From: Formosa algae
GTDB lineage: Bacteria; Bacteroidota; Bacteroidia; Flavobacteriales; Flavobacteriaceae
NCBI RefSeq assembly: GCF_001439665.1
Contig: NZ_LMAK01000073.1
Coordinates: forward strand, 1 to 64,000
DNA length: 64,000 nt
Direction of reading: 5' to 3'
Below the pieces are notes generated by a model. The model had not been told where the DNA came from. It was given only the letters and a program-made list of their open reading frames with translations, and did not search any database. The translations under genes and the position numbers were made by a program. Positions within the stretch are counted from its first letter, which is position 1, and each line of letters starts with the position of its first letter. Shown in pieces: positions 1 through 64,000 of this stretch.

Positions 1-965
1 CCACCGCCAATAGATCCCATTTGAACGGTTTTTGGTGCAGCCACTTCAAAAATAGCACCTGTATAATAATTCAATCCACGAGCTAAAGTCACATCTAATT
101 GCAATGCAGCCGTTTTTAAACCTAAGGTTTCAATACCTGTATTTATAAACTCTAATTCTTCAACACCTTTTAAACCTTCTTCAGAAGTACTTAAAATAGT
201 TTTTAAACTGTGTATTTGTTCCTCAAAAGTTCCAGACAATGTAAAAAGTGGTTGTAATTTATCTATGCCGGCTTGCGGAATACCTTTGCCTAACATTTCT
301 TCTTTTACCTTCTCCTCACCTATTTTATCTAACTTATCTAAAGCTACTGTAAAATCGATAAGCTTGTCTTGGGCTCCGATAACTTCAGCAATTCCAGCTA
401 ATATTTTACGGTTATTAATTTTAATAGTAACACCTTCTAATTGTAAAGCGGTAAACACAGCATCATATAACTGTATAAATTCTACTTCTTGCCAAAGTGA
501 TTTAGACCCTACAACATCTGCGTCGCATTGATTAAATTCTCTAAAACGCCCTTTTTGCGGACGGTCTGCACGCCATACAGGTTGCATTTGATAACGCTTA
601 AACGGAAATTCAATGTCATTTTGGTGTTGTACTACATATCTAGCAAACGGCACAGTTAAATCGTAACGCAATGCTTTTTCAGAAATCTTAGAGGTCATTT
701 TGGTTGCATCCTTTTCAGCATACAATTCATCATTTACCTTATTTAGATAATCACCTGAATTCAAAATTTTAAAAATCAATCGATCGCCTTCATCACCATA
801 TTTTCCCATTAAAGTTTCAGAATTCTCAAAACTTGGGGTTTCTATAGGTTGAAAACCATACGTTTCAAAAACATGCTGAATGGTTTTAAATATATATTGA
901 CGTTTTGCAACTTGTTCCGGATTAAAATCGCGTGTTCCTTTTGGAATGCTTGGTTTTTGTGCCAT
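1..965 (-). CDS. hisS: Histidyl-tRNA synthetase, C-terminal part cut off by window edge
   Basis: Charges tRNA-His with histidine in the cytoplasm. Reading the minus strand from the ATG at 965 gives an open frame of about 321 codons that runs off the left edge. It begins [16 protein letters not shown], the usual HisRS N-terminus. Class II motif 2 is visible near residues 108-140 ([15 protein letters not shown] followed by [12 protein letters not shown]). The histidine-specific segment [15 protein letters not shown] lies near residue 290. The anticodon-binding domain would be outside the window. A near-consensus -7 element (GATATTTG on the minus strand) sits about 20 bases before the start. The next gene is divergent. 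Identification is firm; completeness cannot be judged. Confidence 0.95.
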
Positions 966-1094
966 TGATATTTTTAATTTGAGCACAAATATCTAAATTT
1001 TTGATGTGACTTAATAAGATAATTCAATTTTATAGTAACTTTATTCCGTTTTGATAGTCTTATATTAAAACACCCAACCAATAACTATATATTC

Positions 1095-2333
1095 ATGTTT
1101 TCACTTGTTCGAGAAAATATTAGAATTGCTTTCGATTCTATTAAAGGTCAGTTACTGCGAACCATATTAACAGTGCTTATTATTGCCATAGGAATTACGG
1201 CTTTAGTGGGGATTTTAAGTGCAGTATCTGCACTTGAAACTACTATTTCTAGTGACTTCTCTTCTATGGGAGCAAATACCTTTAATATTCAACGTTATGA
1301 GTTTACAGCTAGACGTCAAGCTGGAGAGCGCCAAAAAGTAAATCCGATTATTAGTTATCAAAACATTCGCGATTTCGAAGATCAATACAATTTTCCATTT
1401 ACAAAAACATCGGTATCATTTACTGGAACGTCTATCGCCGAGGTGAAATTTGAAAACGAAAAAACAGATCCTGAAGTTAAAGTGGTTGGTGCGAATGAAA
1501 ACTTTATACAGAACTCAGGCTTAAAAGTAGATCAGGGACGAGAATTTAATGCTTTAGAAGTCGACAATAATTCTAACGTTTGTATTATAGGAAGCGATTT
1601 GGTAAAAGCATTATTTAAAGATGAGAGTCCGGTTGATAAAACCATATCTATAAGAGGTTTTAAATTTAAAGTCATTGGTGCTTTAGAATCTAAAGGCTCT
1701 ACCTTTGGAAATAATCAAGATTTGCGAGTAATTATGCCTTTGCAGAAAGCACGTTCTATTTTTACAAACTCAAATATAAATTATGCGTTAAGCGTAATGG
1801 TTGAAAAGAAAGAATTACTTGAACAAGCTCAAGATGATGCTATAGTCACTTTTAGAAATATTAGAGGATTAAATCCGGTTGAAGATAATAACTTTGGTAT
1901 GGAACGTAGCGACGATTTAATTAACCGAATTGGCGCCATTACAGGTGTATTATCTACCGCTGCTTGGATTATTAGTATCATTACCATTTTAGGATCGTCT
2001 ATCGCGCTTATGAACATTATGTTGGTTTCTGTGAGCGAACGCACACGTGAAATTGGTGTGAGAAAAGCATTAGGTGCAAAACAAGGCACCATAGCTTTTC
2101 AGTTCTTTATAGAAACCATAATAATCGGTCAGTTAGGCGGATTATTAGGCATGATACTAGGTATTCTAATAGGTATCGTATTTGCTTCTGCTGTCGATTT
2201 TGAATTTAGCATGCCGTGGTCTGCTATGATTTGGGCTAGCGTAATAACCTTTATTGTAGCTATTATTTCAGGATCTTATCCTGCATCTAAAGCTTCTAAA
2301 TTAGATCCAATAGAATCGTTACGCTACGAATAA
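1095..2333 (+). CDS. ABC transporter permease, MacB/FtsX type
   Basis: A 412-residue inner-membrane protein with the MacB architecture. A first membrane helix lies at about residues 18-45, followed by a MacB-type periplasmic core domain to about residue 260. Three more helices make up the FtsX domain (about 280-400). The ending SYPASKASKLDPIESLRYE is a hallmark of this permease family, as is the segment SERTREIGVRKALGA. Members act as mechanotransmission permeases with a cytoplasmic ATPase, for lipoprotein, peptide or drug efflux. No ATPase gene is adjacent, so its partner must be encoded elsewhere. The convergent neighbour follows after 8 bases. Family is certain; substrate is unknown. Confidence 0.9.
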   Translation: MFSLVRENIRIAFDSIKGQLLRTILTVLIIAIGITALVGILSAVSALETTISSDFSSMGANTFNIQRYEFTARRQAGERQKVNPIISYQNIRDFEDQYNFPFTKTSVSFTGTSIAEVKFENEKTDPEVKVVGANENFIQNSGLKVDQGREFNALEVDNNSNVCIIGSDLVKALFKDESPVDKTISIRGFKFKVIGALESKGSTFGNNQDLRVIMPLQKARSIFTNSNINYALSVMVEKKELLEQAQDDAIVTFRNIRGLNPVEDNNFGMERSDDLINRIGAITGVLSTAAWIISIITILGSSIALMNIMLVSVSERTREIGVRKALGAKQGTIAFQFFIETIIIGQLGGLLGMILGILIGIVFASAVDFEFSMPWSAMIWASVITFIVAIISGSYPASKASKLDPIESLRYE

Positions 2334-2341
2334 ATAACGTA

Positions 2342-2815
2342 TTAATCAGCGTTTACTAAATCGTTAAAATAAGTATACAATTCACCTTTGGTAATATTTG
2401 CACCTTGTTGTATCAATTTAAAAATGTCAAGATTTTTATCTTCAGAATACGTTTTATTGGCTTGAAGAAACTCAACATCGTCGTGTAGTAAGTTTTTTCT
2501 TAACCACTCAAAACCTTCTTTTGTCGCTAAGTCTTTATCGTTTTTAAGTTTAATGGCAACCAAGTGCATATTTGTGTCGGCCAATGCAAATAAGTGCATA
2601 TGCTGTCCAGAAATATGTTCTAAGTACTTAACTTTACTTAACACACCTTCCCAAACCAAATCGCTAAACACATCTAATTCTTGTTCGGCAACTTCAGGTT
2701 TAGTCTCTTTAATGGTTTTCCATTCTTTAGCATCAATAGATTGTGTCGCTAAAAAATTAATAAATTCTTGATGTAATTCTTCGAATTGTTCTTTTGTAAG
2801 TCTAGCGTATTTCAT
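2342..2815 (-). CDS. Uncharacterized conserved protein (possibly DUF6495)
   Basis: A soluble 157-residue protein with no signal peptide or membrane segment. It starts MKYARLTKEQFEELHQEF and is rich in charged residues, with a predicted helical N-terminus. I recognise it as a flavobacterial conserved hypothetical, probably the DUF6495 family, but that name is from memory. It follows the phosphodiesterase gene on the same strand after 6 bases, so the two are probably cotranscribed. No catalytic motif can be seen and I assign no function. Confidence 0.65.
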   Translation of the reverse strand: MKYARLTKEQFEELHQEFINFLATQSIDAKEWKTIKETKPEVAEQELDVFSDLVWEGVLSKVKYLEHISGQHMHLFALADTNMHLVAIKLKNDKDLATKEGFEWLRKNLLHDDVEFLQANKTYSEDKNLDIFKLIQQGANITKGELYTYFNDLVNAD

Positions 2816-2821
2816 TATTTT

Positions 2822-3670
2822 TTATTTTATGGCATTATAAACTGCGAAAGGTCTGTCTGTAGCAAAGATATCTACCCCCAAAGCCTTCCAGCGAACATAA
2901 CTCTGTTCTCCTTTTACTGTTGCTTGTTTATCTAAGTTTCCTAATGTACCTAGCATACACACAATATCTTCTGCATGTAATTTATCAAAAAGAGAGGCAT
3001 TAGATAATCGTGTACCTGTAAAAGCAAGCATATTTTTAGTTGGAATTTTAGCATCTAATAACCGATTAAATTCATCTTCATTTCTAGCAGATACAGACAA
3101 TAATAATTCTGGAGCCAAGGCGTATGCAGTGGTGGCTTGCTCGACATCGTATGTAATAATTACACTTACATCTTCGGCTTTCATGTCTCTTATGGCATCA
3201 ATTACTACCTTTTGACTCACACTTCGTTTTATATCTATGGTAAGTATTACGTTATTTGTTTTAGCCCATTTTAAAACATCTTTAAATAAGGGGATTTTAA
3301 AATTGGTAACATTTCCATAATCATCTTCCAAATTAAAAGCGGTCAATTCTTTATAGGTTAAATTTTTAATTACCCCAGTACCAGTAGACGTTCTATCTAT
3401 TGCGTTGTCGTGCATTAAAACAAGCTTACCATCTTTTGTTTGTGCCACATCAATCTCGTATATCGCAAAAATGCTATCGTTTACATATTGTAATGTTTCT
3501 AAGCAATTTTCGGGATAGTGAAGTAAATTTTTTCCACCGCGATGCACACTTATTCGTGGTAATTCTGTATTTGAAGCTTTAAAGGTTTCAATTAATTTAG
3601 AATTTTTACTTGTAGTCTCACTACAGCTAATAAAACAAAATATAGTAACTGCAAAAATAAAATATTTCAT
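2822..3670 (-). CDS. Glycerophosphodiester phosphodiesterase family lipoprotein
   Basis: Predicted to hydrolyse glycerophosphodiesters to glycerol-3-phosphate and an alcohol outside the cytoplasm. A lipoprotein signal ends at the lipobox CFISC (Cys16). GDPD landmarks follow: HRG at 43-45, PEN at 53-55, the metal-binding pair E72-I-D74, and H87 in LMHDN. The length of 282 residues suits a single GDPD TIM barrel. The start lies just downstream of the ribosomal-protein operon terminator, on the same strand. Substrate preference cannot be read from sequence; other GDPD-like lipases with the same fold are possible. Confidence 0.87.
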   Translation of the reverse strand: MKYFIFAVTIFCFISCSETTSKNSKLIETFKASNTELPRISVHRGGKNLLHYPENCLETLQYVNDSIFAIYEIDVAQTKDGKLVLMHDNAIDRTSTGTGVIKNLTYKELTAFNLEDDYGNVTNFKIPLFKDVLKWAKTNNVILTIDIKRSVSQKVVIDAIRDMKAEDVSVIITYDVEQATTAYALAPELLLSVSARNEDEFNRLLDAKIPTKNMLAFTGTRLSNASLFDKLHAEDIVCMLGTLGNLDKQATVKGEQSYVRWKALGVDIFATDRPFAVYNAIK

Positions 3671-3683
3671 GCTTTTTTTAATT

Positions 3684-3717
3684 AAAAAAACCGTTTAGAA
3701 CAAGTCTAAACGGTTTT
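3684..3717 (-). terminator. Terminator of the rpsF-rpsR-rplI operon
   Basis: Stem CCGTTTAGA / TCTAAACGG (3691-3699 with 3705-3713) and a 5-base loop. On the minus strand it is followed by a run of seven T (3684-3690). It lies 22 bases past the rplI stop. Confidence 0.9.
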
Positions 3718-3738
3718 AATATTATAATCGCTTTTAAA

Positions 3739-4191
3739 TTAGTTTGCTTGTGCAACTACTTCAAAAGGGAAATCAACTGTTACTTCACGGTGTAAACGTA
3801 TTACGGCTTCGTATTTACCTAAACGTTTAACACTACCACCAATTACAGTGATGTATTTTTTGTCGATAGACTGACCTTCTTTAGCGATAGCTTCAGCAAG
3901 ATCAATGTTATTTACAGATCCGAATAATTTATCTCCAGATCCTACTTTAGATGAAATTTTAATATCTAAAGCTTTTAAAGCTTCAGCTATTACGTTAGCA
4001 TCATCAACAATTTTCTTTTCTTTAAAAGCTCTTTGCTTTAAGTTTTCAGCTAATACTTTCTTAGAAGAAGGTGTAGCTAAAATAGCACTTCCTTGAGGAA
4101 TTAAAAAGTTTCTACCATAACCGTTCTTAACTGTTACAACATCGTCTTTAAATCCTAAATTTTCAACGTCTTGTTTTAATATAAGTTCCAT
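3739..4191 (-). CDS. rplI: 50S ribosomal protein L9
   Basis: Large-subunit protein that binds 23S rRNA near the L1 stalk and helps keep the reading frame. At 150 residues it has the family's usual length. The N-terminal rRNA-binding part begins MELILKQDVENLGFKDD and contains the family signature GYGRNFLIPQGSA near residues 24-37. It is the last gene of the three-gene operon, 13 bases after rpsR, and is followed by a strong terminator. The order S6-S18-L9 is widespread in bacteria. Confidence 0.97.
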   Translation of the reverse strand: MELILKQDVENLGFKDDVVTVKNGYGRNFLIPQGSAILATPSSKKVLAENLKQRAFKEKKIVDDANVIAEALKALDIKISSKVGSGDKLFGSVNNIDLAEAIAKEGQSIDKKYITVIGGSVKRLGKYEAVIRLHREVTVDFPFEVVAQAN

Positions 4192-4204
4192 TGTTATCGG
4201 TATT

Positions 4205-4501
4205 TTATTTTAATAAATCAGCTACATAAGGCATTAAAGCTAAGTGACGTGCTCTTTTTACAGCTACAGACACTTTTCTTTGATACTTTAAAGACGTTCC
4301 AGTTAAACGACGAGGTAAAATTTTACCTTGCTCGTTTACAAATCTTAATAACCAATCTGCGTCTTTGTAGTCCACATATTTGATACCTGATTTTTTGAAA
4401 CGACAGTATTTCTTTTGCTTATTAGTTTCAATGTTTAAAGGCGTTAAGTATCTAATCTCACCGTCTTTTTTTCCTTTTGCTTGTTGTTCTATAGATGACA
4501 T
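4205..4501 (-). CDS. rpsR: 30S ribosomal protein S18
   Basis: Small-subunit protein of the platform that pairs with S6. The 98-residue protein has an extended N-terminus compared with the roughly 75 residues of E. coli S18. It ends with the typical S18 core: the [20 protein letters not shown] segment and [10 protein letters not shown]. It lies between rpsF (2-base gap) and rplI (13-base gap). Confidence 0.97.
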
Positions 4502-4503
4502 AA

Positions 4504-4842
4504 TTACGCTTTTTGTTTAAGTTTAACTCTTCTTCTTTCTGCCCAAGCCACAGCGTGCTTGTCTAATTTCACAGTTAAGTAACGCATAAAACGCTCGTCA
4601 CGTCTAAATTCTAATTCTAATGGAGTGATAACTTCTCCTGGCACTTGGAATTCAAATAAATGGTAAAAACCACTTTTTTTGTTTTGAATTGGGTAAGCTA
4701 ATTTTTTTAGTCCCCAATCTTCTTTTGATATCATCTTAGCACCGTTAGAAACAAGAAAATCTTCGTATTTCTGTACTGTCTCCTTTATCTGAGTTTCAGA
4801 TAAAACGGGATTTAAGATGAAAACAGCTTCATAATGATTCAT
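4504..4842 (-). CDS. rpsF: 30S ribosomal protein S6
   Basis: S6 heterodimerises with S18 on the platform of the small subunit. The start at 4842 gives [18 protein letters not shown], the expected S6 N-terminus, and a 112-residue protein. The open frame extends upstream to 4905, but that stretch contains the predicted promoter -7 element (4875-4882), so the longer form is rejected. [19 protein letters not shown] is the typical S6 core motif. First gene of rpsF-rpsR-rplI. Confidence 0.96.
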
Positions 4843-4874
4843 ATTCAAATCTATTTTATTGTTAAAAATGGCTG

Positions 4875-4906
4875 CAAAAGTACTGATAATTATTAGATAT
4901 AACAAA
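4875..4906 (-). promoter_or_regulatory. Promoter of rpsF operon
   Basis: On the minus strand TTTG (4903-4906), 20 bases, then TACTTTTG (4875-4882). This is an exact match to the Bacteroidota sigma-A pattern TTTG-N19/20-TAnnTTTG. The leader before the rpsF start would be about 25 bases. Confidence 0.85.
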
Positions 4907-5043
4907 CTAGTTTCTAATTAATTTAATAATACCATATATATAGGTCTCTCGACGAAATGCCAAAAGATTCACTTTATCGATATTTTTTTGTTTTTTATCC
5001 GATTTATTTGTACTATTGTCGATAACTTAACCTCAAACAATTA

Positions 5044-5745
5044 ATGTTTATGACTTTAAACTGTGTAGTAGTAGACGACTCGGCAATCCAAAGGCTGTCC
5101 ATAGTAAAGTTGATAGAAAATCATCCTGCTTTAAATTTAATAGCAGAGTATAGTAGTGCGCTTGAAACCAAAAATGGATTAAACACGCACAAAGTCGACC
5201 TTATCTTTCTAGACATAGAAATGCCTGTACTTAATGGTTTTGAACTTCTTGATGTTTTAAACAACAAACCCCAAATTATATTTGTTACGGGTAAAACAGA
5301 ATATGCTTTTAAAGCATTTAATTACGATGCTACTGATTATCTTAAAAAGCCTATTACCAGAGAGCGTTTTATGCTTGCAGTAGATAAAGCTATTGAACAG
5401 CACAAATTAAAATTAGATTTTAATGAAGCTGAAGGTGAACATATTTTTGTAAAAAGTAACCTAAAAAAACGTAAAGTATATATTAACGACATAAAATGGA
5501 TTGAAGCACTTGGTGATTACGTAAAATTAGTGACCGAAGAAACAAGCCTAGTTGTATTATCTACAATGAAAGCTTTTGAACACGAACTTCCTGAAGGTAA
5601 GTTTTTAAGAATTCATAAATCTTACATTGTTAATCTAGATAAAATAGACCGATTTAATAGTAAAAATGTTGAAGTTGGATCTTTCGAAATTCCTTTAAGT
5701 AGAAATAAGAAAACACAACTAATAGATGCTTTAAATAGCATTTAA
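5044..5745 (+). CDS. LytTR-family response regulator
   Basis: A 233-residue DNA-binding response regulator. The receiver domain (about 5-120) has acidic residues D11/D12, the phospho-acceptor D57 in LIFLDIEMP, T83 (FVTGK) and K108 (DYLKKP). The C-terminal LytTR domain covers about residues 130-230, with the segments IKWIEALGDYVKLVT and FLRIHKSYIVNLDKID. Such proteins normally answer a membrane histidine kinase of the LytS/YehU type, but no kinase is encoded next to it, so it is an orphan here. A second ATG at 5050 is an equally plausible start. Its stop overlaps the convergent priA stop by four bases. Confidence 0.92.
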   Translation: MFMTLNCVVVDDSAIQRLSIVKLIENHPALNLIAEYSSALETKNGLNTHKVDLIFLDIEMPVLNGFELLDVLNNKPQIIFVTGKTEYAFKAFNYDATDYLKKPITRERFMLAVDKAIEQHKLKLDFNEAEGEHIFVKSNLKKRKVYINDIKWIEALGDYVKLVTEETSLVVLSTMKAFEHELPEGKFLRIHKSYIVNLDKIDRFNSKNVEVGSFEIPLSRNKKTQLIDALNSI

Positions 5746-8195
5746 TACGCGTCTACATTTACTACAAGTCTCACAGACCTAAAATCTTTTACACTATTAA
5801 AGCTATTGTTTATTCTAACAATGGCTTTTTTTGTACCTCCTAACGATTGTTTTTGAGGCACCTTAATTAGAATGTTTTTATGAAACAAATTTCGAATACG
5901 AGAGACTGGCGGATCTTCTGGTCCTAGCACATAATCGCCAAACACTTGCCTTAACGCTTTTCCTAACCATTGAGATGCAATATTAACACGATTAAAATCT
6001 TTATGTTTTAAAGTAATCTTAATTAATCGATATACCGGCGGGTATTTAAAATTATAACGATCGTCCATCTGTTCCTTATACATAGCGGCATAATTATTTG
6101 TAGACACCTGCTGTAGTATATTGTGATACGGATTATAAGTCTGAATTAAAACCTGACCCTGTTTCTCTGTTCGTCCTGCACGTCCTGAAACCTGAGATAA
6201 TAATTGATAACTACGCTCATGCGCTCTAAAATCGGGAAAATTCAATAAATTATCGGCATTCATAATCCCTACCAAAGCCACATTTCTAAAATCTAAACCT
6301 TTAGTTAGCATTTGGGTCCCAACAAGAATATCCATTTCCTGCTGCTCGAAAGCGGTAATAATTTTTTCGTAACCATATTTTCCACGGGTAGTATCTAAAT
6401 CCATACGCCCAGACTTGTAATTAGGAAATAAGGTTTTTACCTCCTCCTCTATTTGCTCAGTTCCAAAACCTTTACTATCTAAAGCCGTGTCTCCGCAAGC
6501 CTGACATTTTAATTGCATAGCCATATTGTAACCACAATAGTGACAACGCAGCTGGTTTCGATAACTGTGATACGTTAAACTTACATCGCAATTAGGACAT
6601 TGTGGTGAATGCCCGCAGGTTTTACACTCGACGATAGGTGAGAACCCACGACGATTTTGAAACAGTATAATTTGATGCCCTTCTTCTAAAGTTTCAGTCA
6701 TCACTTCAATCATTCTATCACTAAAATGACCTTTCATTAACTTCCGCTTTTGCTTATCCTTAATATCTACCAATTCTATTTTAGGCATCAAGACATCGTT
6801 ATAGCGTTTCGTAATTTCTACCAAACCATATTTACCTTGCTGCACATTAAAATAACTTTCTAAACTAGGCGTTGCAGAACCCAACACGGTCTTTGTACCA
6901 TGTAAATGTGCTAAAACAACAGCAGTATCTCTAGCGTGATATCTAGGGGCCGGATCGAATTGCTTAAAAGATTGTTCGTGTTCCTCATCTACAATAATTA
7001 ATCCTAAAGATTTAAATGGCAAAAACACTGATGAACGTGCACCTAAAATAACTTGCGCTTTTTCTGAATTAGACAAAACATTATTCCAAACCTCTACCCG
7101 CTCGTGAGCAGAATATTTAGAGTGAAATACAGCGACTTGATCGCCAAAGTAATTTTGTAACCTTGTAACCAATTGCGTTGTTAAGGCTATTTCAGGTAAT
7201 AAATACAGGACTTGCTTACCTGTTTTAAGCACGGCTTCAATTAACTTCACATACACTTCTGTTTTTCCTGAAGATGTTACGCCATGAAGTAATGTGACTT
7301 GATGAGATTCAAAACTATGCTGTATTTGAGCTAAAGCTTCTGTTTGTGCTACATTTAAAGATTTTGAAGCTTCAACGGCTTCTCCATCATAAGAAACACG
7401 ATCTGTTTGAATAAAATATTCATCTAAAACAGACTTATCAATAAGCGATTTTATAATACTACTTGAAGCACCGCTTGCTTCTGCTAATTCCGAAACTTTA
7501 ATTGGCTTTTTAGTCTTTGCAGTTAACTGAAACAAACTCATCACCACATCCCGTTGTTTTGGAGCGCGACTTAATTCTTCCATTAATATTTTTAAACCCT
7601 CTGACGTTGTATGTTGCTCTTTAAGCTTTACATATTTAACTAACTTGGGTTTATACTTTTCAAACACTTCTTCCTCTACAATTATGGCGCCTTTTTCTAG
7701 AAGACGTTTTATAATAGGAAAGACTTGTTTTTTATCAACAATATCCACAATGTCTTGAATACGCAAAGACGATTGGTGATGCAAAGCTTCATAAATTAAA
7801 AACTCATCATCTTTTAAATCTGAATCATTTATAATCTGCTTTGTATTCTTACTAATTAAAGTTTCACTCTCTAAAATAAAAGCATTGGGCAAAGCTGCTC
7901 GCATAACATCGCCAACAGTGCATAAATAGTAATTCGCCATCCAATCCCATAGTTTTAATTGTATGTCTGTTACAATGGGATATTCATCTAAAATTTGATG
8001 TATCTGTTTGGCCTCGTAAACAGTTGGCGGATTATGATGCGTATTTTTTACGATTGCAGTATACACTTTTGTTTTTCCGAAAGGAACAGCCACTCGCATA
8101 CCTGGTTTTAAAAACCCAGATTCAGCCTCTGTAATTTCGTAAGTAAACAAATTCTCTACAGGAATAGGAAGTATAACATCTATAAAATGAAGCAT
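5742..8195 (-). CDS. priA: Primosomal protein N' (replication restart helicase PriA)
   Basis: PriA reloads the replisome at abandoned forks as a 3'-5' helicase. The 817-residue protein has an N-terminal fork-binding domain (MLHFIDVILPIPVENLFTY) and a Walker A motif GVTSSGKTEVY near residue 303. The DEEH box followed by EQSFKQ is near 406. Eight zinc-binding cysteines lie between about 518 and 570 (CKTCGH, CPNCD, CHYCG, CQACGD). The C-terminal helicase lobe has VGTQMLTKGLDF and SQVSGRAGR. It is the last gene of nadC-yihY-priA, 3 bases after yihY. The 3' end overlaps the convergent LytTR gene by 4 bases, with no terminator between them. Confidence 0.96.
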   Translation of the reverse strand: MLHFIDVILPIPVENLFTYEITEAESGFLKPGMRVAVPFGKTKVYTAIVKNTHHNPPTVYEAKQIHQILDEYPIVTDIQLKLWDWMANYYLCTVGDVMRAALPNAFILESETLISKNTKQIINDSDLKDDEFLIYEALHHQSSLRIQDIVDIVDKKQVFPIIKRLLEKGAIIVEEEVFEKYKPKLVKYVKLKEQHTTSEGLKILMEELSRAPKQRDVVMSLFQLTAKTKKPIKVSELAEASGASSSIIKSLIDKSVLDEYFIQTDRVSYDGEAVEASKSLNVAQTEALAQIQHSFESHQVTLLHGVTSSGKTEVYVKLIEAVLKTGKQVLYLLPEIALTTQLVTRLQNYFGDQVAVFHSKYSAHERVEVWNNVLSNSEKAQVILGARSSVFLPFKSLGLIIVDEEHEQSFKQFDPAPRYHARDTAVVLAHLHGTKTVLGSATPSLESYFNVQQGKYGLVEITKRYNDVLMPKIELVDIKDKQKRKLMKGHFSDRMIEVMTETLEEGHQIILFQNRRGFSPIVECKTCGHSPQCPNCDVSLTYHSYRNQLRCHYCGYNMAMQLKCQACGDTALDSKGFGTEQIEEEVKTLFPNYKSGRMDLDTTRGKYGYEKIITAFEQQEMDILVGTQMLTKGLDFRNVALVGIMNADNLLNFPDFRAHERSYQLLSQVSGRAGRTEKQGQVLIQTYNPYHNILQQVSTNNYAAMYKEQMDDRYNFKYPPVYRLIKITLKHKDFNRVNIASQWLGKALRQVFGDYVLGPEDPPVSRIRNLFHKNILIKVPQKQSLGGTKKAIVRINNSFNSVKDFRSVRLVVNVDAY

Positions 8196-8198
8196 AAA

Positions 8199-9140
8199 TT
8201 AGCGGCTTTTATGTAATTGACGCAAGGACACATTTAACTCGTAACCTAACAAAATAATATTGGCATTTAACCACAAATAAAACATTAAAATAAGTAACGC
8301 TCCAATAGAACCATAAAGCTCATTGTATTGTGAAAATTGCTCTATATAGATACCAAATAAATACGACACCGAGGCAATTAAAAATGTGGTTAGCAGAGCT
8401 CCTACAGAGAAAAACCGACTGTGTTTTCCTTCTCGTGTTCCAAAATAATAAATAGTTGCCGTAGAGAGATAAATCATAATTATTCCGAAAACATATTTAG
8501 AGATATTCACCCAAATAATACTGCTATCTCCTATTTCTACACCTTGATGCTCTAAAGTAGTAAACAAACCACCAAGTACATAAATCTCTACAAAACCAAG
8601 TCCAGCAACAAAAACAACAACCAAAAAGGCTAAAATTAGCGCCACTCCTAACGCATATAAATATTGTCTTATTATGTTTCTAGACAATTCTGCATGATAG
8701 GAATTTTCGAAAGCAGAAAACACAGCACTAACCCCATTGGCCATTAAAAAAATAGACAATAGAAATACAGTAGATAACAATCCGCCACGTTCTGAACGGT
8801 CTATATTTTCAAAAATATTTTTGAAGAAAAAATCGGATGTTGTTGGAGGCAAAAAGGATTCTAAAAAATCTAAAAATTCAAGTTTAAAGCCATCAATTGG
8901 GATATGCGGAATTAAGATTAATATGAATAACAAAAACGGAAAAATTGCCATAAAAAAATTAAACGCAATCGCACTCGCTCTAGACGTTAATGCCCCTTTT
9001 AAAATCCCTATAGTGTATAATTCTAATAAATCGTAAATCGATAGGCCTTCAAGACCAGGCAACTTAATAGTTTTAAAAAATTTAACTACTAAATTAACTA
9101 TTGGAATTTTATCGAGTTTATCCTCTATAGGTTTTGTCAT
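8199..9140 (-). CDS. YihY/BrkB-family inner-membrane protein
   Basis: A 313-residue integral membrane protein of the YihY (formerly virulence factor BrkB / RNase BN) family. The hallmark ASAIAFNFFMAIFPFLLF lies near residues 55-75, and about six hydrophobic segments follow, ending in SIGALLILMFYLWLNANIIL. The molecular role is not established for the family; the old RNase BN label is known to be wrong. It sits between nadC (2-base gap) and priA (3-base gap) and is almost certainly cotranscribed with both. Confidence 0.9.
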   Translation of the reverse strand: MTKPIEDKLDKIPIVNLVVKFFKTIKLPGLEGLSIYDLLELYTIGILKGALTSRASAIAFNFFMAIFPFLLFILILIPHIPIDGFKLEFLDFLESFLPPTTSDFFFKNIFENIDRSERGGLLSTVFLLSIFLMANGVSAVFSAFENSYHAELSRNIIRQYLYALGVALILAFLVVVFVAGLGFVEIYVLGGLFTTLEHQGVEIGDSSIIWVNISKYVFGIIMIYLSTATIYYFGTREGKHSRFFSVGALLTTFLIASVSYLFGIYIEQFSQYNELYGSIGALLILMFYLWLNANIILLGYELNVSLRQLHKSR

Positions 9141-9142
9141 AG

Positions 9143-10000
9143 TTAAACCGCTTTCAGGCTTAAATCCATGTTATAAACAGAATGGGTTAAAGCTCCAGAA
9201 GAAATGTAATTTACACCACATTCTGCATATTTTCTCAATGTGTTCTCATTAATTCCTCCAGAAGATTCTGTTTGGCAAGTATCGCCTATTAACTTCACAG
9301 CTGTCTTGGTATCTTCGTAATTAAAGTTATCGATTAGAATACGGTGTATCCCATCATTCTGAAGAATCTCTTGAATTTCTTTAAGATCCCTTGCTTCAAC
9401 AATAATTTTTAGATCTTTATTATTTTCTTTTAAATAAGCCTGAGTTTTAGTAATTGCCGATGTAATGCCACCTGCAAAATCTATATGATTATCTTTTAAC
9501 ATAATCATATCATATAAAGCAAATCTGTGATTTTCTCCACCACCAATTTTCACGGCCCATTTTTCTAAGGCACGAATTCCTGGTGTTGTTTTTCTGGTAT
9601 CTAGAATTTTTGTCCCTGTACCCTCTAACAAATCCACATAGGATTTTGTTTTAGTAGCAATCGCACTCATACGTTGCATGGCATTTAAAACCAAACGCTC
9701 TGCTTTTAAAATAGATTGCGAAGCACCTTCTACATAAAACACAACATCGCCGTATTTTACTTTAGCACCATCTTCTATTAGGGTTTCAATTTTTAAATCG
9801 CTATCAATATAGGCAAAGACCTTTTTAGCGAAACCTACACCAGCAATTACGCCCTGATCTTTAACCAATAATTTCGCTTTGCCTTGTGCTGTTTCTGGAA
9901 TACACGCTAAAGAACTATGATCTCCATCACCAACATCTTCTCGCACAGCATTACGAATAATACCTTCTATTTCTTTATCGAATTGCTCCTTACTTATCAT
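9143..10000 (-). CDS. nadC: Nicotinate-nucleotide pyrophosphorylase (carboxylating)
   Basis: Quinolinate phosphoribosyltransferase: converts quinolinate and PRPP to nicotinate mononucleotide, CO2 and pyrophosphate in de novo NAD synthesis. At 285 residues it has normal length. Visible signatures are the N-terminal DVGDGDHSS (QAPRTase usually has DxGxGDxT), RKTTPGIRALEKWAVKIGGG near residues 137-156, the ENHRFALYD segment, KDNHI, and EARDLKE. It is first in the nadC-yihY-priA cluster. No nadA or nadB is present in the window. Confidence 0.95.
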   Translation of the reverse strand: MISKEQFDKEIEGIIRNAVREDVGDGDHSSLACIPETAQGKAKLLVKDQGVIAGVGFAKKVFAYIDSDLKIETLIEDGAKVKYGDVVFYVEGASQSILKAERLVLNAMQRMSAIATKTKSYVDLLEGTGTKILDTRKTTPGIRALEKWAVKIGGGENHRFALYDMIMLKDNHIDFAGGITSAITKTQAYLKENNKDLKIIVEARDLKEIQEILQNDGIHRILIDNFNYEDTKTAVKLIGDTCQTESSGGINENTLRKYAECGVNYISSGALTHSVYNMDLSLKAV

Positions 10001-10057
10001 AAAAATTGTTTGTGGCTAAATTACTAATTGCGGATTTAAAATTTGAATAAAACCTGA

Positions 10058-10678
10058 TTAAAAAATCTCTAAACTTCCTTTTCCCTCTCTAACAATTACA
10101 GGTTGGTCTTCAGAAAAATCGATAACTGTAGACGCTAGATTATCGCCATAACCGCCATCGACAACCAGATCGACTAAATTATCCCACTTTTCATGAATTA
10201 ATTCGGGATCTGTAGTATATTCTAAAACCTCATCCTCATCGCGAATAGATGTCGACACTATGGGGTTCCCTAAGGCTTTTACAATTTCTAAAGCAATTCT
10301 ATTATCCGGCACACGAATCCCCACTGTTTTCTTTTTCTTAAATGCAGAAGGCAATGTTTTGGCTCCTGGAAGTATAAAAGTATATGGTCCAGGTAATGCG
10401 CGCTTTAAAATTTTAAAGGTAGACGTATCTATTTGTTTCACATAATCACTTAAATTGCTTAAATCGTAACAAATAAAAGAGAAGTTAGCTTTTTCTAATT
10501 TCACGTTTTTTATCCTCGCGATACGCTCCAAAGCCTTATTATTAGTGATATCACAACCTAAACCATAAACCGTATCTGTTGGGTAAATAATTAAACCGCC
10601 ACGCTTTAAAACGTCCACAATTTTTTTTATTTCTTTAGGATTAGGATTTTCTTCATAAATTTTTATAAACTCGGCCAT
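10058..10678 (-). CDS. Sua5/YciO/YrdC/YwlC family protein, L-threonylcarbamoyladenylate synthase
   Basis: Predicted to make threonylcarbamoyl-AMP from threonine, bicarbonate and ATP, the first step of t6A37 modification of ANN-decoding tRNAs. The 206-residue YrdC domain has the nucleotide-binding signature IIYPTDTVYGLGCD near residues 30-43, the following KxR-type basic segment (IARIKNV), PGPYTFIL, and VGIRVPDN. There is no C-terminal Sua5 domain, so it is a short TsaC/YwlC-type protein. It is separated from nadC by 57 bases and divergent from the esterase gene at 10725. Confidence 0.88.
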   Translation of the reverse strand: MAEFIKIYEENPNPKEIKKIVDVLKRGGLIIYPTDTVYGLGCDITNNKALERIARIKNVKLEKANFSFICYDLSNLSDYVKQIDTSTFKILKRALPGPYTFILPGAKTLPSAFKKKKTVGIRVPDNRIALEIVKALGNPIVSTSIRDEDEVLEYTTDPELIHEKWDNLVDLVVDGGYGDNLASTVIDFSEDQPVIVREGKGSLEIF

Positions 10679-10724
10679 AATAAGTATATTGTAGAATCGT
10701 TTACAAAGTAATTAATATTTTATA

Positions 10725-11588
10725 ATGAAACCAATTAAATCCTTAATCATCCTACTATTAATTGTAGTTACGAATTACTCTTGTACTTCGGACTCCAATT
10801 CTGATGGGAACGATTTTGTAGATTTAGAAGCTTATGTTGCATTAGATGTTCCTTATGGAGATGATGAATCTCAGACTTACGACATCTATTTACCTGCACA
10901 TCGCGATGAAGATACCAAAACATTAATTTTGGTTCATGGTGGCGGATGGACCTCTGGAGATAAAAATGATATGAATGGTTTTATTCAATTAATTCAAGCA
11001 GACTTAACAGATGTTGCTATTTTAAATATGAATTACCGTTTGGTAGATGAAGCTACACAAGCGTATCCCACACAAATTAACGACATCACTGCTGTGGTCA
11101 ATCAATTAAATGCTAACCTTGATACTTATCAAATTTCTAGCGATTTTGGATTTATAGGAACTAGTGCGGGTGCACATTTAGCCATGTTGTGGAGTTATGC
11201 TTTTAACAACTCCGATCAAGCCAAAATGGTTTGCAGCATTGTTGGCCCTACAAATTTTACAGATCCGGAATATCTAGAAAACACCAGTTCAGATACTTTA
11301 CTTTTACTAACACAATTATACGGGTTGGACTTAACGACCGAATTTTTAGAGACCGTAAGTCCTTATCATCAAGTCACCGAAGATGCTCCTCCAACCATTT
11401 TATTTTATGGCGGAAAAGATCCATTGGTTCCAGTAACACAAGGTAGCGCGCTACAAACTAAACTTCAGGAATTGGGCGTTATGCACGAATACACTTTATA
11501 TCCGGAAGAAGGCCACGGTTGGGCAGGTTTAGAGCTATTAGATACTTGGTCTAAACTAAAAGGATTCATTAACGAAAACTTACTATAA
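10725..11588 (+). CDS. Alpha/beta hydrolase lipoprotein (esterase-like)
   Basis: A 287-residue secreted lipoprotein (lipobox NYSC, Cys20). The catalytic triad is visible: Ser147 in GTSAGAH, Asp232 in GGKDPLVPV, and His264 in GHGWAG. The HGGGW oxyanion motif (71-75) is typical of the BD-FAE/ hormone-sensitive-lipase-like carboxylesterases, which often act on acetylated or feruloylated polysaccharides or small esters. It stands alone with no carbohydrate-active neighbours, so substrate is unknown. A bidirectional hairpin terminator follows. Confidence 0.88.
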   Translation: MKPIKSLIILLLIVVTNYSCTSDSNSDGNDFVDLEAYVALDVPYGDDESQTYDIYLPAHRDEDTKTLILVHGGGWTSGDKNDMNGFIQLIQADLTDVAILNMNYRLVDEATQAYPTQINDITAVVNQLNANLDTYQISSDFGFIGTSAGAHLAMLWSYAFNNSDQAKMVCSIVGPTNFTDPEYLENTSSDTLLLLTQLYGLDLTTEFLETVSPYHQVTEDAPPTILFYGGKDPLVPVTQGSALQTKLQELGVMHEYTLYPEEGHGWAGLELLDTWSKLKGFINENLL

Positions 11589-11640
11589 ACATCCGTAATA
11601 GAGTACATTCCAAAACAATAAATCCGATTATATTTAAATC

Positions 11641-11687
11641 AAAAAAATTCAGAATGACACTTTTAATATCAATTCTGAACTTTTTTA
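11641..11687. terminator. Bidirectional terminator between esterase and helicase genes
   Basis: Stem TTCAGAAT / ATTCTGAA (11648-11655 with 11672-11679), with an A-run before and a T-run after it. It lies between two convergent genes and can serve both. Confidence 0.7.
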
Positions 11688-11720
11688 TATCCGTAACTTA
11701 ATAGAATACTTACAGCTATA

Positions 11721-14069
11721 CTAGCCTATAACTTCTAATTTTGCAAAACGAAGTAATAACTTTTTGTTCCCTCCGTTTTCAAATTTAATCTCAGCTTTCG
11801 TGTCGGCACCTACACCTTCAATTTTCAGAACTTCTCCTTTACCAAAACGCAAATGCTTCACAATATTTCCGGCCGTTAATTTATTATCGAATAAATTAGC
11901 ACCTTCTGAAGTTGCACTTGTTTTGCTAACAGGTTTTAAATTTTTAGGATTACTGATTTGTACTTTCTCTGGTCCTTTTAATTTTGTAGTACCTTTTTTC
12001 TGAATAGGTAGTTGTTTTGCCGGTTTAAAACGAATGTTTCTATTAGGCACATCATCACCAAAGATATTAGCATCTAACATCGGGTTCATTCTACGCTCCT
12101 CAATTGGTGTTAGAATGTCTAAATATTGTTCATCAATCTCTTGAATAAATCGGCTTGGATCCGAATCTACTAATTTTCCCCATCGGTATCTAGATACGGC
12201 GTATGTTAAATATGCTTGTTTTTCTGCACGTGTTAACGCCACATAAAATAAACGCCGTTCTTCTTCTAATTCACTTCGCGTATTCATACTCATTGCACTC
12301 GGGAACAAATCTTCTTCAAGCCCTACAATAAACACATACGGAAACTCTAATCCTTTTGCCAAGTGAATGGTCATTAATGCCACACGATCGTCTTCACCTG
12401 TATCGTTATCCAGATCGGTTGCTAAAGCCACATCTTCTAGAAACTCGGTTAAAGACCCTGTAGTATCAGCAATTTCTTTTTGCTCTTCAACGAAATCTTT
12501 AATACCGTTTAAAAGTTCTTCAATATTTTCAACTTTTGCCACACCCTCTGGCGTAGTATCTTTATTAAATTCTTTAATTAATCCTGTAGTTTTTGCTACA
12601 TGGTCTGCAAGTTCGAAAGCATTCACATTCTGATTCATAACTTGGAAACTTTCTACCATAGTTACAAAATCCATCAATTTATTCTTGGTTCCTGAATTGA
12701 TTTTCACTTCGGTCTTATCAATGTGCTTCATCACTTCAAAAATAGAACGCTTATACCCATTAGCAGCAATTAGCAACTTATCTATAGTGGTTTGACCAAT
12801 TCCTCTTGGCGGAAAATTGATGACACGTTTTAAAGCTTCTTCATCTGACGGATTAATAATGATTCGTAAATACGATAAAACATCTTTAATCTCTTTACGC
12901 TGATAGAAAGACAACCCTCCATAAATTCTGTACGGAATATCGCGTTTACGTAAAGCGTCTTCCATAGAACGAGACTGCGCATTGGTACGATATAGAATAG
13001 CAAAATCTGAATGGTTAAGTTGCTCGTTCATTTTAGTTTCAAAAATGGTACTTGCTACATATCGTCCCTCTTCCCCATCGGTCATGGAACGGTTTACCTT
13101 AATTTTATTTCCTTCATCATTGGCCGTCCAAACCACCTTATCTAATTTGGTTTCATTTTTATCTATAATAGAATTGGCTGCATTTACAATGGTTTTGGTC
13201 GATCTGTAGTTTTGTTCTAATCGGAATAGCTTTACATCGTCGTAATCCTTCTGGAAATTCAGAATATTATTAATATTTGCACCACGGAAAGCGTAAATAC
13301 TCTGCGCATCATCTCCTACTACGCAAATGTTCTGAAAACGATCAGACAACGCTCTTACTATTAAATATTGTGAATGGTTTGTATCTTGATACTCATCGAC
13401 CAAAATATATCTAAATCGATCTTGATATTTTGCTAACACTTCTGGAAAACGTGTTAGAAGTTCATTGGTTTTCAATAATAAATCATCGAAATCCATCGCT
13501 CCAGATTTAAAACAACGCTCTACATATTCTTTATAAATATCGCCTAAACGCGGACGTCTCGCCATAGTATCGGCTTCAATTAATTCTGGATTCTGAAAAT
13601 AAGCACGAACGGTAATTAAACTGTTTTTGTATGAAGAAATTCTAGAAAACACCGATTTGTACTTATACAACTCTTTATCTAATCCCATCTCTTTTATAAT
13701 AGATGAAATTAAACGCTGAGAATCTTGCGCATCATAAATGGTAAAATTAGCAGGATATCCTAATCGGTCGGCTTCAATTCTAAGAATCTTTGCAAATACC
13801 GAGTGAAATGTTCCCATCCACAAATTTTTAGCCTCACTTTGTCCAACTATGGATGCAATACGCTCTTTCATTTCGCGTGCAGCCTTATTGGTAAAGGTTA
13901 ATGACAAGATATTAAAAGGGTCTACTCCCTTATGCATTAAATAGGCTATTCTGTAGGTTAACACACGTGTTTTACCAGATCCAGCACCTGCGATCACAAT
14001 CATAGGGCCGTTTACTTGAATGGTTGGTGCTAACTGCGCTTCATTTAACTGACTTAAATACTTCTCCAA
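11721..14069 (-). CDS. UvrD/PcrA-type superfamily 1 DNA helicase
   Basis: A 782-residue 3'-5' helicase for repair and for removing recombinase or stalled transcription complexes. Motifs in order: Q-motif region LNEAQLAPT, Walker A GAGSGKT (28-34), TFTNKAAREMKER, the DEYQDTN box, GDDAQSIYAFRGA, QNYRSTKTI, MTIHLAKGLEFPYVF and YVALTRAEKQAYL. The C-terminus (about 700-780) has a basic linker and the KHLRFGKGEVLKIEG segment seen in PcrA, the RNA-polymerase-binding Tudor-like domain. It is monocistronic, with no partner genes such as ligA adjacent. It could be named uvrD or pcrA; I leave the symbol blank. Confidence 0.95.
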   Translation of the reverse strand: MEKYLSQLNEAQLAPTIQVNGPMIVIAGAGSGKTRVLTYRIAYLMHKGVDPFNILSLTFTNKAAREMKERIASIVGQSEAKNLWMGTFHSVFAKILRIEADRLGYPANFTIYDAQDSQRLISSIIKEMGLDKELYKYKSVFSRISSYKNSLITVRAYFQNPELIEADTMARRPRLGDIYKEYVERCFKSGAMDFDDLLLKTNELLTRFPEVLAKYQDRFRYILVDEYQDTNHSQYLIVRALSDRFQNICVVGDDAQSIYAFRGANINNILNFQKDYDDVKLFRLEQNYRSTKTIVNAANSIIDKNETKLDKVVWTANDEGNKIKVNRSMTDGEEGRYVASTIFETKMNEQLNHSDFAILYRTNAQSRSMEDALRKRDIPYRIYGGLSFYQRKEIKDVLSYLRIIINPSDEEALKRVINFPPRGIGQTTIDKLLIAANGYKRSIFEVMKHIDKTEVKINSGTKNKLMDFVTMVESFQVMNQNVNAFELADHVAKTTGLIKEFNKDTTPEGVAKVENIEELLNGIKDFVEEQKEIADTTGSLTEFLEDVALATDLDNDTGEDDRVALMTIHLAKGLEFPYVFIVGLEEDLFPSAMSMNTRSELEEERRLFYVALTRAEKQAYLTYAVSRYRWGKLVDSDPSRFIQEIDEQYLDILTPIEERRMNPMLDANIFGDDVPNRNIRFKPAKQLPIQKKGTTKLKGPEKVQISNPKNLKPVSKTSATSEGANLFDNKLTAGNIVKHLRFGKGEVLKIEGVGADTKAEIKFENGGNKKLLLRFAKLEVIG

Positions 14070-14181
14070 TGTTCATACAATTTAGATTGTAAAATTAACC
14101 TTTGTAACCCGTTTAAGTAAATAGATTTATAAATAATTATAAACATTGGTGTATTTGCACTTTGAATAAAGATGAAATTCA

Positions 14182-15768
14182 TTAAATAATACCGTCTCCG
14201 ATAAACACTAATTTTAATCCTTCCTTAATATTTAACCAGAAAAAATTAAAAACAGATTTGGTTTTATCCCGAGTAACTGCTCCTTTTTTTTCTATAAATC
14301 CATCTTTATTTTTATCAGAATCATTTCTTATAAACAGATTCGCTATAGACGACAGAAACCGATTTCTCTTTTTCTTTTTATTAAGGATATTCACTTTCAT
14401 GTCTTCGTACTTCACATTAAAATTGACGGTTGAGCGGTCTACATTACCATCTATTCTCGCATAAATCTTATCAAACTGACCTTCTAATTTTATATTTAAA
14501 TTATGCTCTGTAAACCTATTTAATCGAGATGCTGGTAAAACGCCTATTTGAGTTTTAAATGTAAAATCGTCATTGTTATTATTTACATCAAATGCCCAAT
14601 TCGCATGCAATGGAGCTTGTCCAAAAAAACGTGTAGTAATATCTAATTCTGTTTTTGTTGGCGAAGTATACGTATTACTTACATGCTTAATTGTTGCATT
14701 AAAATCTTTAAAAGCTATACTTCCTGCTTGCACATTTGCTTTCACTTTTTCTTCGTACACAATGCTTCCAGAATTTAATTGCAAGACAGGTATAGTCAAA
14801 TCGAAATTTAAATCGCGTAGCATTTTACTATACATGGGTTTAATTGTATAATCGTCTGCCACCAATTTATTTCTATAAATAATTGCATCTGGTTTCTGAA
14901 TTGTAATGGTATCCGATTTAAAATAAAAGCGCTTATCTAGAAAACCGAATCTTGGGTTTTCAATGTATATAGAGTCCATTTCTATATTAAAATGATCCCG
15001 TTCTTTTTTAAGTCGTCTAGTTAATTCTTGTTTTGAATATTTTGTTTTTAAAGCAAAATCTCTGACCACCCAATGAGATTTAGTAAATTCTAAAGTTTGC
15101 AAACTTAAAGTCTCGTAAACACCAACATTAAATTTTAAAGAATCACTTGAAATATGATAATTAGAATATTCAAATGGAATATTTTTTTTTGATGAAGCTT
15201 CGTCTACAAGAATATCCTGAAACATAATATTCAGGTTTTCAGATTTTAAAAACACCGAATCTGATGCCGCTTTATACATTGTAAATTTGGCATGATTAAA
15301 TTCTACCTGATCAATCTTAATTGTTTTATTAAATAATTGTATGGATTTGTTTTTAGATTTTGATGAAGAATCCATGTTAGTAGAATCCGACTCTTTAGTA
15401 GAATTTGATTTAACATAAAAAATATCTGCATCTTGAAACAAAACGCGATCTAAATGTATGGCACCATAAAAAATATAGCGCCAATAACTCACCTCCTCCA
15501 ACTTAAACTTGTTTAGGCTAATTTTTAAGTTCATCTCTGTATTATCCAATTCCGACACCTCTAACTCTGGATTTTCTACAAAAAGCTCACCTTGAAACAC
15601 ATTAACAGCTAAACCTGAATATGTAAACTGAACCGTTTCTGGTAAATCTTTTAAGGCCGTTTTAAGCTTCTGCTCTACAAAAGTATTAGCAAAAAACACC
15701 ACTATAAGACCTAACACACATACAATTACAAGTAATATAGTAATACTTTTCTTAAGAAGTTTAGGCAT
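14182..15768 (-). CDS. AsmA-like/DUF748-type membrane-anchored protein of unknown function
   Basis: A 528-residue protein with one N-terminal membrane helix (about 8-28), then a long periplasmic region rich in beta-strand segments. Examples are LYVENPEL-type repeats such as SIYIENPRFGFLDKRFYFKSD. The pattern of a short anchor followed by beta-rich repeats resembles AsmA/DUF748 proteins, linked to lipid transport to the outer membrane. This is by appearance only; no diagnostic motif is visible. It has a Ser/Thr/Lys-rich segment near residues 122-142. It is monocistronic, divergent from the glutamate-synthase-like gene. Confidence 0.6.
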   Translation of the reverse strand: MPKLLKKSITILLVIVCVLGLIVVFFANTFVEQKLKTALKDLPETVQFTYSGLAVNVFQGELFVENPELEVSELDNTEMNLKISLNKFKLEEVSYWRYIFYGAIHLDRVLFQDADIFYVKSNSTKESDSTNMDSSSKSKNKSIQLFNKTIKIDQVEFNHAKFTMYKAASDSVFLKSENLNIMFQDILVDEASSKKNIPFEYSNYHISSDSLKFNVGVYETLSLQTLEFTKSHWVVRDFALKTKYSKQELTRRLKKERDHFNIEMDSIYIENPRFGFLDKRFYFKSDTITIQKPDAIIYRNKLVADDYTIKPMYSKMLRDLNFDLTIPVLQLNSGSIVYEEKVKANVQAGSIAFKDFNATIKHVSNTYTSPTKTELDITTRFFGQAPLHANWAFDVNNNNDDFTFKTQIGVLPASRLNRFTEHNLNIKLEGQFDKIYARIDGNVDRSTVNFNVKYEDMKVNILNKKKKRNRFLSSIANLFIRNDSDKNKDGFIEKKGAVTRDKTKSVFNFFWLNIKEGLKLVFIGDGII

Positions 15769-15888
15769 AGTTGGCGCTGATTTTATAAGATAAATTATTA
15801 GACACTATAATGTTAAGGAAATCTTCCATCAAGTTTTTGCTTTATTTATAATATATTTACCTCTTTAACATTTTAAACAAGGTACATT

Positions 15889-17439
15889 ATGACTTTAAGC
15901 GACGTAAGTTGGTGGGTTTGGCTTATTCTTTTCCTAATTATTATCGCAATTCGAGACGTTTTCATTCAGAAAAAACATACTATTAGTCATAATTTTCCCA
16001 TTGTTGGCCATCTGCGTTACCTTTTAGAAAGTATTGGTCCAGAAATGCGCCAGTATTTTGTAGCGAATAACCGCGAAGAACTTCCGTTTAATCGTATAGA
16101 ACGTGGTTGGATTTATGCTTCTTCAAAAAAAGAAAATAATTACGAAGGTTTTGGAACAGATCGCGATATTTATGCCAATCAGCATATGTTTGTAAACAAT
16201 GCAATGTTACCGTTTAAACCTGGAGTAAATCACCCAAATACTATAGACAAAACATTTTTACCATGTGCCAAAGTCATGGGCGAGTTTAATAAAAGAAGAC
16301 GTCCTTTCAGACCGGCTTCTGTTATAAACATCTCGGCCATGAGTTTTGGGTCATTATCTGCCAAGGCTATGGATTCCTTAAATAAAGGTGTGCAAATCGC
16401 GGGTGCTTACCATAATACTGGTGAAGGAGGATTATCTCCATACCATAGTAATGGAGGAGATATAATATTTCAGGTTGGTACAGGCTATTTTGGAATTCGT
16501 GATGCCGACGGAAATTTTTCCATGGAAAAGCTAGTTGCTTTAGTAGAAGCCAATCCATTTATTAAAGCTATTGAAATTAAATTATCTCAAGGTGCAAAAC
16601 CTGGAAAAGGAGGCGTTTTACCAGCAGCTAAAATAACAGAAGAAATTTCAAAAATTAGACACGTCCCTCTAGGTAAAGATGTTATTTCTCCTCCAAGTCA
16701 CTCCGCATTTAAAGATATTCCAGGTCTTATAGAATTTATTGAAAACATAGCAGAACTCACCGGTTTACCTGTAGGCGTAAAAGCCGCTATAGGAAAAACA
16801 GAACAATGGGAAGAACTTGCCGATCTTATGATTGCAACTGGAAAAGGTCCAGATTTTATCACTGTAGATGGTGGTGAAGGTGGAACTGGAGCAGCGCCTC
16901 CTAGTTTTGCAGACCACGTGTCTTTACCATGGGTTTACGGATTTAGCGAATTATATAAAGTCTTTTTAAAACGCAAATTAACAGATCGCATTGTATTTAT
17001 CGGAAGCGGACGTTTAGGATTCCCTGCTAAAGCAGCTATGGCTTTTGCTATGGGAGCAGATTGTATAAATGTTGCCAGAGAAGCCATGTTAAGTATAGGA
17101 TGTATTCAAGCACAAGTATGCCACACCAACCGTTGTCCTAGTGGTGTTGCCACCCAAAGTAAATGGTTACAAAATGGTATAGATCCAACATTAAAATCGG
17201 AGCGTTTATCGCAATACTTTAAAACGTTTAGCAAAGAATTTATAGAAGTAACTCACGCTGCTGGTTACGAGCATCCTTGCGAATTTACTATGCAAGATAT
17301 TAATATAAATGTAGACGATAAAAACTTAACTAGTAAACTAGACAAGACTTACAAATACAAAAAAGCTCCCGTCCCTTTTATAAGCATGCAAGATTTAAAA
17401 GATTGCCCACACTTAGGAGGACAACACCATAAAACCTAA
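15889..17439 (+). CDS. FMN-binding glutamate synthase family protein, membrane-anchored
   Basis: A 516-residue protein matching only the synthase barrel of the GltB large subunit. An N-terminal membrane helix (about 8-24, WVWLILFLIIIAI) anchors it. Barrel landmarks: NISAMSFGSLSAKAMDSL, GEGGLSPYH, QGAKPGKGG, and SPPSHSAFKDI. VDGGEGGTGAAP and the FMN phosphate loop GSGRLGFPAKAA follow. The 3Fe-4S cysteines are present as C405-x5-C411-x4-C416. The glutaminase and C-terminal GXGXG domains of true GltB are absent, and no gltD is nearby. The family is common in bacteria, but its real substrate is not established, so glutamate synthesis should not be assumed. Confidence 0.88.
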   Translation: MTLSDVSWWVWLILFLIIIAIRDVFIQKKHTISHNFPIVGHLRYLLESIGPEMRQYFVANNREELPFNRIERGWIYASSKKENNYEGFGTDRDIYANQHMFVNNAMLPFKPGVNHPNTIDKTFLPCAKVMGEFNKRRRPFRPASVINISAMSFGSLSAKAMDSLNKGVQIAGAYHNTGEGGLSPYHSNGGDIIFQVGTGYFGIRDADGNFSMEKLVALVEANPFIKAIEIKLSQGAKPGKGGVLPAAKITEEISKIRHVPLGKDVISPPSHSAFKDIPGLIEFIENIAELTGLPVGVKAAIGKTEQWEELADLMIATGKGPDFITVDGGEGGTGAAPPSFADHVSLPWVYGFSELYKVFLKRKLTDRIVFIGSGRLGFPAKAAMAFAMGADCINVAREAMLSIGCIQAQVCHTNRCPSGVATQSKWLQNGIDPTLKSERLSQYFKTFSKEFIEVTHAAGYEHPCEFTMQDININVDDKNLTSKLDKTYKYKKAPVPFISMQDLKDCPHLGGQHHKT

Positions 17440-17523
17440 ACACTAATTTTATAATAGTCTAAAGTATTTTTTTGTTTTGTTGAAACAGAAAAACCTATTA
17501 AGTTTGCCGTAAATTTTATACTT

Positions 17524-18045
17524 ATGAATCCCGATTCTTTAATTAATTTGTTTTTATACACTATTCCTGCTCTAGTGACAGGTTTAATCGCATTTTATTT
17601 CTTTAAGGAACATACTAAAAACGAAGATGGCCGAAGACGTTTTTTATTAAAAAAAGAAATGCAAGTGAATGCCATGCCGTTACGTTTACAAGCTTACGAG
17701 CGTATGGCTTTGTTTTTAGAACGTATCACCCCTTCTAAATTATTAATTCGTGTACAGCCCATGTCTACAGACAAAGGGGACTACGAAATGTTATTAATAA
17801 GCAATATTGAACAAGAATTTGATCACAATTTATCGCAACAAATTTACATCACAGACGAATGTTGGAACATTATTATAGCCGCTAAAAATTCAACAATACA
17901 ATTAGTAAGAAAAGCTGGAATGTCAGATAAAACAGACTCTGCAAATAAATTGCGTGAAGTTATACTTTCAGAGATGATGGAAAAACGCGCTCCTAGCGAT
18001 GCCGCCCTGTCTTATATAAAAGAAGAAGTAAGCGACATGTGGTAA
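17524..18045 (+). CDS. Conserved membrane-anchored protein of unknown function (possibly DUF7935)
   Basis: A 173-residue protein with an N-terminal membrane helix (about 8-26, IPALVTGLIAFYFF) and a cytoplasmic remainder. The segment LRLQAYERMALFLERITPSK is strongly conserved in flavobacterial homologues I recall, annotated as DUF7935, but I am unsure of the number. It follows the FMN protein on the same strand after 84 bases and is closed by a strong hairpin. No function can be assigned. Confidence 0.65.
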   Translation: MNPDSLINLFLYTIPALVTGLIAFYFFKEHTKNEDGRRRFLLKKEMQVNAMPLRLQAYERMALFLERITPSKLLIRVQPMSTDKGDYEMLLISNIEQEFDHNLSQQIYITDECWNIIIAAKNSTIQLVRKAGMSDKTDSANKLREVILSEMMEKRAPSDAALSYIKEEVSDMW

Positions 18046-18377
18046 TTTAAAATATTATACGTTTTACTCAATTAGTTTTTACTAGTATTCGGTAGAAAAC
18101 AAAAAGCTTCGTGTTATTCACGAAGCTTTTTGTTTTTTATAATCCTATGAGCAGAATTTAACTCTTCATATTTCTATAAAAAAGCGCTTTAACATACTTT
18201 AAAGGTTCATCTTAAATTACTCTTAAAGTCCAATCAATATAGTTTTAGCCAGTTTTAAATTTATAATTTTAATGTTCTAGTACTAATTAAAAGTAAAATT
18301 TACACAAGAGATACTCAGTAAACATTGCTGCAATTACATCCATAGTAAGTGGAATTTTACATAGAAAAAAAAGCATT
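18046..18377. other. 332-base intergenic region
   Basis: Contains the terminator at 18099-18137. The remaining roughly 240 bases are AT-rich, without an open frame, tRNA or convincing promoter. TAATTTTA near 18270 resembles a -7 element with one mismatch. It may hold the lipocalin gene's promoter and leader. Confidence 0.6.
18099..18137. terminator. Strong hairpin terminator
   Basis: A 15-base perfect stem (ACAAAAAGCTTCGTG at 18099-18113 with its complement at 18119-18133), loop TTATT, then a T-run. It closes the gene ending at 18045. Confidence 0.93.
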
Positions 18378-18836
18378 ATGAAAGATATAAATTTAAGAAA
18401 CCAATTAGTAGGCGCTTGGGCCCTTAAAGATTTTACTCAAGAAAACGAAAACGGAGACATCACTTATCCCTTAGATAAAAAACCATCTGGTTTTATAATC
18501 TATACACCAGACGGCTATATGTCTGCACAAATGCAAAAAAAAGATCGCGCTATGTTTGACTCCGATGATATGTTTGGCGGAAAGCCAGAAGAGTACAAGC
18601 AAGCAGCAAGTGGTTATTTAGCCTATTCTGGACGTTTTTTTGTAGATGAACAAAAACAGACTGTTACACATGAATTAACAGCAAGTCTATTCCCTAACTG
18701 GTTAGGTAAAGAACAAGTCCGCTTAATAAAATTAGATAATGAAACTCTCATCTTAACTACCGAGCAACCTGTAATGTTTAATGGCGAATTACAAACAGCT
18801 AAAGTTGTGTGGGAACGCGCTCCTGAAAATTATTAA
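18378..18836 (+). CDS. Lipocalin-like domain protein
   Basis: A 152-residue soluble protein without a signal peptide. The start LRNQLVGAWALKDF and the segments PSGFIIYTPDGYMSAQM, GYLAYSGRFFVDE and TVTHELTASLFPNW match the lipocalin-like (DUF1348-unrelated, Lipocalin_5) family. It is a small beta-barrel sometimes found next to tailoring enzymes. Ligand is unknown. It is a single gene, convergent with the patatin gene 20 bases away; no terminator is obvious between them. Confidence 0.8.
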   Translation: MKDINLRNQLVGAWALKDFTQENENGDITYPLDKKPSGFIIYTPDGYMSAQMQKKDRAMFDSDDMFGGKPEEYKQAASGYLAYSGRFFVDEQKQTVTHELTASLFPNWLGKEQVRLIKLDNETLILTTEQPVMFNGELQTAKVVWERAPENY

Positions 18837-18856
18837 TTATTGGGTTTATAAAACTA

Positions 18857-19774
18857 TTATCGTGTTTCATATTCTGAAACAGACGAGGATCCATTAAACT
18901 GTTTCATTTTAGCATAATCAAAACCTTGTTTCCACCATTTTTCCATTAAAGGTTTACTAAAAATTAAAGAGTTTTCGGTTAATTGTGTAGGTGTGTAATA
19001 CAAATTAAGCTTTACATTTTTCTGGATGGCTGCAAGCTTACCAATTACAATATCGTGATATTCTAATTGATCTATAACATGTCCGAATAAATTCATCATT
19101 AAAGAAAACGGATTTTGCCCCAAAACCTTATTGTCTTGTATCTGTTCAGACTCTAAAATTACAGCATCAACCTCTGTGGCTCCTCTTAAAATTGCTTCTT
19201 GAATTGGCACTACACACGAATAACCGCCATCTGCATATTCGTGTCCATTTACTATGGCAATAGACATAAACGGAATATAATTACATGATATCCAAATCCA
19301 CTCACAAAACTCTTCATAAGTACATTCTTGAATAGATTTATATTCTACTCTACCTTTAGACAGATTAGTGACCGTAACTACAACGTCCGATTTTGTACGT
19401 CTAATCTGATTGAATTCTTCAAACGTCAGATTCTTTTTTATATTCCGCTTAAGCGATTTACTTTCTCCAAACGTATGTTTACGTTTCATAAACTGAAGTA
19501 CAGAATTAAAATAGTTGATTGATACATACTCCCGATCTCCTTTTTTGTGCTGTACAAACGGACTCACACTAAAAATATCACTTTGAGATACATTGGTATA
19601 GATATTATACAATTTATCTAAATCGCCAGTTGCCAAATGCGGAATCAATAAACTTCCTGTAGACGTTCCTAAATAAATGTCGTAATTACGTTTTTTTTGT
19701 TCTATTAAATATTGTGCAACGCCACCTGCAAAAGCGCCTTTACTACCGCCTCCAGAAATTACTAATGCTCTCAT
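18857..19774 (-). CDS. Patatin-like phospholipase
   Basis: Predicted Ser-Asp dyad acyl hydrolase, 305 residues, with no signal peptide. The oxyanion motif GGGSKG is at 8-13. The nucleophile is Ser38 in GTSTG (36-40) and the partner is Asp182 in DGG (182-184). This is a compact cytoplasmic patatin (RssA-like size), not the secreted PlpD type. It lies 4 bases after the M1 peptidase gene on the same strand and is probably cotranscribed. The substrate, whether phospholipid or other acyl ester, cannot be read. Confidence 0.9.
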   Translation of the reverse strand: MRALVISGGGSKGAFAGGVAQYLIEQKKRNYDIYLGTSTGSLLIPHLATGDLDKLYNIYTNVSQSDIFSVSPFVQHKKGDREYVSINYFNSVLQFMKRKHTFGESKSLKRNIKKNLTFEEFNQIRRTKSDVVVTVTNLSKGRVEYKSIQECTYEEFCEWIWISCNYIPFMSIAIVNGHEYADGGYSCVVPIQEAILRGATEVDAVILESEQIQDNKVLGQNPFSLMMNLFGHVIDQLEYHDIVIGKLAAIQKNVKLNLYYTPTQLTENSLIFSKPLMEKWWKQGFDYAKMKQFNGSSSVSEYETR

Positions 19775-19778
19775 GAAA

Positions 19779-21788
19779 TTATTTTTTGTCTTGCTGAAGT
19801 TGATTTAATATACTTGTGTATTTTGGATTTTGCACTAATCCAGATAACAGCTGTTTAGCCATTTTGCTTAATCTCCAATTATGATGATGCGTAGCTTGTA
19901 AGATATTAGATATAGTTTCTTTGTTATATAACTGAAGCGCTTCTATATAACTAAAGGCTAATTCTCGCACTTCAAAATCATATTCAGGACTTGTGTAACG
20001 CATTAACTCTTCTAGATAATTCTGGTTGTTTTCTGGTTTAAATTCGGGTGTAGACAAAGCTAAAACCAACCATAATTGCCTAATATTTTTAGAGTTAAAA
20101 CCGATATAATCTTTAGTTTGTTCTAAATATATAAAACGTTGCTCTGGAAAATTTACCCATAAATTATAGAGTGCCATTTCTTGCGTTTGGTAAGACTTAT
20201 CATTTAGAAGCATTTCGTAAGTCTCCTGTAATTCTGATGGTATTTTAGTTAAAACTTGTGCTATGGTTTGCCTAACTTCTACGCCATTTTTAAGCATTAC
20301 TGCTTCTGTAATTAATTCGGGATGCTTTAATAAAAGCTGCTGTTTTTCAAAATAAAATTTAGACGGATTTAATAAAAACTGATCATCATGTTCTGCCATA
20401 CAATTTAAATCCTCGAATTGTTTCATGTAGAAACTCATATCATCTTTAGTGTGACTTAGAACATAATCCATTGGGAATGTTTCAGAATTCAGCCACAAAT
20501 CAAAAAAAGCATCTAAGTTTTTTCCGCTAGCCAGCTTAACTTGCTTAATGAAATCGTCTGTGTCTACGTTCTCAAACTGATGTGCTTCCAAATAACGCTT
20601 AACAGCCAATTTAAATGCATTATCCCCTACTTCTTCACGTAAAGCATGCAATAACCAAGCGCCCTTTTTATAAAACGTTGTACTGCTCGATTTCGGATTC
20701 AACAATGCCGTACTTTGCCCATTTGCATCCTGAGCCTGTAATTCTTTAGCATATTCGTACAAACGCATTTTATAATAATCGTTACCAAACACATCCCGTT
20801 CGGCCAACAAAGCATAATAAGTTGCAAAACCTTCCTGCAACCAATGGTGTGTTCCTGAGGTTTCTGTAACCAAATCGCCAAACCATTGATGTGCCAATTC
20901 GTGAGCATTTACATTTACATAATTTCGATCTACAAAACCAATAGCATCTACCACGTAAGCATCAGAAAATATAGTAGCACTCGTGTTTTCCATACCTGCA
21001 TATAAAAAATCGGCTACAGGAATTTGTTTATAATTTTCCCACGGATAAGGCACTCCAATTTCAGACTCTAATAGATTAAAAATTTGCTCTGTATAGCGGT
21101 AAGTGGGTTCAACTTTTAGTGAATCTTCAGGATAATAATACAATTCTAAAGTCACCCCACTATTAGAACACAATAAGGTTTTATCGTAAATCCCGGCAGC
21201 AATTGCAAATAAATAATTACTCATCGGGTTTTTAGTTACATAATGCCACGCTAATAATGTATCTGCTTTCTTAGTCTCTATTAATTCACCATTTGCAATA
21301 ACTTGATAATCTTTAGGAAAACTAACAGTAAGATCTAAAGTTGTTTTCTCGTTCATATCGTCAAAACTAGGCAACCAATTACTTGTATACTTACCTTGAC
21401 CTTGAGTCCAAACTTGATGCTTACCTTCGTATTCCCATCCCACAAAATACATGGCTTTTTTAGGATTTGCTATATAATACAACTCAAGTTTATTGTTATC
21501 ACTTCTTTTAAAAGGAGACAGTAACCAAAGCTTATTCCCATCGTTTTTAAATGCTACATCTTGTTTGTTTAGGGTGACTTTGGAAATTTCCATGAGTTGG
21601 GCATCGATAAACAAAGAATCTGTAGGTGCTAAGACATCAAAAACATAAGTAACATCTCCAAAAATTTCTTTTTGAATGGGCTGAATTGTAACATTAGCGG
21701 TAATCGACTTAAAATCAACCAGCTTTGTTTGTTGCCCCCATAAAAAGCTACTAAAAACAGCTAAAAAAACATATAAAAAAGACTTCAT
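19779..21788 (-). CDS. M1-family zinc aminopeptidase, exported
   Basis: A 669-residue peptidase with a signal peptide (about 1-18). It has the exopeptidase motif AGMEN (265-269) and the zinc site H296-E297-x2-H300 followed 18 residues later by E319 (WLQEGFATYY). The N-terminal beta domain precedes residue 200, and the C-terminal helical domain extends to the end. It trims N-terminal residues from peptides, probably in the periplasm. It is divergent from recG (82 bases apart) and upstream of the patatin gene. Confidence 0.93.
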   Translation of the reverse strand: MKSFLYVFLAVFSSFLWGQQTKLVDFKSITANVTIQPIQKEIFGDVTYVFDVLAPTDSLFIDAQLMEISKVTLNKQDVAFKNDGNKLWLLSPFKRSDNNKLELYYIANPKKAMYFVGWEYEGKHQVWTQGQGKYTSNWLPSFDDMNEKTTLDLTVSFPKDYQVIANGELIETKKADTLLAWHYVTKNPMSNYLFAIAAGIYDKTLLCSNSGVTLELYYYPEDSLKVEPTYRYTEQIFNLLESEIGVPYPWENYKQIPVADFLYAGMENTSATIFSDAYVVDAIGFVDRNYVNVNAHELAHQWFGDLVTETSGTHHWLQEGFATYYALLAERDVFGNDYYKMRLYEYAKELQAQDANGQSTALLNPKSSSTTFYKKGAWLLHALREEVGDNAFKLAVKRYLEAHQFENVDTDDFIKQVKLASGKNLDAFFDLWLNSETFPMDYVLSHTKDDMSFYMKQFEDLNCMAEHDDQFLLNPSKFYFEKQQLLLKHPELITEAVMLKNGVEVRQTIAQVLTKIPSELQETYEMLLNDKSYQTQEMALYNLWVNFPEQRFIYLEQTKDYIGFNSKNIRQLWLVLALSTPEFKPENNQNYLEELMRYTSPEYDFEVRELAFSYIEALQLYNKETISNILQATHHHNWRLSKMAKQLLSGLVQNPKYTSILNQLQQDKK

Positions 21789-21870
21789 ATATTAAATATA
21801 GCAAAGGTTTTAGTAAAATTGATAAAATTTAAGGTTTTATGTTTGACGGAATAGAATTATCTTCGTTTTT

Positions 21871-23973
21871 ATGAATTCCAAGCTTCAAACTCCAATTGAT
21901 TATTTAAAAGGTGTCGGTCCAAATCGTGCAGATTTACTCCGAAAAGAACTTGGTATACACACCTATCAAGATTTAATAAATCTGTTTCCAAACCGATATT
22001 TAGATCGTACACAATATTATAAAATCACCCAATTGCAACGCAATAATGCCGATGTACAAATTGTTGGCCGTGTGGTGGGTTTAAAAGAAGTGGCACAAGG
22101 CAAAGGTAAACGTTTGGTCGCAACTTTTAAAGATGATACTGGTGCTATGGAACTGGTTTGGTTTCGTGGTTTTAAGTGGTTAAAAGAAAGTATAAAACTA
22201 AACACAGATTATGTTGTTTTTGGAAAAACAAATGCGTTTGGAAATACTTTTAGTATGCCACACCCAGAAATGGAATTGTTAGTAGAACACGAAAAAAATC
22301 TACGCTCTGCCATGCAACCTGTATATCCGTCTACCGAAAAACTATCTAATAAAGGCATAACAAATCGCGTGATGAGCAAGATCATGCAGCAGTTATTTAT
22401 AGAAACTAACGGTAAATTTGAAGAAACTTTATCTCAAGGTTTGTTATCTGAATTAAAATTAGTCACTAAATCTGAAGCGCTATTTAATGTCCATTTTCCG
22501 AAAAATCAGGAGCTTTTAGCCAGGTCACAATTCCGTTTAAAATTTGAAGAATTGTTCTATATTCAGTTGCAATTAATTCTGAAAAATTTAATTCATAAAT
22601 CTAAAATAAAAGGGTTTCCTTTCAATCAAGTTGGAACCTATTTCAATACATTTTTTAAAAACCATTTACCGTTCAATTTAACCAATGCACAAAAGCGGGT
22701 TATTAAAGAAATTCGAGCAGATTTAGGAAGCAATGCGCAAATGAATCGGCTCTTACAAGGCGATGTAGGTTCTGGGAAGACTATAGTTGCTCTCATGTCA
22801 ATGTTAATCGCACTTGACAACGGTTTTCAAGCCTGTTTAATGGCGCCTACTGAAATTTTGTCAGTCCAACATTACAACGGATTAGTTGACTTGTGTAAAG
22901 ATTTAAATATCAGCATAAAACTCCTTACTGGATCAACTAAAACTTCAGATAGAAAAATAATCCATAACGCTTTAGAAAATGGTGAATTAGACATCCTTAT
23001 TGGTACACATGCGCTCCTTGAAGACAAGGTGAAATTTAATAATTTAGGGCTTGCAATTATAGACGAACAACATCGTTTTGGAGTGGCACAAAGAAGTAAA
23101 TTGTGGAAAAAGAATCATATACCTCCACACATTTTAGTGATGACAGCGACACCCATTCCAAGAACATTAGCCATGTCCGTTTATGGTGATTTAGACATCT
23201 CTATAATTGATGAATTACCACCAGGAAGACAACCTATAAAAACAGTACATCGCTTTGATTCTAATCGCTTAAAAGTCTTAAGATTTATTCGTGATGAAAT
23301 TAATAAAGGACGTCAGATTTATATTGTTTATCCATTAATCCAAGAAAATGAACATATGGATTATAAAGACTTGATGGATGGCTACGAAAGTATTGCTCGC
23401 GACTTCCCTTCTCCTAAATATCAGATTTCAATAGTACATGGTAAAATGAAAGCTGCCGACAAAGAATTTGAAATGCAACGTTTTATTAAAGGTGAAACTC
23501 AAATAATGGTAGCCACAACAGTAATTGAAGTTGGCGTAAATGTACCTAATGCTTCGGTTATGATTATTGAAAGCGCCGAACGTTTTGGTTTGTCTCAATT
23601 ACATCAATTACGTGGTCGTGTAGGACGTGGAGCAGAACAGAGTTTCTGTATATTAATGACGAGTCATAAATTAAGTGCCGACAGCAAAACACGTTTAGAA
23701 ACGATGGTTAAAACGAGCGACGGATTTGAAATTGCAGAGGTCGATTTAAAATTACGTGGTCCAGGAGACATCATGGGCACCCAACAAAGTGGCATATTAA
23801 ATCTAAAAATAGCCGATATTATTAAAGATAACGACATTTTAAAATTAGCTCGTTTTCATGCTAAAAACATTTTAAAAGACGACCCTAGACTTATTAAAGA
23901 ACAGCATCGTCCGATACTTTTTACCTACCAACAATTAGCTAAATACAAGAATATTTGGAATTACATTAGCTAA
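21871..23973 (+). CDS. recG: ATP-dependent DNA helicase RecG
   Basis: Branch-migration helicase that remodels stalled forks and Holliday junctions. The 700-residue protein has the N-terminal wedge/OB domain (about 1-230; LKGVGPNRADLLRKELGI at the start). Walker A is GDVGSGKT (297-304), the DEQH box is D398-H401, TATPIPRTLAMSVYGDLD follows, then VVIEVGVNVPNA-like motif V. QLRGRVGRG is motif VI. The C-terminal segment LKLRGPGDIMGTQQSG is RecG specific. It has normal length. The stop is followed after one base by the convergent thioredoxin lipoprotein stop. Confidence 0.96.
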   Translation: MNSKLQTPIDYLKGVGPNRADLLRKELGIHTYQDLINLFPNRYLDRTQYYKITQLQRNNADVQIVGRVVGLKEVAQGKGKRLVATFKDDTGAMELVWFRGFKWLKESIKLNTDYVVFGKTNAFGNTFSMPHPEMELLVEHEKNLRSAMQPVYPSTEKLSNKGITNRVMSKIMQQLFIETNGKFEETLSQGLLSELKLVTKSEALFNVHFPKNQELLARSQFRLKFEELFYIQLQLILKNLIHKSKIKGFPFNQVGTYFNTFFKNHLPFNLTNAQKRVIKEIRADLGSNAQMNRLLQGDVGSGKTIVALMSMLIALDNGFQACLMAPTEILSVQHYNGLVDLCKDLNISIKLLTGSTKTSDRKIIHNALENGELDILIGTHALLEDKVKFNNLGLAIIDEQHRFGVAQRSKLWKKNHIPPHILVMTATPIPRTLAMSVYGDLDISIIDELPPGRQPIKTVHRFDSNRLKVLRFIRDEINKGRQIYIVYPLIQENEHMDYKDLMDGYESIARDFPSPKYQISIVHGKMKAADKEFEMQRFIKGETQIMVATTVIEVGVNVPNASVMIIESAERFGLSQLHQLRGRVGRGAEQSFCILMTSHKLSADSKTRLETMVKTSDGFEIAEVDLKLRGPGDIMGTQQSGILNLKIADIIKDNDILKLARFHAKNILKDDPRLIKEQHRPILFTYQQLAKYKNIWNYIS

Positions 23974-23974
23974 A

Positions 23975-25189
23975 TTATTCATTTAACAACTTTGAAATAA
24001 ACGATTCAAATTCAGCTTTATAATCCTCATACAAATCTCCTGTAGCTGGTCCGTTAAACCCTGTATGTATCTTTCTCACCTTTCCATTTTTATCTACATA
24101 AATAGCCGTTGGGTAAGATAAAACATGATTTAGCATTGGTAATTTTTCTTGTGCAGCTGCTTTATCTGTAGAACCATATTGCGCTAATAACACAGGATAA
24201 GGAATGCCTAATCGTGTTTTTAATCGTTCAATATTTTGGAACGCTTTTGCTTCAGTTTTAGCATACTCAAAAGCCAAACCTACAAATGCAATATCTTGAG
24301 AGGTATGCGTTTTTAAATACTCTACAAAATATTTACTTTCATCTAAACAATTCGGACACCAACTTCCCATAAGTTGTACTACAACCACTTTATCTTTAAA
24401 TTGCTCGTCCGACAAAGACACCATCTTCCCCGTGTGATCTGGAAATGAAAAAGCTAAGGCATCATAACCTGGTTTTAAAAAGGTTAAGGAATCGGCATCT
24501 GCTAATTCAAACTCAGCATTACGTTTTGCAGTGAATGGCTCTTTGTAATGGTTTCCCGAATAAAATGTTCCCGTCATAATACTATCTCCTACCTCGGCAG
24601 TAAATAAAAATGCATGAGCACCATCAAAAGCAGAAAGTTTCATCGTTTTACCTTCTATAGCGCCTTCTAAAAAACGATAATCACCAGTGGTTGTTCTAAA
24701 CGTTCCTGTAACCTTATTTCCTTCTTGCTTAAATATACCTTTTCCCAAATACATATCTTCAGGACTATCTGGACTAAATACAGTCTCCCAAACACCTTCA
24801 GCATTTACAACTGCATCTTGACTTGTTTCAAATCGATTTGCATGACCATATTCTGCTTTAAAAAACATGGTACGGTCTAGTCCTTCAATAATAAATTCCC
24901 CTTGAATGGTATTGGCATCCATTCGTTTTGCTTTAATATATCCTTCAAAAACTGGAGGTTTAATGGTTATGCTATCCTTAGTATAAGTAATTTCATCAAC
25001 ATTAATATGTTCTTCTGCATTAAAAATGGTTAACACAGTATCATTAATCACTTCAAAATTAAAAGGTAACATCTCGTTATCTTGAGTTTCTAAAGTCGCT
25101 CTCCACATCCCTTTTTTTAATTTTTCAGGTTGAGATTCTTTACAATTACACAAACACAAAGCCAGACATAGCAATAAGAAATAACGCAT
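23975..25189 (-). CDS. TlpA-type thioredoxin lipoprotein with long N-terminal beta region
   Basis: A 404-residue lipoprotein (Cys16 in LCNC). Residues about 28-230 hold two similar beta-rich segments, each with a WRATLE / VWETVF start and an IEG turn, looking like a duplicated lipocalin-type fold. Residues 240-404 are a TlpA/ResA thioredoxin domain with active site W277-C278-P279-N280-C281. It probably reduces or isomerises periplasmic thiols, for instance in cytochrome c maturation. It is monocistronic and convergent with recG. A CPNC active site differs from the common CPPC or CGPC. Confidence 0.87.
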   Translation of the reverse strand: MRYFLLLCLALCLCNCKESQPEKLKKGMWRATLETQDNEMLPFNFEVINDTVLTIFNAEEHINVDEITYTKDSITIKPPVFEGYIKAKRMDANTIQGEFIIEGLDRTMFFKAEYGHANRFETSQDAVVNAEGVWETVFSPDSPEDMYLGKGIFKQEGNKVTGTFRTTTGDYRFLEGAIEGKTMKLSAFDGAHAFLFTAEVGDSIMTGTFYSGNHYKEPFTAKRNAEFELADADSLTFLKPGYDALAFSFPDHTGKMVSLSDEQFKDKVVVVQLMGSWCPNCLDESKYFVEYLKTHTSQDIAFVGLAFEYAKTEAKAFQNIERLKTRLGIPYPVLLAQYGSTDKAAAQEKLPMLNHVLSYPTAIYVDKNGKVRKIHTGFNGPATGDLYEDYKAEFESFISKLLNE

Positions 25190-25397
25190 AAATTAAAAAT
25201 TTTATTAGTAATCGAAGAAACATAAAAATACTTACAATAAAAAACATTTTACCAGTTTAAAGGCGTTCAATTATTACCATATACGCTTTATAAACATTCA
25301 TTTTTTACCTACATCATAAAAAACAGATTAAACACGAACCAAAAAGCATCTTTTTAATTAGAAATACTAAATTAGTTGTCTAATTAATTTTTTAAAC

Positions 25398-27806
25398 ATG
25401 CAAAACAGCTACTCTTTTCAAAACATGCCTAAATTTTTTACCACCCTTGCCCTACTCTTTTTTTCAATTTATAGTTCGGCTCAAGAGCAAAATAAATCAA
25501 AACTAAGCATTAAAGAAATTATGCAAGGTGATGCTTTTGTAGGTCATTTACCCTCTGATGTACAATGGGATGAAAATGGAGATGCCATCTATTTTAAATG
25601 GAATCCTGAGTCTGCCTTTTCAGATTCTTTATATACTTACAACCTGAAAAACAACAAAATAGATCAAGTTTCTTTTGAAGACACTTACAATCTACCTCCC
25701 CAACGCGTAGTATATAATGCTGATCAATCTAAAAAAGCATATACCAATCATGGTGATTTATACCTTATAGATGAAGGTTCGAAAAAGATAACACAAATAA
25801 CGAATACGATAGAACGTGAAAGCAATCCGCATTTTACCAATAACAACACCGCTATTGCTTATACTAAAAACAACAATTTATATGTTTGGGACATTACTTC
25901 TGGTATAACCACTCAGATCACAAACTTTACAGACAAAAAAGAAAAAGACAAAAAAAAAGATAGCAAAGACGAATGGCTATACAACGATCAGATCGCTCTT
26001 TTTGATGTTTTAAAAACACGTAAAGCTAAAAATGATGAAGCAGAACTTTTAACTAAAAGAACTGAAAACAAAAGGCCATTAGAAATTTTTACAGATAAGA
26101 AACAAATTACAAATCTTAACCTGAGTCCTGATGGAAAATTTGTGACTTATCTTACCGTAGATCGCAAAAAAAACAAAAATACTATAGTACCGCATTATGT
26201 AACCGAATCTGGTTATACAGAAGACCAAAAAACACGTTCTAAAGTGGGAGATGCACCTTCTGAATACAAATTATATATTTACGACATTAAAGGTAGACAC
26301 ACATATCCTGTGGTTTTAGATAATCTTGAAGGTTTAGATTACATACCTGAATACACTAAGGATTACCCAGATAAACCTTATGAAAATGAAGATAGAATTT
26401 CATACATCTCAGAACCAAAATGGAGTTCTGATGGTAAACATGCCGTTTTAGATATAAATGCTAACGATTATAAAGACCGATGGATTGTATTATTGAATCT
26501 TGAAAAAGGTACAATTACAAATTTAAACCATCAGCATGACGAGGCTTGGATTGCTGGTCCCGGAATTAGCAGTTACGGCAGAAGTAATTTAGGTTGGATG
26601 CCCGACAACAAAAACATTTGGTATATGTCAGAAAAAACAGGTTATGCTCATATTTACAAAACCAATATCTCTACTAAAAAAACTAAAGCCTTAACTAGTG
26701 GTACTTTTGAAATTTACAATCCCTTTATTTCTAAAGATCAAAGCCTATGGTATTTTGGTGCGAATAAAAATCATCCTGGCGATCGTCAATTTTACAGCAT
26801 GCCAATACAAGGAGGAAAACTAAAACAGCTTACAGAAAAAACAGGTAGAAATGATGTTACCCTTTCTCCGGACGAGCAATTCATGGCTATTTTATATTCT
26901 AATTCTAATACTCCAACAGAGTTATATCTAAAACCAAATCCGCAGTTTAATAAATCATCAGAGTCGGCGAAACAAATTACACATTCTACCACCAAAGCTT
27001 TTAACTCTTATTCTTGGAGAACTCCAGAAAATATTACCTATACAGCATCAGATGGAGCTACAGTTTACGCTCATGTTTTTCAGCCAAAAACTGAAGTTAA
27101 AAATAATGCAGCTATAGTTTTTGTTCATGGTGCCGGATATTTGCAAAATGTGCACCAGTGGTGGAGTTCTTATTTTAGAGAATATATGTTTCATAATTTA
27201 TTAGTAGATAATGGCTACACCGTTATCAATATAGATTATCGTGGTAGCGCCGGTTACGGAAGAGATTGGAGAACGGGAATTTATCGCCATATGGGCGGAA
27301 AAGATTTATCTGATCAGGTTGATGGCGTTAATTATTTAGTAGAAAATTACGGTATCGACAAAAACAAAGTTGGAATCTACGGCGGGTCTTACGGCGGATT
27401 TATCACCTTAATGGGTATGTTTAATGAAGCAGACACTTTTAAAGCTGGAGCAGCTATACGATCTGTTGGAGATTGGGCAGCATATAACCATGGCTATACT
27501 GCTAGAATTTTAAACACACCAACGACAGATAGCTTAGCCTATCGCAAAAGCTCCCCAATTTACTTTGCAGACGGCCTTAAAGGCGATTTATTAATCTTAC
27601 ACGGTATGGTTGATGATAATGTGCATTTTCAAGATATGGTTCGCCTATCTCAACGTCTTATAGAATTAGAAAAACACAATTGGGAAATGGCTATATATCC
27701 TGTAGAAAGACATGGTTTTGTAGAGCCTAGCAGTTGGACAGACGAGTATACACGAATTTACAATCTTTTTCAAAAGAGCTTACTTGGCATTTTACCAACA
27801 GATTAG
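25398..27806 (+). CDS. S9-family prolyl oligopeptidase (DPP IV-like), exported
   Basis: An 802-residue serine peptidase with a signal region; the start could be Met1 or the internal Met at residue 11 (MPKFFTTLALLFF), and the latter gives a cleaner signal peptide. An eight-bladed propeller (about 50-540) has DPP-IV N-terminal repeats. The hydrolase domain has Ser664 in GGSYGGF, Asp in HGMVDDNVHF (739-740) and His772 in RHGF. It releases dipeptides or cleaves after proline in the periplasm. It is monocistronic. Very close relatives are common in Bacteroidota. Confidence 0.9.
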   Translation: MQNSYSFQNMPKFFTTLALLFFSIYSSAQEQNKSKLSIKEIMQGDAFVGHLPSDVQWDENGDAIYFKWNPESAFSDSLYTYNLKNNKIDQVSFEDTYNLPPQRVVYNADQSKKAYTNHGDLYLIDEGSKKITQITNTIERESNPHFTNNNTAIAYTKNNNLYVWDITSGITTQITNFTDKKEKDKKKDSKDEWLYNDQIALFDVLKTRKAKNDEAELLTKRTENKRPLEIFTDKKQITNLNLSPDGKFVTYLTVDRKKNKNTIVPHYVTESGYTEDQKTRSKVGDAPSEYKLYIYDIKGRHTYPVVLDNLEGLDYIPEYTKDYPDKPYENEDRISYISEPKWSSDGKHAVLDINANDYKDRWIVLLNLEKGTITNLNHQHDEAWIAGPGISSYGRSNLGWMPDNKNIWYMSEKTGYAHIYKTNISTKKTKALTSGTFEIYNPFISKDQSLWYFGANKNHPGDRQFYSMPIQGGKLKQLTEKTGRNDVTLSPDEQFMAILYSNSNTPTELYLKPNPQFNKSSESAKQITHSTTKAFNSYSWRTPENITYTASDGATVYAHVFQPKTEVKNNAAIVFVHGAGYLQNVHQWWSSYFREYMFHNLLVDNGYTVINIDYRGSAGYGRDWRTGIYRHMGGKDLSDQVDGVNYLVENYGIDKNKVGIYGGSYGGFITLMGMFNEADTFKAGAAIRSVGDWAAYNHGYTARILNTPTTDSLAYRKSSPIYFADGLKGDLLILHGMVDDNVHFQDMVRLSQRLIELEKHNWEMAIYPVERHGFVEPSSWTDEYTRIYNLFQKSLLGILPTD

Positions 27807-27882
27807 CAAACAACAAGGCATTTTAGTAATTAGATATAAAAATTGACACCCTCAGGGTATCTCGAATTAATTATTAAATATT

Positions 27883-27890
27883 TATCTTTG
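27883..27890 (+). promoter_or_regulatory. Probable -7 element for pheT
   Basis: TATCTTTG, an exact TAnnTTTG match, lies 95 bases before the pheT start. No good -33 partner is seen. The leader would be about 90 bases and contains an inverted repeat at 27916-27945. Confidence 0.55.
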
Positions 27891-27985
27891 CCACAGCATG
27901 TATTAAATGCAAAATCGATTTGTTTTCTTCCTTTTGAAAACATCGAAAACAAAAAAATATATTTACACTTGGCAAAACACAAACA

Positions 27986-30412
27986 ATGAAGATTTCATAT
28001 AATTGGTTAAAACAATTTATTAAAACTGACTGGTCTGCAGAGCAAACCGGAGAACTCTTAACAGACCTTGGTTTAGAGGTTGAGGGTATAGATGCTTTTC
28101 AATCTGTAAAAGGCGGTTTAGAAGGTATTGTTGTAGGAGAAGTATTAACCTGCATACAACACCCTAATGCAGACAGATTAAAAATTACCACTGTAAATAT
28201 AGGCGAAGAACAACCTTTACAAATTGTGTGTGGTGCACCAAATGTTGACGCGGGACAAAAAGTACCTGTAGCAACTATAGGAACCACTTTGTACACTGAA
28301 ACCGGTGAAGCTTGGACCATTAAAAAAGGTAAAATTAGAGGCGAAGAAAGCTTTGGAATGATTTGCGCAGAAGACGAGCTTGGCTTAGGACAATCTCACG
28401 ATGGGATCATGGTTTTAGATGCCAATTTAAAAGTAGGTACACCTGTTGCAGATATTTTTGATGTAGAAAATGATTTGGTTTTCGAAATTGGTTTAACACC
28501 AAACAGAGCAGATGCCATGAGCCATTTTGGTACTGCCCGCGATTTGAGAGCAGGTTTACTACAAAAAGATATACATGCCGAATTAATTACACCTTCTGTG
28601 AGTGCATTTCATGTAAACAACAGATCATTTCGTGTAGATGTCGATGTGCAAAATAAAGATTTAGCACCTCGTTATTGTGGTGTGAGTATCTCTGGGGTTA
28701 AAGTAGAAGAATCTCCAAAATGGTTACAAAACAGACTTAAAGCAATAGGTTTAACTCCTAAAAATAATATTGTCGATGCTACGAATTACGTCCTTCACGA
28801 TTTAGGGCAACCCCTACATGCCTTCGACTTTAATAAAATAACAGGACAGAAAGTCATTGTAAAAACTGCTGAAGCAGGATCAAAATTCACCACTTTAGAT
28901 GGTATTGAACGCACATTACACGAAGATGATCTAATGATTTGTGATGCCGAAAAACCAATGTGTATAGCAGGTGTGTTTGGAGGTGAACAATCTGGAGTTA
29001 CAGAAAACACTACTAACATATTTTTAGAAAGTGCTTACTTTAATCCTGTAAGCGTTAGAAAAACAGCTAAACGTTATGGACTAAATACCGATGCCTCTTT
29101 TAGATTTGAACGTGGTATAGATCCTAATTTATGTGAATACGCATTAAAACGTGCAGCCTTATTGATTATTGAATTGGCTGGAGGAGAAATCTCTAGTGAT
29201 ATTATTGATTCTTACAGCAATAAAATTGAAGATTTTCAAGTCCGTTTAAGTTTTGATAATGCAAAACGCCTTATTGGAGAAGAAATTCCTAAAGATATTA
29301 TTAAACGCATCTTAATGTCTCTAGATATCAAGATTAACAACGTTACAGAAACTGGTTTAGGTTTAACTATTCCTGCTTATAGAAACGATGTTCAGCGTGA
29401 AGCAGATGTTATTGAAGAAATTTTACGTGTGTATGGTTACAATAATGTAAAGACTTCAGAAAAGCTACATGCCTCTATTTCTAACTCATCGCGATTTGAA
29501 GACCATAAACTTCAAAACCTTATTGGAACACAATTGGCGGCACAAGGATTTTTCGAAATTATGGCCAACTCTTTAACCTCTCCAGATTACGTTGCCTTAA
29601 GCGAGCAATTAAAAGCCGAGCACAATATTAGCATGCTTAATCCTTTAAGTAACGATTTATCGGCTTTAAGACAATCGTTATTATTTTCAGGTTTAGAAGC
29701 ATTGTCACATAACATAAACAGAAGACGTCCACATTTAAAGTTTTTTGAATTCGGAAAAACCTACCATCAGTTTAACGAAAACCGTGAAGAATTTAAGCAT
29801 TTATCACTATTTGTAACTGGAAATAAAGCATCTGAAACGTGGAACTCTGCTGCTCAAAAAAGCGATTTCTTTTATATGAAAGGAATTATTAATACTGTGT
29901 TAGAACGTTTGGGTTTATCTAAATACAGAACTTCTCCTATTTCTAACGATATTTTTAGTGAAGGTTTACAATTTGGATTAGGAAAAACCAAATTAGTAGA
30001 ATTTGGTATAATTAAATCTAGCATCTTAAAACATTTTGATATTTCTCAAGAAGTCTTATTTGCTGATTTTAATTGGGATGCCATTATAAATTTTGCAAAA
30101 CACAATAAAACAAAATACACTGAAATTGCTAAACATCCAGAAGTACGTCGTGATTTTGCTTTACTATTAGACGAGCAGGTAACTTTTGAAGAAATTTTTA
30201 CGATTGCAAAACAATCTGAAAAGCAATTACTAAAAGATGTGAATCTGTTTGACGTATACCAAGGTAATAACTTACCACAAGGCAAAAAGAGTTATGCTGT
30301 AAGCTTTATTTTACAAGACGAACAAAAGACACTTACCGAAAAGCAAATCGATAAAATTATGTCTAAATTACAATCTAATTTCGAGAACAAATTAGGTGCA
30401 GAATTGAGATAA
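27986..30412 (+). CDS. pheT: Phenylalanyl-tRNA synthetase beta subunit
   Basis: Forms the alpha2-beta2 enzyme with PheS and supplies the editing (B3/B4) and tRNA-binding domains. It has 808 residues. The start MKISYNWLKQFIKTD and the tRNA-binding (EMAP/OB) domain near 40-150 (HPNADRLKITTVN) are typical. B3/B4 and B5 follow, then the catalytic-like core (LKFFEFGKTY), and the anticodon-binding FDX-ACB domain ends with KQIDKIMSKLQ. pheS is not adjacent, so the two subunits are unlinked here. A bidirectional hairpin follows the stop. Confidence 0.96.
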   Translation: MKISYNWLKQFIKTDWSAEQTGELLTDLGLEVEGIDAFQSVKGGLEGIVVGEVLTCIQHPNADRLKITTVNIGEEQPLQIVCGAPNVDAGQKVPVATIGTTLYTETGEAWTIKKGKIRGEESFGMICAEDELGLGQSHDGIMVLDANLKVGTPVADIFDVENDLVFEIGLTPNRADAMSHFGTARDLRAGLLQKDIHAELITPSVSAFHVNNRSFRVDVDVQNKDLAPRYCGVSISGVKVEESPKWLQNRLKAIGLTPKNNIVDATNYVLHDLGQPLHAFDFNKITGQKVIVKTAEAGSKFTTLDGIERTLHEDDLMICDAEKPMCIAGVFGGEQSGVTENTTNIFLESAYFNPVSVRKTAKRYGLNTDASFRFERGIDPNLCEYALKRAALLIIELAGGEISSDIIDSYSNKIEDFQVRLSFDNAKRLIGEEIPKDIIKRILMSLDIKINNVTETGLGLTIPAYRNDVQREADVIEEILRVYGYNNVKTSEKLHASISNSSRFEDHKLQNLIGTQLAAQGFFEIMANSLTSPDYVALSEQLKAEHNISMLNPLSNDLSALRQSLLFSGLEALSHNINRRRPHLKFFEFGKTYHQFNENREEFKHLSLFVTGNKASETWNSAAQKSDFFYMKGIINTVLERLGLSKYRTSPISNDIFSEGLQFGLGKTKLVEFGIIKSSILKHFDISQEVLFADFNWDAIINFAKHNKTKYTEIAKHPEVRRDFALLLDEQVTFEEIFTIAKQSEKQLLKDVNLFDVYQGNNLPQGKKSYAVSFILQDEQKTLTEKQIDKIMSKLQSNFENKLGAELR

Positions 30413-30434
30413 TAAACCTCAACATATACCCATT

Positions 30435-30463
30435 AAAAAAGCCTGCAAGATGCAGGCTTTTTT
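30435..30463. terminator. Bidirectional terminator after pheT
   Basis: Stem GCCTGCA / TGCAGGC (30441-30447 with 30451-30457) and loop AGA, flanked by A6 and T6. It serves pheT and the convergent cold-shock gene. Confidence 0.92.
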
Positions 30464-30485
30464 GTGTCAAAAATTAAAGAATAAA

Positions 30486-30677
30486 TTAAATTACTTTTAC
30501 GTTTATTGCGTTTAATCCTTTTTTTCCTTCTTTTAATTCAAATTCAACGGTATCTCCTTCTTCAATTCTGTCAATTAAGCCAGAAACGTGAACGAAATAT
30601 TCGTTGCTTGAACCTTCTTCTGTAATAAATCCAAATCCTTTAGATTCATTGAAGAATTTTACTGTTCCGTTTTTCAC
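30486..30677 (-). CDS. Cold-shock domain protein (CspA family), copy 1
   Basis: A 63-residue single cold-shock domain. RNP1 is SKGFGFI and RNP2 is YFVHVSGL, both needed for single-stranded RNA/DNA binding. Such proteins melt mRNA secondary structure and act as RNA chaperones. It is very similar to the next Csp at 30870-31061 and forms a tandem pair, each with its own promoter. The upstream region has a strong promoter with a dyad over the -33 element. Confidence 0.94.
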   Translation of the reverse strand: MKNGTVKFFNESKGFGFITEEGSSNEYFVHVSGLIDRIEEGDTVEFELKEGKKGLNAINVKVI

Positions 30678-30705
30678 TGTGTATAAATATTGTTAATAGT
30701 TTTAA

Positions 30706-30735
30706 CAAAATTAAGATTATCTACAACTTGACAAA
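30706..30735 (-). promoter_or_regulatory. Promoter of cold-shock gene copy 1
   Basis: Minus strand TTTG (30732-30735), 18 bases, TAATTTTG (30706-30713). A TGACAAA-N4-TTTGTCA dyad (30729-30746) covers the -33 element. The leader would be about 25 bases. Confidence 0.8.
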
Positions 30736-30804
30736 ATAATTTGTCATTTTTATTTTACGCTATAACAGAATACTTTAGATCCCATAATATTTAAATTTAG
30801 GGCA

Positions 30805-30835
30805 TAAAAAAACCCATCAATAAATTGACAGGTTT
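30805..30835 (-). terminator. Terminator of cold-shock gene copy 2
   Basis: AAACC-CA-TCAA (30810-30820) pairs with TTGA-CA-GGTTT (30825-30835). The two central mismatches become G-U pairs only in minus-strand RNA. A T-run follows on that strand. Confidence 0.75.
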
Positions 30836-30869
30836 AAGATCATAAAAAGTATATATACTTAAGAAAGTA

Positions 30870-31061
30870 TTAGATTACTTTTACATTTACTGCGTTTAAT
30901 CCTTTTTTACCTTCTTGTAAATCGAATTCTACTGCATCACCTTCACGAATTTCATCGATTAATCCAGAGATGTGTACAAAATGTTCTTTGTTTGTGTCGT
31001 CTTCAATAATGAATCCAAATCCTTTTGAGTCGTTAAAGAATTTTACTGTTCCTTTGTTCAT
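30870..31061 (-). CDS. Cold-shock domain protein (CspA family), copy 2
   Basis: A 63-residue cold-shock domain with RNP1 SKGFGFI and RNP2 HFVHISGL, differing from copy 1 at roughly a quarter of positions. It is transcribed in the same direction as copy 1, but a terminator (30805-30835) and a new promoter separate them, so the two can be regulated independently. The -7 element CAAATGTA on the plus strand (31091-31098) is exact. Confidence 0.94.
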   Translation of the reverse strand: MNKGTVKFFNDSKGFGFIIEDDTNKEHFVHISGLIDEIREGDAVEFDLQEGKKGLNAVNVKVI

Positions 31062-31090
31062 TGTAATAAATTAAATAATTATAATTACTA

Positions 31091-31118
31091 CAAATGTAAG
31101 GTTATAAATGTGATAACC
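31091..31118 (-). promoter_or_regulatory. -7 element and dyad before cold-shock gene copy 2
   Basis: TACATTTG on the minus strand (31091-31098). Just upstream lies GGTTAT-N7-ATAACC (31100-31118), an inverted repeat in the promoter spacer. No clear -33 element is visible. Confidence 0.55.
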
Positions 31119-31238
31119 ACCTATAAAATCATATTTATTTTTAATTAATAATTTTTATTCCATTTTTACATTAGCATAAATTGTTTTAAAACAATTTAAA
31201 AGTTCGTATCTTTAATTAAATACTAAATTGACAATACT

Positions 31239-31475
31239 ATGAAAGATTCTAACTATACAAAAGTATTTACAGGTAACTTTATAATTGTACAGCGTCTTGT
31301 TAGCGAACTAGAAGCAGAAAATATAAACGCAATCATTAAAGACGAAAGTGAGTCTGGTAGATTAGCTGGTTTCGGGTCTTCTATTCAGGGGCAACAAGAT
31401 TTATTTGTAAACAAAGAAGAAGCAGTTGCAGCACTTAAAATTATTGAAGGCGTAACGGCAGAATTAGACGCATAA
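31239..31475 (+). CDS. DUF2007-domain protein
   Basis: A 78-residue cytoplasmic protein of the DUF2007 (putative signal-transducing) family. It starts with YTKVFTGNFIIVQRLVSELE and ends with a DLFVNKEEAVAALKIIE segment. These are ACT-like small domains with no proven role. A 22-base perfect palindrome lies at 31177-31198 upstream, and TATCTTTA (31207-31214) is a near-consensus -7 element. A bidirectional terminator follows immediately after the stop. Confidence 0.85.
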   Translation: MKDSNYTKVFTGNFIIVQRLVSELEAENINAIIKDESESGRLAGFGSSIQGQQDLFVNKEEAVAALKIIEGVTAELDA

Positions 31476-31476
31476 A

Positions 31477-31500
31477 AAAACCCTGACGCATCAGGGTTTT
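31477..31500. terminator. Bidirectional terminator
   Basis: AAAACCCTGA / TCAGGGTTTT (31477-31486 with 31491-31500), loop CGCA. It starts 2 bases past the DUF2007 stop and also faces the ABC-F gene. Confidence 0.93.
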
Positions 31501-31524
31501 AAAAGCAATATTTTAACTTATAAC

Positions 31525-33144
31525 TTAGACAGCGTACATTTTGTTACGCTGTTCTTTTATTTTAGAATCCGACATATATTCATCGAACGTGGTGTAACGA
31601 TCAATAATTCCACTAGGCGTTAATTCGATTACGCGATTTGCAACTGTTTGAGCAAACTCGTGATCATGTGTAGAAAACAACACCGTTCCTTTAAAATTCT
31701 TAAGTGAATTGTTAAACGCTGTAATACTTTCTAAATCTAAATGGTTTGTTGGTTCGTCTAACATTAACACGTTAGCTCTCACCATCATCATTCGACTTAA
31801 CATACAACGTACTTTTTCACCTCCAGATAATACATTCGATGTTTTTAAAGCTTCTTCTCCACTAAAAATCATCTTACCTAAGAATCCACGAACGTAAACT
31901 TCTTCACGTTCTTCTTCTGTAGTAGCCCATTGGCGTAACCAATCTACTAAGGTTAAGTTATTATTAAAAAAAGCACTGTTATCTAAAGGTAAATACGATT
32001 GTGACGTTGTAACCCCCCAATCGAACGAACCAGAATCTGCTTGTTCCTTATTATTTAAAATTTGATAAAATGCTGTTGTTGCTCTAGAATCTTTAGAGTA
32101 CACTACAACTTTATCACCTTTATTTAGGTTTAAATTGATGTCTTTAAATAAAACTTCGCCATCTAAAGTTGCAGACAATCCTTCTACATTTAAAATTTGA
32201 TCTCCTGCTTCTCTATCGCGTTCGAAAATAATGGCAGGATAACGACGACTAGTACGTCTAATATCCTCTATATTCAATTTATCAATCATTTTCTTTCTAC
32301 TGGTTGCTTGTTTACTTTTTGCAACGTTGGCAGAAAAACGACGAATAAACTCTTCTAATTCTTTCTTCTTTTCTTCAGCTTTTTTGTTTTGCTGTGCATG
32401 TTGTCTTGCCGCTAATTGAGATGACTCGTACCAGAACGTATAATTACCTGAGTAATGATTAATTTTTGCAAAATCGATATCAGAAATATGTGTACACACT
32501 GCATCTAAAAAGTGTCTATCGTGAGATACAACGATAACACAGTTATCAAAATTAGCGATAAAATGTTCTAACCACGTAATGGTTTCATAATCCAAGTCGT
32601 TGGTAGGCTCATCCATAATTAAGACATCTGGATTTCCAAAAAGGGCTTGCGCCAAGAGCACACGTACTTTTTGTTTCCCATCTAAATCTTTCATTAAGGT
32701 ATAATGGTAATCTTCATTAATCCCTAAATTAGATAGTAAAGCTGCTGCATCACTATCTGCATTCCAACCATTCATCTCTTCAAACTGCACTTGAAGCTCA
32801 CCAATTTTTTCAGCATTTTCATCTGTATAATCGGCATATAAAGCGTCAATTTCTGTTTTAATTTTAAACAACGGTTTATTTCCTATAATAACGGTTTCCA
32901 AAACGGTATGCTCGTCGTATAAATTGTGGTTTTGTTCTAAAACCGACATACGTTTTCCTGGCTCTAAATGAACATGACCAGAGGTTGGTTCTTGTTTGCC
33001 AGCAATAATATTAAGAAAAGTAGATTTTCCAGCGCCATTAGCACCAATTATTCCGTAGCAATTCCCTTGATTAAAAACTGTACTTACTTCATCAAAAAGG
33101 ACACGCTTTCCAAATTGTACGGAAAGATTTGAAACTGATAACAT
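31525..33144 (-). CDS. ABC-F family ATPase (YbiT/YkpA type)
   Basis: A 539-residue soluble protein with two ABC cassettes and no membrane domain; ABC-F proteins bind the ribosomal E site and act in translation or antibiotic protection. The first Walker A is GANGAGKST and DEPTNDLD follows. The P-site linker is near 240-300. The second signature is LSGGEKVR and DEPTNHLD follows. The first signature is degenerate (LDGKQKVR), as in the YbiT/YkpA group. I chose Met at 33144 (MLSVSNLSVQFGKRV), the usual family N-terminus, over 33168; the promoter -7 element at 33166-33173 overlaps the longer form. Confidence 0.92.
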   Translation of the reverse strand: MLSVSNLSVQFGKRVLFDEVSTVFNQGNCYGIIGANGAGKSTFLNIIAGKQEPTSGHVHLEPGKRMSVLEQNHNLYDEHTVLETVIIGNKPLFKIKTEIDALYADYTDENAEKIGELQVQFEEMNGWNADSDAAALLSNLGINEDYHYTLMKDLDGKQKVRVLLAQALFGNPDVLIMDEPTNDLDYETITWLEHFIANFDNCVIVVSHDRHFLDAVCTHISDIDFAKINHYSGNYTFWYESSQLAARQHAQQNKKAEEKKKELEEFIRRFSANVAKSKQATSRKKMIDKLNIEDIRRTSRRYPAIIFERDREAGDQILNVEGLSATLDGEVLFKDINLNLNKGDKVVVYSKDSRATTAFYQILNNKEQADSGSFDWGVTTSQSYLPLDNSAFFNNNLTLVDWLRQWATTEEEREEVYVRGFLGKMIFSGEEALKTSNVLSGGEKVRCMLSRMMMVRANVLMLDEPTNHLDLESITAFNNSLKNFKGTVLFSTHDHEFAQTVANRVIELTPSGIIDRYTTFDEYMSDSKIKEQRNKMYAV

Positions 33145-33165
33145 ATATGTATTTTTAATTTGCTG

Positions 33166-33173
33166 CAAAAGTA
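33166..33173 (-). promoter_or_regulatory. -7 element of the ABC-F gene
   Basis: TACTTTTG on the minus strand, inside a 12-base string (TACTTTTGCAGC) identical to that of the rpsF promoter. It lies 22 bases before the start. The -33 element is weak. Confidence 0.65.
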
Positions 33174-33257
33174 GAAAATTTAGAGGTATAACACGAAAGA
33201 AATTAGATCTTAATAATATTTAACAGCCTATTAACAGCACAAGTTGACTACAACTCA

Positions 33258-33265
33258 TATTTTTG
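33258..33265 (+). promoter_or_regulatory. Probable -7 element before the 33309 gene
   Basis: TATTTTTG, an exact TAnnTTTG match, 43 bases before the start. No good -33 element. Confidence 0.45.
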
Positions 33266-33308
33266 TTATTAAGCTATCTTATTTTCAAAATTAAGAGCGT
33301 ACCTATTT

Positions 33309-34727
33309 ATGAAGCACCTTTACCTCATTTTTTTACTTTCGATTTGTTTTACCGCCTGCAAAAAAGAATCTGAACACGACAGGATGTCTTGTGCATTTTT
33401 GGGAGGCGAAATTATAAACCCCAGCAATAACTACGTTGTTATCTCTAAAGAAAACAATGTTTTAGACACTATAAATTTAGACCAAAACAATAGGTTTTTA
33501 TATAAAATAAATCCTATAGATCCTGGTTTATATACCTTCTCTCATGGTGGGGAAATACAAATGGTTTTCTTAGAACAAAGCGATAGTATTGTATTGAGAT
33601 TAAATAATTTGGACTTTGATGAATCTTTAGTCTTTACTGGACATGGTGCAAAAGAAAACAATTATTTAATTAATATGTTTTTGCAAAACGAAGTTGTTAA
33701 TAATAAAATTCTAAGAATGAGTCAGGCGTCTCCTGAAAAATTCGAGAACGATTTAGACTCTATTAAAGCTATATTTCAAAAGAATTTTGATGAATTTAAA
33801 ACCAAATACAAAACGTCTGACCTATTTAACGAAATAGCACAAGCTAATATAGATTACAATTTTTACGCTCAAAAAGAATTATATCCGTTTACATGTTACG
33901 GAAATACAGAACGTAAGAACTTAGATGAATTGCCTGATGGGTTTTACGATTACAGATCCAACATAGATTACAACAACGAGAAGTTAAAAAACTATTTCCC
34001 ATATTATAATTTCTTAAAATATCATTTTAATAATATTGCCTTACAAAGTCACTTTAAGCATTCTAAGGACAGTATTTTCAATAACAAATCTTTAGATTAC
34101 AACTTAGATAAAATTAAATTTATAGATAGTTTAGTAAGTAATGATTCTATTAAGAATTCACTACTAAAATTTGCTGCTTATAGATATGTAAATTCATCGA
34201 ATCAAATAGATGATTATACACCTTATCTTAATTCATTTCTAGAAAAAAGCACCTCTAAGAAAAATAACGAACAGATTACAAGTTTAATTGAATCATTAAT
34301 AAATCTTAAACCTGGAAATACATTACCGAACACGCTAGTGTCTAACAATGCGGGAGAAGAATTGCATTTAACAGATTTTATAAAAGGGCCAACGGCTATT
34401 TATTTTTGGTCTTACAACATGAAGAATCATTTTATTGAAAGCCATAAAAAGATTCAAGAATTAAGGAAGAAATATCCAGAAATTGATTTTGTAGCTATTA
34501 ATATTGATAATAACGAAGACAGCTGGGTAACTTACTTAAAGCAACATCAATATCCGCTTAAAAACGAATATCACTTTATGCATCCAGAAATTTCTAAACA
34601 AATTCTAGCTCTAAATACTATAAATAGAGTGATGCTTATAAAAAAGGATAGAACCATAGTGAATGGTAATACCAATATGTTTTCTAAGCATTTTGAAGTT
34701 GAGTTATTGGGATTGATTAATCAATAA
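33309..34727 (+). CDS. Thioredoxin-fold lipoprotein without catalytic cysteines
   Basis: A 472-residue lipoprotein (Cys17 in FTACKK). Residues about 25-120 resemble the DUF4369-like beta domain often found before TlpA domains in Bacteroidota. A helical middle follows. The C-terminal part (about 335-472) has thioredoxin/AhpC features: PGNTLPNTLV, a strand ending FWSYNMKNH, and VAINIDNNEDSWVTYL. At the position of the WCxxC active site it reads W367-S368-Y-N-M371, so both redox cysteines are missing. It may be a binding or scaffold domain. Monocistronic; a hairpin lies after the stop. Confidence 0.8.
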   Translation: MKHLYLIFLLSICFTACKKESEHDRMSCAFLGGEIINPSNNYVVISKENNVLDTINLDQNNRFLYKINPIDPGLYTFSHGGEIQMVFLEQSDSIVLRLNNLDFDESLVFTGHGAKENNYLINMFLQNEVVNNKILRMSQASPEKFENDLDSIKAIFQKNFDEFKTKYKTSDLFNEIAQANIDYNFYAQKELYPFTCYGNTERKNLDELPDGFYDYRSNIDYNNEKLKNYFPYYNFLKYHFNNIALQSHFKHSKDSIFNNKSLDYNLDKIKFIDSLVSNDSIKNSLLKFAAYRYVNSSNQIDDYTPYLNSFLEKSTSKKNNEQITSLIESLINLKPGNTLPNTLVSNNAGEELHLTDFIKGPTAIYFWSYNMKNHFIESHKKIQELRKKYPEIDFVAINIDNNEDSWVTYLKQHQYPLKNEYHFMHPEISKQILALNTINRVMLIKKDRTIVNGNTNMFSKHFEVELLGLINQ

Positions 34728-34737
34728 TAATAAACAT

Positions 34738-34772
34738 AAAAAACCCTCAACTTTTACATTGAGGATTTTTTC
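34738..34772. terminator. Terminator between lipoprotein gene and porin gene
   Basis: CCTCAA / TTGAGG (34745-34750 with 34759-34764), 8-base loop, T-run after and A-run before. Lies between convergent genes. Confidence 0.75.
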
Positions 34773-34808
34773 CCTATTAACAAATTAACACTCTAATTAT
34801 TCATTTAT

Positions 34809-36116
34809 TTATTTTGTTCCGTTTAAAAACTTAGGTTTCATAACTAACATAGCCCATGCCCAATTTTGAGCATCTGCTGCATCTGCTTTTGTTACACCTT
34901 TTAACTCATACATCCCGTCTGATGCAAACATTTGAGAATACCCTAATACCAAACTAAAGCCGTCAAACTTCTTAGCATAGACTAAATCTAGTTCTGTACC
35001 TAAAGCTTTGTCTCCGCTAGCTAATTCTTGTTCGCCACTAAAGTTTAACACTTTAACTAACAAACTAGATGTCTCATTTAAAGTGAAATTAGCACTTACA
35101 TGTACATCAACTAAACCAATTGAGTTTGCATGATTTCCAACATAGAAATAATCCATAAATCCGTTAAATTTATGATTTGTACCATATAAAGGAAAGAACG
35201 CACCAGTTTCCCCAGCATCTGCATCATTCCCACTAATAACCTCTACTCCCGCTCCAAGACCTATACCACTAGATATTTTATACGTAGCTTCTAAACCTAA
35301 AAGATAAGCCCCTTTAACAGACAAATCGTTTACACGTTCTCCTGTTTGTAAATACGCGTTTCCGTCTAATCCAAACGCACCAGATTTATATTTTAAATGT
35401 GTACCAATAGTTTGTAAACTACTCACGCCATACCCATCGTAAGTACGTGAACCATCTACCAATTCAAAATTTTGAAACGTATTATTTAAAAGCAATAGAC
35501 TTGCAGAAAACGCACTCCAGTCTTTCTTTAAATATCCATATTGCATAGCTTTATACGTAAAGAAGTTTGGATCTTCAGTATATTCATTTCCTGTAGACAC
35601 ATAACCGCTAATATTACTTGTATAGTCGTCAAAATCTTGATTAAAGGCTAAACCAACATCAAACATAAAACCTTCTTTTTTGTACTGAATTAAAGCAGCA
35701 TCGTGATTACGTCCCATTTGAGCCCAATCTAAACCACCCATAATACGCTGATCGTCGTAAGACAATACTTGGCGACCAATTTTAGTTGAAAATCCTGAAC
35801 CCAGTTTTATATCTGCCCAAGCTTGAAAAATAGCGAACGAATTATTGGTATCTACAGTATTAATCTGTCTGTTTTCACCCCAGGTTAAAACATCTTGCAT
35901 ACTTAAATAAAAGGTATAAGCTTCGGTTTTGTAATTGGCGTTTAAGCGCGCACGCGTACTAATTGAAAATGCAGGTTCTGCACTTTCTGAAATAATACTT
36001 CCAAAACCATGACGATATTCTGCACGCGGTCTAAATTCTCCATCCAACGTAAATTGTGCCTGCATGGCTTGAAAACTCCCTAACAAAAGGACTAATACTA
36101 TTAATTGCTTTTTCAT
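34809..36116 (-). CDS. Alginate-export-family outer-membrane porin
   Basis: A 435-residue beta-barrel protein with a signal peptide (about 1-20, ending MQAQ). It begins FTLDGEFRPRAEYRHGFG, typical of the alginate-export (AlgE-like) barrel family. Alternating beta-strand segments (ISTRARLNANYKTEAYTFYLSMQDV) and RQVLSYDDQRIMG fit too. It is last in the operon with the nitrate-type ABC importer (46-base gap), so I infer that it passes nitrate, nitrite or a related small anion across the outer membrane. The family name reflects fold, not alginate use. Confidence 0.8.
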   Translation of the reverse strand: MKKQLIVLVLLLGSFQAMQAQFTLDGEFRPRAEYRHGFGSIISESAEPAFSISTRARLNANYKTEAYTFYLSMQDVLTWGENRQINTVDTNNSFAIFQAWADIKLGSGFSTKIGRQVLSYDDQRIMGGLDWAQMGRNHDAALIQYKKEGFMFDVGLAFNQDFDDYTSNISGYVSTGNEYTEDPNFFTYKAMQYGYLKKDWSAFSASLLLLNNTFQNFELVDGSRTYDGYGVSSLQTIGTHLKYKSGAFGLDGNAYLQTGERVNDLSVKGAYLLGLEATYKISSGIGLGAGVEVISGNDADAGETGAFFPLYGTNHKFNGFMDYFYVGNHANSIGLVDVHVSANFTLNETSSLLVKVLNFSGEQELASGDKALGTELDLVYAKKFDGFSLVLGYSQMFASDGMYELKGVTKADAADAQNWAWAMLVMKPKFLNGTK

Positions 36117-36162
36117 TATTATTTTTTTTGGTTGATTATTTTTATTTGATTTATTTGTGTTT

Positions 36163-36999
36163 TTAATGCTCTAAAAAGTCGATTAAATGTTTACGATACT
36201 TATAATAGTCATCATGTTCTAAAACAGATTTTCGAGTACGAGGACGTTCAAATTCTATATTTAAAACATCCCCTATTTTTGCTTTTGGTCCACTTGTCAT
36301 CATCACTACACGATCTGCTAAAAAGATAGCTTCATCCACATCATGTGTAATCATAACTGCAGTAATTTTTTCCTTATTCCAAATTTCTATAAGTATATCT
36401 TGTAATTCTCCTCGTGTTAAAGAATCTAGCATCCCAAAAGGTTCGTCTAACAATAACACTTTTGGTTTAATAGCAAAAGCTCTTGCAATACCAACGCGTT
36501 GCTGCATTCCTTGCGATAAATCTGCCGCTTTTTTATGAAACGCATCTTCTAAGCCAACTTTCTGTAAATAATATTTAGCAATATCGTTACGCTGTGCTTT
36601 TGTTGCATCCGGAAAGACTTGATTAACACCTAACAATACATTTTGAAGAGCCGTCATCCAAGGCATTAAACTTGGCGATTGAAAAATAACACCACGATCT
36701 GGTCCTGGGCCTTTTATACGGTTACCTAAAACAGAAATACTGCCTCCAGAAATTTCATTTAAACCTGCAATCATAGACAACATTGTGGTTTTACCACAAC
36801 CAGAATGCCCTATTATAGTTACAAATTCTTCTTTCATGATTTTAAGATTTAAATCCTCCAGCACCACATAATCTCCTTTAGGCGTTGGATATACTTTTTT
36901 AAGCTGATTTAAATCTAACATGACATTAGCCGAAGGATAAATGATACCATTTTCACCAGGTACAGTAGGCTGTTTTATTATAGTTGATTTTAAATTCAT
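36163..36999 (-). CDS. Nitrate/nitrite-type ABC transporter ATPase (NrtD-like)
   Basis: A 278-residue ATPase of the NrtD/SsuB/TauB family. Walker A is GHSGCGKTT, the Q-loop lies near IFQSPSLMPWMTALQNV, the signature is LSQGMQQRVGIARA, and Walker B is VLLLDEPFGMLD. The H-loop follows in ITHDVDEAIFLADRVVMM. An N-terminal extension of about 30 residues precedes the cassette. Second ATPase of a heterodimeric pair with the 37010 gene (10-base gap). The substrate assignment rests on the binding protein. Confidence 0.88.
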   Translation of the reverse strand: MNLKSTIIKQPTVPGENGIIYPSANVMLDLNQLKKVYPTPKGDYVVLEDLNLKIMKEEFVTIIGHSGCGKTTMLSMIAGLNEISGGSISVLGNRIKGPGPDRGVIFQSPSLMPWMTALQNVLLGVNQVFPDATKAQRNDIAKYYLQKVGLEDAFHKKAADLSQGMQQRVGIARAFAIKPKVLLLDEPFGMLDSLTRGELQDILIEIWNKEKITAVMITHDVDEAIFLADRVVMMTSGPKAKIGDVLNIEFERPRTRKSVLEHDDYYKYRKHLIDFLEH

Positions 37000-37009
37000 A
37001 AATTAAATT

Positions 37010-37855
37010 TTAAAAATGTCCGACAAAACTTTTAGGTTGTAAATCTGGTAACACATACTCTTTTTGAACATCAGATTTTCTTTGATTCCCTATATCCATA
37101 AGGTATTCGATAATTGCATTACGTGTAGATTTAAAATTAGGATCATCATTCAACGCCGTTTTATCTCTCGGACGATCTATATTAATTTTAAACTCTGGTC
37201 CTAAGGTTGCATTAGGCCCTGGACGTAACGGAATAATACGGTCTGCCATATAAATGCCTTCATCTACATCATTAGTAATTAATAAGGCCGTACGTTTTTC
37301 TTTTCCCCAAATATTTAATATTTCATCTTGAAGATTTCCGCGAGTCAATGCATCTAAAGCGCCTAAAGGCTCGTCCATAATAATCATTTCAGGTTTCATT
37401 GCTAAAGCTCTAGCAACAGCGACACGTTGGCGCATTCCTCCAGACAATTCATTTGGGCGCTTATTCATAGCAGGTGTTAAGTTTACCATCTCTATATAAT
37501 CTGCAACTAATGCATGCAATTCGGATTTACTTTTCTTAGGAAACACTACTTTTACCGCCATATAAATATTCTGAGCTACCGTTAACCAAGGCAACAACGA
37601 ATAATTCTGAAAAATCACGCCTCGCTCATGGCTGGTACCAGAAACTTGTTGTCCTTTAAACAACACCTCACCACTTGTAGCAGTAATAAGTCCATTTATT
37701 AAATTGACTAATGTTGTTTTTCCGCTACCTGTAAATCCTACAATAGCAACAAATTCGCCTTCTTCTATAGATAAATTAATGTTGGAAAGTACTTCGGGAG
37801 CATCGTCTGCATGTCCGTACGTTTTACATATATTATTTAATTCTAAATACGCCAT
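37010..37855 (-). CDS. Nitrate/nitrite-type ABC transporter ATPase (NrtC-like)
   Basis: A 281-residue ATPase. Walker A is GFTGSGKTT, the signature is LSGGMRQRVAVARA, Walker B is MIIMDEPLGALD, and the switch region reads LITNDVDEGIYMADR. Asn takes the place of the usual His in the H-loop (ITNDVDE), so this site may be weak or inactive in hydrolysis. Unlike cyanobacterial NrtC it lacks a fused binding-protein domain. It lies 18 bases after the permease gene. Confidence 0.87.
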   Translation of the reverse strand: MAYLELNNICKTYGHADDAPEVLSNINLSIEEGEFVAIVGFTGSGKTTLVNLINGLITATSGEVLFKGQQVSGTSHERGVIFQNYSLLPWLTVAQNIYMAVKVVFPKKSKSELHALVADYIEMVNLTPAMNKRPNELSGGMRQRVAVARALAMKPEMIIMDEPLGALDALTRGNLQDEILNIWGKEKRTALLITNDVDEGIYMADRIIPLRPGPNATLGPEFKINIDRPRDKTALNDDPNFKSTRNAIIEYLMDIGNQRKSDVQKEYVLPDLQPKSFVGHF

Positions 37856-37873
37856 ATCTTATTTTTTTTCAGA

Positions 37874-38980
37874 TTAAATACCTTCGTTTTTATTAAAAGA
37901 CACTGCATTTTGAATGGTTAACATGATTCTATCTAATAAGAATCCGATAATACCAATGACAAACATGGCTACAATAATTTTTGAATTTGAATCGTTCGCA
38001 CCATTCTGAAACTCTTCCCAAACAAACAATCCTAAACCTGGACTTTGCGCCAATAATTCAATTGCAATTAACACCATCCATGCTACGGATAACGTAATTT
38101 TTAATCCTGTAAAAATTAATGGTAAAGACGATGGTAAAATAACTTTAAACACTTTTTGTATAGGGCCTAATTTTAAAACCTTTGCAACGTTTATATAATC
38201 TTTATCTACTGAAGACACCCCCATAGCTGTATTTACTAAAGTGGCCCACATAGAACATAACCCTACACTTATAAAAGAGATAATAAAAGAACTATCGTCT
38301 GTAGAATCTATTAAAATGGTTTTCACAATCATGAATACTAATAAGTACCAAACTACTGGAGATACAGGTTTAAAAATTTGAATAAACCAATTAAACGCAC
38401 TTCGCAATGTTGGACTTAAACCAATAAGTATTCCTAACGGTACAGCAATAATTAAGGCCAATAAAAAGCCTGCAAACACTGTTTTTAAACTCATTATTAT
38501 CTGATCGATAAACGATGGTCTCCCTGTATAGGTTATCGGATCTAAACCAGAAGCAATACGTTCTGTGTTTAACACTTCTGTTTTTTCTTTAAACGCTGCT
38601 TTATCTGCACTAATCGCATTATGATCTTTTAATAACGACTTATAAGAATCCCAAACCTGACTTGGCGCAGGCAAGGTGTTAGGCTGACAGCTTACATCTC
38701 CAGAAGCAATACATGCTTTCATCTCATCGGCAGCAGCTGGACCTTGGTCGGTTAGTGCTTTTTCTACTTTAAAATTAGCTTCTCTTTGATAAAGTGCTTT
38801 TGCGCCTAAATGCCACATTCCGATAAATAATAGAATAGACGCCAGGGGCACAATCACTTTTCTTAAAAAGCTTATAAAATCTTCTCTTTCTAAATTTCCT
38901 GTGAATAGGTCTTTTAAAGTACTTAAAAATCCTAATCCCATAAATTTGCTAACGCGTCCTAAGGTTATGCTCTGCTTCAT
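37874..38980 (-). CDS. Nitrate/nitrite-type ABC transporter permease (NrtB-like)
   Basis: A 368-residue inner-membrane permease of the NrtB/SsuC/TauC type. A first helix is near residues 43-60 and a periplasmic stretch of about 100 residues follows (with Cys pair CIASGDVSC and LPAPSQVWDSYKSLL). The remaining helices contain the EAA-like cytoplasmic loop, VAKVLKLGPIQKVFKVILPSS. The long first periplasmic loop makes it larger than the usual roughly 270-residue members. It lies 25 bases after the binding protein gene. Operon with both ATPases. Confidence 0.88.
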   Translation of the reverse strand: MKQSITLGRVSKFMGLGFLSTLKDLFTGNLEREDFISFLRKVIVPLASILLFIGMWHLGAKALYQREANFKVEKALTDQGPAAADEMKACIASGDVSCQPNTLPAPSQVWDSYKSLLKDHNAISADKAAFKEKTEVLNTERIASGLDPITYTGRPSFIDQIIMSLKTVFAGFLLALIIAVPLGILIGLSPTLRSAFNWFIQIFKPVSPVVWYLLVFMIVKTILIDSTDDSSFIISFISVGLCSMWATLVNTAMGVSSVDKDYINVAKVLKLGPIQKVFKVILPSSLPLIFTGLKITLSVAWMVLIAIELLAQSPGLGLFVWEEFQNGANDSNSKIIVAMFVIGIIGFLLDRIMLTIQNAVSFNKNEGI

Positions 38981-39005
38981 GATTATGTACTTAAATGATT
39001 TGAAA

Positions 39006-40400
39006 TTATTGTATTGGTTGATCTTTATTACCTATAGAAAAACTATTTATATACTCAATAGGTTTTTTTGCATCGAAAACAGTACCGTCTATAAAATCTG
39101 TAGTAGCTGGCTTATAACCGTCTGTTGCTGGAATATCTTCTGCAGGAATCTGTCCTTCTTCAACTAAAAGTGTTGCCGCTTTTTTCCAAATATCTGGTCT
39201 GTAAATATCTTTTATTGTTTCTCCATACCAATCTGCCGACTTAGCTTCATGAATTTGTCCCCAACGACGCATCTGTGTTAAGAACCAAACACCATCTGAA
39301 TAGAACGGATATGTCGCATTGTATTTGTAAAACACATTAAAGTCTGGCATATCACGTTTATCGCCTTTTTCAAATTCAAATGTTCCCGTCATAGAGTTAG
39401 CAATAACCGCTTCGTCTGCTCCAACATATTGAGACATCGATAAAATTTTCACAGCTTCAGCTCTGTTAGACGGTTCGTCTAACCATTTTCCTGCTCTAAT
39501 TAATGCTTTAGTCACTGCAATGGCTGTATTAGGATTATCTTCCACAAACTTTTTAGTCATTACAAAAACCTTCTCTGGATTATTCTTCCAAATATCATAG
39601 TTTGTCACTACCGGCACTCCAATACCTTTAAATACAGCTTGCTGATTCCAAGGCTCTCCCACACAATATCCATAAATTGTTCCTGCTTCTAAAGTCGCTG
39701 GCATTTGTGGCGGAGGTGTAACAGACAATAACACTTCTGCATCTATTTGTCCCTGAACATTTTCTTCTGTATACATTCCTGGGTGAATTCCTGCTGCCGC
39801 TAACCAATATCTGATTTCATAATTATGTGTAGATACCGGAAACACCATTCCCATTTTAAATGGTTTTCCAGAATTTCTGTATTCTTGAATTACTGGTTTT
39901 AAAGCTTCTGCTTTTATAGGGTGAACTGGTTTTCCTTCAGAATCTTTTGGTACATTAGGTTTCATTTTAGACCAAACATCGTTAGATACTGTAATTCCGT
40001 TTCCGTTTAAATCCATTGAAAAAGGAGTCACTAATTCTGCTTGTCTTCCAAAACCAGCACCAGCAGCAATTGGTTGCCCTGCTAACATATGAGAACCATC
40101 TAATTGACCATCAATAACACGGTCTAAAACATTTTTCCAATTAGATTGTGCTTCTACAGAAACATACAATCCTTCATCTTCAAAAAATCCTTTTTCTTTT
40201 GCAATAGCTAAAGGCGCCATATCTGTTAACTTTATAAAACCAAAAGTTAATTGAGGCTTTTCAATGTTTAATGTTTTCGTTTTAGATGTGCTTTCAACAA
40301 CGTGTTCTGCAACTGCTTTTTCTTTTTCTTTACCACCGCAAGACCCTAGCATGATCGCCAAAGGCACAATAAGTATTGATTTTTTAATTAGTGCTTTCAT
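39006..40400 (-). CDS. NrtA/CmpA-family substrate-binding lipoprotein
   Basis: A 464-residue lipoprotein (lipobox MLGSC, Cys21) anchored in the inner membrane facing the periplasm. NrtA/CmpA landmarks are visible: [46 protein letters not shown]-type segment, [12 protein letters not shown] and MRRWGQI. These bind nitrate/nitrite in NrtA and bicarbonate in CmpA; telling them apart needs the pocket residues, so nitrate/nitrite is inferred from family and the FNR-like neighbour. First gene of the five-gene operon to 34809. Its promoter region contains the dyad at 40421-40436. Confidence 0.86.
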
Positions 40401-40420
40401 ATTATATTGGTTTCAATTAT

Positions 40421-40436
40421 TAAGTATTAATACTTA
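40421..40436. promoter_or_regulatory. Perfect 16-base dyad, candidate FNR-like operator
   Basis: TAAGTATTAATACTTA is its own reverse complement and is followed by GTTT. Half-sites TAAGTA / TACTTA are spaced by 4 bases, the spacing of CRP/FNR-family sites. It sits just downstream of the -7 element, over the expected transcription start. Confidence 0.6.
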
Positions 40437-40444
40437 GTTTTAAA

Positions 40445-40473
40445 CAAATATATAAGTAGTATTGAATATACAA
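40445..40473 (-). promoter_or_regulatory. Promoter of the nitrate-type transporter operon
   Basis: Minus strand TTG (40471-40473), 18 bases, TATATTTG (40445-40452). The predicted start of transcription, about 40440, lies next to or in the dyad. Confidence 0.75.
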
Positions 40474-40722
40474 GATGATTTACACCATAAACCAAACGCT
40501 TTTTACACCATATAAAAACCTGACAAAACACATGTTTTAAGTTTATACAATTGAAATACAGTGTTTTAAACATGAAAATCAAATAAATAAAAATTGGAAA
40601 AATATAGATATTACTACGTAAAAAAACTTCTAAAATTAGAACTACGTAGAAAATTTGACTTTTTAATAAAAAAAAGAAATGCTGAAGAGGTTATATAAAA
40701 ATGAGAGAAGGATAAAATGAAA

Positions 40723-41472
40723 TTAACTATCCAGAAAGAAATTATGAGCACTAATCTCATTTTTCAGACCGTCGATATCATAAATACCAATTTTTTTACC
40801 ACTGGCAATGATGAGTTTTTCCTTTTTTAAAGCTGAAAAAATTCTAATAATTTGCTCATCGGAAGTTCCTGTATAATCTGCGTATTCTTTACGACTTAGC
40901 GGAAGGTTTAGAAATCCGTTAGTAGACCCGAATTTTCTATTAATATAAAGTAACATGTCCGCCACACGTTCTCGAACAGTCATTTGAGATAAAGACTTTA
41001 CTTTGGCTTCACTCCTATTTAGCTCGTTAGCGTAAAACAGCATCATATCATAAGAAAAACGTGGATTTTCATACAAAACCTCCTGTAACATTTGCTTAGA
41101 GAAACAACATAAAACGGTATGTTCTAAAGCAATTGCACCAATAGAATAACTATCAGCCGTACCAAAACCACGATGCCCTATAATTTCACCATCATTAGCG
41201 AAACGTACAATATGTTCTTTACCATTTATGCCCGTTCTAAACACTTTTACTTTACCCGATTTTACAAAATACAAGCCATTTACGGGAGCACCTTCAATAA
41301 TAAACTGCTGCCCTTTTTTAATTTGCAGTGTACTTTTATGGTTTACAAATTTAGATTCGGAAAGAGTCTGGTAATTTCGCTTTATTAAACAAGAAGAGTT
41401 CATACAGGCTCCGCAGGACACACTAGAAGGTGTCAGTTTTTGAAAGGATCGCTGTGAACTATTTAAAGGCAT
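40723..41472 (-). CDS. Crp/Fnr-family regulator with FNR-like cysteines
   Basis: A 249-residue regulator, the length of E. coli FNR. N-terminal cysteines C20-x2-C23-x4-C28 and a cysteine pair C122-C123 match the arrangement of the four [4Fe-4S] ligands of FNR (C20, C23, C29, C122). The spacing of the third differs by one. A cyclic-nucleotide-binding-like beta-roll (about 48-130) is followed by the dimer helix. The helix-turn-helix is near 192-220 with recognition segment SDEQIIRIFSAL, where E206 and R210 match the DNA-contacting Glu and Arg of FNR. It is likely an oxygen, NO or redox sensor; it could also be a cluster-free regulator. Located upstream of, and oriented with, the nitrate-type operon. 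Confidence 0.85.
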   Translation of the reverse strand: MPLNSSQRSFQKLTPSSVSCGACMNSSCLIKRNYQTLSESKFVNHKSTLQIKKGQQFIIEGAPVNGLYFVKSGKVKVFRTGINGKEHIVRFANDGEIIGHRGFGTADSYSIGAIALEHTVLCCFSKQMLQEVLYENPRFSYDMMLFYANELNRSEAKVKSLSQMTVRERVADMLLYINRKFGSTNGFLNLPLSRKEYADYTGTSDEQIIRIFSALKKEKLIIASGKKIGIYDIDGLKNEISAHNFFLDS

Positions 41473-41475
41473 AAA

Positions 41476-41512
41476 ATTAAGTACTTAATACAATATTAAG
41501 TAATAATACTTA
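41476..41512. promoter_or_regulatory. Candidate operators upstream of the FNR-like gene
   Basis: TAAGTA-ATAA-TACTTA (41497-41512, followed by GTTT as at the transporter operon) and a separate perfect palindrome ATTAAGTACTTAAT (41476-41489). TAATATTG (41491-41498, minus) is a near-consensus -7 element between or under them. The layout suggests negative autoregulation. Confidence 0.55.
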
Positions 41513-41685
41513 GTTTATTAGCGATAGCAATCATTTTTATGATTTTCTCAAAAATCTAAAAGCAATACACACAATTCTTTACAGTAAAAAAGAAATACTA
41601 TTAATTTACTAACTAGAAACGCTTCTTTATTTATCTATTAAGAGTTGCAAAATTTAATCTGTAGCATATTTCATTAAAAATTAGC

Positions 41686-41726
41686 ACAAAAAAATCCCCA
41701 ACATATACATGTTGAGGAGTTTTAAA
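41686..41726 (-). terminator. Terminator of the transaldolase gene
   Basis: CCCCAACAT (41696-41704) pairs with ATGTTGAGG (41709-41717), with one G-U pair in minus-strand RNA. A T-run follows on that strand. Confidence 0.8.
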
Positions 41727-41746
41727 AATTATATTAAAATCAGGAA

Positions 41747-42400
41747 TTAGTTTCCTTTTTTATAATCTTCTAAAAATTTAGCTAAACCACTATCTGTAAG
41801 TGGGTGCTTTAATAAGCCTTCAATAGAACTTAATGGTCCAGTCATAACATCTGCTCCTAATTTAGCACAGTCAATAACGTGCATGGTGTGACGTACTGAA
41901 GCTGCTAAGATTTGAGTTTCGAATGCATAGTTATCATAGATATGGCGAATTTCAGCAATAAGGTTTAAACCATCTGTAGAAATATCATCTAAACGCCCAA
42001 TAAATGGAGACACATATGTTGCACCTGCTTTAGCTGCTAATAAGGCTTGTCCTGGAGAAAATACTAAAGTTACGTTTGTTCTAATTCCTTTTTCAGAAAA
42101 ATATTTACACGCTTTAATACCATCTTTAATCATTGGTAATTTTACAACGATTTGCTCGTGTAATTCAGCTAAGGCTTCACCTTCTTTAATCATCCCTTCA
42201 AAATCTGTAGAGATCACTTCGGCACTAACATCACCTTCAACAATATTACAAATATCTACGTAATGTTTTAAAATATTATCGTGTCCTGTAATACCTTCTT
42301 TCGCCATTAAAGACGGGTTAGTTGTAACACCATCAAGAACGCCTAATTCTTGAGCTTCCTTAATTTGAGCTAAATTTGCTGTATCAATAAAAAACTTCAT
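41747..42400 (-). CDS. fsa: Fructose-6-phosphate aldolase / small transaldolase
   Basis: A 217-residue TIM-barrel class I aldolase of the TalC/FSA family. The start [17 protein letters not shown] and [13 protein letters not shown] near residues 24-36 are typical. The Schiff-base lysine is K87 in VVKLPM. The length fits FSA/TalC rather than the roughly 320-residue classical transaldolase. In flavobacteria this form is thought to serve the non-oxidative pentose phosphate pathway. Sequence alone does not separate aldolase from transaldolase activity. It is monocistronic with a hairpin terminator. Confidence 0.92.
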
Positions 42401-42515
42401 TATTCTATAATTTAATTATAATTGTATATTCTTGGTTGCTAATTTACAACAATATGGACGTTAAATTTATCATTTTAAAGAAATAACATCAAAAATTTAC
42501 GTAAACGTTTACTGA

Positions 42516-43319
42516 CTATAATTTATAGTGATTCAGTAACATTTTCTCGTATACCTTGTCTGGTAAAATTCGTTTTAACACAATAGAAACCTTTTGTATA
42601 AATTCGCCTACCTTATAATGTATTTTAGGGTCTGGCGTATTAATGACTTTAAAAATAGCTTCTGCCATAATTTTAGGATCTTTCCCAAAATCGACATGAC
42701 TATCCATAAGTTTTAACGTATTCCCATACGGTACTTTATACGGCGAATCTTCTTGAATTGGAGCATGAAAACGTCCTGCTGCAATATTCGTTGCAAAATC
42801 GCCAGGCGCTACATTTGTCATTTTAATATTGAAACTTTTAAGTTCCATTCTATAAGCTTCTGTCACTAATTCTAAAGCACCTTTACTTGCACTATAAATA
42901 CCGCGATATGGCAAGCCCATGTATCCGGCAATTGACGTTACATTTATAATTAATCCGTTTTGCTGCTTACGCATTTGTGGTAAAACCGCTTTTATAACTT
43001 GTAATGGTCCAAAAAAATTAGTGTCGAAATGACTTTTCATTTCATCTAGAGGAATTTCTTCAATTGGCCCTGTTATTCCAACTCCTGCATTATTAATTAA
43101 CACATCTAAACGGTCTTCTAATTCTAAAAGCGATTGCACACAACTAGAAATTGTAGAAGCATCTTTTACATCTAATTTTAATATGGGAAATTTACTTGAA
43201 GTATAATGTTCTGGAGATCGGCTTGTGCCATACACTTTAAATCCTTTTTCTGATAAAAATTCTCCTATAGATTTTCCTATTCCTGAAGAACCACCTGTAA
43301 TTAATACTACTTTAGACAT
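42516..43319 (-). CDS. Short-chain dehydrogenase/reductase
   Basis: A 267-residue classical SDR. The nucleotide motif is TGGSSGIG (8-15), NNAG lies at 76-79, and the catalytic residues are Ser129, Tyr142 and Lys146 (YSASK). The dinucleotide-binding start and R at GTSRS (31-35) suggest NADP(H). C-terminal segment VSIVLKRILPDKVYEKML is hydrophobic, hinting at membrane association. The nearest neighbours are the SRP RNA and fsa, neither of which suggests a substrate. Confidence 0.88.
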   Translation of the reverse strand: MSKVVLITGGSSGIGKSIGEFLSEKGFKVYGTSRSPEHYTSSKFPILKLDVKDASTISSCVQSLLELEDRLDVLINNAGVGITGPIEEIPLDEMKSHFDTNFFGPLQVIKAVLPQMRKQQNGLIINVTSIAGYMGLPYRGIYSASKGALELVTEAYRMELKSFNIKMTNVAPGDFATNIAAGRFHAPIQEDSPYKVPYGNTLKLMDSHVDFGKDPKIMAEAIFKVINTPDPKIHYKVGEFIQKVSIVLKRILPDKVYEKMLLNHYKL

Positions 43320-43402
43320 AAAACTATTACTCTATTTATGTGGGCAAAAATACAATTTAAATAAGGGAAAAATGAAGAGAAATTTAGGAAACTATAAGGC
43401 AT

Positions 43403-43504
43403 AAAAAAAGGCAAGCTACCTACATCACACCGCTACGACCATTTACCTTTGCTGCGTTCCCGCCCTGGAGGATTCAACAGGAGCTGGTTGTGTAGGACTT
43501 GCCG
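43403..43504 (-). ncRNA. ffs: Signal recognition particle RNA, small bacterial type
   Basis: Minus-strand RNA of about 95-100 nt that binds Ffh and targets nascent membrane proteins. The ends pair (GGCAAGUCCUACAC with GUGUGAUGUAGGUAGCUUGCC). The conserved apical part reads CCAGGGCGGGAACGCAGC AAAGG, with the GGGAAC tetraloop region and the asymmetric-loop sequence expected of SRP domain IV. It ends in a T-run (43403-43409). The promoter is at 43508-43537 with the start a few bases before the RNA. Confidence 0.93.
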
Positions 43505-43507
43505 GTG

Positions 43508-43537
43508 CAAATATACATTCTTTTTATTTTTACACAA
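43508..43537 (-). promoter_or_regulatory. Promoter of SRP RNA
   Basis: Minus strand TTG (43535-43537), 19 bases, TATATTTG (43508-43515), with the RNA 5' end about 4 bases downstream. Confidence 0.85.
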
Positions 43538-43591
43538 TGATTTTTTTAACTGATTTTAAATAAATAAATTGCTTAAAATTAAATATTACAA

Positions 43592-44629
43592 ATGAAACCT
43601 AGCAACATACTCTCTATCATATTTTTAAGTGCTGCATTAATTTCTTGCGGTAGTAGCTCGAATGATAAAAAAAGTGATTTTTCTTTAAAAACTAATGCTC
43701 CTGGCAATGGCATTTCGCTTCATGAAGACCTAAATCTGTCTATTAAAAATCCGAAAAACCTTCAAATCGATTCGATAGCTTACTATATTAATGACGCTAG
43801 AATTTCAGAAAACACAAATCTTAGTCAACAAAAACTAGGAAAACAAAACATTAAAGCCATCGTTTATACCGGCGGAGAAGCACAAACGATAACGTCGCCT
43901 TTACTTATTTTAAACGACGAACATCCAAAAGTATATACTTTCGAATTACTTAACACCTATCCGCACGACATTACATCATACACCCAAGGTTTAGAATTTT
44001 ATAACGATACCATGTATGAGAGTACAGGACAATACAAAGAATCTAAATTGAGAAAAGTAGATTATAAATCAGGAGATATTATAAAAAACGTAAACTTATC
44101 CGACGAATATTTTGGAGAAGGTTTAACTGTATTACATAATAAACTATACCAACTAACCTGGCAAAAAGGTACTGGTTTTGTTTACGATGCAAATACTTTA
44201 GAAAAACAATCTAGTTTTAAATACAACAACAGTAAAGAAGGCTGGGGACTTTGTAACGATGGGAATGTACTTTATAAAAGTGATGGTACAGAAAAAATAT
44301 GGATACTAGATCCAGAAACTTTAGAAGAGAAAAGCTTTATCCAAGTGTATACCAACAAAGGAAAAATTGGGCGTGTGAATGAACTAGAGTGGATTAACGG
44401 AAAAATATATGCTAACATTTACCAGAAAGATGGTGTTGCAATTATTAATCCGAAAAACGGGGCTGTAGAAGGTGTTATCGATTTTACACCATTAAAAAAG
44501 AAAGTGACACAACACCAAGGTTTGGATGTGTTAAACGGAATGGCCTTTAATACAACAACTAAAAGCTTATTTGTTACAGGAAAACGATGGGACAAATTGT
44601 TTGAAGTAACTGTAAAGCCTAAGAAGTAA
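43592..44629 (+). CDS. Glutaminyl-peptide cyclotransferase lipoprotein
   Basis: A 345-residue lipoprotein (lipobox LISC, Cys19). The Glu_cyclase_2 (plant/bacterial-type) five-bladed propeller starts at YPHDITSYTQGLEFYN, a family signature, and includes LYESTGQY-like and LYQLTWQ segments. Predicted to turn N-terminal glutamine into pyroglutamate on exported proteins. Residues 20-110 form an extra N-terminal domain preceding the propeller. It is cotranscribed with the thioesterase 3 bases downstream. In Bacteroidota signal peptidase II substrates and Gln-exposed proteins are targets, but that link is an inference. Confidence 0.85.
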   Translation: MKPSNILSIIFLSAALISCGSSSNDKKSDFSLKTNAPGNGISLHEDLNLSIKNPKNLQIDSIAYYINDARISENTNLSQQKLGKQNIKAIVYTGGEAQTITSPLLILNDEHPKVYTFELLNTYPHDITSYTQGLEFYNDTMYESTGQYKESKLRKVDYKSGDIIKNVNLSDEYFGEGLTVLHNKLYQLTWQKGTGFVYDANTLEKQSSFKYNNSKEGWGLCNDGNVLYKSDGTEKIWILDPETLEEKSFIQVYTNKGKIGRVNELEWINGKIYANIYQKDGVAIINPKNGAVEGVIDFTPLKKKVTQHQGLDVLNGMAFNTTTKSLFVTGKRWDKLFEVTVKPKK

Positions 44630-44632
44630 TTC

Positions 44633-45022
44633 ATGAAAACATTTGAACTTAAGGTTACTGTTACCGAAGATGATTTAGACGAATTAAACCATGTAAATAA
44701 CGTGCGCTATGTACAATGGCTTCAAGATGTAGCCAAAGGGCATTGGCAACATTCTGCTACTCCAGACATGCAAGCACAATATGTTTGGGTGGTTTTAGAG
44801 CATCATATTTATTATAAAGGTGAAGCGTTTTTAGGCGATCAGTTACAACTTAAGACATACATAAAAAAATCTGTTGGAGTTAAATCTATTCGTGTGGTAG
44901 AGATTTATAATCTAGATACAGATAAACTCTTATTAACATCAGAAACACATTGGTGTTTAATCCATGTCGATACCAAACGTCCAACACGTATCCCTGAAGC
45001 TGTCAAGAATATATTCATATAA
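44633..45022 (+). CDS. Acyl-CoA thioesterase, hotdog fold
   Basis: A 129-residue hotdog protein of the 4-hydroxybenzoyl-CoA thioesterase/YbgC class. The motif LDELNHVNNVRYVQWLQD (about 15-32) contains the expected catalytic carboxylate region and central helix. It hydrolyses acyl-CoA or acyl-ACP thioesters in the cytoplasm. It follows the cyclotransferase gene by three bases. Confidence 0.85.
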   Translation: MKTFELKVTVTEDDLDELNHVNNVRYVQWLQDVAKGHWQHSATPDMQAQYVWVVLEHHIYYKGEAFLGDQLQLKTYIKKSVGVKSIRVVEIYNLDTDKLLLTSETHWCLIHVDTKRPTRIPEAVKNIFI

Positions 45023-45117
45023 TTTAAATTGACACAAAACCAAAATCAATTAAATCTCAATTATCGTCTAAAAGTTATATTTTTACCTAAAACCTATAAG
45101 AGGTCCTGTTTATTATT

Positions 45118-46674
45118 ATGAAACGTATTTTCTATTTTATTTCTTGTTGTCTTTTTCTAACACTTTGGAGCTCATGCCGAAAGGATTTTGACTTTTCACC
45201 AAGTAATGGTACACTTACTTTTTCTAAAGACACCGTATATTTAGATACCGTTTTCTCTAATATTGGATCGAGCACCTACAATTTAAAAGTATACAACAAC
45301 AGTGATAACGATATTGTAATTCCCTCTCTTAAATTAGCACTTGGCGAAGATTCTGAATACCGTTTAAATGTAGATGGTATGGCAGGAAAAGTTTTTGAAG
45401 ACGTCGAAATACTGGCCAAAGACAGCATGTATATTTTTATTGAAACAACTATAGATTATAATGATTTCTCTAACTTAGAAAACACCTATTTATATACAGA
45501 TAAAATTGAATTTGATTCTGGTACTAATGCACAAGAAGTAGATTTAGTGACTTTGGTAAAAGATGCTGTTTTTATTTATCCAAGTAAAGATGATGAAGGC
45601 ATTGTAGAAACCCTAACCTTAGATATTAATGGCGAACAGGTTGAAACCACAATTCAAGGCCGATTTTTAACTGAAGACGAATTACATTTTACCAACACAA
45701 AACCTTATGTTATTTATGGGTATGCAGCTGTACCTAACGACAAAATTATGACTGTAGATGCAGGAGCACGATTACATTTTCATTCAGATTCTGGTTTATT
45801 TGTAAGCCAAGGAGCTTCGTTACAAGTGAATGGTGCTTACAGTAGTGATCGGGAAAATCTAGAAAATGAAGTCGTTTTTGAAGGCAATCGTTTAGAACCA
45901 AGTTTTTCAGACATTCCTGGACAATGGGGTACCATTTGGCTTTACGATGGTAGCATAAATAACAGTTTAAATTATGCCACTATAAAAAATGCAACCGTTG
46001 CACTTTTAAGCGAAGGTAATCCTAACGATAATAAACTTACACTTAAAAACACTCAAATTTATAACAGTAGTAATTATGGGGTTTTAGGACGAAACACCTC
46101 TATAACAGCAGAAAATATTGTAATTAATAATAGCGGACAATCGTCTTTTGCAGGAACTCTGGGTGGCCGTTATAATGTAACACATGCCACAATCGCAAAT
46201 TATTGGAGCAGCAGTTTTAGACAATATCCTGCCTTATTAATAAACAACTACTTGATAGACGATGATGATACTGCATATTTAGCCGATTTATCTGAAGCTA
46301 ATTTTAACAACTGTATTATTTACGGTAATGATAATCCTGAATTTGTTTTAGATGAAATTGAAGATGATGCTGTCGGTTTCAACTTTAAATTCACCAACTG
46401 TTTAGCTCGTTTTCAGGTATCATCTAGCAATAGTTATACTGGCGTTAATTATGATTTTGATGATACAACGCATTACGAAAACATGATTTTTAATGAAGAT
46501 CCCGATTTTAAAGACAGTGCGAATAACGAATTAATTATTGGTGAAGATTCTAATGCAATTAACCAAGGTAATTCAATATATGCCAACCAAGTACCTGTAG
46601 ATTTATTAAATACTAACAGAACTAATGCTCCTGATTTAGGCGCTTACCAACATACAATTTTCGAAGAAGAATAA
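45118..46674 (+). CDS. Right-handed beta-helix lipoprotein of unknown function
   Basis: A 518-residue outer-membrane-type lipoprotein (Cys20 in SSCRK). N-terminal beta domain (about 25-170) resembles an Ig-like or choice-of-anchor module: TLTFSKDTVYLDTVFSNIGSS. Residues about 200-450 show repeated short beta turns with Asn-rich stacks (IYNSSNYGVLGRN, NCIIYGNDNPEF), typical of a parallel beta helix. Late residues NRTNAPDLGAYQH match the ending of many Bacteroidota choice-of-anchor Q proteins. No enzymatic motif visible. Monocistronic. Confidence 0.78.
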   Translation: MKRIFYFISCCLFLTLWSSCRKDFDFSPSNGTLTFSKDTVYLDTVFSNIGSSTYNLKVYNNSDNDIVIPSLKLALGEDSEYRLNVDGMAGKVFEDVEILAKDSMYIFIETTIDYNDFSNLENTYLYTDKIEFDSGTNAQEVDLVTLVKDAVFIYPSKDDEGIVETLTLDINGEQVETTIQGRFLTEDELHFTNTKPYVIYGYAAVPNDKIMTVDAGARLHFHSDSGLFVSQGASLQVNGAYSSDRENLENEVVFEGNRLEPSFSDIPGQWGTIWLYDGSINNSLNYATIKNATVALLSEGNPNDNKLTLKNTQIYNSSNYGVLGRNTSITAENIVINNSGQSSFAGTLGGRYNVTHATIANYWSSSFRQYPALLINNYLIDDDDTAYLADLSEANFNNCIIYGNDNPEFVLDEIEDDAVGFNFKFTNCLARFQVSSSNSYTGVNYDFDDTTHYENMIFNEDPDFKDSANNELIIGEDSNAINQGNSIYANQVPVDLLNTNRTNAPDLGAYQHTIFEEE

Positions 46675-46681
46675 AACGCTT

Positions 46682-47380
46682 TTAGTTTTCATTAATTAAA
46701 TCACAATACCAAAATCCGGCTGCTTTAGTTTTATTATCTGGTGCAGGATATTCACGGTACGTCTTCTCTCCTATTGTAAACGGAATTGGTGCTTTAAACA
46801 ATGGCCCATCGAAACAAAAGGTATGAAATTCTCCATTTTCTCCACAAGGATCTACAGCTTCAGGTAAAGCGTTAATAGCATCTTGATCTAATATAGTACC
46901 CACAAAATCTGCATCAAAAAACTTAGCATCAGCACAAACAACTATCGCTTTAAACCCTAAATCCAGAAACTCTGCCATAAGTTGTTTGGTATTGCGTTTC
47001 CATAAAGGAAACACACCTTTTATACCTACTTCTAGCAATTGCATTTCTCTATAAAACTTTAAGTCTTCTAAAAAAATATCTCCAAAAGCTGCATGTGTAA
47101 AATTTGCTGCTTTTAGTTTATTTGTAGCATCAGTCATAATCGCATTATAATCGTCCATGTCCGGCTGCTCTGGTAATTCGACATACTGAATCGGAAGTCC
47201 GATAGCTTCCGTTTGTGCTTCTAATAATTCTACACGTAAACCGTGCATAGATACGCGCTTATAATGTGAATTTACAGTAGTTACTAATTGTTCTATCTTA
47301 TAGTTGTTATCTTGCATAAGCTCATACAACGCTAGAGCAGAATCTTTTCCCGTACTCCAGTTAAAATATGTTTTATTCAT
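46682..47380 (-). CDS. Dph6-type ATP pyrophosphatase (adenine nucleotide alpha hydrolase)
   Basis: A 232-residue PP-loop protein. It starts FNWSTGKDSALALYEL, the STGKDS loop that binds ATP pyrophosphate (usually SGGKDS). Other landmarks: VSMHGLRVELLEAQ, HAAFGDIFLEDLKFYRE, CADAKF, and DPCGENGEFHTFCFDGPLF. The archaeal and eukaryotic relatives make diphthamide, which bacteria lack, so the bacterial substrate is unknown. It follows the S41 peptidase gene by 9 bases and is probably cotranscribed. Confidence 0.85.
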   Translation of the reverse strand: MNKTYFNWSTGKDSALALYELMQDNNYKIEQLVTTVNSHYKRVSMHGLRVELLEAQTEAIGLPIQYVELPEQPDMDDYNAIMTDATNKLKAANFTHAAFGDIFLEDLKFYREMQLLEVGIKGVFPLWKRNTKQLMAEFLDLGFKAIVVCADAKFFDADFVGTILDQDAINALPEAVDPCGENGEFHTFCFDGPLFKAPIPFTIGEKTYREYPAPDNKTKAAGFWYCDLINEN

Positions 47381-47389
47381 TCTTAAAGT

Positions 47390-48871
47390 TTAATCTACAT
47401 ACATGCTATTTGGAAATGGCTGAAGCATTTTACTATGGCTTACTTCTTTTAGATTAGACGTTTCTGAAGTCGTCATGATGCGTCCGGTTCCGGTAATATC
47501 ACTAATAGCTGCAGCTAACAAAGGCTCGGAAACATCTCCCAGTTCGCCTAAGTTTCCGTAATCTTCTTTTAAATAAATATCCGGATCTAAACCATCAAAA
47601 TAGTCTGTATTGCCATTAGCGTTAGACGATTTATAGATTAGAGGCTGCATAGCATAAGTATGTGTTGCATTTACTTCTGTTTTACTAAATGTTGGAGAAT
47701 CGTATAACGTTCTTGAAGCTTGATATTTTCCAACAGTAACATCTCCAACCTGAACTACATCTATATAAGGCGTAAGTCCGTTTATAATAAGCTCACTCGC
47801 AGAAGCCGTACTTTGAGACGTAATGACGTAAACTTTACTAAAATTTAAATGATTTATAGACTCACTAAACGTAACAGAATTTGTAGTAGTTGTTTTTTCC
47901 ATGATATCTACAAACGGATTTAATAAATCTTCTGGACTATTGGTTTCAAAATACGTTTGCCAATCACTATTCCATTCTTCCTTTACAAATACATCTCCAG
48001 TAAATTGACCTGTTATCATAGAAGCTAACCACGTTGCTGTACTTACAGAACCACCTGGATTGTAACGTAAATCCAAAACCAAATCTGTTATTCCTTCACT
48101 TTTAAATGTTCCAAAAGCCGCATTTAATTCTGAATCGAATGTATCTGTACCGGTAAAGCCGTTATACATTAGGTATCCAATTTTCTTTCCGTTGTTTTCA
48201 ATAACACGCTGATCTAAAATGGGATTTTCAGTATACGTAGATTTTACTAAAGCTATTTCTTCTGTATTACTTTCAATCACATCATCTGTTGTTGTTACGG
48301 TTCCTTGATTATTATAAGTAGCCATACCTATAGTATAAGCGTCTGCTTCTAGAAGATCTATATTAGTATCTGATGACGAATTGTAATACAAACTTACACC
48401 GTCTACCCTATTAAAAATATCGCCACGTTTTACGCCTTTTAATTCGGCATCTGTACCTGGCAACACATAGCGCACATAACCAAAAACAACATCGGCTGTA
48501 CCTAATTTTACCAATCCATATTCCATACCGTGTGTTGTAGATTCTCCACTAAAAGCTTGTTCTAAGGCAATATAATCGTCGGTAATCCAACTAAATCGAT
48601 CTTCGGTATCTGTATTATACAGTAAACTATAAAATAAATCTTCTGGAGATGAATAATTATTTAAATAACTTTCATAAGCTTCATTAGATGCAAATCTATC
48701 ATCATATAAATCTGGCACATTATCTTTATATAAGTAGTAGGTGTTCATCCCGCGCCAAACAAAATCATTTATATCTGAGACTGTTACAGGGAAATCATCT
48801 TCATCTTTAGCACAATTTGTGAAGCAAAACAGCAATACAAACAGGTAGAGATAAGGTTTTAAATCTTGCAT
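47390..48871 (-). CDS. S41-family (CtpA-like) serine peptidase lipoprotein
   Basis: A 493-residue lipoprotein (lipobox CFTNC, Cys20). Residues 30-100 are an N-terminal domain, a PDZ-like region with GVKRGDIFNRVDGVS follows near 115-215. The tail-specific-protease core is near 220-400: DLVLDLRYNPGGSVST and SQSTASASELIING (catalytic Ser about 357, with downstream Lys in VGKYQAS). Predicted processing of periplasmic proteins. Divergent from the ECF sigma gene with 128 bases between. Confidence 0.9.
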   Translation of the reverse strand: MQDLKPYLYLFVLLFCFTNCAKDEDDFPVTVSDINDFVWRGMNTYYLYKDNVPDLYDDRFASNEAYESYLNNYSSPEDLFYSLLYNTDTEDRFSWITDDYIALEQAFSGESTTHGMEYGLVKLGTADVVFGYVRYVLPGTDAELKGVKRGDIFNRVDGVSLYYNSSSDTNIDLLEADAYTIGMATYNNQGTVTTTDDVIESNTEEIALVKSTYTENPILDQRVIENNGKKIGYLMYNGFTGTDTFDSELNAAFGTFKSEGITDLVLDLRYNPGGSVSTATWLASMITGQFTGDVFVKEEWNSDWQTYFETNSPEDLLNPFVDIMEKTTTTNSVTFSESINHLNFSKVYVITSQSTASASELIINGLTPYIDVVQVGDVTVGKYQASRTLYDSPTFSKTEVNATHTYAMQPLIYKSSNANGNTDYFDGLDPDIYLKEDYGNLGELGDVSEPLLAAAISDITGTGRIMTTSETSNLKEVSHSKMLQPFPNSMYVD

Positions 48872-48999
48872 ATTTAATTAGGTATAATGGTTAAATTTAC
48901 TTGAATTAACATCAGTTTAAAAATTTTTAGTAACAAATTATAAAATCAGTCGTCGTAATATTAAATAACCACAATTAGATTAACAACCGACCTTTAAAC

Positions 49000-49509
49000 A
49001 TGACTCAGTCAGAATTTTTAAATACCGTAATGCCTTTTAAAGATAAAGTATATCGTTTAGCAAAACGTTTACTTATCTCTAATGAAGAAGCCGAAGATGC
49101 TACGCAAGAGGTATTACTAAAATTATGGTCTAATAAAAAGAAGATGCAGTCGTATAAAAATGTTGAAGCATTTTCTATGACCATGACTAAGAATTTATGT
49201 TTTGATAAGTTGAAATCTAAGCAAGCACAAAATTTAAAAATTGTGCACAGTAATTACGAAGACCACAAAACAAGTATTCAAAAACAAGTAGAAGCAGTAG
49301 ACAGTTTAGATTGGGTAGGAAAAATAATTGAAACGTTACCCGAACAACAACGACTAGTTATACAGTTAAGAGATATAGAACAATACGATTTAGAAGAAAT
49401 TGCAAAAATGTTAGATATGAAAAATACAGCGGTTAGAGTCGCATTATCTAGAGCAAGAAAAACAATTAGAGAACAATTAACTAATACACATAATTATGGT
49501 ATTAAATAA
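49000..49509 (+). CDS. ECF-family RNA polymerase sigma factor
   Basis: A 169-residue sigma factor with only regions 2 and 4. Region 2: EEAEDATQEVLLKLW (about 28-42). Region 4: LPEQQRLVIQLRDIEQYDLE (about 115-135) with the helix-turn-helix EEIAKMLDMKNTAVRVALSRARKTIREQL. It heads a co-oriented set: the next gene overlaps its end by 14 bases, then two DUF4252 genes. The downstream protein is the likely anti-sigma factor. Confidence 0.92.
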   Translation: MTQSEFLNTVMPFKDKVYRLAKRLLISNEEAEDATQEVLLKLWSNKKKMQSYKNVEAFSMTMTKNLCFDKLKSKQAQNLKIVHSNYEDHKTSIQKQVEAVDSLDWVGKIIETLPEQQRLVIQLRDIEQYDLEEIAKMLDMKNTAVRVALSRARKTIREQLTNTHNYGIK

Positions 49510-49987
49510 TATAGAACACTTATTAGAGAAGTACGAAAATGGAGATACAACTTTACAAGAAGAAGCACAACTAAGAGCGTACTTTGAACAAGAAGATATT
49601 GCACCACATTTAGAAGTTTACAAACCTTTATTTGCTTATTTTAAAGCCAGTCAAGATGATACGTATACCAAAGACATTCCACTAAAAACTAAGAAAACAA
49701 ATATGTATTCGTGGTTAACTGTCGCAGCTGTAGCCGTACTAATGCTTGGATTTTATTTTAAATCTTCTCAAAACGTAACCACTATAGACAACGATTTGGG
49801 CACTATACAAGATCCGCAATTGGCCTATAATGAAGTAGTAAAATCTTTAGAGCTTATTTCAAAATCTCTAAATAAAGGTGCAGCAACTGTAGGGTATTTA
49901 GAATCTTACAATACTGGTATGGCAACTGTAGGCTATATTAATGAATTAGAACAATCTACAAACATTATTTTCAAAAACAAAAATTAA
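49496..49987 (+). CDS. Putative anti-sigma factor with one membrane helix
   Basis: A 163-residue protein that overlaps the sigma gene by 14 bases. The N-terminal cytoplasmic part (1-68; IEHLLEKYENGDTTLQEEAQLRAYF) resembles the zinc-free anti-sigma module common in Bacteroidota. A single helix lies at about 70-87 (SWLTVAAVAVLMLGFYF). The remainder faces the periplasm and carries a short repeat (ATVGYLESYNTGMATVGYINE). Function is inferred from position and topology. Confidence 0.7.
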   Translation: MVLNNIEHLLEKYENGDTTLQEEAQLRAYFEQEDIAPHLEVYKPLFAYFKASQDDTYTKDIPLKTKKTNMYSWLTVAAVAVLMLGFYFKSSQNVTTIDNDLGTIQDPQLAYNEVVKSLELISKSLNKGAATVGYLESYNTGMATVGYINELEQSTNIIFKNKN

Positions 49988-49993
49988 AAAATT

Positions 49994-50584
49994 ATGAATA
50001 CGACTATAAATAAAAACCCAGAAACTATGACTAAAAAAATAATCTTATTTGCACTTATAATGGTCCTACTTCCTGCAAGCATGATGGCGCAAAGTATTTT
50101 TGACAAATACAGTGAAAATCCAGATGTAACCTATGTAAACATTAAACCTAAAATGTTTCAGATGTTGGCGAAGTTAGATATTAGCACAGACGATGCAGAG
50201 TCTCAGGCTTACCTAAACATGGTAAATAGCATTACTAGTTTTAAAACCATAATCACAGACGATAAAGCCATTGCTGCAGATATTTCTAAATGGATGACTT
50301 CTAAACAAGGTGGTTTAGACGAATTAATGGAAGTAAAAGATGATGGTCGTGAAGTTAAGTTTTATGTAAAAGAAGGACGCGATGCAGACCACGTAAAAGA
50401 ACTTTTAATTTTTGTAAATGGTATTGGCAATTTAACCAAAGATGCTAACATTGAGATTAACGGCAAGAATCGTGAAATTGAAACCGTAGTTGCGCTTTTA
50501 ACTGGAGATATAGATTTAAACGAAATCTCTAAACTTACAAGTAAAATGAATATTCCAGGTGGCGAACACTTAAAAAACAAATAA
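49994..50584 (+). CDS. DUF4252 protein, copy 1 (exported)
   Basis: A 196-residue exported protein of the DUF4252 family. The frame opens at 49994, but starting at Met12 (50027) gives a standard signal peptide, MTKKIILFALIM. Mature protein begins after MMAQS; the core has TYVNIKPKMFQMLAKLDIS and KEGRDADHVKELLIFVNG. Role unknown; the ECF/anti-sigma/DUF4252 arrangement suggests envelope stress sensing or response. Confidence 0.8.
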   Translation: MNTTINKNPETMTKKIILFALIMVLLPASMMAQSIFDKYSENPDVTYVNIKPKMFQMLAKLDISTDDAESQAYLNMVNSITSFKTIITDDKAIAADISKWMTSKQGGLDELMEVKDDGREVKFYVKEGRDADHVKELLIFVNGIGNLTKDANIEINGKNREIETVVALLTGDIDLNEISKLTSKMNIPGGEHLKNK

Positions 50585-50642
50585 TCCATTAACCTATAAC
50601 CGAGTGCTTACTAAAAGCACTCGGCTAACAACCTTTAAAACA

Positions 50643-51188
50643 ATGAAAACACATAACTATATTATTGCTATTGCTTTTTGCTTCGGACTCTTACTTAGCA
50701 GTTGCAGCTCTAAACCTACACTACAAACGTATATAGTAGATCACCAAGAAGCACCAAATTTTACGACTGTAGATTTACCCTTATCGGTATTAAATGTAGA
50801 TGAATCTAAATTAAACGAAGATCAAAAAACAGCCTACAATTCTATTAAAAGATTAAACTTTTTAGGGTATAAAAAAGAGACTACAGAACCAGACGCTTAT
50901 TTAACTGAAAAAACTCAAGTAGAAGCTATTCTAAATAATGACGCGTATAACGAACTTATGGTTATAAATAATCACGGCGGAAAATTTACCCTGAAATATT
51001 TAGGAGACGATGAAGAATCTATAGACGAACTTATTGTTTATGGAAACGCTAAAGATACTGGTTTTGGAATCCTAAGAGTGTTGGGAGACGATATGAAACC
51101 GTCACAAATTATGTCTTTAGCCAAAGCATTAGAGCAAGAAGATGTAGATATGTCTAAAGTAAAAAATGCCATAGACTTCTTTAATTAA
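50643..51188 (+). CDS. DUF4252 lipoprotein, copy 2
   Basis: A 181-residue lipoprotein; the start at 50643 gives MKTHNYIIAIAFCFGLLLSS with lipobox SSCSS, so I prefer it over the longer form at 50604, which lies in the 58-base gap after copy 1. Weakly similar to copy 1 in length and segments, for example YNELMVINNHGGKFTLKYLGD and AKALEQEDVDM. Last gene of the sigma operon, followed by a strong bidirectional terminator. Confidence 0.8.
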   Translation: MKTHNYIIAIAFCFGLLLSSCSSKPTLQTYIVDHQEAPNFTTVDLPLSVLNVDESKLNEDQKTAYNSIKRLNFLGYKKETTEPDAYLTEKTQVEAILNNDAYNELMVINNHGGKFTLKYLGDDEESIDELIVYGNAKDTGFGILRVLGDDMKPSQIMSLAKALEQEDVDMSKVKNAIDFFN

Positions 51189-51226
51189 CGAAAGAAGAAG
51201 ACTAGTATTTAAAACATACGTATAAA

Positions 51227-51261
51227 AAAACAGGCTATCCAAAATATGGATAGCCTGTTTT
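51227..51261. terminator. Bidirectional terminator
   Basis: AAAACAGGCTATCC (51227-51240) with its exact complement 51248-51261, loop AAAATAT. It lies between convergent DUF4252 and yajC genes. Confidence 0.95.
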
Positions 51262-51279
51262 TTATTGTAGTCTAAATTA

Positions 51280-51573
51280 TTATTTAGAAACTTCTGTTTT
51301 GTTTAAAGCTGAACTCATTTCCATAGAAATAGAAGAACGTTCAAATTTAATTTTACCTGCAAGGGTTTCAATAACACAAGTATTATCTTTATCGTTTAAA
51401 TCGACAACTTTTCCGTGCATACCACTTTTAGTGATTACACGATCACCGCGTTTTAATTCGCTGGCGAATTTCTTTTCTTTTTTCTGACGTTTCATTTGTG
51501 GTGCAATCATAAAGAAATACACAACCACAAACATTAAAATAAACGGTAAAACAGAACTTATACCTTCTCCCAT
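51280..51573 (-). CDS. yajC: Preprotein translocase subunit YajC
   Basis: A 97-residue membrane protein of the Sec accessory complex SecDF-YajC. One helix (about 10-27, LPFILMFVVVYFFMI), then a KRQKKEKKFASELKRGDRVITKSGMHGKVVDL stretch typical of YajC. It follows the DUF1573 gene by 4 bases and is the last gene of nusB-DUF1573-yajC. Confidence 0.93.
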   Translation of the reverse strand: MGEGISSVLPFILMFVVVYFFMIAPQMKRQKKEKKFASELKRGDRVITKSGMHGKVVDLNDKDNTCVIETLAGKIKFERSSISMEMSSALNKTEVSK

Positions 51574-51577
51574 TATA

Positions 51578-52072
51578 TTAAGACTGAATTTGAGGTGTAG
51601 CTAAATGTGATTTTACTTCGGCATTAGGATCTGGCTTAACAAAAGCTTTAATTTTCACCATATCTCTACCTGTTTCTGTGTTAGATGTAACAGTAATTGT
51701 TTTTGTTACATTATTAGCGCCAGAACCATTAAACTTTACAGTAAATTTTCCAGTTTCTCCTGGTGCTAAAGGAGCTTTACTCCAATCTTGAGGCACTGTA
51801 CACCCACAAGAACTTGCAATATTTGTAATTACTAAAGGAGCTTCTCCTGTATTTTTATATTCGAAAACAGTTTCTACTGCAGTTTTAGATTCTATAGTTC
51901 CAAAATCATGCTCAGTTTCTGTAAATGTAATCTGAGGAAATTTAGAAGAATTTGCATCACGTTCTGCTGCTACAGCTACGTTTTCTTCATTTACTTTTTT
52001 AGAAGCATCCTCTTTACATGCTGTAAAAGCGATTAGACATAAAGCGCCTAAACCTAATATCATTTTTTTCAT
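51578..52072 (-). CDS. DUF1573 lipoprotein
   Basis: A 164-residue lipoprotein (lipobox FTACKED, Cys19). The DUF1573 domain (about 50-160) has TEHDFGTIESKTAVETVFEY, SSCGCTVPQDWSKAPLAPGE and the CGC turn typical of the family, which has an Ig-like fold. Function unknown. Conserved location between nusB and yajC in flavobacteria supports a link to envelope biogenesis. Confidence 0.9.
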   Translation of the reverse strand: MKKMILGLGALCLIAFTACKEDASKKVNEENVAVAAERDANSSKFPQITFTETEHDFGTIESKTAVETVFEYKNTGEAPLVITNIASSCGCTVPQDWSKAPLAPGETGKFTVKFNGSGANNVTKTITVTSNTETGRDMVKIKAFVKPDPNAEVKSHLATPQIQS

Positions 52073-52118
52073 AATAAATATATTTTTTTAAAGTTATAAA
52101 AGTACTAATAATTTCGAA

Positions 52119-53063
52119 CTACATCAACCCTCGTCCTACTTTATTTAAAGTCCCTTTTTCCTGATATTCCTTAACAATTTTGTCTAAAATACCATTTATA
52201 AAGATGCTGCTTTTTGGAGTTGAATATTCTTTAGCAATTTCTAGATATTCATTAATAGTTACTTTAACAGGAATAGACGGGAACTTTTGAAGTTCGCAAA
52301 CGGCCATTTGCATAAGTATATAATCAATTTGCGCTATACGTTCTGCTTCCCAGTTTTTTGCTTTATTGTCAATTTCGGCATTCAATTTAGTCGTGTTTAA
52401 AATTGTTTTCTTAAACAAACTAGTAGCGAATTCTTTATCATCTAAATCTTTATACAATTTAGGCACAAAGTAAGCATCTGAAACGTTTGGTTTAGATTTA
52501 CGTAACAATTTTAAAATGGCTGTATTTACAGTTGGTAAATCATCTAACCAAGTTAAATTTTTGTCTTCTAAATAATCGTAAAGTTTTTCGTTTGGAGCAA
52601 TAATCTCTTTAAACACATCTACAATAAAATGTTTGTCTGCTTTAAAGTCGGATGTACGTGTTTCCATATACTCCTTATACAAATCACTTGTTATAATGGC
52701 TTTGTAAATAACCTCTACATATTCGTTATCTAATTCCCAGTTATCTACACCATAAGTTCTAATGGTATCTTTAAGAAGATTATTTTGCTTTAATAATTGA
52801 AGCACTTCATTATTAGCCAATTTTCTATTAGGATCTTTATCTTCTGAAGTCGCTAAATGTTTTAATTGGGATTTGTCAAGATGATTTTCAACACGTTTTT
52901 GAACCTCAATTAACAATGATAATTGTAACAGGTATAGATGATACATATCGTCTAAACTATTAAGTAAAAACTTTTGATCGTTTTTAAAATCACCACTTTC
53001 ACCACCTTTAAAAGCATAGATGGTTTGCATTACTTTTACGCGAATATGTCTTCTATTAAGCAT
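52119..53063 (-). CDS. nusB: Transcription antitermination protein NusB, long form
   Basis: NusB binds boxA RNA with S10 to support rRNA antitermination. At 314 residues it is more than twice E. coli NusB (139). The NusB core is in the C-terminal part (about 190-305: WEAERIAQIDYILMQMAVCEL, KVTINEYLEIAKEYSTPKSS). The N-terminal RHIRVKVMQTIYAFKGGES is the NusB start, with a long helical insertion between. The long form is usual in Bacteroidota. First gene of the nusB-DUF1573-yajC cluster. Confidence 0.93.
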   Translation of the reverse strand: MLNRRHIRVKVMQTIYAFKGGESGDFKNDQKFLLNSLDDMYHLYLLQLSLLIEVQKRVENHLDKSQLKHLATSEDKDPNRKLANNEVLQLLKQNNLLKDTIRTYGVDNWELDNEYVEVIYKAIITSDLYKEYMETRTSDFKADKHFIVDVFKEIIAPNEKLYDYLEDKNLTWLDDLPTVNTAILKLLRKSKPNVSDAYFVPKLYKDLDDKEFATSLFKKTILNTTKLNAEIDNKAKNWEAERIAQIDYILMQMAVCELQKFPSIPVKVTINEYLEIAKEYSTPKSSIFINGILDKIVKEYQEKGTLNKVGRGLM

Positions 53064-53127
53064 AGTTACAAAGAACTTTTAACCTCCTTTCCGGAGCATG
53101 AATGATAGCCTTAACGGCCTTTAAATT

Positions 53128-53161
53128 AAAAAAAAGCCGAAAGTTAAATTAACTTTCGGCT
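53128..53161 (-). terminator. Terminator of the amino-acid dehydrogenase gene
   Basis: AGCCGAAAGTTAA (53135-53147) and its exact complement (53149-53161), with a T-run on the minus strand from 53128-53135. It lies 30 bases past the dehydrogenase stop. Confidence 0.93.
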
Positions 53162-53190
53162 GCAAAAATAAGGTTTTTAATCAAATAACA

Positions 53191-54294
53191 TTATTTATTA
53201 TTCGCTTTTTTTCTAGCATCAATTCTAGCTGTAGCGATGCTTAAAGCAGCCTGATTTGTTGTCATTTTATAAACATCGGCATTATTAAGAATCTCTAACG
53301 TTGTGTTGTATATATTTTGAGTTTTACTCATGATTTCGTCTTTTCCGTAATTTGCAATTTCTGCATATACGTTAATAATACCACCGGCATTAATTAAAAA
53401 ATCGGGTGCATATACAATACCACGATTTTGTAAAATAGCACCGTGCACTTGCTCGTTAGCTAACTGATTGTTCGCTGCACCAGCAATAACTTGTGCTTGT
53501 ATTTTGTTAACAGTATCGTCATTTATGGTTGCTCCTAAAGCACAAGGCGCATAAATATCTACCGCTTCACTATATAAATCTTTCCCTTTGTAAATTTTAG
53601 CACCGTAAGTTTTGCTTACAATTTCTAAACGTTCTTTACTAATATCGCTAATTATAACTTTAGCACCTTCTTTAGTTAAATAATCTACAAGCGTTTCACC
53701 AACATGACCAATTCCTTGAACCATTACAGATTTCCCTTCAAGATTATCTGAACCAAATTTAAATTTGGCTGCAGCTTTCATTCCCATATACACACCATAG
53801 GCTGTAATTGGAGACGGATTTCCAGCACCACCTTTAGATTCTGAAATTCCAGTAACATAAGGTGTAACCTCTCGCACCAAATCCATATCAGAAGTTTCCA
53901 TACCAACATCTTCAGCAGTAATATATTTTCCGCTTAAAGAGTTCACGTACTCACCAAATTTTCTCATCAATTCTGGCGATTTTTGTGTTTTAGCATCACC
54001 TATAATTACAGCTTTACCACCACCCAAGTCTAAACCGGTAACAGCAGCTTTATAGGTCATTCCGCGAGATAAACGTAACACGTCATTTAACGCTTCCCAT
54101 TCATTATTGTAATTCCACATTCTAGTCCCTCCCAAAGCAGGTCCTAATACCGTGTTATGAATACCAATAATTGCTTTTAAACCTGTATCTTTGTCATTGC
54201 AAAAAACAACTTGCTCATGATTATTGAAAGAATGTTGACCGAAAACTGGGTCGACCTTATACAGTTCATTTACACTTACAACCTCTGAAACCAT
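53191..54294 (-). CDS. Leu/Phe/Val-type amino-acid dehydrogenase
   Basis: A 367-residue NAD-linked oxidative deaminase. Catalytic residues K82 and K94 lie in LRLSRGMTYKAAVTGLDLGGGKAV, with the substrate loop GPALGGTRMWNY. The nucleotide fold begins near KSVMVQGIGHVGETL (GxGxxG). Family length agrees with leucine/valine dehydrogenases (about 364) rather than glutamate dehydrogenase (about 450). It makes branched-chain 2-oxo acids, precursors of iso-fatty acids prominent in flavobacteria. Exact substrate is uncertain. Confidence 0.9.
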   Translation of the reverse strand: MVSEVVSVNELYKVDPVFGQHSFNNHEQVVFCNDKDTGLKAIIGIHNTVLGPALGGTRMWNYNNEWEALNDVLRLSRGMTYKAAVTGLDLGGGKAVIIGDAKTQKSPELMRKFGEYVNSLSGKYITAEDVGMETSDMDLVREVTPYVTGISESKGGAGNPSPITAYGVYMGMKAAAKFKFGSDNLEGKSVMVQGIGHVGETLVDYLTKEGAKVIISDISKERLEIVSKTYGAKIYKGKDLYSEAVDIYAPCALGATINDDTVNKIQAQVIAGAANNQLANEQVHGAILQNRGIVYAPDFLINAGGIINVYAEIANYGKDEIMSKTQNIYNTTLEILNNADVYKMTTNQAALSIATARIDARKKANNK

Positions 54295-54350
54295 TTTAAT
54301 TATGTATTAATTATACTTGATTGATTTGATATTTTAATAAAAACAAAGCG

Positions 54351-54382
54351 CAAATCTATACCTTTATTATCATATTTTCAAA
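54351..54382 (-). promoter_or_regulatory. Promoter of the amino-acid dehydrogenase gene
   Basis: Minus strand TTTG (54379-54382), 20 bases, TAGATTTG (54351-54358). Leader about 50 bases. Confidence 0.8.
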
Positions 54383-54434
54383 CAAATAGATACAAAATAG
54401 CGAATTATTTAAAACACAAAAATCACAAAGGTTA

Positions 54435-56195
54435 ATGAAAGCCCTCAAACACCTCAACAAATACTTTCTTAAATACAAATATCAATTACTTTTCGGAATA
54501 CTAATTACCATTGTAGCTCGCATTTTTATGTTAGTTACACCTCGTTTTGTAAGAGAAATTTTTAAAGTGGTTGAGAATTATAATAATGGTATTATTACTG
54601 AAGTGTCTGAAGTCCGCACAGAACTCTTACAAGACATAGCCTATATTATAGGTGCAGCTATTATTGCTGGTATTTTCACCTTTTTAATGCGTCAGACTAT
54701 AATTAATATGTCTAGGCATATTGAATTTGATTTAAAAAACGAAATCTACCAACAATACCAACGGTTATCTTTAAACTTCTACAAGAAAAATAGAACCGGA
54801 GATTTAATGAATCGCATTAGTGAAGATGTTAGCCGTGTACGTATGTATGCCGGTCCTGCTATTATGTATACTATAAATACCATTACGTTATTTATTATTG
54901 CACTCTTATATATGTATAGCGAGGCGCCCACACTTACGCTTTATACCGTTTTACCTCTGCCCTTTTTATCGCTTGCTATTTACCGATTAAGTAAAGAAAT
55001 ACACAAACGCAGTACAATTGTTCAAGTGTATTTATCAAAGCTATCAACATTTACTCAAGAAAGTTTTAGTGGTATTTCTGTGATTAAAGCAAATGGAATT
55101 GAGCCACAAACATCAGAAAATTTCGAAATCCTTTCGCAAGGCAGTAAAGACAAACAATTAGCATTAGTCCGAGTGCAAGCCTTATTTTTCCCGATGATGG
55201 TTTTATTAATTGGAGCTAGTAACCTGATTGTAATATATATTGGCGGAAAACAATATATAGATGGCGAAATTGATAGTTTGGGTACCATAGCCGAGTTTAT
55301 TATATATGTAAACATGCTAACTTGGCCTGTGGCTACTGTAGGTTGGGTAACTTCTATAATACAACAAGCCGAAGCCTCTCAGAAACGTATTAACGAATTT
55401 TTAAAATTAGAACCTGAAATAAAAAATAATGTAAATGCACCTTCTAAAATTCACGGTAATATAGCATTTAAAAATGTGTCTTTTAAGTATGACGATACCA
55501 ATATTCAGGCCTTAAAAGATGTTAGTTTCACTGTTAATCATGGAGAAACCTTAGCGATAATAGGCAAAACAGGATCTGGAAAATCTACTATATTAGATCT
55601 TATAGGACGCTTATACGATTGTAATAGTGGGGAATTATCTATAGATCACACTCCAATAGACCAGCTTAATTTATATAGCTTAAGAGACAGTATTGGTTAT
55701 GTTCCTCAAGAAGCATTTCTATTTTCAGACTCTATAAAGAACAACATTAAATTCGGAAAAGAGGATGCTACAGATCACGATGTTATTGAAGCAGCCAAAT
55801 TAGCACAAGTGCATGGTAATATTTCAAAATTTTCAAAAGGATACGATACGGTTTTAGGAGAACGCGGAATTACACTCTCTGGCGGACAAAAACAAAGGGT
55901 TTCTATTGCGCGTGCTATTATTAAAGATCCTAAGATTTTATTATTCGACGATTGCTTATCTGCAGTAGATACAGAAACAGAAGAAAAAATTCTTAAAAAT
56001 TTATACAAAGTGGCTTCAGGGAAAACGACCGTAATTGTAAGTCACAGAGTCTCTTCTGCAAAAAATGCAGATAAAATTATTGTCTTAGACGATGGCCAAA
56101 TTATTCAGCAAGGTACTCACGATTCATTAATTAACATTGAAGGTTACTATAAAACCTTATATTTAAAGCAACTTAATGAAAAAGAAATATCGTAA
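54435..56195 (+). CDS. MsbA-like ABC exporter (fused permease-ATPase)
   Basis: A 586-residue half-transporter that works as a homo- or heterodimer. Six membrane helices occupy about 1-320 with cytoplasmic coupling helices (YQQYQRLSLNFYKKNRTGDLMNRISEDV). The ATPase follows: Walker A GKTGSGKST near 371-379, Q-loop, signature LSGGQKQR, Walker B ILLFDDCLSAVD, and H-loop SHRVSS. It probably flips a lipid or exports a peptide or drug. It is monocistronic and divergent from the dehydrogenase gene. Confidence 0.9.
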   Translation: MKALKHLNKYFLKYKYQLLFGILITIVARIFMLVTPRFVREIFKVVENYNNGIITEVSEVRTELLQDIAYIIGAAIIAGIFTFLMRQTIINMSRHIEFDLKNEIYQQYQRLSLNFYKKNRTGDLMNRISEDVSRVRMYAGPAIMYTINTITLFIIALLYMYSEAPTLTLYTVLPLPFLSLAIYRLSKEIHKRSTIVQVYLSKLSTFTQESFSGISVIKANGIEPQTSENFEILSQGSKDKQLALVRVQALFFPMMVLLIGASNLIVIYIGGKQYIDGEIDSLGTIAEFIIYVNMLTWPVATVGWVTSIIQQAEASQKRINEFLKLEPEIKNNVNAPSKIHGNIAFKNVSFKYDDTNIQALKDVSFTVNHGETLAIIGKTGSGKSTILDLIGRLYDCNSGELSIDHTPIDQLNLYSLRDSIGYVPQEAFLFSDSIKNNIKFGKEDATDHDVIEAAKLAQVHGNISKFSKGYDTVLGERGITLSGGQKQRVSIARAIIKDPKILLFDDCLSAVDTETEEKILKNLYKVASGKTTVIVSHRVSSAKNADKIIVLDDGQIIQQGTHDSLINIEGYYKTLYLKQLNEKEIS

Positions 56196-56350
56196 TTTGT
56201 TGTTTAATATTTCTTTTTTTTAGATTTTTGAAAGGAAATTGCTTTACGTTTACAATAAATTGAATTTCTGTTTTTATCATTTAACAAGGTTTAGAATAGT
56301 ATAAAATCTATTTTGAATATTCACAGATTAAATGCATACCAATTAAAATC

Positions 56351-56379
56351 TTGTAACACACTCAGGATTATTAATTTTG
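56351..56379 (+). promoter_or_regulatory. Promoter of the PUR-family gene
   Basis: TTG (56351-56353), 18 bases, TAATTTTG (56372-56379). The leader would be about 68 bases. Confidence 0.8.
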
Positions 56380-56453
56380 ATTATAAAACGGACAAATCGA
56401 AATAATTATTAGCAACTTAAATAAAACATTTTAAATCTTATTAATAGTAGAAT

Positions 56454-56846
56454 ATGAGTATGGATACTAATGGCATGATGGAGAAAGAGGAAATTTTTTC
56501 TAAAGTATTAAGAGCAGGGAGACGAACATATTTTTTTGATGTTAGAGCGACTAAAGCAGGTGATTATTATTTAACAATTACTGAAAGTAAAAAATTCACA
56601 AATGATGATGGGTCTTATCATTATAAAAAACATAAAATATACCTTTACAAAGAAGATTTTTCTGAGTTCAGAGATATTTTAAATGAAATGACAGATTATA
56701 TTATTGATGAAAAAGGAGATGAAGTGATTAGTGAACGTCATCAAAAAGATTTCAAAAAAGAATACGAAGATAATCAGGATAACGTGATTGAATCAGCTCA
56801 CAATTCTGCTGAAAAATTCACAGACATTAGTTTTGATGATATTTAA
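56454..56846 (+). CDS. PUR-family nucleic-acid-binding protein (DUF3276)
   Basis: A 130-residue protein with the PUR repeat-like domain at about 10-85: EIFSKVLRAGRRTYFFDVRATKAGDYYLTITESKK. Bacterial PUR/DUF3276 proteins bind single-stranded nucleic acids. The C-terminal tail (about 95-130) is acidic. There may be an alternative start at Met3 or Met8. Highly expressed genes often have such a clear promoter. Role in the cell is unknown. Common in Bacteroidota. Confidence 0.88.
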   Translation: MSMDTNGMMEKEEIFSKVLRAGRRTYFFDVRATKAGDYYLTITESKKFTNDDGSYHYKKHKIYLYKEDFSEFRDILNEMTDYIIDEKGDEVISERHQKDFKKEYEDNQDNVIESAHNSAEKFTDISFDDI

Positions 56847-56861
56847 TCAGATTTAACACAT

Positions 56862-56897
56862 CATAAAAAAACCGTTGCTTATGTAACGGTTTTTTTA
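56862..56897. terminator. Bidirectional terminator
   Basis: ACCGTTGC (56871-56878) with GTAACGGT (56883-56890, one G-U pair), loop TTAT, flanked by A- and T-runs. Between convergent PUR and acyltransferase genes. Confidence 0.88.
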
Positions 56898-56911
56898 TGC
56901 CCTAGAGTCAA

Positions 56912-57949
56912 CTATAATTTAACGGATAACAGTGCTAAAACAGCAATAAAAGCGAATTGCATTACTGCTATAGTCCAACCCAAATTAAATCCTACAACTA
57001 GGAATATAATAAGTAGCCAAAGCGGAACCAACGTTAATCCTAATGCAAATCTAAAGGTACCCGTAAATTCCTTCTCTTCTATTTTTGGCTGAAACAGTAA
57101 TTTCCATAACGCATACACAGGTAATAATACCAATTTAAGAAGCGTATTAAAAATTATTTTTAATGGCTTTAAAAAAGATTTTGATCTCTTAAACCCAGAA
57201 CGTTTTTCACCCTTTACTAAATAATGATTAATAACATCTGGCTTTAAAAAATCTGCACGCTCTTGTTCTAAATTTTTAACAACGACCTCATAATCGTCTT
57301 CTATATGTGTGGTAAGCAACTGGATTTGTTCCTGAACATCTTTTTTTAAAGCCGCAACAGCATCCACTTTTTTTAATGTGGTATACTGTTTTGCAGAAAT
57401 TGGCTTCCCTATATTTAAAAACATACTATCTGCAAACCCTTTGGGATTTTTATAATTTACACCTACAGGTAAAAGTTGCAAATCTAAATCTGGATATGTC
57501 TCTAATGTATCTAAAATAATACGTGTAAACCCTTTACTAAGCGGACGTACTTTTCTGCTTAAATTATGACTCCCTTCTGGAAAAATAACAAGAGCTTCCT
57601 TTTGCTTCAATAACCCTTTACAGATTTCGAAAATGGCGTTGTTATTGGTAATATTTTGCCAACCATCGCGAGCACGATACACCGGAAGCATGTTTAAGCC
57701 TTTTAATAATCTTGAAATTAATGGTTTCTGAAATACAGCAGCACGTGTTAAATAATAACAAAACCGATTGGATTCTGTTGCTATTAATAACGGATCGAGC
57801 AATCCGTTTTGATGATTAGATAATATTAATACCGGCTGGGTTTTAGGCACAAACTCTTGTCCTTTTACATGTATTTTTTTGTAGTAAAAAAATAAACCTA
57901 ACGAAATATAGGCCTTAACGGCATGTAACTTAAACTGTTTTAATGTCAT
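56912..57949 (-). CDS. Lysophospholipid/1-acyl-glycerol-3-phosphate acyltransferase family protein
   Basis: A 345-residue membrane acyltransferase. The PlsC catalytic motif NHQNGLLD (H-x5-D form, about 46-53) and FPEGSHN (about 126-132) are visible. Two C-terminal hydrophobic segments (about 265-345: LLKLVLLPVYALW, LTLVPLWLLIIFLV) anchor it. Predicted to acylate lysophospholipid or glycerol-phosphate acceptors. Extra C-terminal helices make it longer than standard PlsC (about 245). 96 bases after the tRNA-binding gene on the same strand. Confidence 0.88.
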   Translation of the reverse strand: MTLKQFKLHAVKAYISLGLFFYYKKIHVKGQEFVPKTQPVLILSNHQNGLLDPLLIATESNRFCYYLTRAAVFQKPLISRLLKGLNMLPVYRARDGWQNITNNNAIFEICKGLLKQKEALVIFPEGSHNLSRKVRPLSKGFTRIILDTLETYPDLDLQLLPVGVNYKNPKGFADSMFLNIGKPISAKQYTTLKKVDAVAALKKDVQEQIQLLTTHIEDDYEVVVKNLEQERADFLKPDVINHYLVKGEKRSGFKRSKSFLKPLKIIFNTLLKLVLLPVYALWKLLFQPKIEEKEFTGTFRFALGLTLVPLWLLIIFLVVGFNLGWTIAVMQFAFIAVLALLSVKL

Positions 57950-58045
57950 GTAAATAGAGGTTGGTATCGCTATATAAATCTAAAAATATTCCTTAAATAA
58001 ACGATTAAATATTTTAATAAGTGAAGTGTATGTGCTTTCTCAATA

Positions 58046-58381
58046 TTAAAGCACAGACGTACCATTTTTAACGCGTTGTTCTGGATGTAATAACATGACA
58101 TCTTTTGCTTTTACAGCACCTACAACTAAACATTCACTCATAAATTTAGCGATTTGTTTTCTAGGAAAATTTACAACAGCTACAATTTGTTTATGCAATA
58201 AATCTTCTTTGGTATATAAGGTTGTAATTTGAGCAGATGTTTTTTTAATGCCTAAGTCACCAAAATCGATAACAAGCTGATAGGCTGGATTTCGAGCTTC
58301 AGGAAAATCGTTAACTTCGGTAATCGTGCCTATTCGTAAATCGACGACATTAAAATCTTCAAAATTTATGGTTGGTTTCAT
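58046..58381 (-). CDS. tRNA-binding (EMAP/OB) protein, CsaA-like
   Basis: A 111-residue single OB-fold domain of the tRNA-binding protein CsaA group, with DLRIGTITEVNDFPEARNPAYQLVIDFG near 13-40, and NFPRKQIAKFMSE near 70-82. CsaA has chaperone-like and tRNA-binding behaviour; the domain is the same as the N-terminal OB of PheT. Function here inferred. It is divergent from the thioredoxin-family gene. Confidence 0.88.
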   Translation of the reverse strand: MKPTINFEDFNVVDLRIGTITEVNDFPEARNPAYQLVIDFGDLGIKKTSAQITTLYTKEDLLHKQIVAVVNFPRKQIAKFMSECLVVGAVKAKDVMLLHPEQRVKNGTSVL

Positions 58382-58426
58382 TTTTTAAAAATACGAATTA
58401 TTACGAACTTTGATAAAAACATAAAA

Positions 58427-58987
58427 ATGTCTGATACACCTTCTAATATGATGCCTTTAGGTACAAAAGCACCACAGTTTACTCTCAAAGATACCATTAC
58501 AGATACAATTATGTCTTTAGAGCAGCTAAAGGGTAAAAAAGCAACAGTTATATTTTTTATATGTAATCACTGCCCTTTTGTTATCCATGTAAACGCACAG
58601 TTAGCGCAATTGGCTAAAGATTATATAGATAAAGGTGTACGTTGTATAGCGATTTCAAGTAACGATATTGAACATTATCCGCAAGATGCTCCAGAACATA
58701 TGAAAAATTTTGCTACGCAGGCTGGCTATATTTTTCCGTATTTATACGATGAGACACAAAGCGTTGCTAAAGCCTATAACGCGGCTTGTACTCCAGATTT
58801 TTATGTATTTGATTCCGATTTATCTCTAAAATATCGCGGACAACTGGATGATTCTAGACCAGGAAATCAGGTGCCAGTTACAGGTCAAGATATTCGCCAA
58901 GCTTTAGATTGTATTCTAGAAGATAAAGACAATCCTAATTTACAAAAACCAAGTATTGGATGCAGTATAAAATGGTTTAAAGCGTAA
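58427..58987 (+). CDS. Thioredoxin-family (redoxin) protein
   Basis: A 186-residue cytoplasmic AhpC/TSA-type thioredoxin. The active-site segment is FFICNHCPFVIHVNAQ (C-N-H-C, about 45-55), a form typical of this flavobacterial redoxin group. Later: ISSNDIEHYPQDAPEHM, and the cis-Pro region ACTPDFYVFDS. The CNHC pair sits where WCGPC usually lies. Its stop region overlaps the convergent YfiT-like gene by 11 bases with no terminator. Confidence 0.87.
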   Translation: MSDTPSNMMPLGTKAPQFTLKDTITDTIMSLEQLKGKKATVIFFICNHCPFVIHVNAQLAQLAKDYIDKGVRCIAISSNDIEHYPQDAPEHMKNFATQAGYIFPYLYDETQSVAKAYNAACTPDFYVFDSDLSLKYRGQLDDSRPGNQVPVTGQDIRQALDCILEDKDNPNLQKPSIGCSIKWFKA

Positions 58988-59522
58988 TCCAGCCTTTACG
59001 TTCCAGAGCCTTTACAATATGCGCATAATGGTGGCTACTATGCCAAGCATAATTACCTATATTTTCTTTAACTGTTATCGTTCTGTTACTCTCAGGATGT
59101 ATAAAACTTTTATTGAAATCTTCTTCATTAAGAGATTTTAGTAAATACACCAAACGTTTGTGCACAGCTTCTATATGCATTAAAGACATACTTACTGGGG
59201 CTTTTATTGCATCTTCTAAGTTAGACCACGCATCTTGATCGTACGCTTTTATTATAGGATTATCTTCTGTTAAGCTCCACTTAAAACGGGTATAACTATG
59301 ATGATGACTATCTGCAATATGGTGAACCAATTGTCTAATAGTCCATCCGCCTGGTCTATATTCCGTATCTAATTGAAAATCTGTTAGCGGTTGCACAATA
59401 CCATTTAATCGTTTAGGAAATTTATCTAAAACATCTATCCAGTTTTCAAGATGTTTAGACGTTATAGGGTCTGGACAAACAAATTGTCCAACGGGGTATT
59501 TCTGCGATTCTAAAGTTTCCAT
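58977..59522 (-). CDS. DinB/YfiT-family bacillithiol-transferase-like protein
   Basis: A 181-residue four-helix DinB-fold protein of the YfiT group. The metal-binding histidines are in the RQLVHHIADSHHHSYTRFKW region (about 70-90) and NYAWHSSHHYAHIVKAL near 155-172. In Firmicutes YfiT/BstA transfers bacillithiol to electrophiles; flavobacteria can contain bacillithiol, so detoxification is plausible but unproven. Convergent overlap of 11 bases with the redoxin gene. The DcaP-like porin is next upstream on the same strand (28-base gap). Confidence 0.85.
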   Translation of the reverse strand: METLESQKYPVGQFVCPDPITSKHLENWIDVLDKFPKRLNGIVQPLTDFQLDTEYRPGGWTIRQLVHHIADSHHHSYTRFKWSLTEDNPIIKAYDQDAWSNLEDAIKAPVSMSLMHIEAVHKRLVYLLKSLNEEDFNKSFIHPESNRTITVKENIGNYAWHSSHHYAHIVKALERKGWITL

Positions 59523-59550
59523 AATTAAATTGCTATTTATTAATTCTTTT

Positions 59551-60780
59551 CTAAAAATAATACATAAATCCGAAACTTATACGCATTGCATCACGACTTT
59601 TATCAATATTTAGCGCAGTATCGTCTACTAAACCATTAATATCTAAATCCTTCACCCCATAATCTAACTCTAAACCTACTGTCATTCTCTCGTAAGCATC
59701 ATACATAAAATTTAAAATACCATAGTAATGTTGGTGTTTAAAATCGCCTTCTAAAAACACTGTTTGTGTTGTTTCAGATTCATTTACAACAAGCCTTTCA
59801 GAATCATCTAAATTAAATCGTGTAAATCCTAATACGGCATTAGCATGTAACTTCTCTGTTATAAAATATTCATAAGATGCCCAACCTCCTATTGCAGGCG
59901 TCGCATTAAAGTCATCTCCAACAGCAGGATATCCATCGTAACCATTACCTGCAACTGTGGTTAGATACGCAGAAATCCCTTTACCACCCACTAATTGAAA
60001 TTGAAAATTATTTCTATTAGGTTTATAAATTCCGCTAAGCGTGAAACCATAGCCCGTAAAATTATCGGTTTCATTATCTAGTTTATAGCGTATATGTCTT
60101 AAAATGGAAGACATTCTTAAATGCCCCCAAGCTTGCTTATATTTTACAGCAAAAGTTACATCTGGTGTAATTTGATCGACCTCTTCTACTAGAGGCTGAA
60201 ATTCCTGATAAGCAAAATCAGTATCGATTGGAGCCTCTAAACTAGCCTCATAAATCCATGCTGAATTTTTAAAGGTATTCATATATTTTACATGAGGAGT
60301 CCTTACCCAAATTCCTGAAGGCGGCCCTTCCCATTCCATAATATTTGGCCAGATATCCTGATCCCCAAAGTTGTTCCACATTTGTCCGATTTGCCAATGC
60401 GTGGTTTCTACATAAGCTTTTCTTAAGCGCATTTGTCCGTTTTCCCCCCAAAAATCAGATTCGACAACGGCATATATCACTTTGCCATTTTTCTGAATGT
60501 ATTTAGTACTCAATTTTAATTGGGTCTGATTTAAATCTACATTCAAACTTTTAGGATTATCGGTTCCGAACACATTAATAGCACCAACGTTAAAGGTTTC
60601 ACTATCATTAAGTCCGCCATAGAAATCTAAATAGCCATTCAGTTTCATGCTAACGCCTAGGCTTGTTTTAAATCGAGGTTGCGTACCTACAGAATCTTGA
60701 GACGTTACAGTTAAAAATGGATCTTGAGCAAAAGCTAAAAAGCCAATACAGAAGCACATAGTGGTTAATATTAGTTTCAT
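59551..60780 (-). CDS. DcaP-like outer-membrane porin
   Basis: A 409-residue beta-barrel with a signal peptide (cleaved after AFA, about residue 18). Segments match the DcaP trimeric channel family: GYLDFYGGLND, YAVVESDFWGENGQMRLRKAYVE, and IGQMWNNFGDQDIWPNIMEWEGPPS. Strand-turn pattern continues to the C-terminal aromatic MRISFGFMYYF, typical of outer-membrane insertion by the BAM complex. DcaP channels pass small dicarboxylates or sulfonates; substrate here unknown. No partner transporter adjacent. Confidence 0.82.
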   Translation of the reverse strand: MKLILTTMCFCIGFLAFAQDPFLTVTSQDSVGTQPRFKTSLGVSMKLNGYLDFYGGLNDSETFNVGAINVFGTDNPKSLNVDLNQTQLKLSTKYIQKNGKVIYAVVESDFWGENGQMRLRKAYVETTHWQIGQMWNNFGDQDIWPNIMEWEGPPSGIWVRTPHVKYMNTFKNSAWIYEASLEAPIDTDFAYQEFQPLVEEVDQITPDVTFAVKYKQAWGHLRMSSILRHIRYKLDNETDNFTGYGFTLSGIYKPNRNNFQFQLVGGKGISAYLTTVAGNGYDGYPAVGDDFNATPAIGGWASYEYFITEKLHANAVLGFTRFNLDDSERLVVNESETTQTVFLEGDFKHQHYYGILNFMYDAYERMTVGLELDYGVKDLDINGLVDDTALNIDKSRDAMRISFGFMYYF

Positions 60781-60840
60781 TGGTTGGTGGTTTATTGTAT
60801 TAAAATACTACGTTTTTTAAAGATTACCTAAATGCGTAAC

Positions 60841-60872
60841 AAAAAAAAAGCCGCCCAAAGGGCAGCTTTTTT
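60841..60872 (-). terminator. Terminator of the immunophilin gene
   Basis: AGC-C-GCCC / GGGC-A-GCT (60849-60856 with 60860-60867). The one mismatch is a G-U pair in minus-strand RNA, and a long T-run follows there. Confidence 0.87.
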
Positions 60873-60893
60873 AATTCTATAGTTGTGGAAATA

Positions 60894-61829
60894 TTATTTT
60901 ACATCCATTAATTCTACATCAAAAATTAAAGTTGCATCTGGAGGAATAACTCCACCAGCACCACGAGAACCATATCCTAAATTACTAGGAATTACTAATC
61001 GTGCTTTATCGCCTACTTCTAATAATTGAATACCTTCATCCCATCCTGAAATAACTTGACCTACTCCTATTGGAAATTCAATTGGCTCTTTTCTTTTGTA
61101 TGAAGAATCGAATACAGTACCGTCTTGTAATTGTCCTTTATAATGTACAGAAACAGTTTGTCCTTTAGTTGCTTTCTTACCACTTTTAGAGGCTTGTAAC
61201 ACTTGGTAACGTAATCCGCTTTCTGTTTTATTAAATCCTGCTGCAATTTTATCTAATGCTGCATCTTGCTCTGCTTTAGCTTCTGCTAAACGCTTTTCGC
61301 GAGATCCTTCAAAAGTTCTAAAAGCTTCAACCGCATTAAATGCTTCTGCTGCTGCTCCTACTCTTACAATTTCTAACGTTTCAATACTATCACCTTGTGC
61401 AATCGCATCAACTATATCTTGCCCTTCTACAACATGTCCAAAAACAGTATGAGCATTATCTAACCATGGTGTTTCTACGTGAGTAATAAAAAACTGACTT
61501 CCGTTTGTACCAGGTCCAGCATTAGCCATAGAAAGAATTCCTGGACGGTCATGCTTTAATTCTGGGTGAAATTCGTCATCAAATTTATATCCTGCATCAC
61601 CAGTACCTGTTCCTAATGGACAACCACCTTGAACCATGAAATCTGGAATAACACGGTGAAATTTTAATCCGTCATAATATGGATTTCCTTGTGATTTAAC
61701 CGAATTTTCTAAATTCCCTTCTGCTAAAGCAACAAAATTACCTACCGTACCCGGCGTCTTTTCAAATTCTAAGGCTACTAAAATAGCCCCTTTTGTAGTA
61801 TTAAATTTTGCGTATAATCCGTCTTGCAT
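60894..61829 (-). CDS. Dual-family immunophilin: cyclophilin-FKBP peptidyl-prolyl isomerase
   Basis: A 311-residue cytoplasmic fusion. Residues about 7-155 are a cyclophilin domain: [13 protein letters not shown] with the catalytic Arg, and [11 protein letters not shown] helical linker (about 160-210: [20 protein letters not shown]) leads to an FKBP domain (about 215-311: [58 protein letters not shown]). Both isomerase families act on prolyl bonds and share no fold. No signal peptide. Own -7 element at 61852-61859. Confidence 0.93.
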
Positions 61830-61851
61830 CTGTTTCTATTTTTATGAGGCG

Positions 61852-61859
61852 CAAATATA
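61852..61859 (-). promoter_or_regulatory. -7 element of immunophilin gene
   Basis: TATATTTG on the minus strand, 22 bases before the start. A -33 element is not clear at standard spacing. Confidence 0.55.
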
Positions 61860-62084
61860 GAAAAATGATTCGCTAATAAAAAACAACCTGTATTATCATC
61901 TTGTTAAAAACCAGTAGCCTTTAATTTTTTAAACATGATAAAAATCAGTTCATATATCGTAAAAAACCTTGTTATTTGCACAGATTTTTAGAACTTTTTC
62001 AATAAGACTAACTTTATGGTTCAGTTTTAGTTAAAATAAAGCTAAATATCATTAATTTCGTAAAAAAACAAAACAATAATAGTG

Positions 62085-64000
62085 ATGAGCAAAGGACTTT
62101 ACATCGCCACCTTAGAACCTGACAGTGGAAAATCAATCATTTCACTCGGATTAATGCAAAATCTTTTAGGGAAGACTGCAAAAGTAGCCTACTTCAGGCC
62201 AATTATAGATAAATGGGAAATCGATAAACGGGATAATCATATCGATACCTTACTGTCTCATTTTAATCTAGATATTCCTTATACCGAAACCTACGCGTTA
62301 ACTAGAAATGAAATTGTACAAAACAGAAACGCAGGAAAAATTGGAGATTCTTTAGACCTTATTATCAAAAAGTATAAAGCTCTAGAAGAAAAATACGATT
62401 TTGTTTTAGTTGAAGGTACAGATTTCCTTGGGGAAGGAACTGTTTTTGAATTTGATTGGAATGTAAATATTGCTAAAAACTTAGGTTTGCCAACCGTTAT
62501 TGTAAGTACGTGTGTAGACAAATCTTTAGAAGAATTTACCAATAATGCAGAAATGGCTTATAAAACGTTTAAAAGTCATGATGTTGAAGTTATTGGTTTA
62601 GTAGCGAACAAAATTCAACCAGATAACATTTTAGTATTACAAAATGCAGTGAATGCTTTCTTACCAGATACTGTAGAATTTTCTGCAATTCCAATGGTTA
62701 AATCTTTAGCTTCTCCAACCATAAAAGAGATTAAAGAAACCTTAAATGGAAAAGTACTTTTTGGAGAAGAGCATTTAGGAAACTTATCTGGACGCTTTGC
62801 TGTAGGTGCTATGCAACTACGTAATTTTATTACACATTTACGCGAAGGCTCTGTAGTAATTACACCTGGCGATCGTGCCGATTTAATTTTAGGTTCGTTA
62901 CAAGCGCACACTTCTAGTAATTACCCTAACATATCTGGTATTATTTTAACTGGTGGTATTCTTCCAGAACCTTCTATTTTAAAATTAATAGATGGTTTAT
63001 CTTCTGTAGTACCTATAATTTCTGTAAATCACGGAACGTTTAATACCACACGTAAAATTGGAAATATTAAATCTAATATTTATGCTGAAAGTAAAACTAA
63101 GATTTTAACTTCTTTAGAGACCTTCCAAAAGCATGTACGTGTAGATAACTTATTAGAAAAGCTTACGTCTTTTGAAAATAAGGTTACTACGCCACGTATG
63201 TTCCAATACAACTTAATTCAAAAAGCACGTAAATCTAAAAAACGTATTGTATTACCAGAAGCATCAGATCCTAGAATCTTAACTGCAGCTGCGCGTTTAG
63301 AAGTTTTAGATTTAGTAGATATTATTCTTTTAGGAAACCCAAAAGAAATTAAAGAAAAAGTAAGTGAACTTGGTTTAAGTTTAGACTACAATAAAACTAA
63401 AATTATTTTCCCTTCAGATTACGAAAACTTTGAAGACTACGTTGAGACTTTCTACGAATTACGTAAACATAAAAACGTAAACATGGACATGGCAAGAGAC
63501 ATTATGAATGATGTGTCTTATTTTGGAACCATGATGATTTATAAAAATGATGCCGACGGTATGGTTTCTGGAGCTGTAAACACTACAGGACATACTATTT
63601 TACCAGCATTACAATTTATTAAAACCAAACCAGAATGTTCTATCGTATCGTCTGTATTCTTTATGTGTTTAGACGACCGTGTTTCTGTATTTGGAGATTG
63701 TGCTATTAACCCAAATCCAAATGCAGCTCAATTAGCAGAAATTGCCATTTCTTCAGCAAAAAGTTCTGCTGCCTTTGGTATAGAACCACGTATTGCAATG
63801 TTATCGTACTCTTCTGGTTCTTCTGGAAAAGGTGAAGATGTAGATAAAGTTAGAGAAGCAACAGAGATTGTAAGAGCACAATGTCCTGATCTTAAAATTG
63901 AAGGTCCTATTCAATACGATGCGGCTGTAGATTTAAAAGTTGGACAAAGTAAAATGCCTGGATCAGAAGTTGCAGGACAAGCTACAGTACTTATTTTCCC
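62085..64000 (+). CDS. pta: Phosphate acetyltransferase, cut off by window end
   Basis: Interconverts acetyl-CoA and acetyl phosphate, with acetate kinase downstream in most genomes. The frame from ATG 62085 stays open to the end (638 codons). The N-terminal P-loop/BioD-like domain begins MSKGLYIATLEPDSGKSIIS. A DRTGG-type central domain follows (near 62800-63020). The catalytic PTA domain starts near 63180 (MFQYNLIQKARKSKKRIVLPEASDPR), with the NTTGH-like site VSGAVNTTGHTI near 63570. The usual length is about 700 residues, so the last tens are missing. TAATTTCG (62053-62060) may be its -7 element. Confidence 0.93.
   Translation, partial: MSKGLYIATLEPDSGKSIISLGLMQNLLGKTAKVAYFRPIIDKWEIDKRDNHIDTLLSHFNLDIPYTETYALTRNEIVQNRNAGKIGDSLDLIIKKYKALEEKYDFVLVEGTDFLGEGTVFEFDWNVNIAKNLGLPTVIVSTCVDKSLEEFTNNAEMAYKTFKSHDVEVIGLVANKIQPDNILVLQNAVNAFLPDTVEFSAIPMVKSLASPTIKEIKETLNGKVLFGEEHLGNLSGRFAVGAMQLRNFITHLREGSVVITPGDRADLILGSLQAHTSSNYPNISGIILTGGILPEPSILKLIDGLSSVVPIISVNHGTFNTTRKIGNIKSNIYAESKTKILTSLETFQKHVRVDNLLEKLTSFENKVTTPRMFQYNLIQKARKSKKRIVLPEASDPRILTAAARLEVLDLVDIILLGNPKEIKEKVSELGLSLDYNKTKIIFPSDYENFEDYVETFYELRKHKNVNMDMARDIMNDVSYFGTMMIYKNDADGMVSGAVNTTGHTILPALQFIKTKPECSIVSSVFFMCLDDRVSVFGDCAINPNPNAAQLAEIAISSAKSSAAFGIEPRIAMLSYSSGSSGKGEDVDKVREATEIVRAQCPDLKIEGPIQYDAAVDLKVGQSKMPGSEVAGQATVLIF

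Follow-up and report, generated by a model that had tools for sequence, protein, structure and literature searches.

A conserved inverted repeat of nitrate genes in Flavobacteriaceae and its probable recognition by a NarL-type response regulator

The window analyzed here is a 64,000-nucleotide stretch of Formosa algae DNA (contig NZ_LMAK01000073.1), in which the gene of an FNR-like regulator (REG) is followed by an nrtABCD-like transporter cluster and a porin gene (Table 1). One dyad, TAAGTATTAATACTTA, lies before nrtA and a second, TAAGTAATAATACTTA, before the REG gene. The initial annotation had noted matching dyads before the binding-protein gene and the regulator gene, and both were confirmed at their positions, with 4-base spacers and with GTTT next on the plus strand. 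They are the only exact matches to TAMGTA-N4-TACKTA in the window, where 0.07 would be expected, and none of 100 shuffles reached two. When two mismatches were allowed, the 14 matches in the window represented no excess over the 10.75 expected, and one-mismatch counts in the whole genome did not exceed those of the controls. The loss of the excess at two mismatches places the signal in the exact matches. Because relaxed matching was at background level, dyad counts were restricted to exact or refined matches.

Table 1. Genes and promoter elements at the regulator-nrtABCD locus of the F. algae window
Feature	Position in window	Strand	Details
Outer-membrane porin-like protein (Alginate_exp family)	34809..36116	minus	last gene of cluster; adjoins nrtD in relatives too
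nrtD-like ABC ATPase	36163..36999	minus	TIGR01184, above cut-off
nrtC-like ABC ATPase	37010..37855	minus	TIGR01184, just below cut-off
nrtB-like ABC permease	37874..38980	minus	TIGR01183, E 8e-42, below its cut-off
nrtA-like lipoprotein, anion-binding protein	39006..40400	minus	PF13379, E 9e-98
Dyad before nrtA, TAAGTATTAATACTTA	40421..40436	minus	exact match; just downstream of predicted start site
-7 box of nrtA promoter, TATATTTG	40445..40452	minus	TAnnTTTG invariant in 77 aligned nrtA promoters
Second palindrome, TATGGTGTAAATCATC	40474-40489	minus	of the YATG-N8-CATR type; predicted centre at -41.5 relative to nrtA; candidate site for REG
FNR-like regulator gene (REG), 249 aa	40723..41472	minus	Cys20, Cys23, Cys28, Cys122; recognition helix GTSDEQIIR
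Probable -7 box of REG gene, TAATATTG	41491..41498	minus	consensus TAnnTTTG, one mismatch; overlaps dyad
Dyad before REG gene, TAAGTATTATTACTTA	41497..41512	minus	exact match; shares its final TA with the -7 box
Small SRP RNA gene	43405-43511	minus	Rfam RF04183, 105.7 bits

The whole genome (4.29 Mb) contains five exact copies of TAAGTA-N4-TACTTA, two of which are the dyads of the window. Two more lie on contig 78 (C78:62728 and C78:68994, the narK and nirB sites); the first precedes the gene of a NarK-type nitrate transporter by 33 bp, and the second precedes nirB by 36 bp (dyad start to ATG side, L046). Both belong to a single cluster, which comprises nirB and nirD, the genes of a DUF4202 protein, a histidine kinase and a NarL-type response regulator, then narK and a nitrate reductase-like gene; in the kinase, PilJ and HisKA_3 domains were recognized along with a weak match to PAS. 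The fifth copy, between rplL and rpoB (L001), was set aside, as it resembles a terminator stem and is probably one. A generalized dyad, TACGTAAAAATACTTA, was also seen about 60 bp before a gene named moeA-like from its sequence (L301:1501-1516, equivalent to G000:C78:49208-49223), and the moeA-like gene of genome G170 (L163:8823) is likewise preceded by dyads, so the regulon may contain molybdenum cofactor synthesis. In three genomes (G372, G028 and G010), TACGTA-N4-TACKTA occurs in many copies, often with the same spacer and with 43 forward matches in G372 alone; these resemble interspersed repeats and seem unconnected with the regulon.

To follow the dyad across the family, REG orthologues were gathered from 80 named genomes plus several others, and 88 Flavobacteriaceae loci with REG were examined. 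The check proposed in the initial annotation, a search upstream of orthologous regulators and nrt operons in relatives, found the dyad present. The exact dyad preceded nrtA in 55 of 77 REG-bearing cases, while 59 permuted palindromes averaged 0.02. With the refined motif, sites were found in these REG-bearing loci before nrtA (77/82), the globin operon (35/39), nirB (13/14), narK (17/21) and nasC (13/27), and before REG genes with their own promoter (63/66). The motif was absent before all 24 REG genes carried in an operon behind narK or a sulfite/nitrite reductase-like gene, and the 88 loci contained none before nrtB, nrtC, nrtD, nirD, the kinase gene, napA, napH or nrfA. Such restriction to unit starts, with no copy before internal genes, is the signature of a regulon, and the dyad marks a nitrate regulon family-wide. 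TACGTA boxes, considered as sites of a second regulator, were rejected as such; in Maribacter/Cellulophaga-type loci the half-site takes this alternative form. One operon under the same dyad (L051:9028-12624) encodes a single-domain globin, a Tll0287-like lipoprotein, a membrane protein, a flavohaemoprotein-like reductase and a multihaem cytochrome, and may be a unit for NO handling or electron transfer. Two genomes (G007 and G049; L053 and L054) carry two REG copies each, adjoining nitrate genes.

The initial annotation had called the regulator FNR-like, and the protein bears this out. REG contains the sensor and helix-turn-helix domains of the Crp/Fnr family (PF00027 and PF13545), and its AlphaFold2 model (mean pLDDT, 84) is similar to PG0396 (2gau) and to the A. 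fischeri holo-FNR, the latter with a TM score of 0.83 by target length. As in FNR, three N-terminal cysteines and a central one are conserved; among 87 REG sequences, C20, C23 and C28 are invariant and C122 is at least 90% conserved. The noted E206 and R210 are present in the recognition helix and align to what we take to be contact residues E209 and R213 of FNR, and the dyads do carry G at the FNR-box distance from the centre (±5). Unlike FNR, REG has a Cx2Cx4C spacing, one residue off the Cx2Cx5C of FNR, and scores 78.1 bits against the curated Fnr model, far below its cut-off of 228; it also lacks an FNR box, and the dyads are not its likely site. Fe-S sensing by REG is plausible.

That REG binds both dyads through a new half-site, AAGTA, and so controls anion uptake and its own gene was the explanation first offered for this locus. 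REG sits between the two dyads, one of them precedes its own gene, and E206/R210 together with G at ±5 suit the geometry of FNR. A survey of 397 family genomes (66 with REG and 331 others) also gave means of 3.64 exact dyads per genome with REG versus 0.50 in the others, and three or more exact dyads in 44/66 versus 14/331. However, several genomes without REG hold four or five dyads. REG absence was judged with a profile HMM built from 87 orthologues. No orthologue was found in 27 REG-lacking genomes, which gave either nothing or a distant paralogue at E values of 1e-38 to 1e-49, whereas true orthologues scored 1e-129 or better in the same search. Nitrate loci were read in 20 of these 27 genomes, plus one further stretch of genome G204, and 59 of the 63 generalized dyads lay at most 260 bp upstream of nirB, narK, nasC, nrtA, the porin gene or the response regulator gene. 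A genome of the same genus (G005, L248) has kept exact dyads before nirB and narK without REG, and a locus from outside the order (L302) contains the kinase, the response regulator and dyads but no REG. The site is therefore not confined to REG-bearing genomes, as an FNR-type box of this regulator would be. Since the same promoters retain dyads where REG is missing, another protein must read them there, and the correlation between REG and dyads is accounted for by the fact that REG always co-occurs with the kinase. The shared site and the single regulon of the initial annotation stand, but its claim that REG is the reader is not supported, and binding of both dyads by REG is improbable.

A better candidate is the response regulator encoded beside the kinase. 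Its closest PDB protein is NarL (E 1e-35), and its receiver Asp54 is conserved. The kinase was found in 92 of the 397 genomes, comprising all 66 with REG and 26 without, and NirB in 93, with the two coinciding in 92 of 93. A nitrate-sensor-like (PilJ) histidine kinase and a NarL-type response regulator were encoded in the nirBD cluster of all 20 REG-lacking loci with dyads. The refined site, TAMGTAT-NN-ATACKTA, is a 16-bp inverted repeat of two 7-bp halves around a 2-bp spacer; at the outer spacer positions, T..A is by far the most frequent combination, with 178 sites against 41 for the next. This is the 7-2-7 layout of NarL operators such as TACCCCTAAAGGGGTA (PMC4549865). A nitrate-sensor pair of kinase and response regulator, narHK/narRR, and its gene order have been described for Bacteroidetes (PMC8199190). 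The pair found here matches it, and the kinase is alike in its PilJ-type sensor, PAS-like region, lack of a detected HAMP domain and location with nitrate genes; the sections of that paper drawn on here deal with kinases and gene order and name neither a DNA site nor a regulon in this branch.

The half-site also varies with the recognition helix of the response regulator. Counts of the T and G forms were 107 T to 29 G for AEV helices, 16 T to 68 G for VET and 15 T to 31 G for IET. One group of genera combines the half-site TACTTA with an AEV helix, and the Maribacter/Cellulophaga-type group combines TACGTA with VET or IET. The REG helix, GTTEEQVIR, is found in both half-site groups, and such constancy where the half-site changes argues further against REG as the reader. 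This covariation is suggestive and points to the response regulator, although it reflects few clade-level changes and is not independent proof. Against the response regulator, genome G204 has a class-2 kinase yet some TACTTA sites, and the recognition-helix residues of NarL are not conserved. The NarL heptamer of Escherichia coli has the consensus TACYYMT, from which the flavobacterial heptamer departs, as TACGTAT fits it at 6 of 7 positions and TAAGTAT at 5 of 7. In general, the system resembles E. coli NarX/NarL in its NarL-like response regulator, PilJ-type sensor kinase and 16-bp heptamer repeat with a 2-bp spacer, and differs from it in the heptamer (TAMGTAT), in the helix residues, in a regulon that takes in the assimilatory nirB, nasC and nrt genes and in having its sites over the core promoters of almost all units. 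We consider it likely that the dyads are operators of this response regulator, as part of a joint explanation of the nitrate regulon that includes the switch, its targets and REG as a class II activator.

The position of the dyads relative to the core promoter bears on the sign of control. The flavobacterial -7 box, TAnnTTTG, occupies -12 to -5 (PMC9723704). Dyad and box overlap at the REG, narK, nirB and nasC promoters, where the final TA of the dyad is also that of the box and the dyad has its centre at about -18.5. At the nrtA and globin promoters of REG-bearing genomes, the box lies 15 to 17 bp before the start of the dyad, which then spans about +4 to +20. To our knowledge, neither is an activator position of NarL, and both are off the positions from which Crp/Fnr proteins activate. 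These positions, and the fact that NarL-P represses frdA through a 7-2-7 site close to the start site (PMC4549865), favour repression or gating. Judged from position alone, the response regulator is most likely a repressor or gate of the core promoter, and it is counter-intuitive for a NarL-type protein to repress nitrate genes.

A second palindrome, YATG-N8-CATR, does occupy a Crp/Fnr activator position. With at most one mismatch, it was found in 62 of 82 nrtA promoters of REG-bearing genomes, where 17.2 would be expected, and in 53 of 55 matches it ended exactly 21 bp before the -7 box. With the -7 box at -12 to -5, this inverted repeat is centred at -41.5 and has G at ±5, the geometry of a class II site. 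Correctly placed copies at the 21-bp spacing numbered 53 among REG-bearing promoters versus 0 of 5 nrtA promoters from REG-lacking genomes, the latter a small sample. In the globin promoter, this place is taken by CTG-N8-CAT. For these reasons of geometry and distribution, YATG-N8-CATR is a better candidate for REG than the dyads are. A related box, YATGAY-N4-RTCATR, was observed 21 bp before TAnnTTTG at many promoters genome-wide in G000, G005, G148, G170, G288 and others, including genomes without REG, and probably serves a ubiquitous Crp/Fnr paralogue of flavobacteria as its class II site. With that caution, the chance that REG reads the nrtA box is about even. A box in the promoter of the porin gene, TATGAG-N4-GTCATA, was not counted as a candidate, since it is like this general Crp/Fnr box, which REG-lacking genomes have as well. 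A search of the REG promoters for a REG-specific palindrome gave nothing clear. Other elements seen upstream of nrtA were a terminator-like CCTG-N8-CAGG and, shortly before the -41.5 box, a conserved block, tAAAAAGAGGTTT, at about -64 to -53; this block was seen in both nrtA and globin promoters (e.g., L048 and L055).

Both proteins might share the dyad, with the response regulator at all sites and REG competing or co-binding at nrtA and globin, where the dyad lies at the start site. In favour of this, the start-site arrangement at nrtA in REG-bearing genomes is absent from five REG-lacking ones, but the globin operon of the REG-lacking genome G204 has the same arrangement and the -41.5 box is a simpler site for REG; we regard such sharing as unlikely, much as we do binding by REG alone. 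Still less likely is a third DNA-binding protein that always accompanies the nirBD cluster and reads the dyad. Kinase and NirB co-occur in nearly every genome that has either, so that presence and absence cannot separate the response regulator from a third factor, but in REG-lacking loci no DNA-binding protein other than the response regulator was a regular member of the cluster, and the helix of the response regulator covaries with the motif. Chance palindromes or mere core-promoter sequence, as might be suspected in an AT-rich genome with two-mismatch matches at chance level, are refuted by the excess of exact matches in the window and by near-universal conservation at unit starts, and their probability is negligible.

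The evidence gathered here is comparative throughout and consists of conserved sites, their positions, and which genomes have or lack the proteins. With the response regulator as the preferred reader, the parts can be assembled as follows. The PilJ-domain kinase and NarL-type response regulator (narHK/narRR of Bacteroidetes), encoded in the nirBD operon, would act on TAMGTAT-NN-ATACKTA, presumably with nitrate as the signal. They would govern one nitrate regulon made up of the nrt transporter, narK, nirBD, nasC, the globin operon in some species, moeA and REG. From about -18.5 or from about +4 to +20, the response regulator would gate or repress the core promoter, and the REG gene itself would be a target of the switch. 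REG, in turn, would probably bind YATG-N8-CATR at -41.5 and switch on nrtA and the globin operon as a class II activator. The full two-part code, in which a diverged NarL-type gate on the dyads is combined with a regulon-encoded FNR-like and possibly Fe-S protein at -41.5, joining nitrate with an oxygen or NO signal, is proposed tentatively, at slightly less than an even chance.

In the open-access literature searched, we found no published account of the DNA sites that control flavobacterial nitrate genes. Here, the obvious neighbouring regulator is probably not the reader of the conserved site, a point of importance when regulons are predicted automatically. The Flavobacteriaceae are abundant marine and soil bacteria, and for their nitrate genes there is now an operator, a target list and a likely regulator pair, all directly testable.
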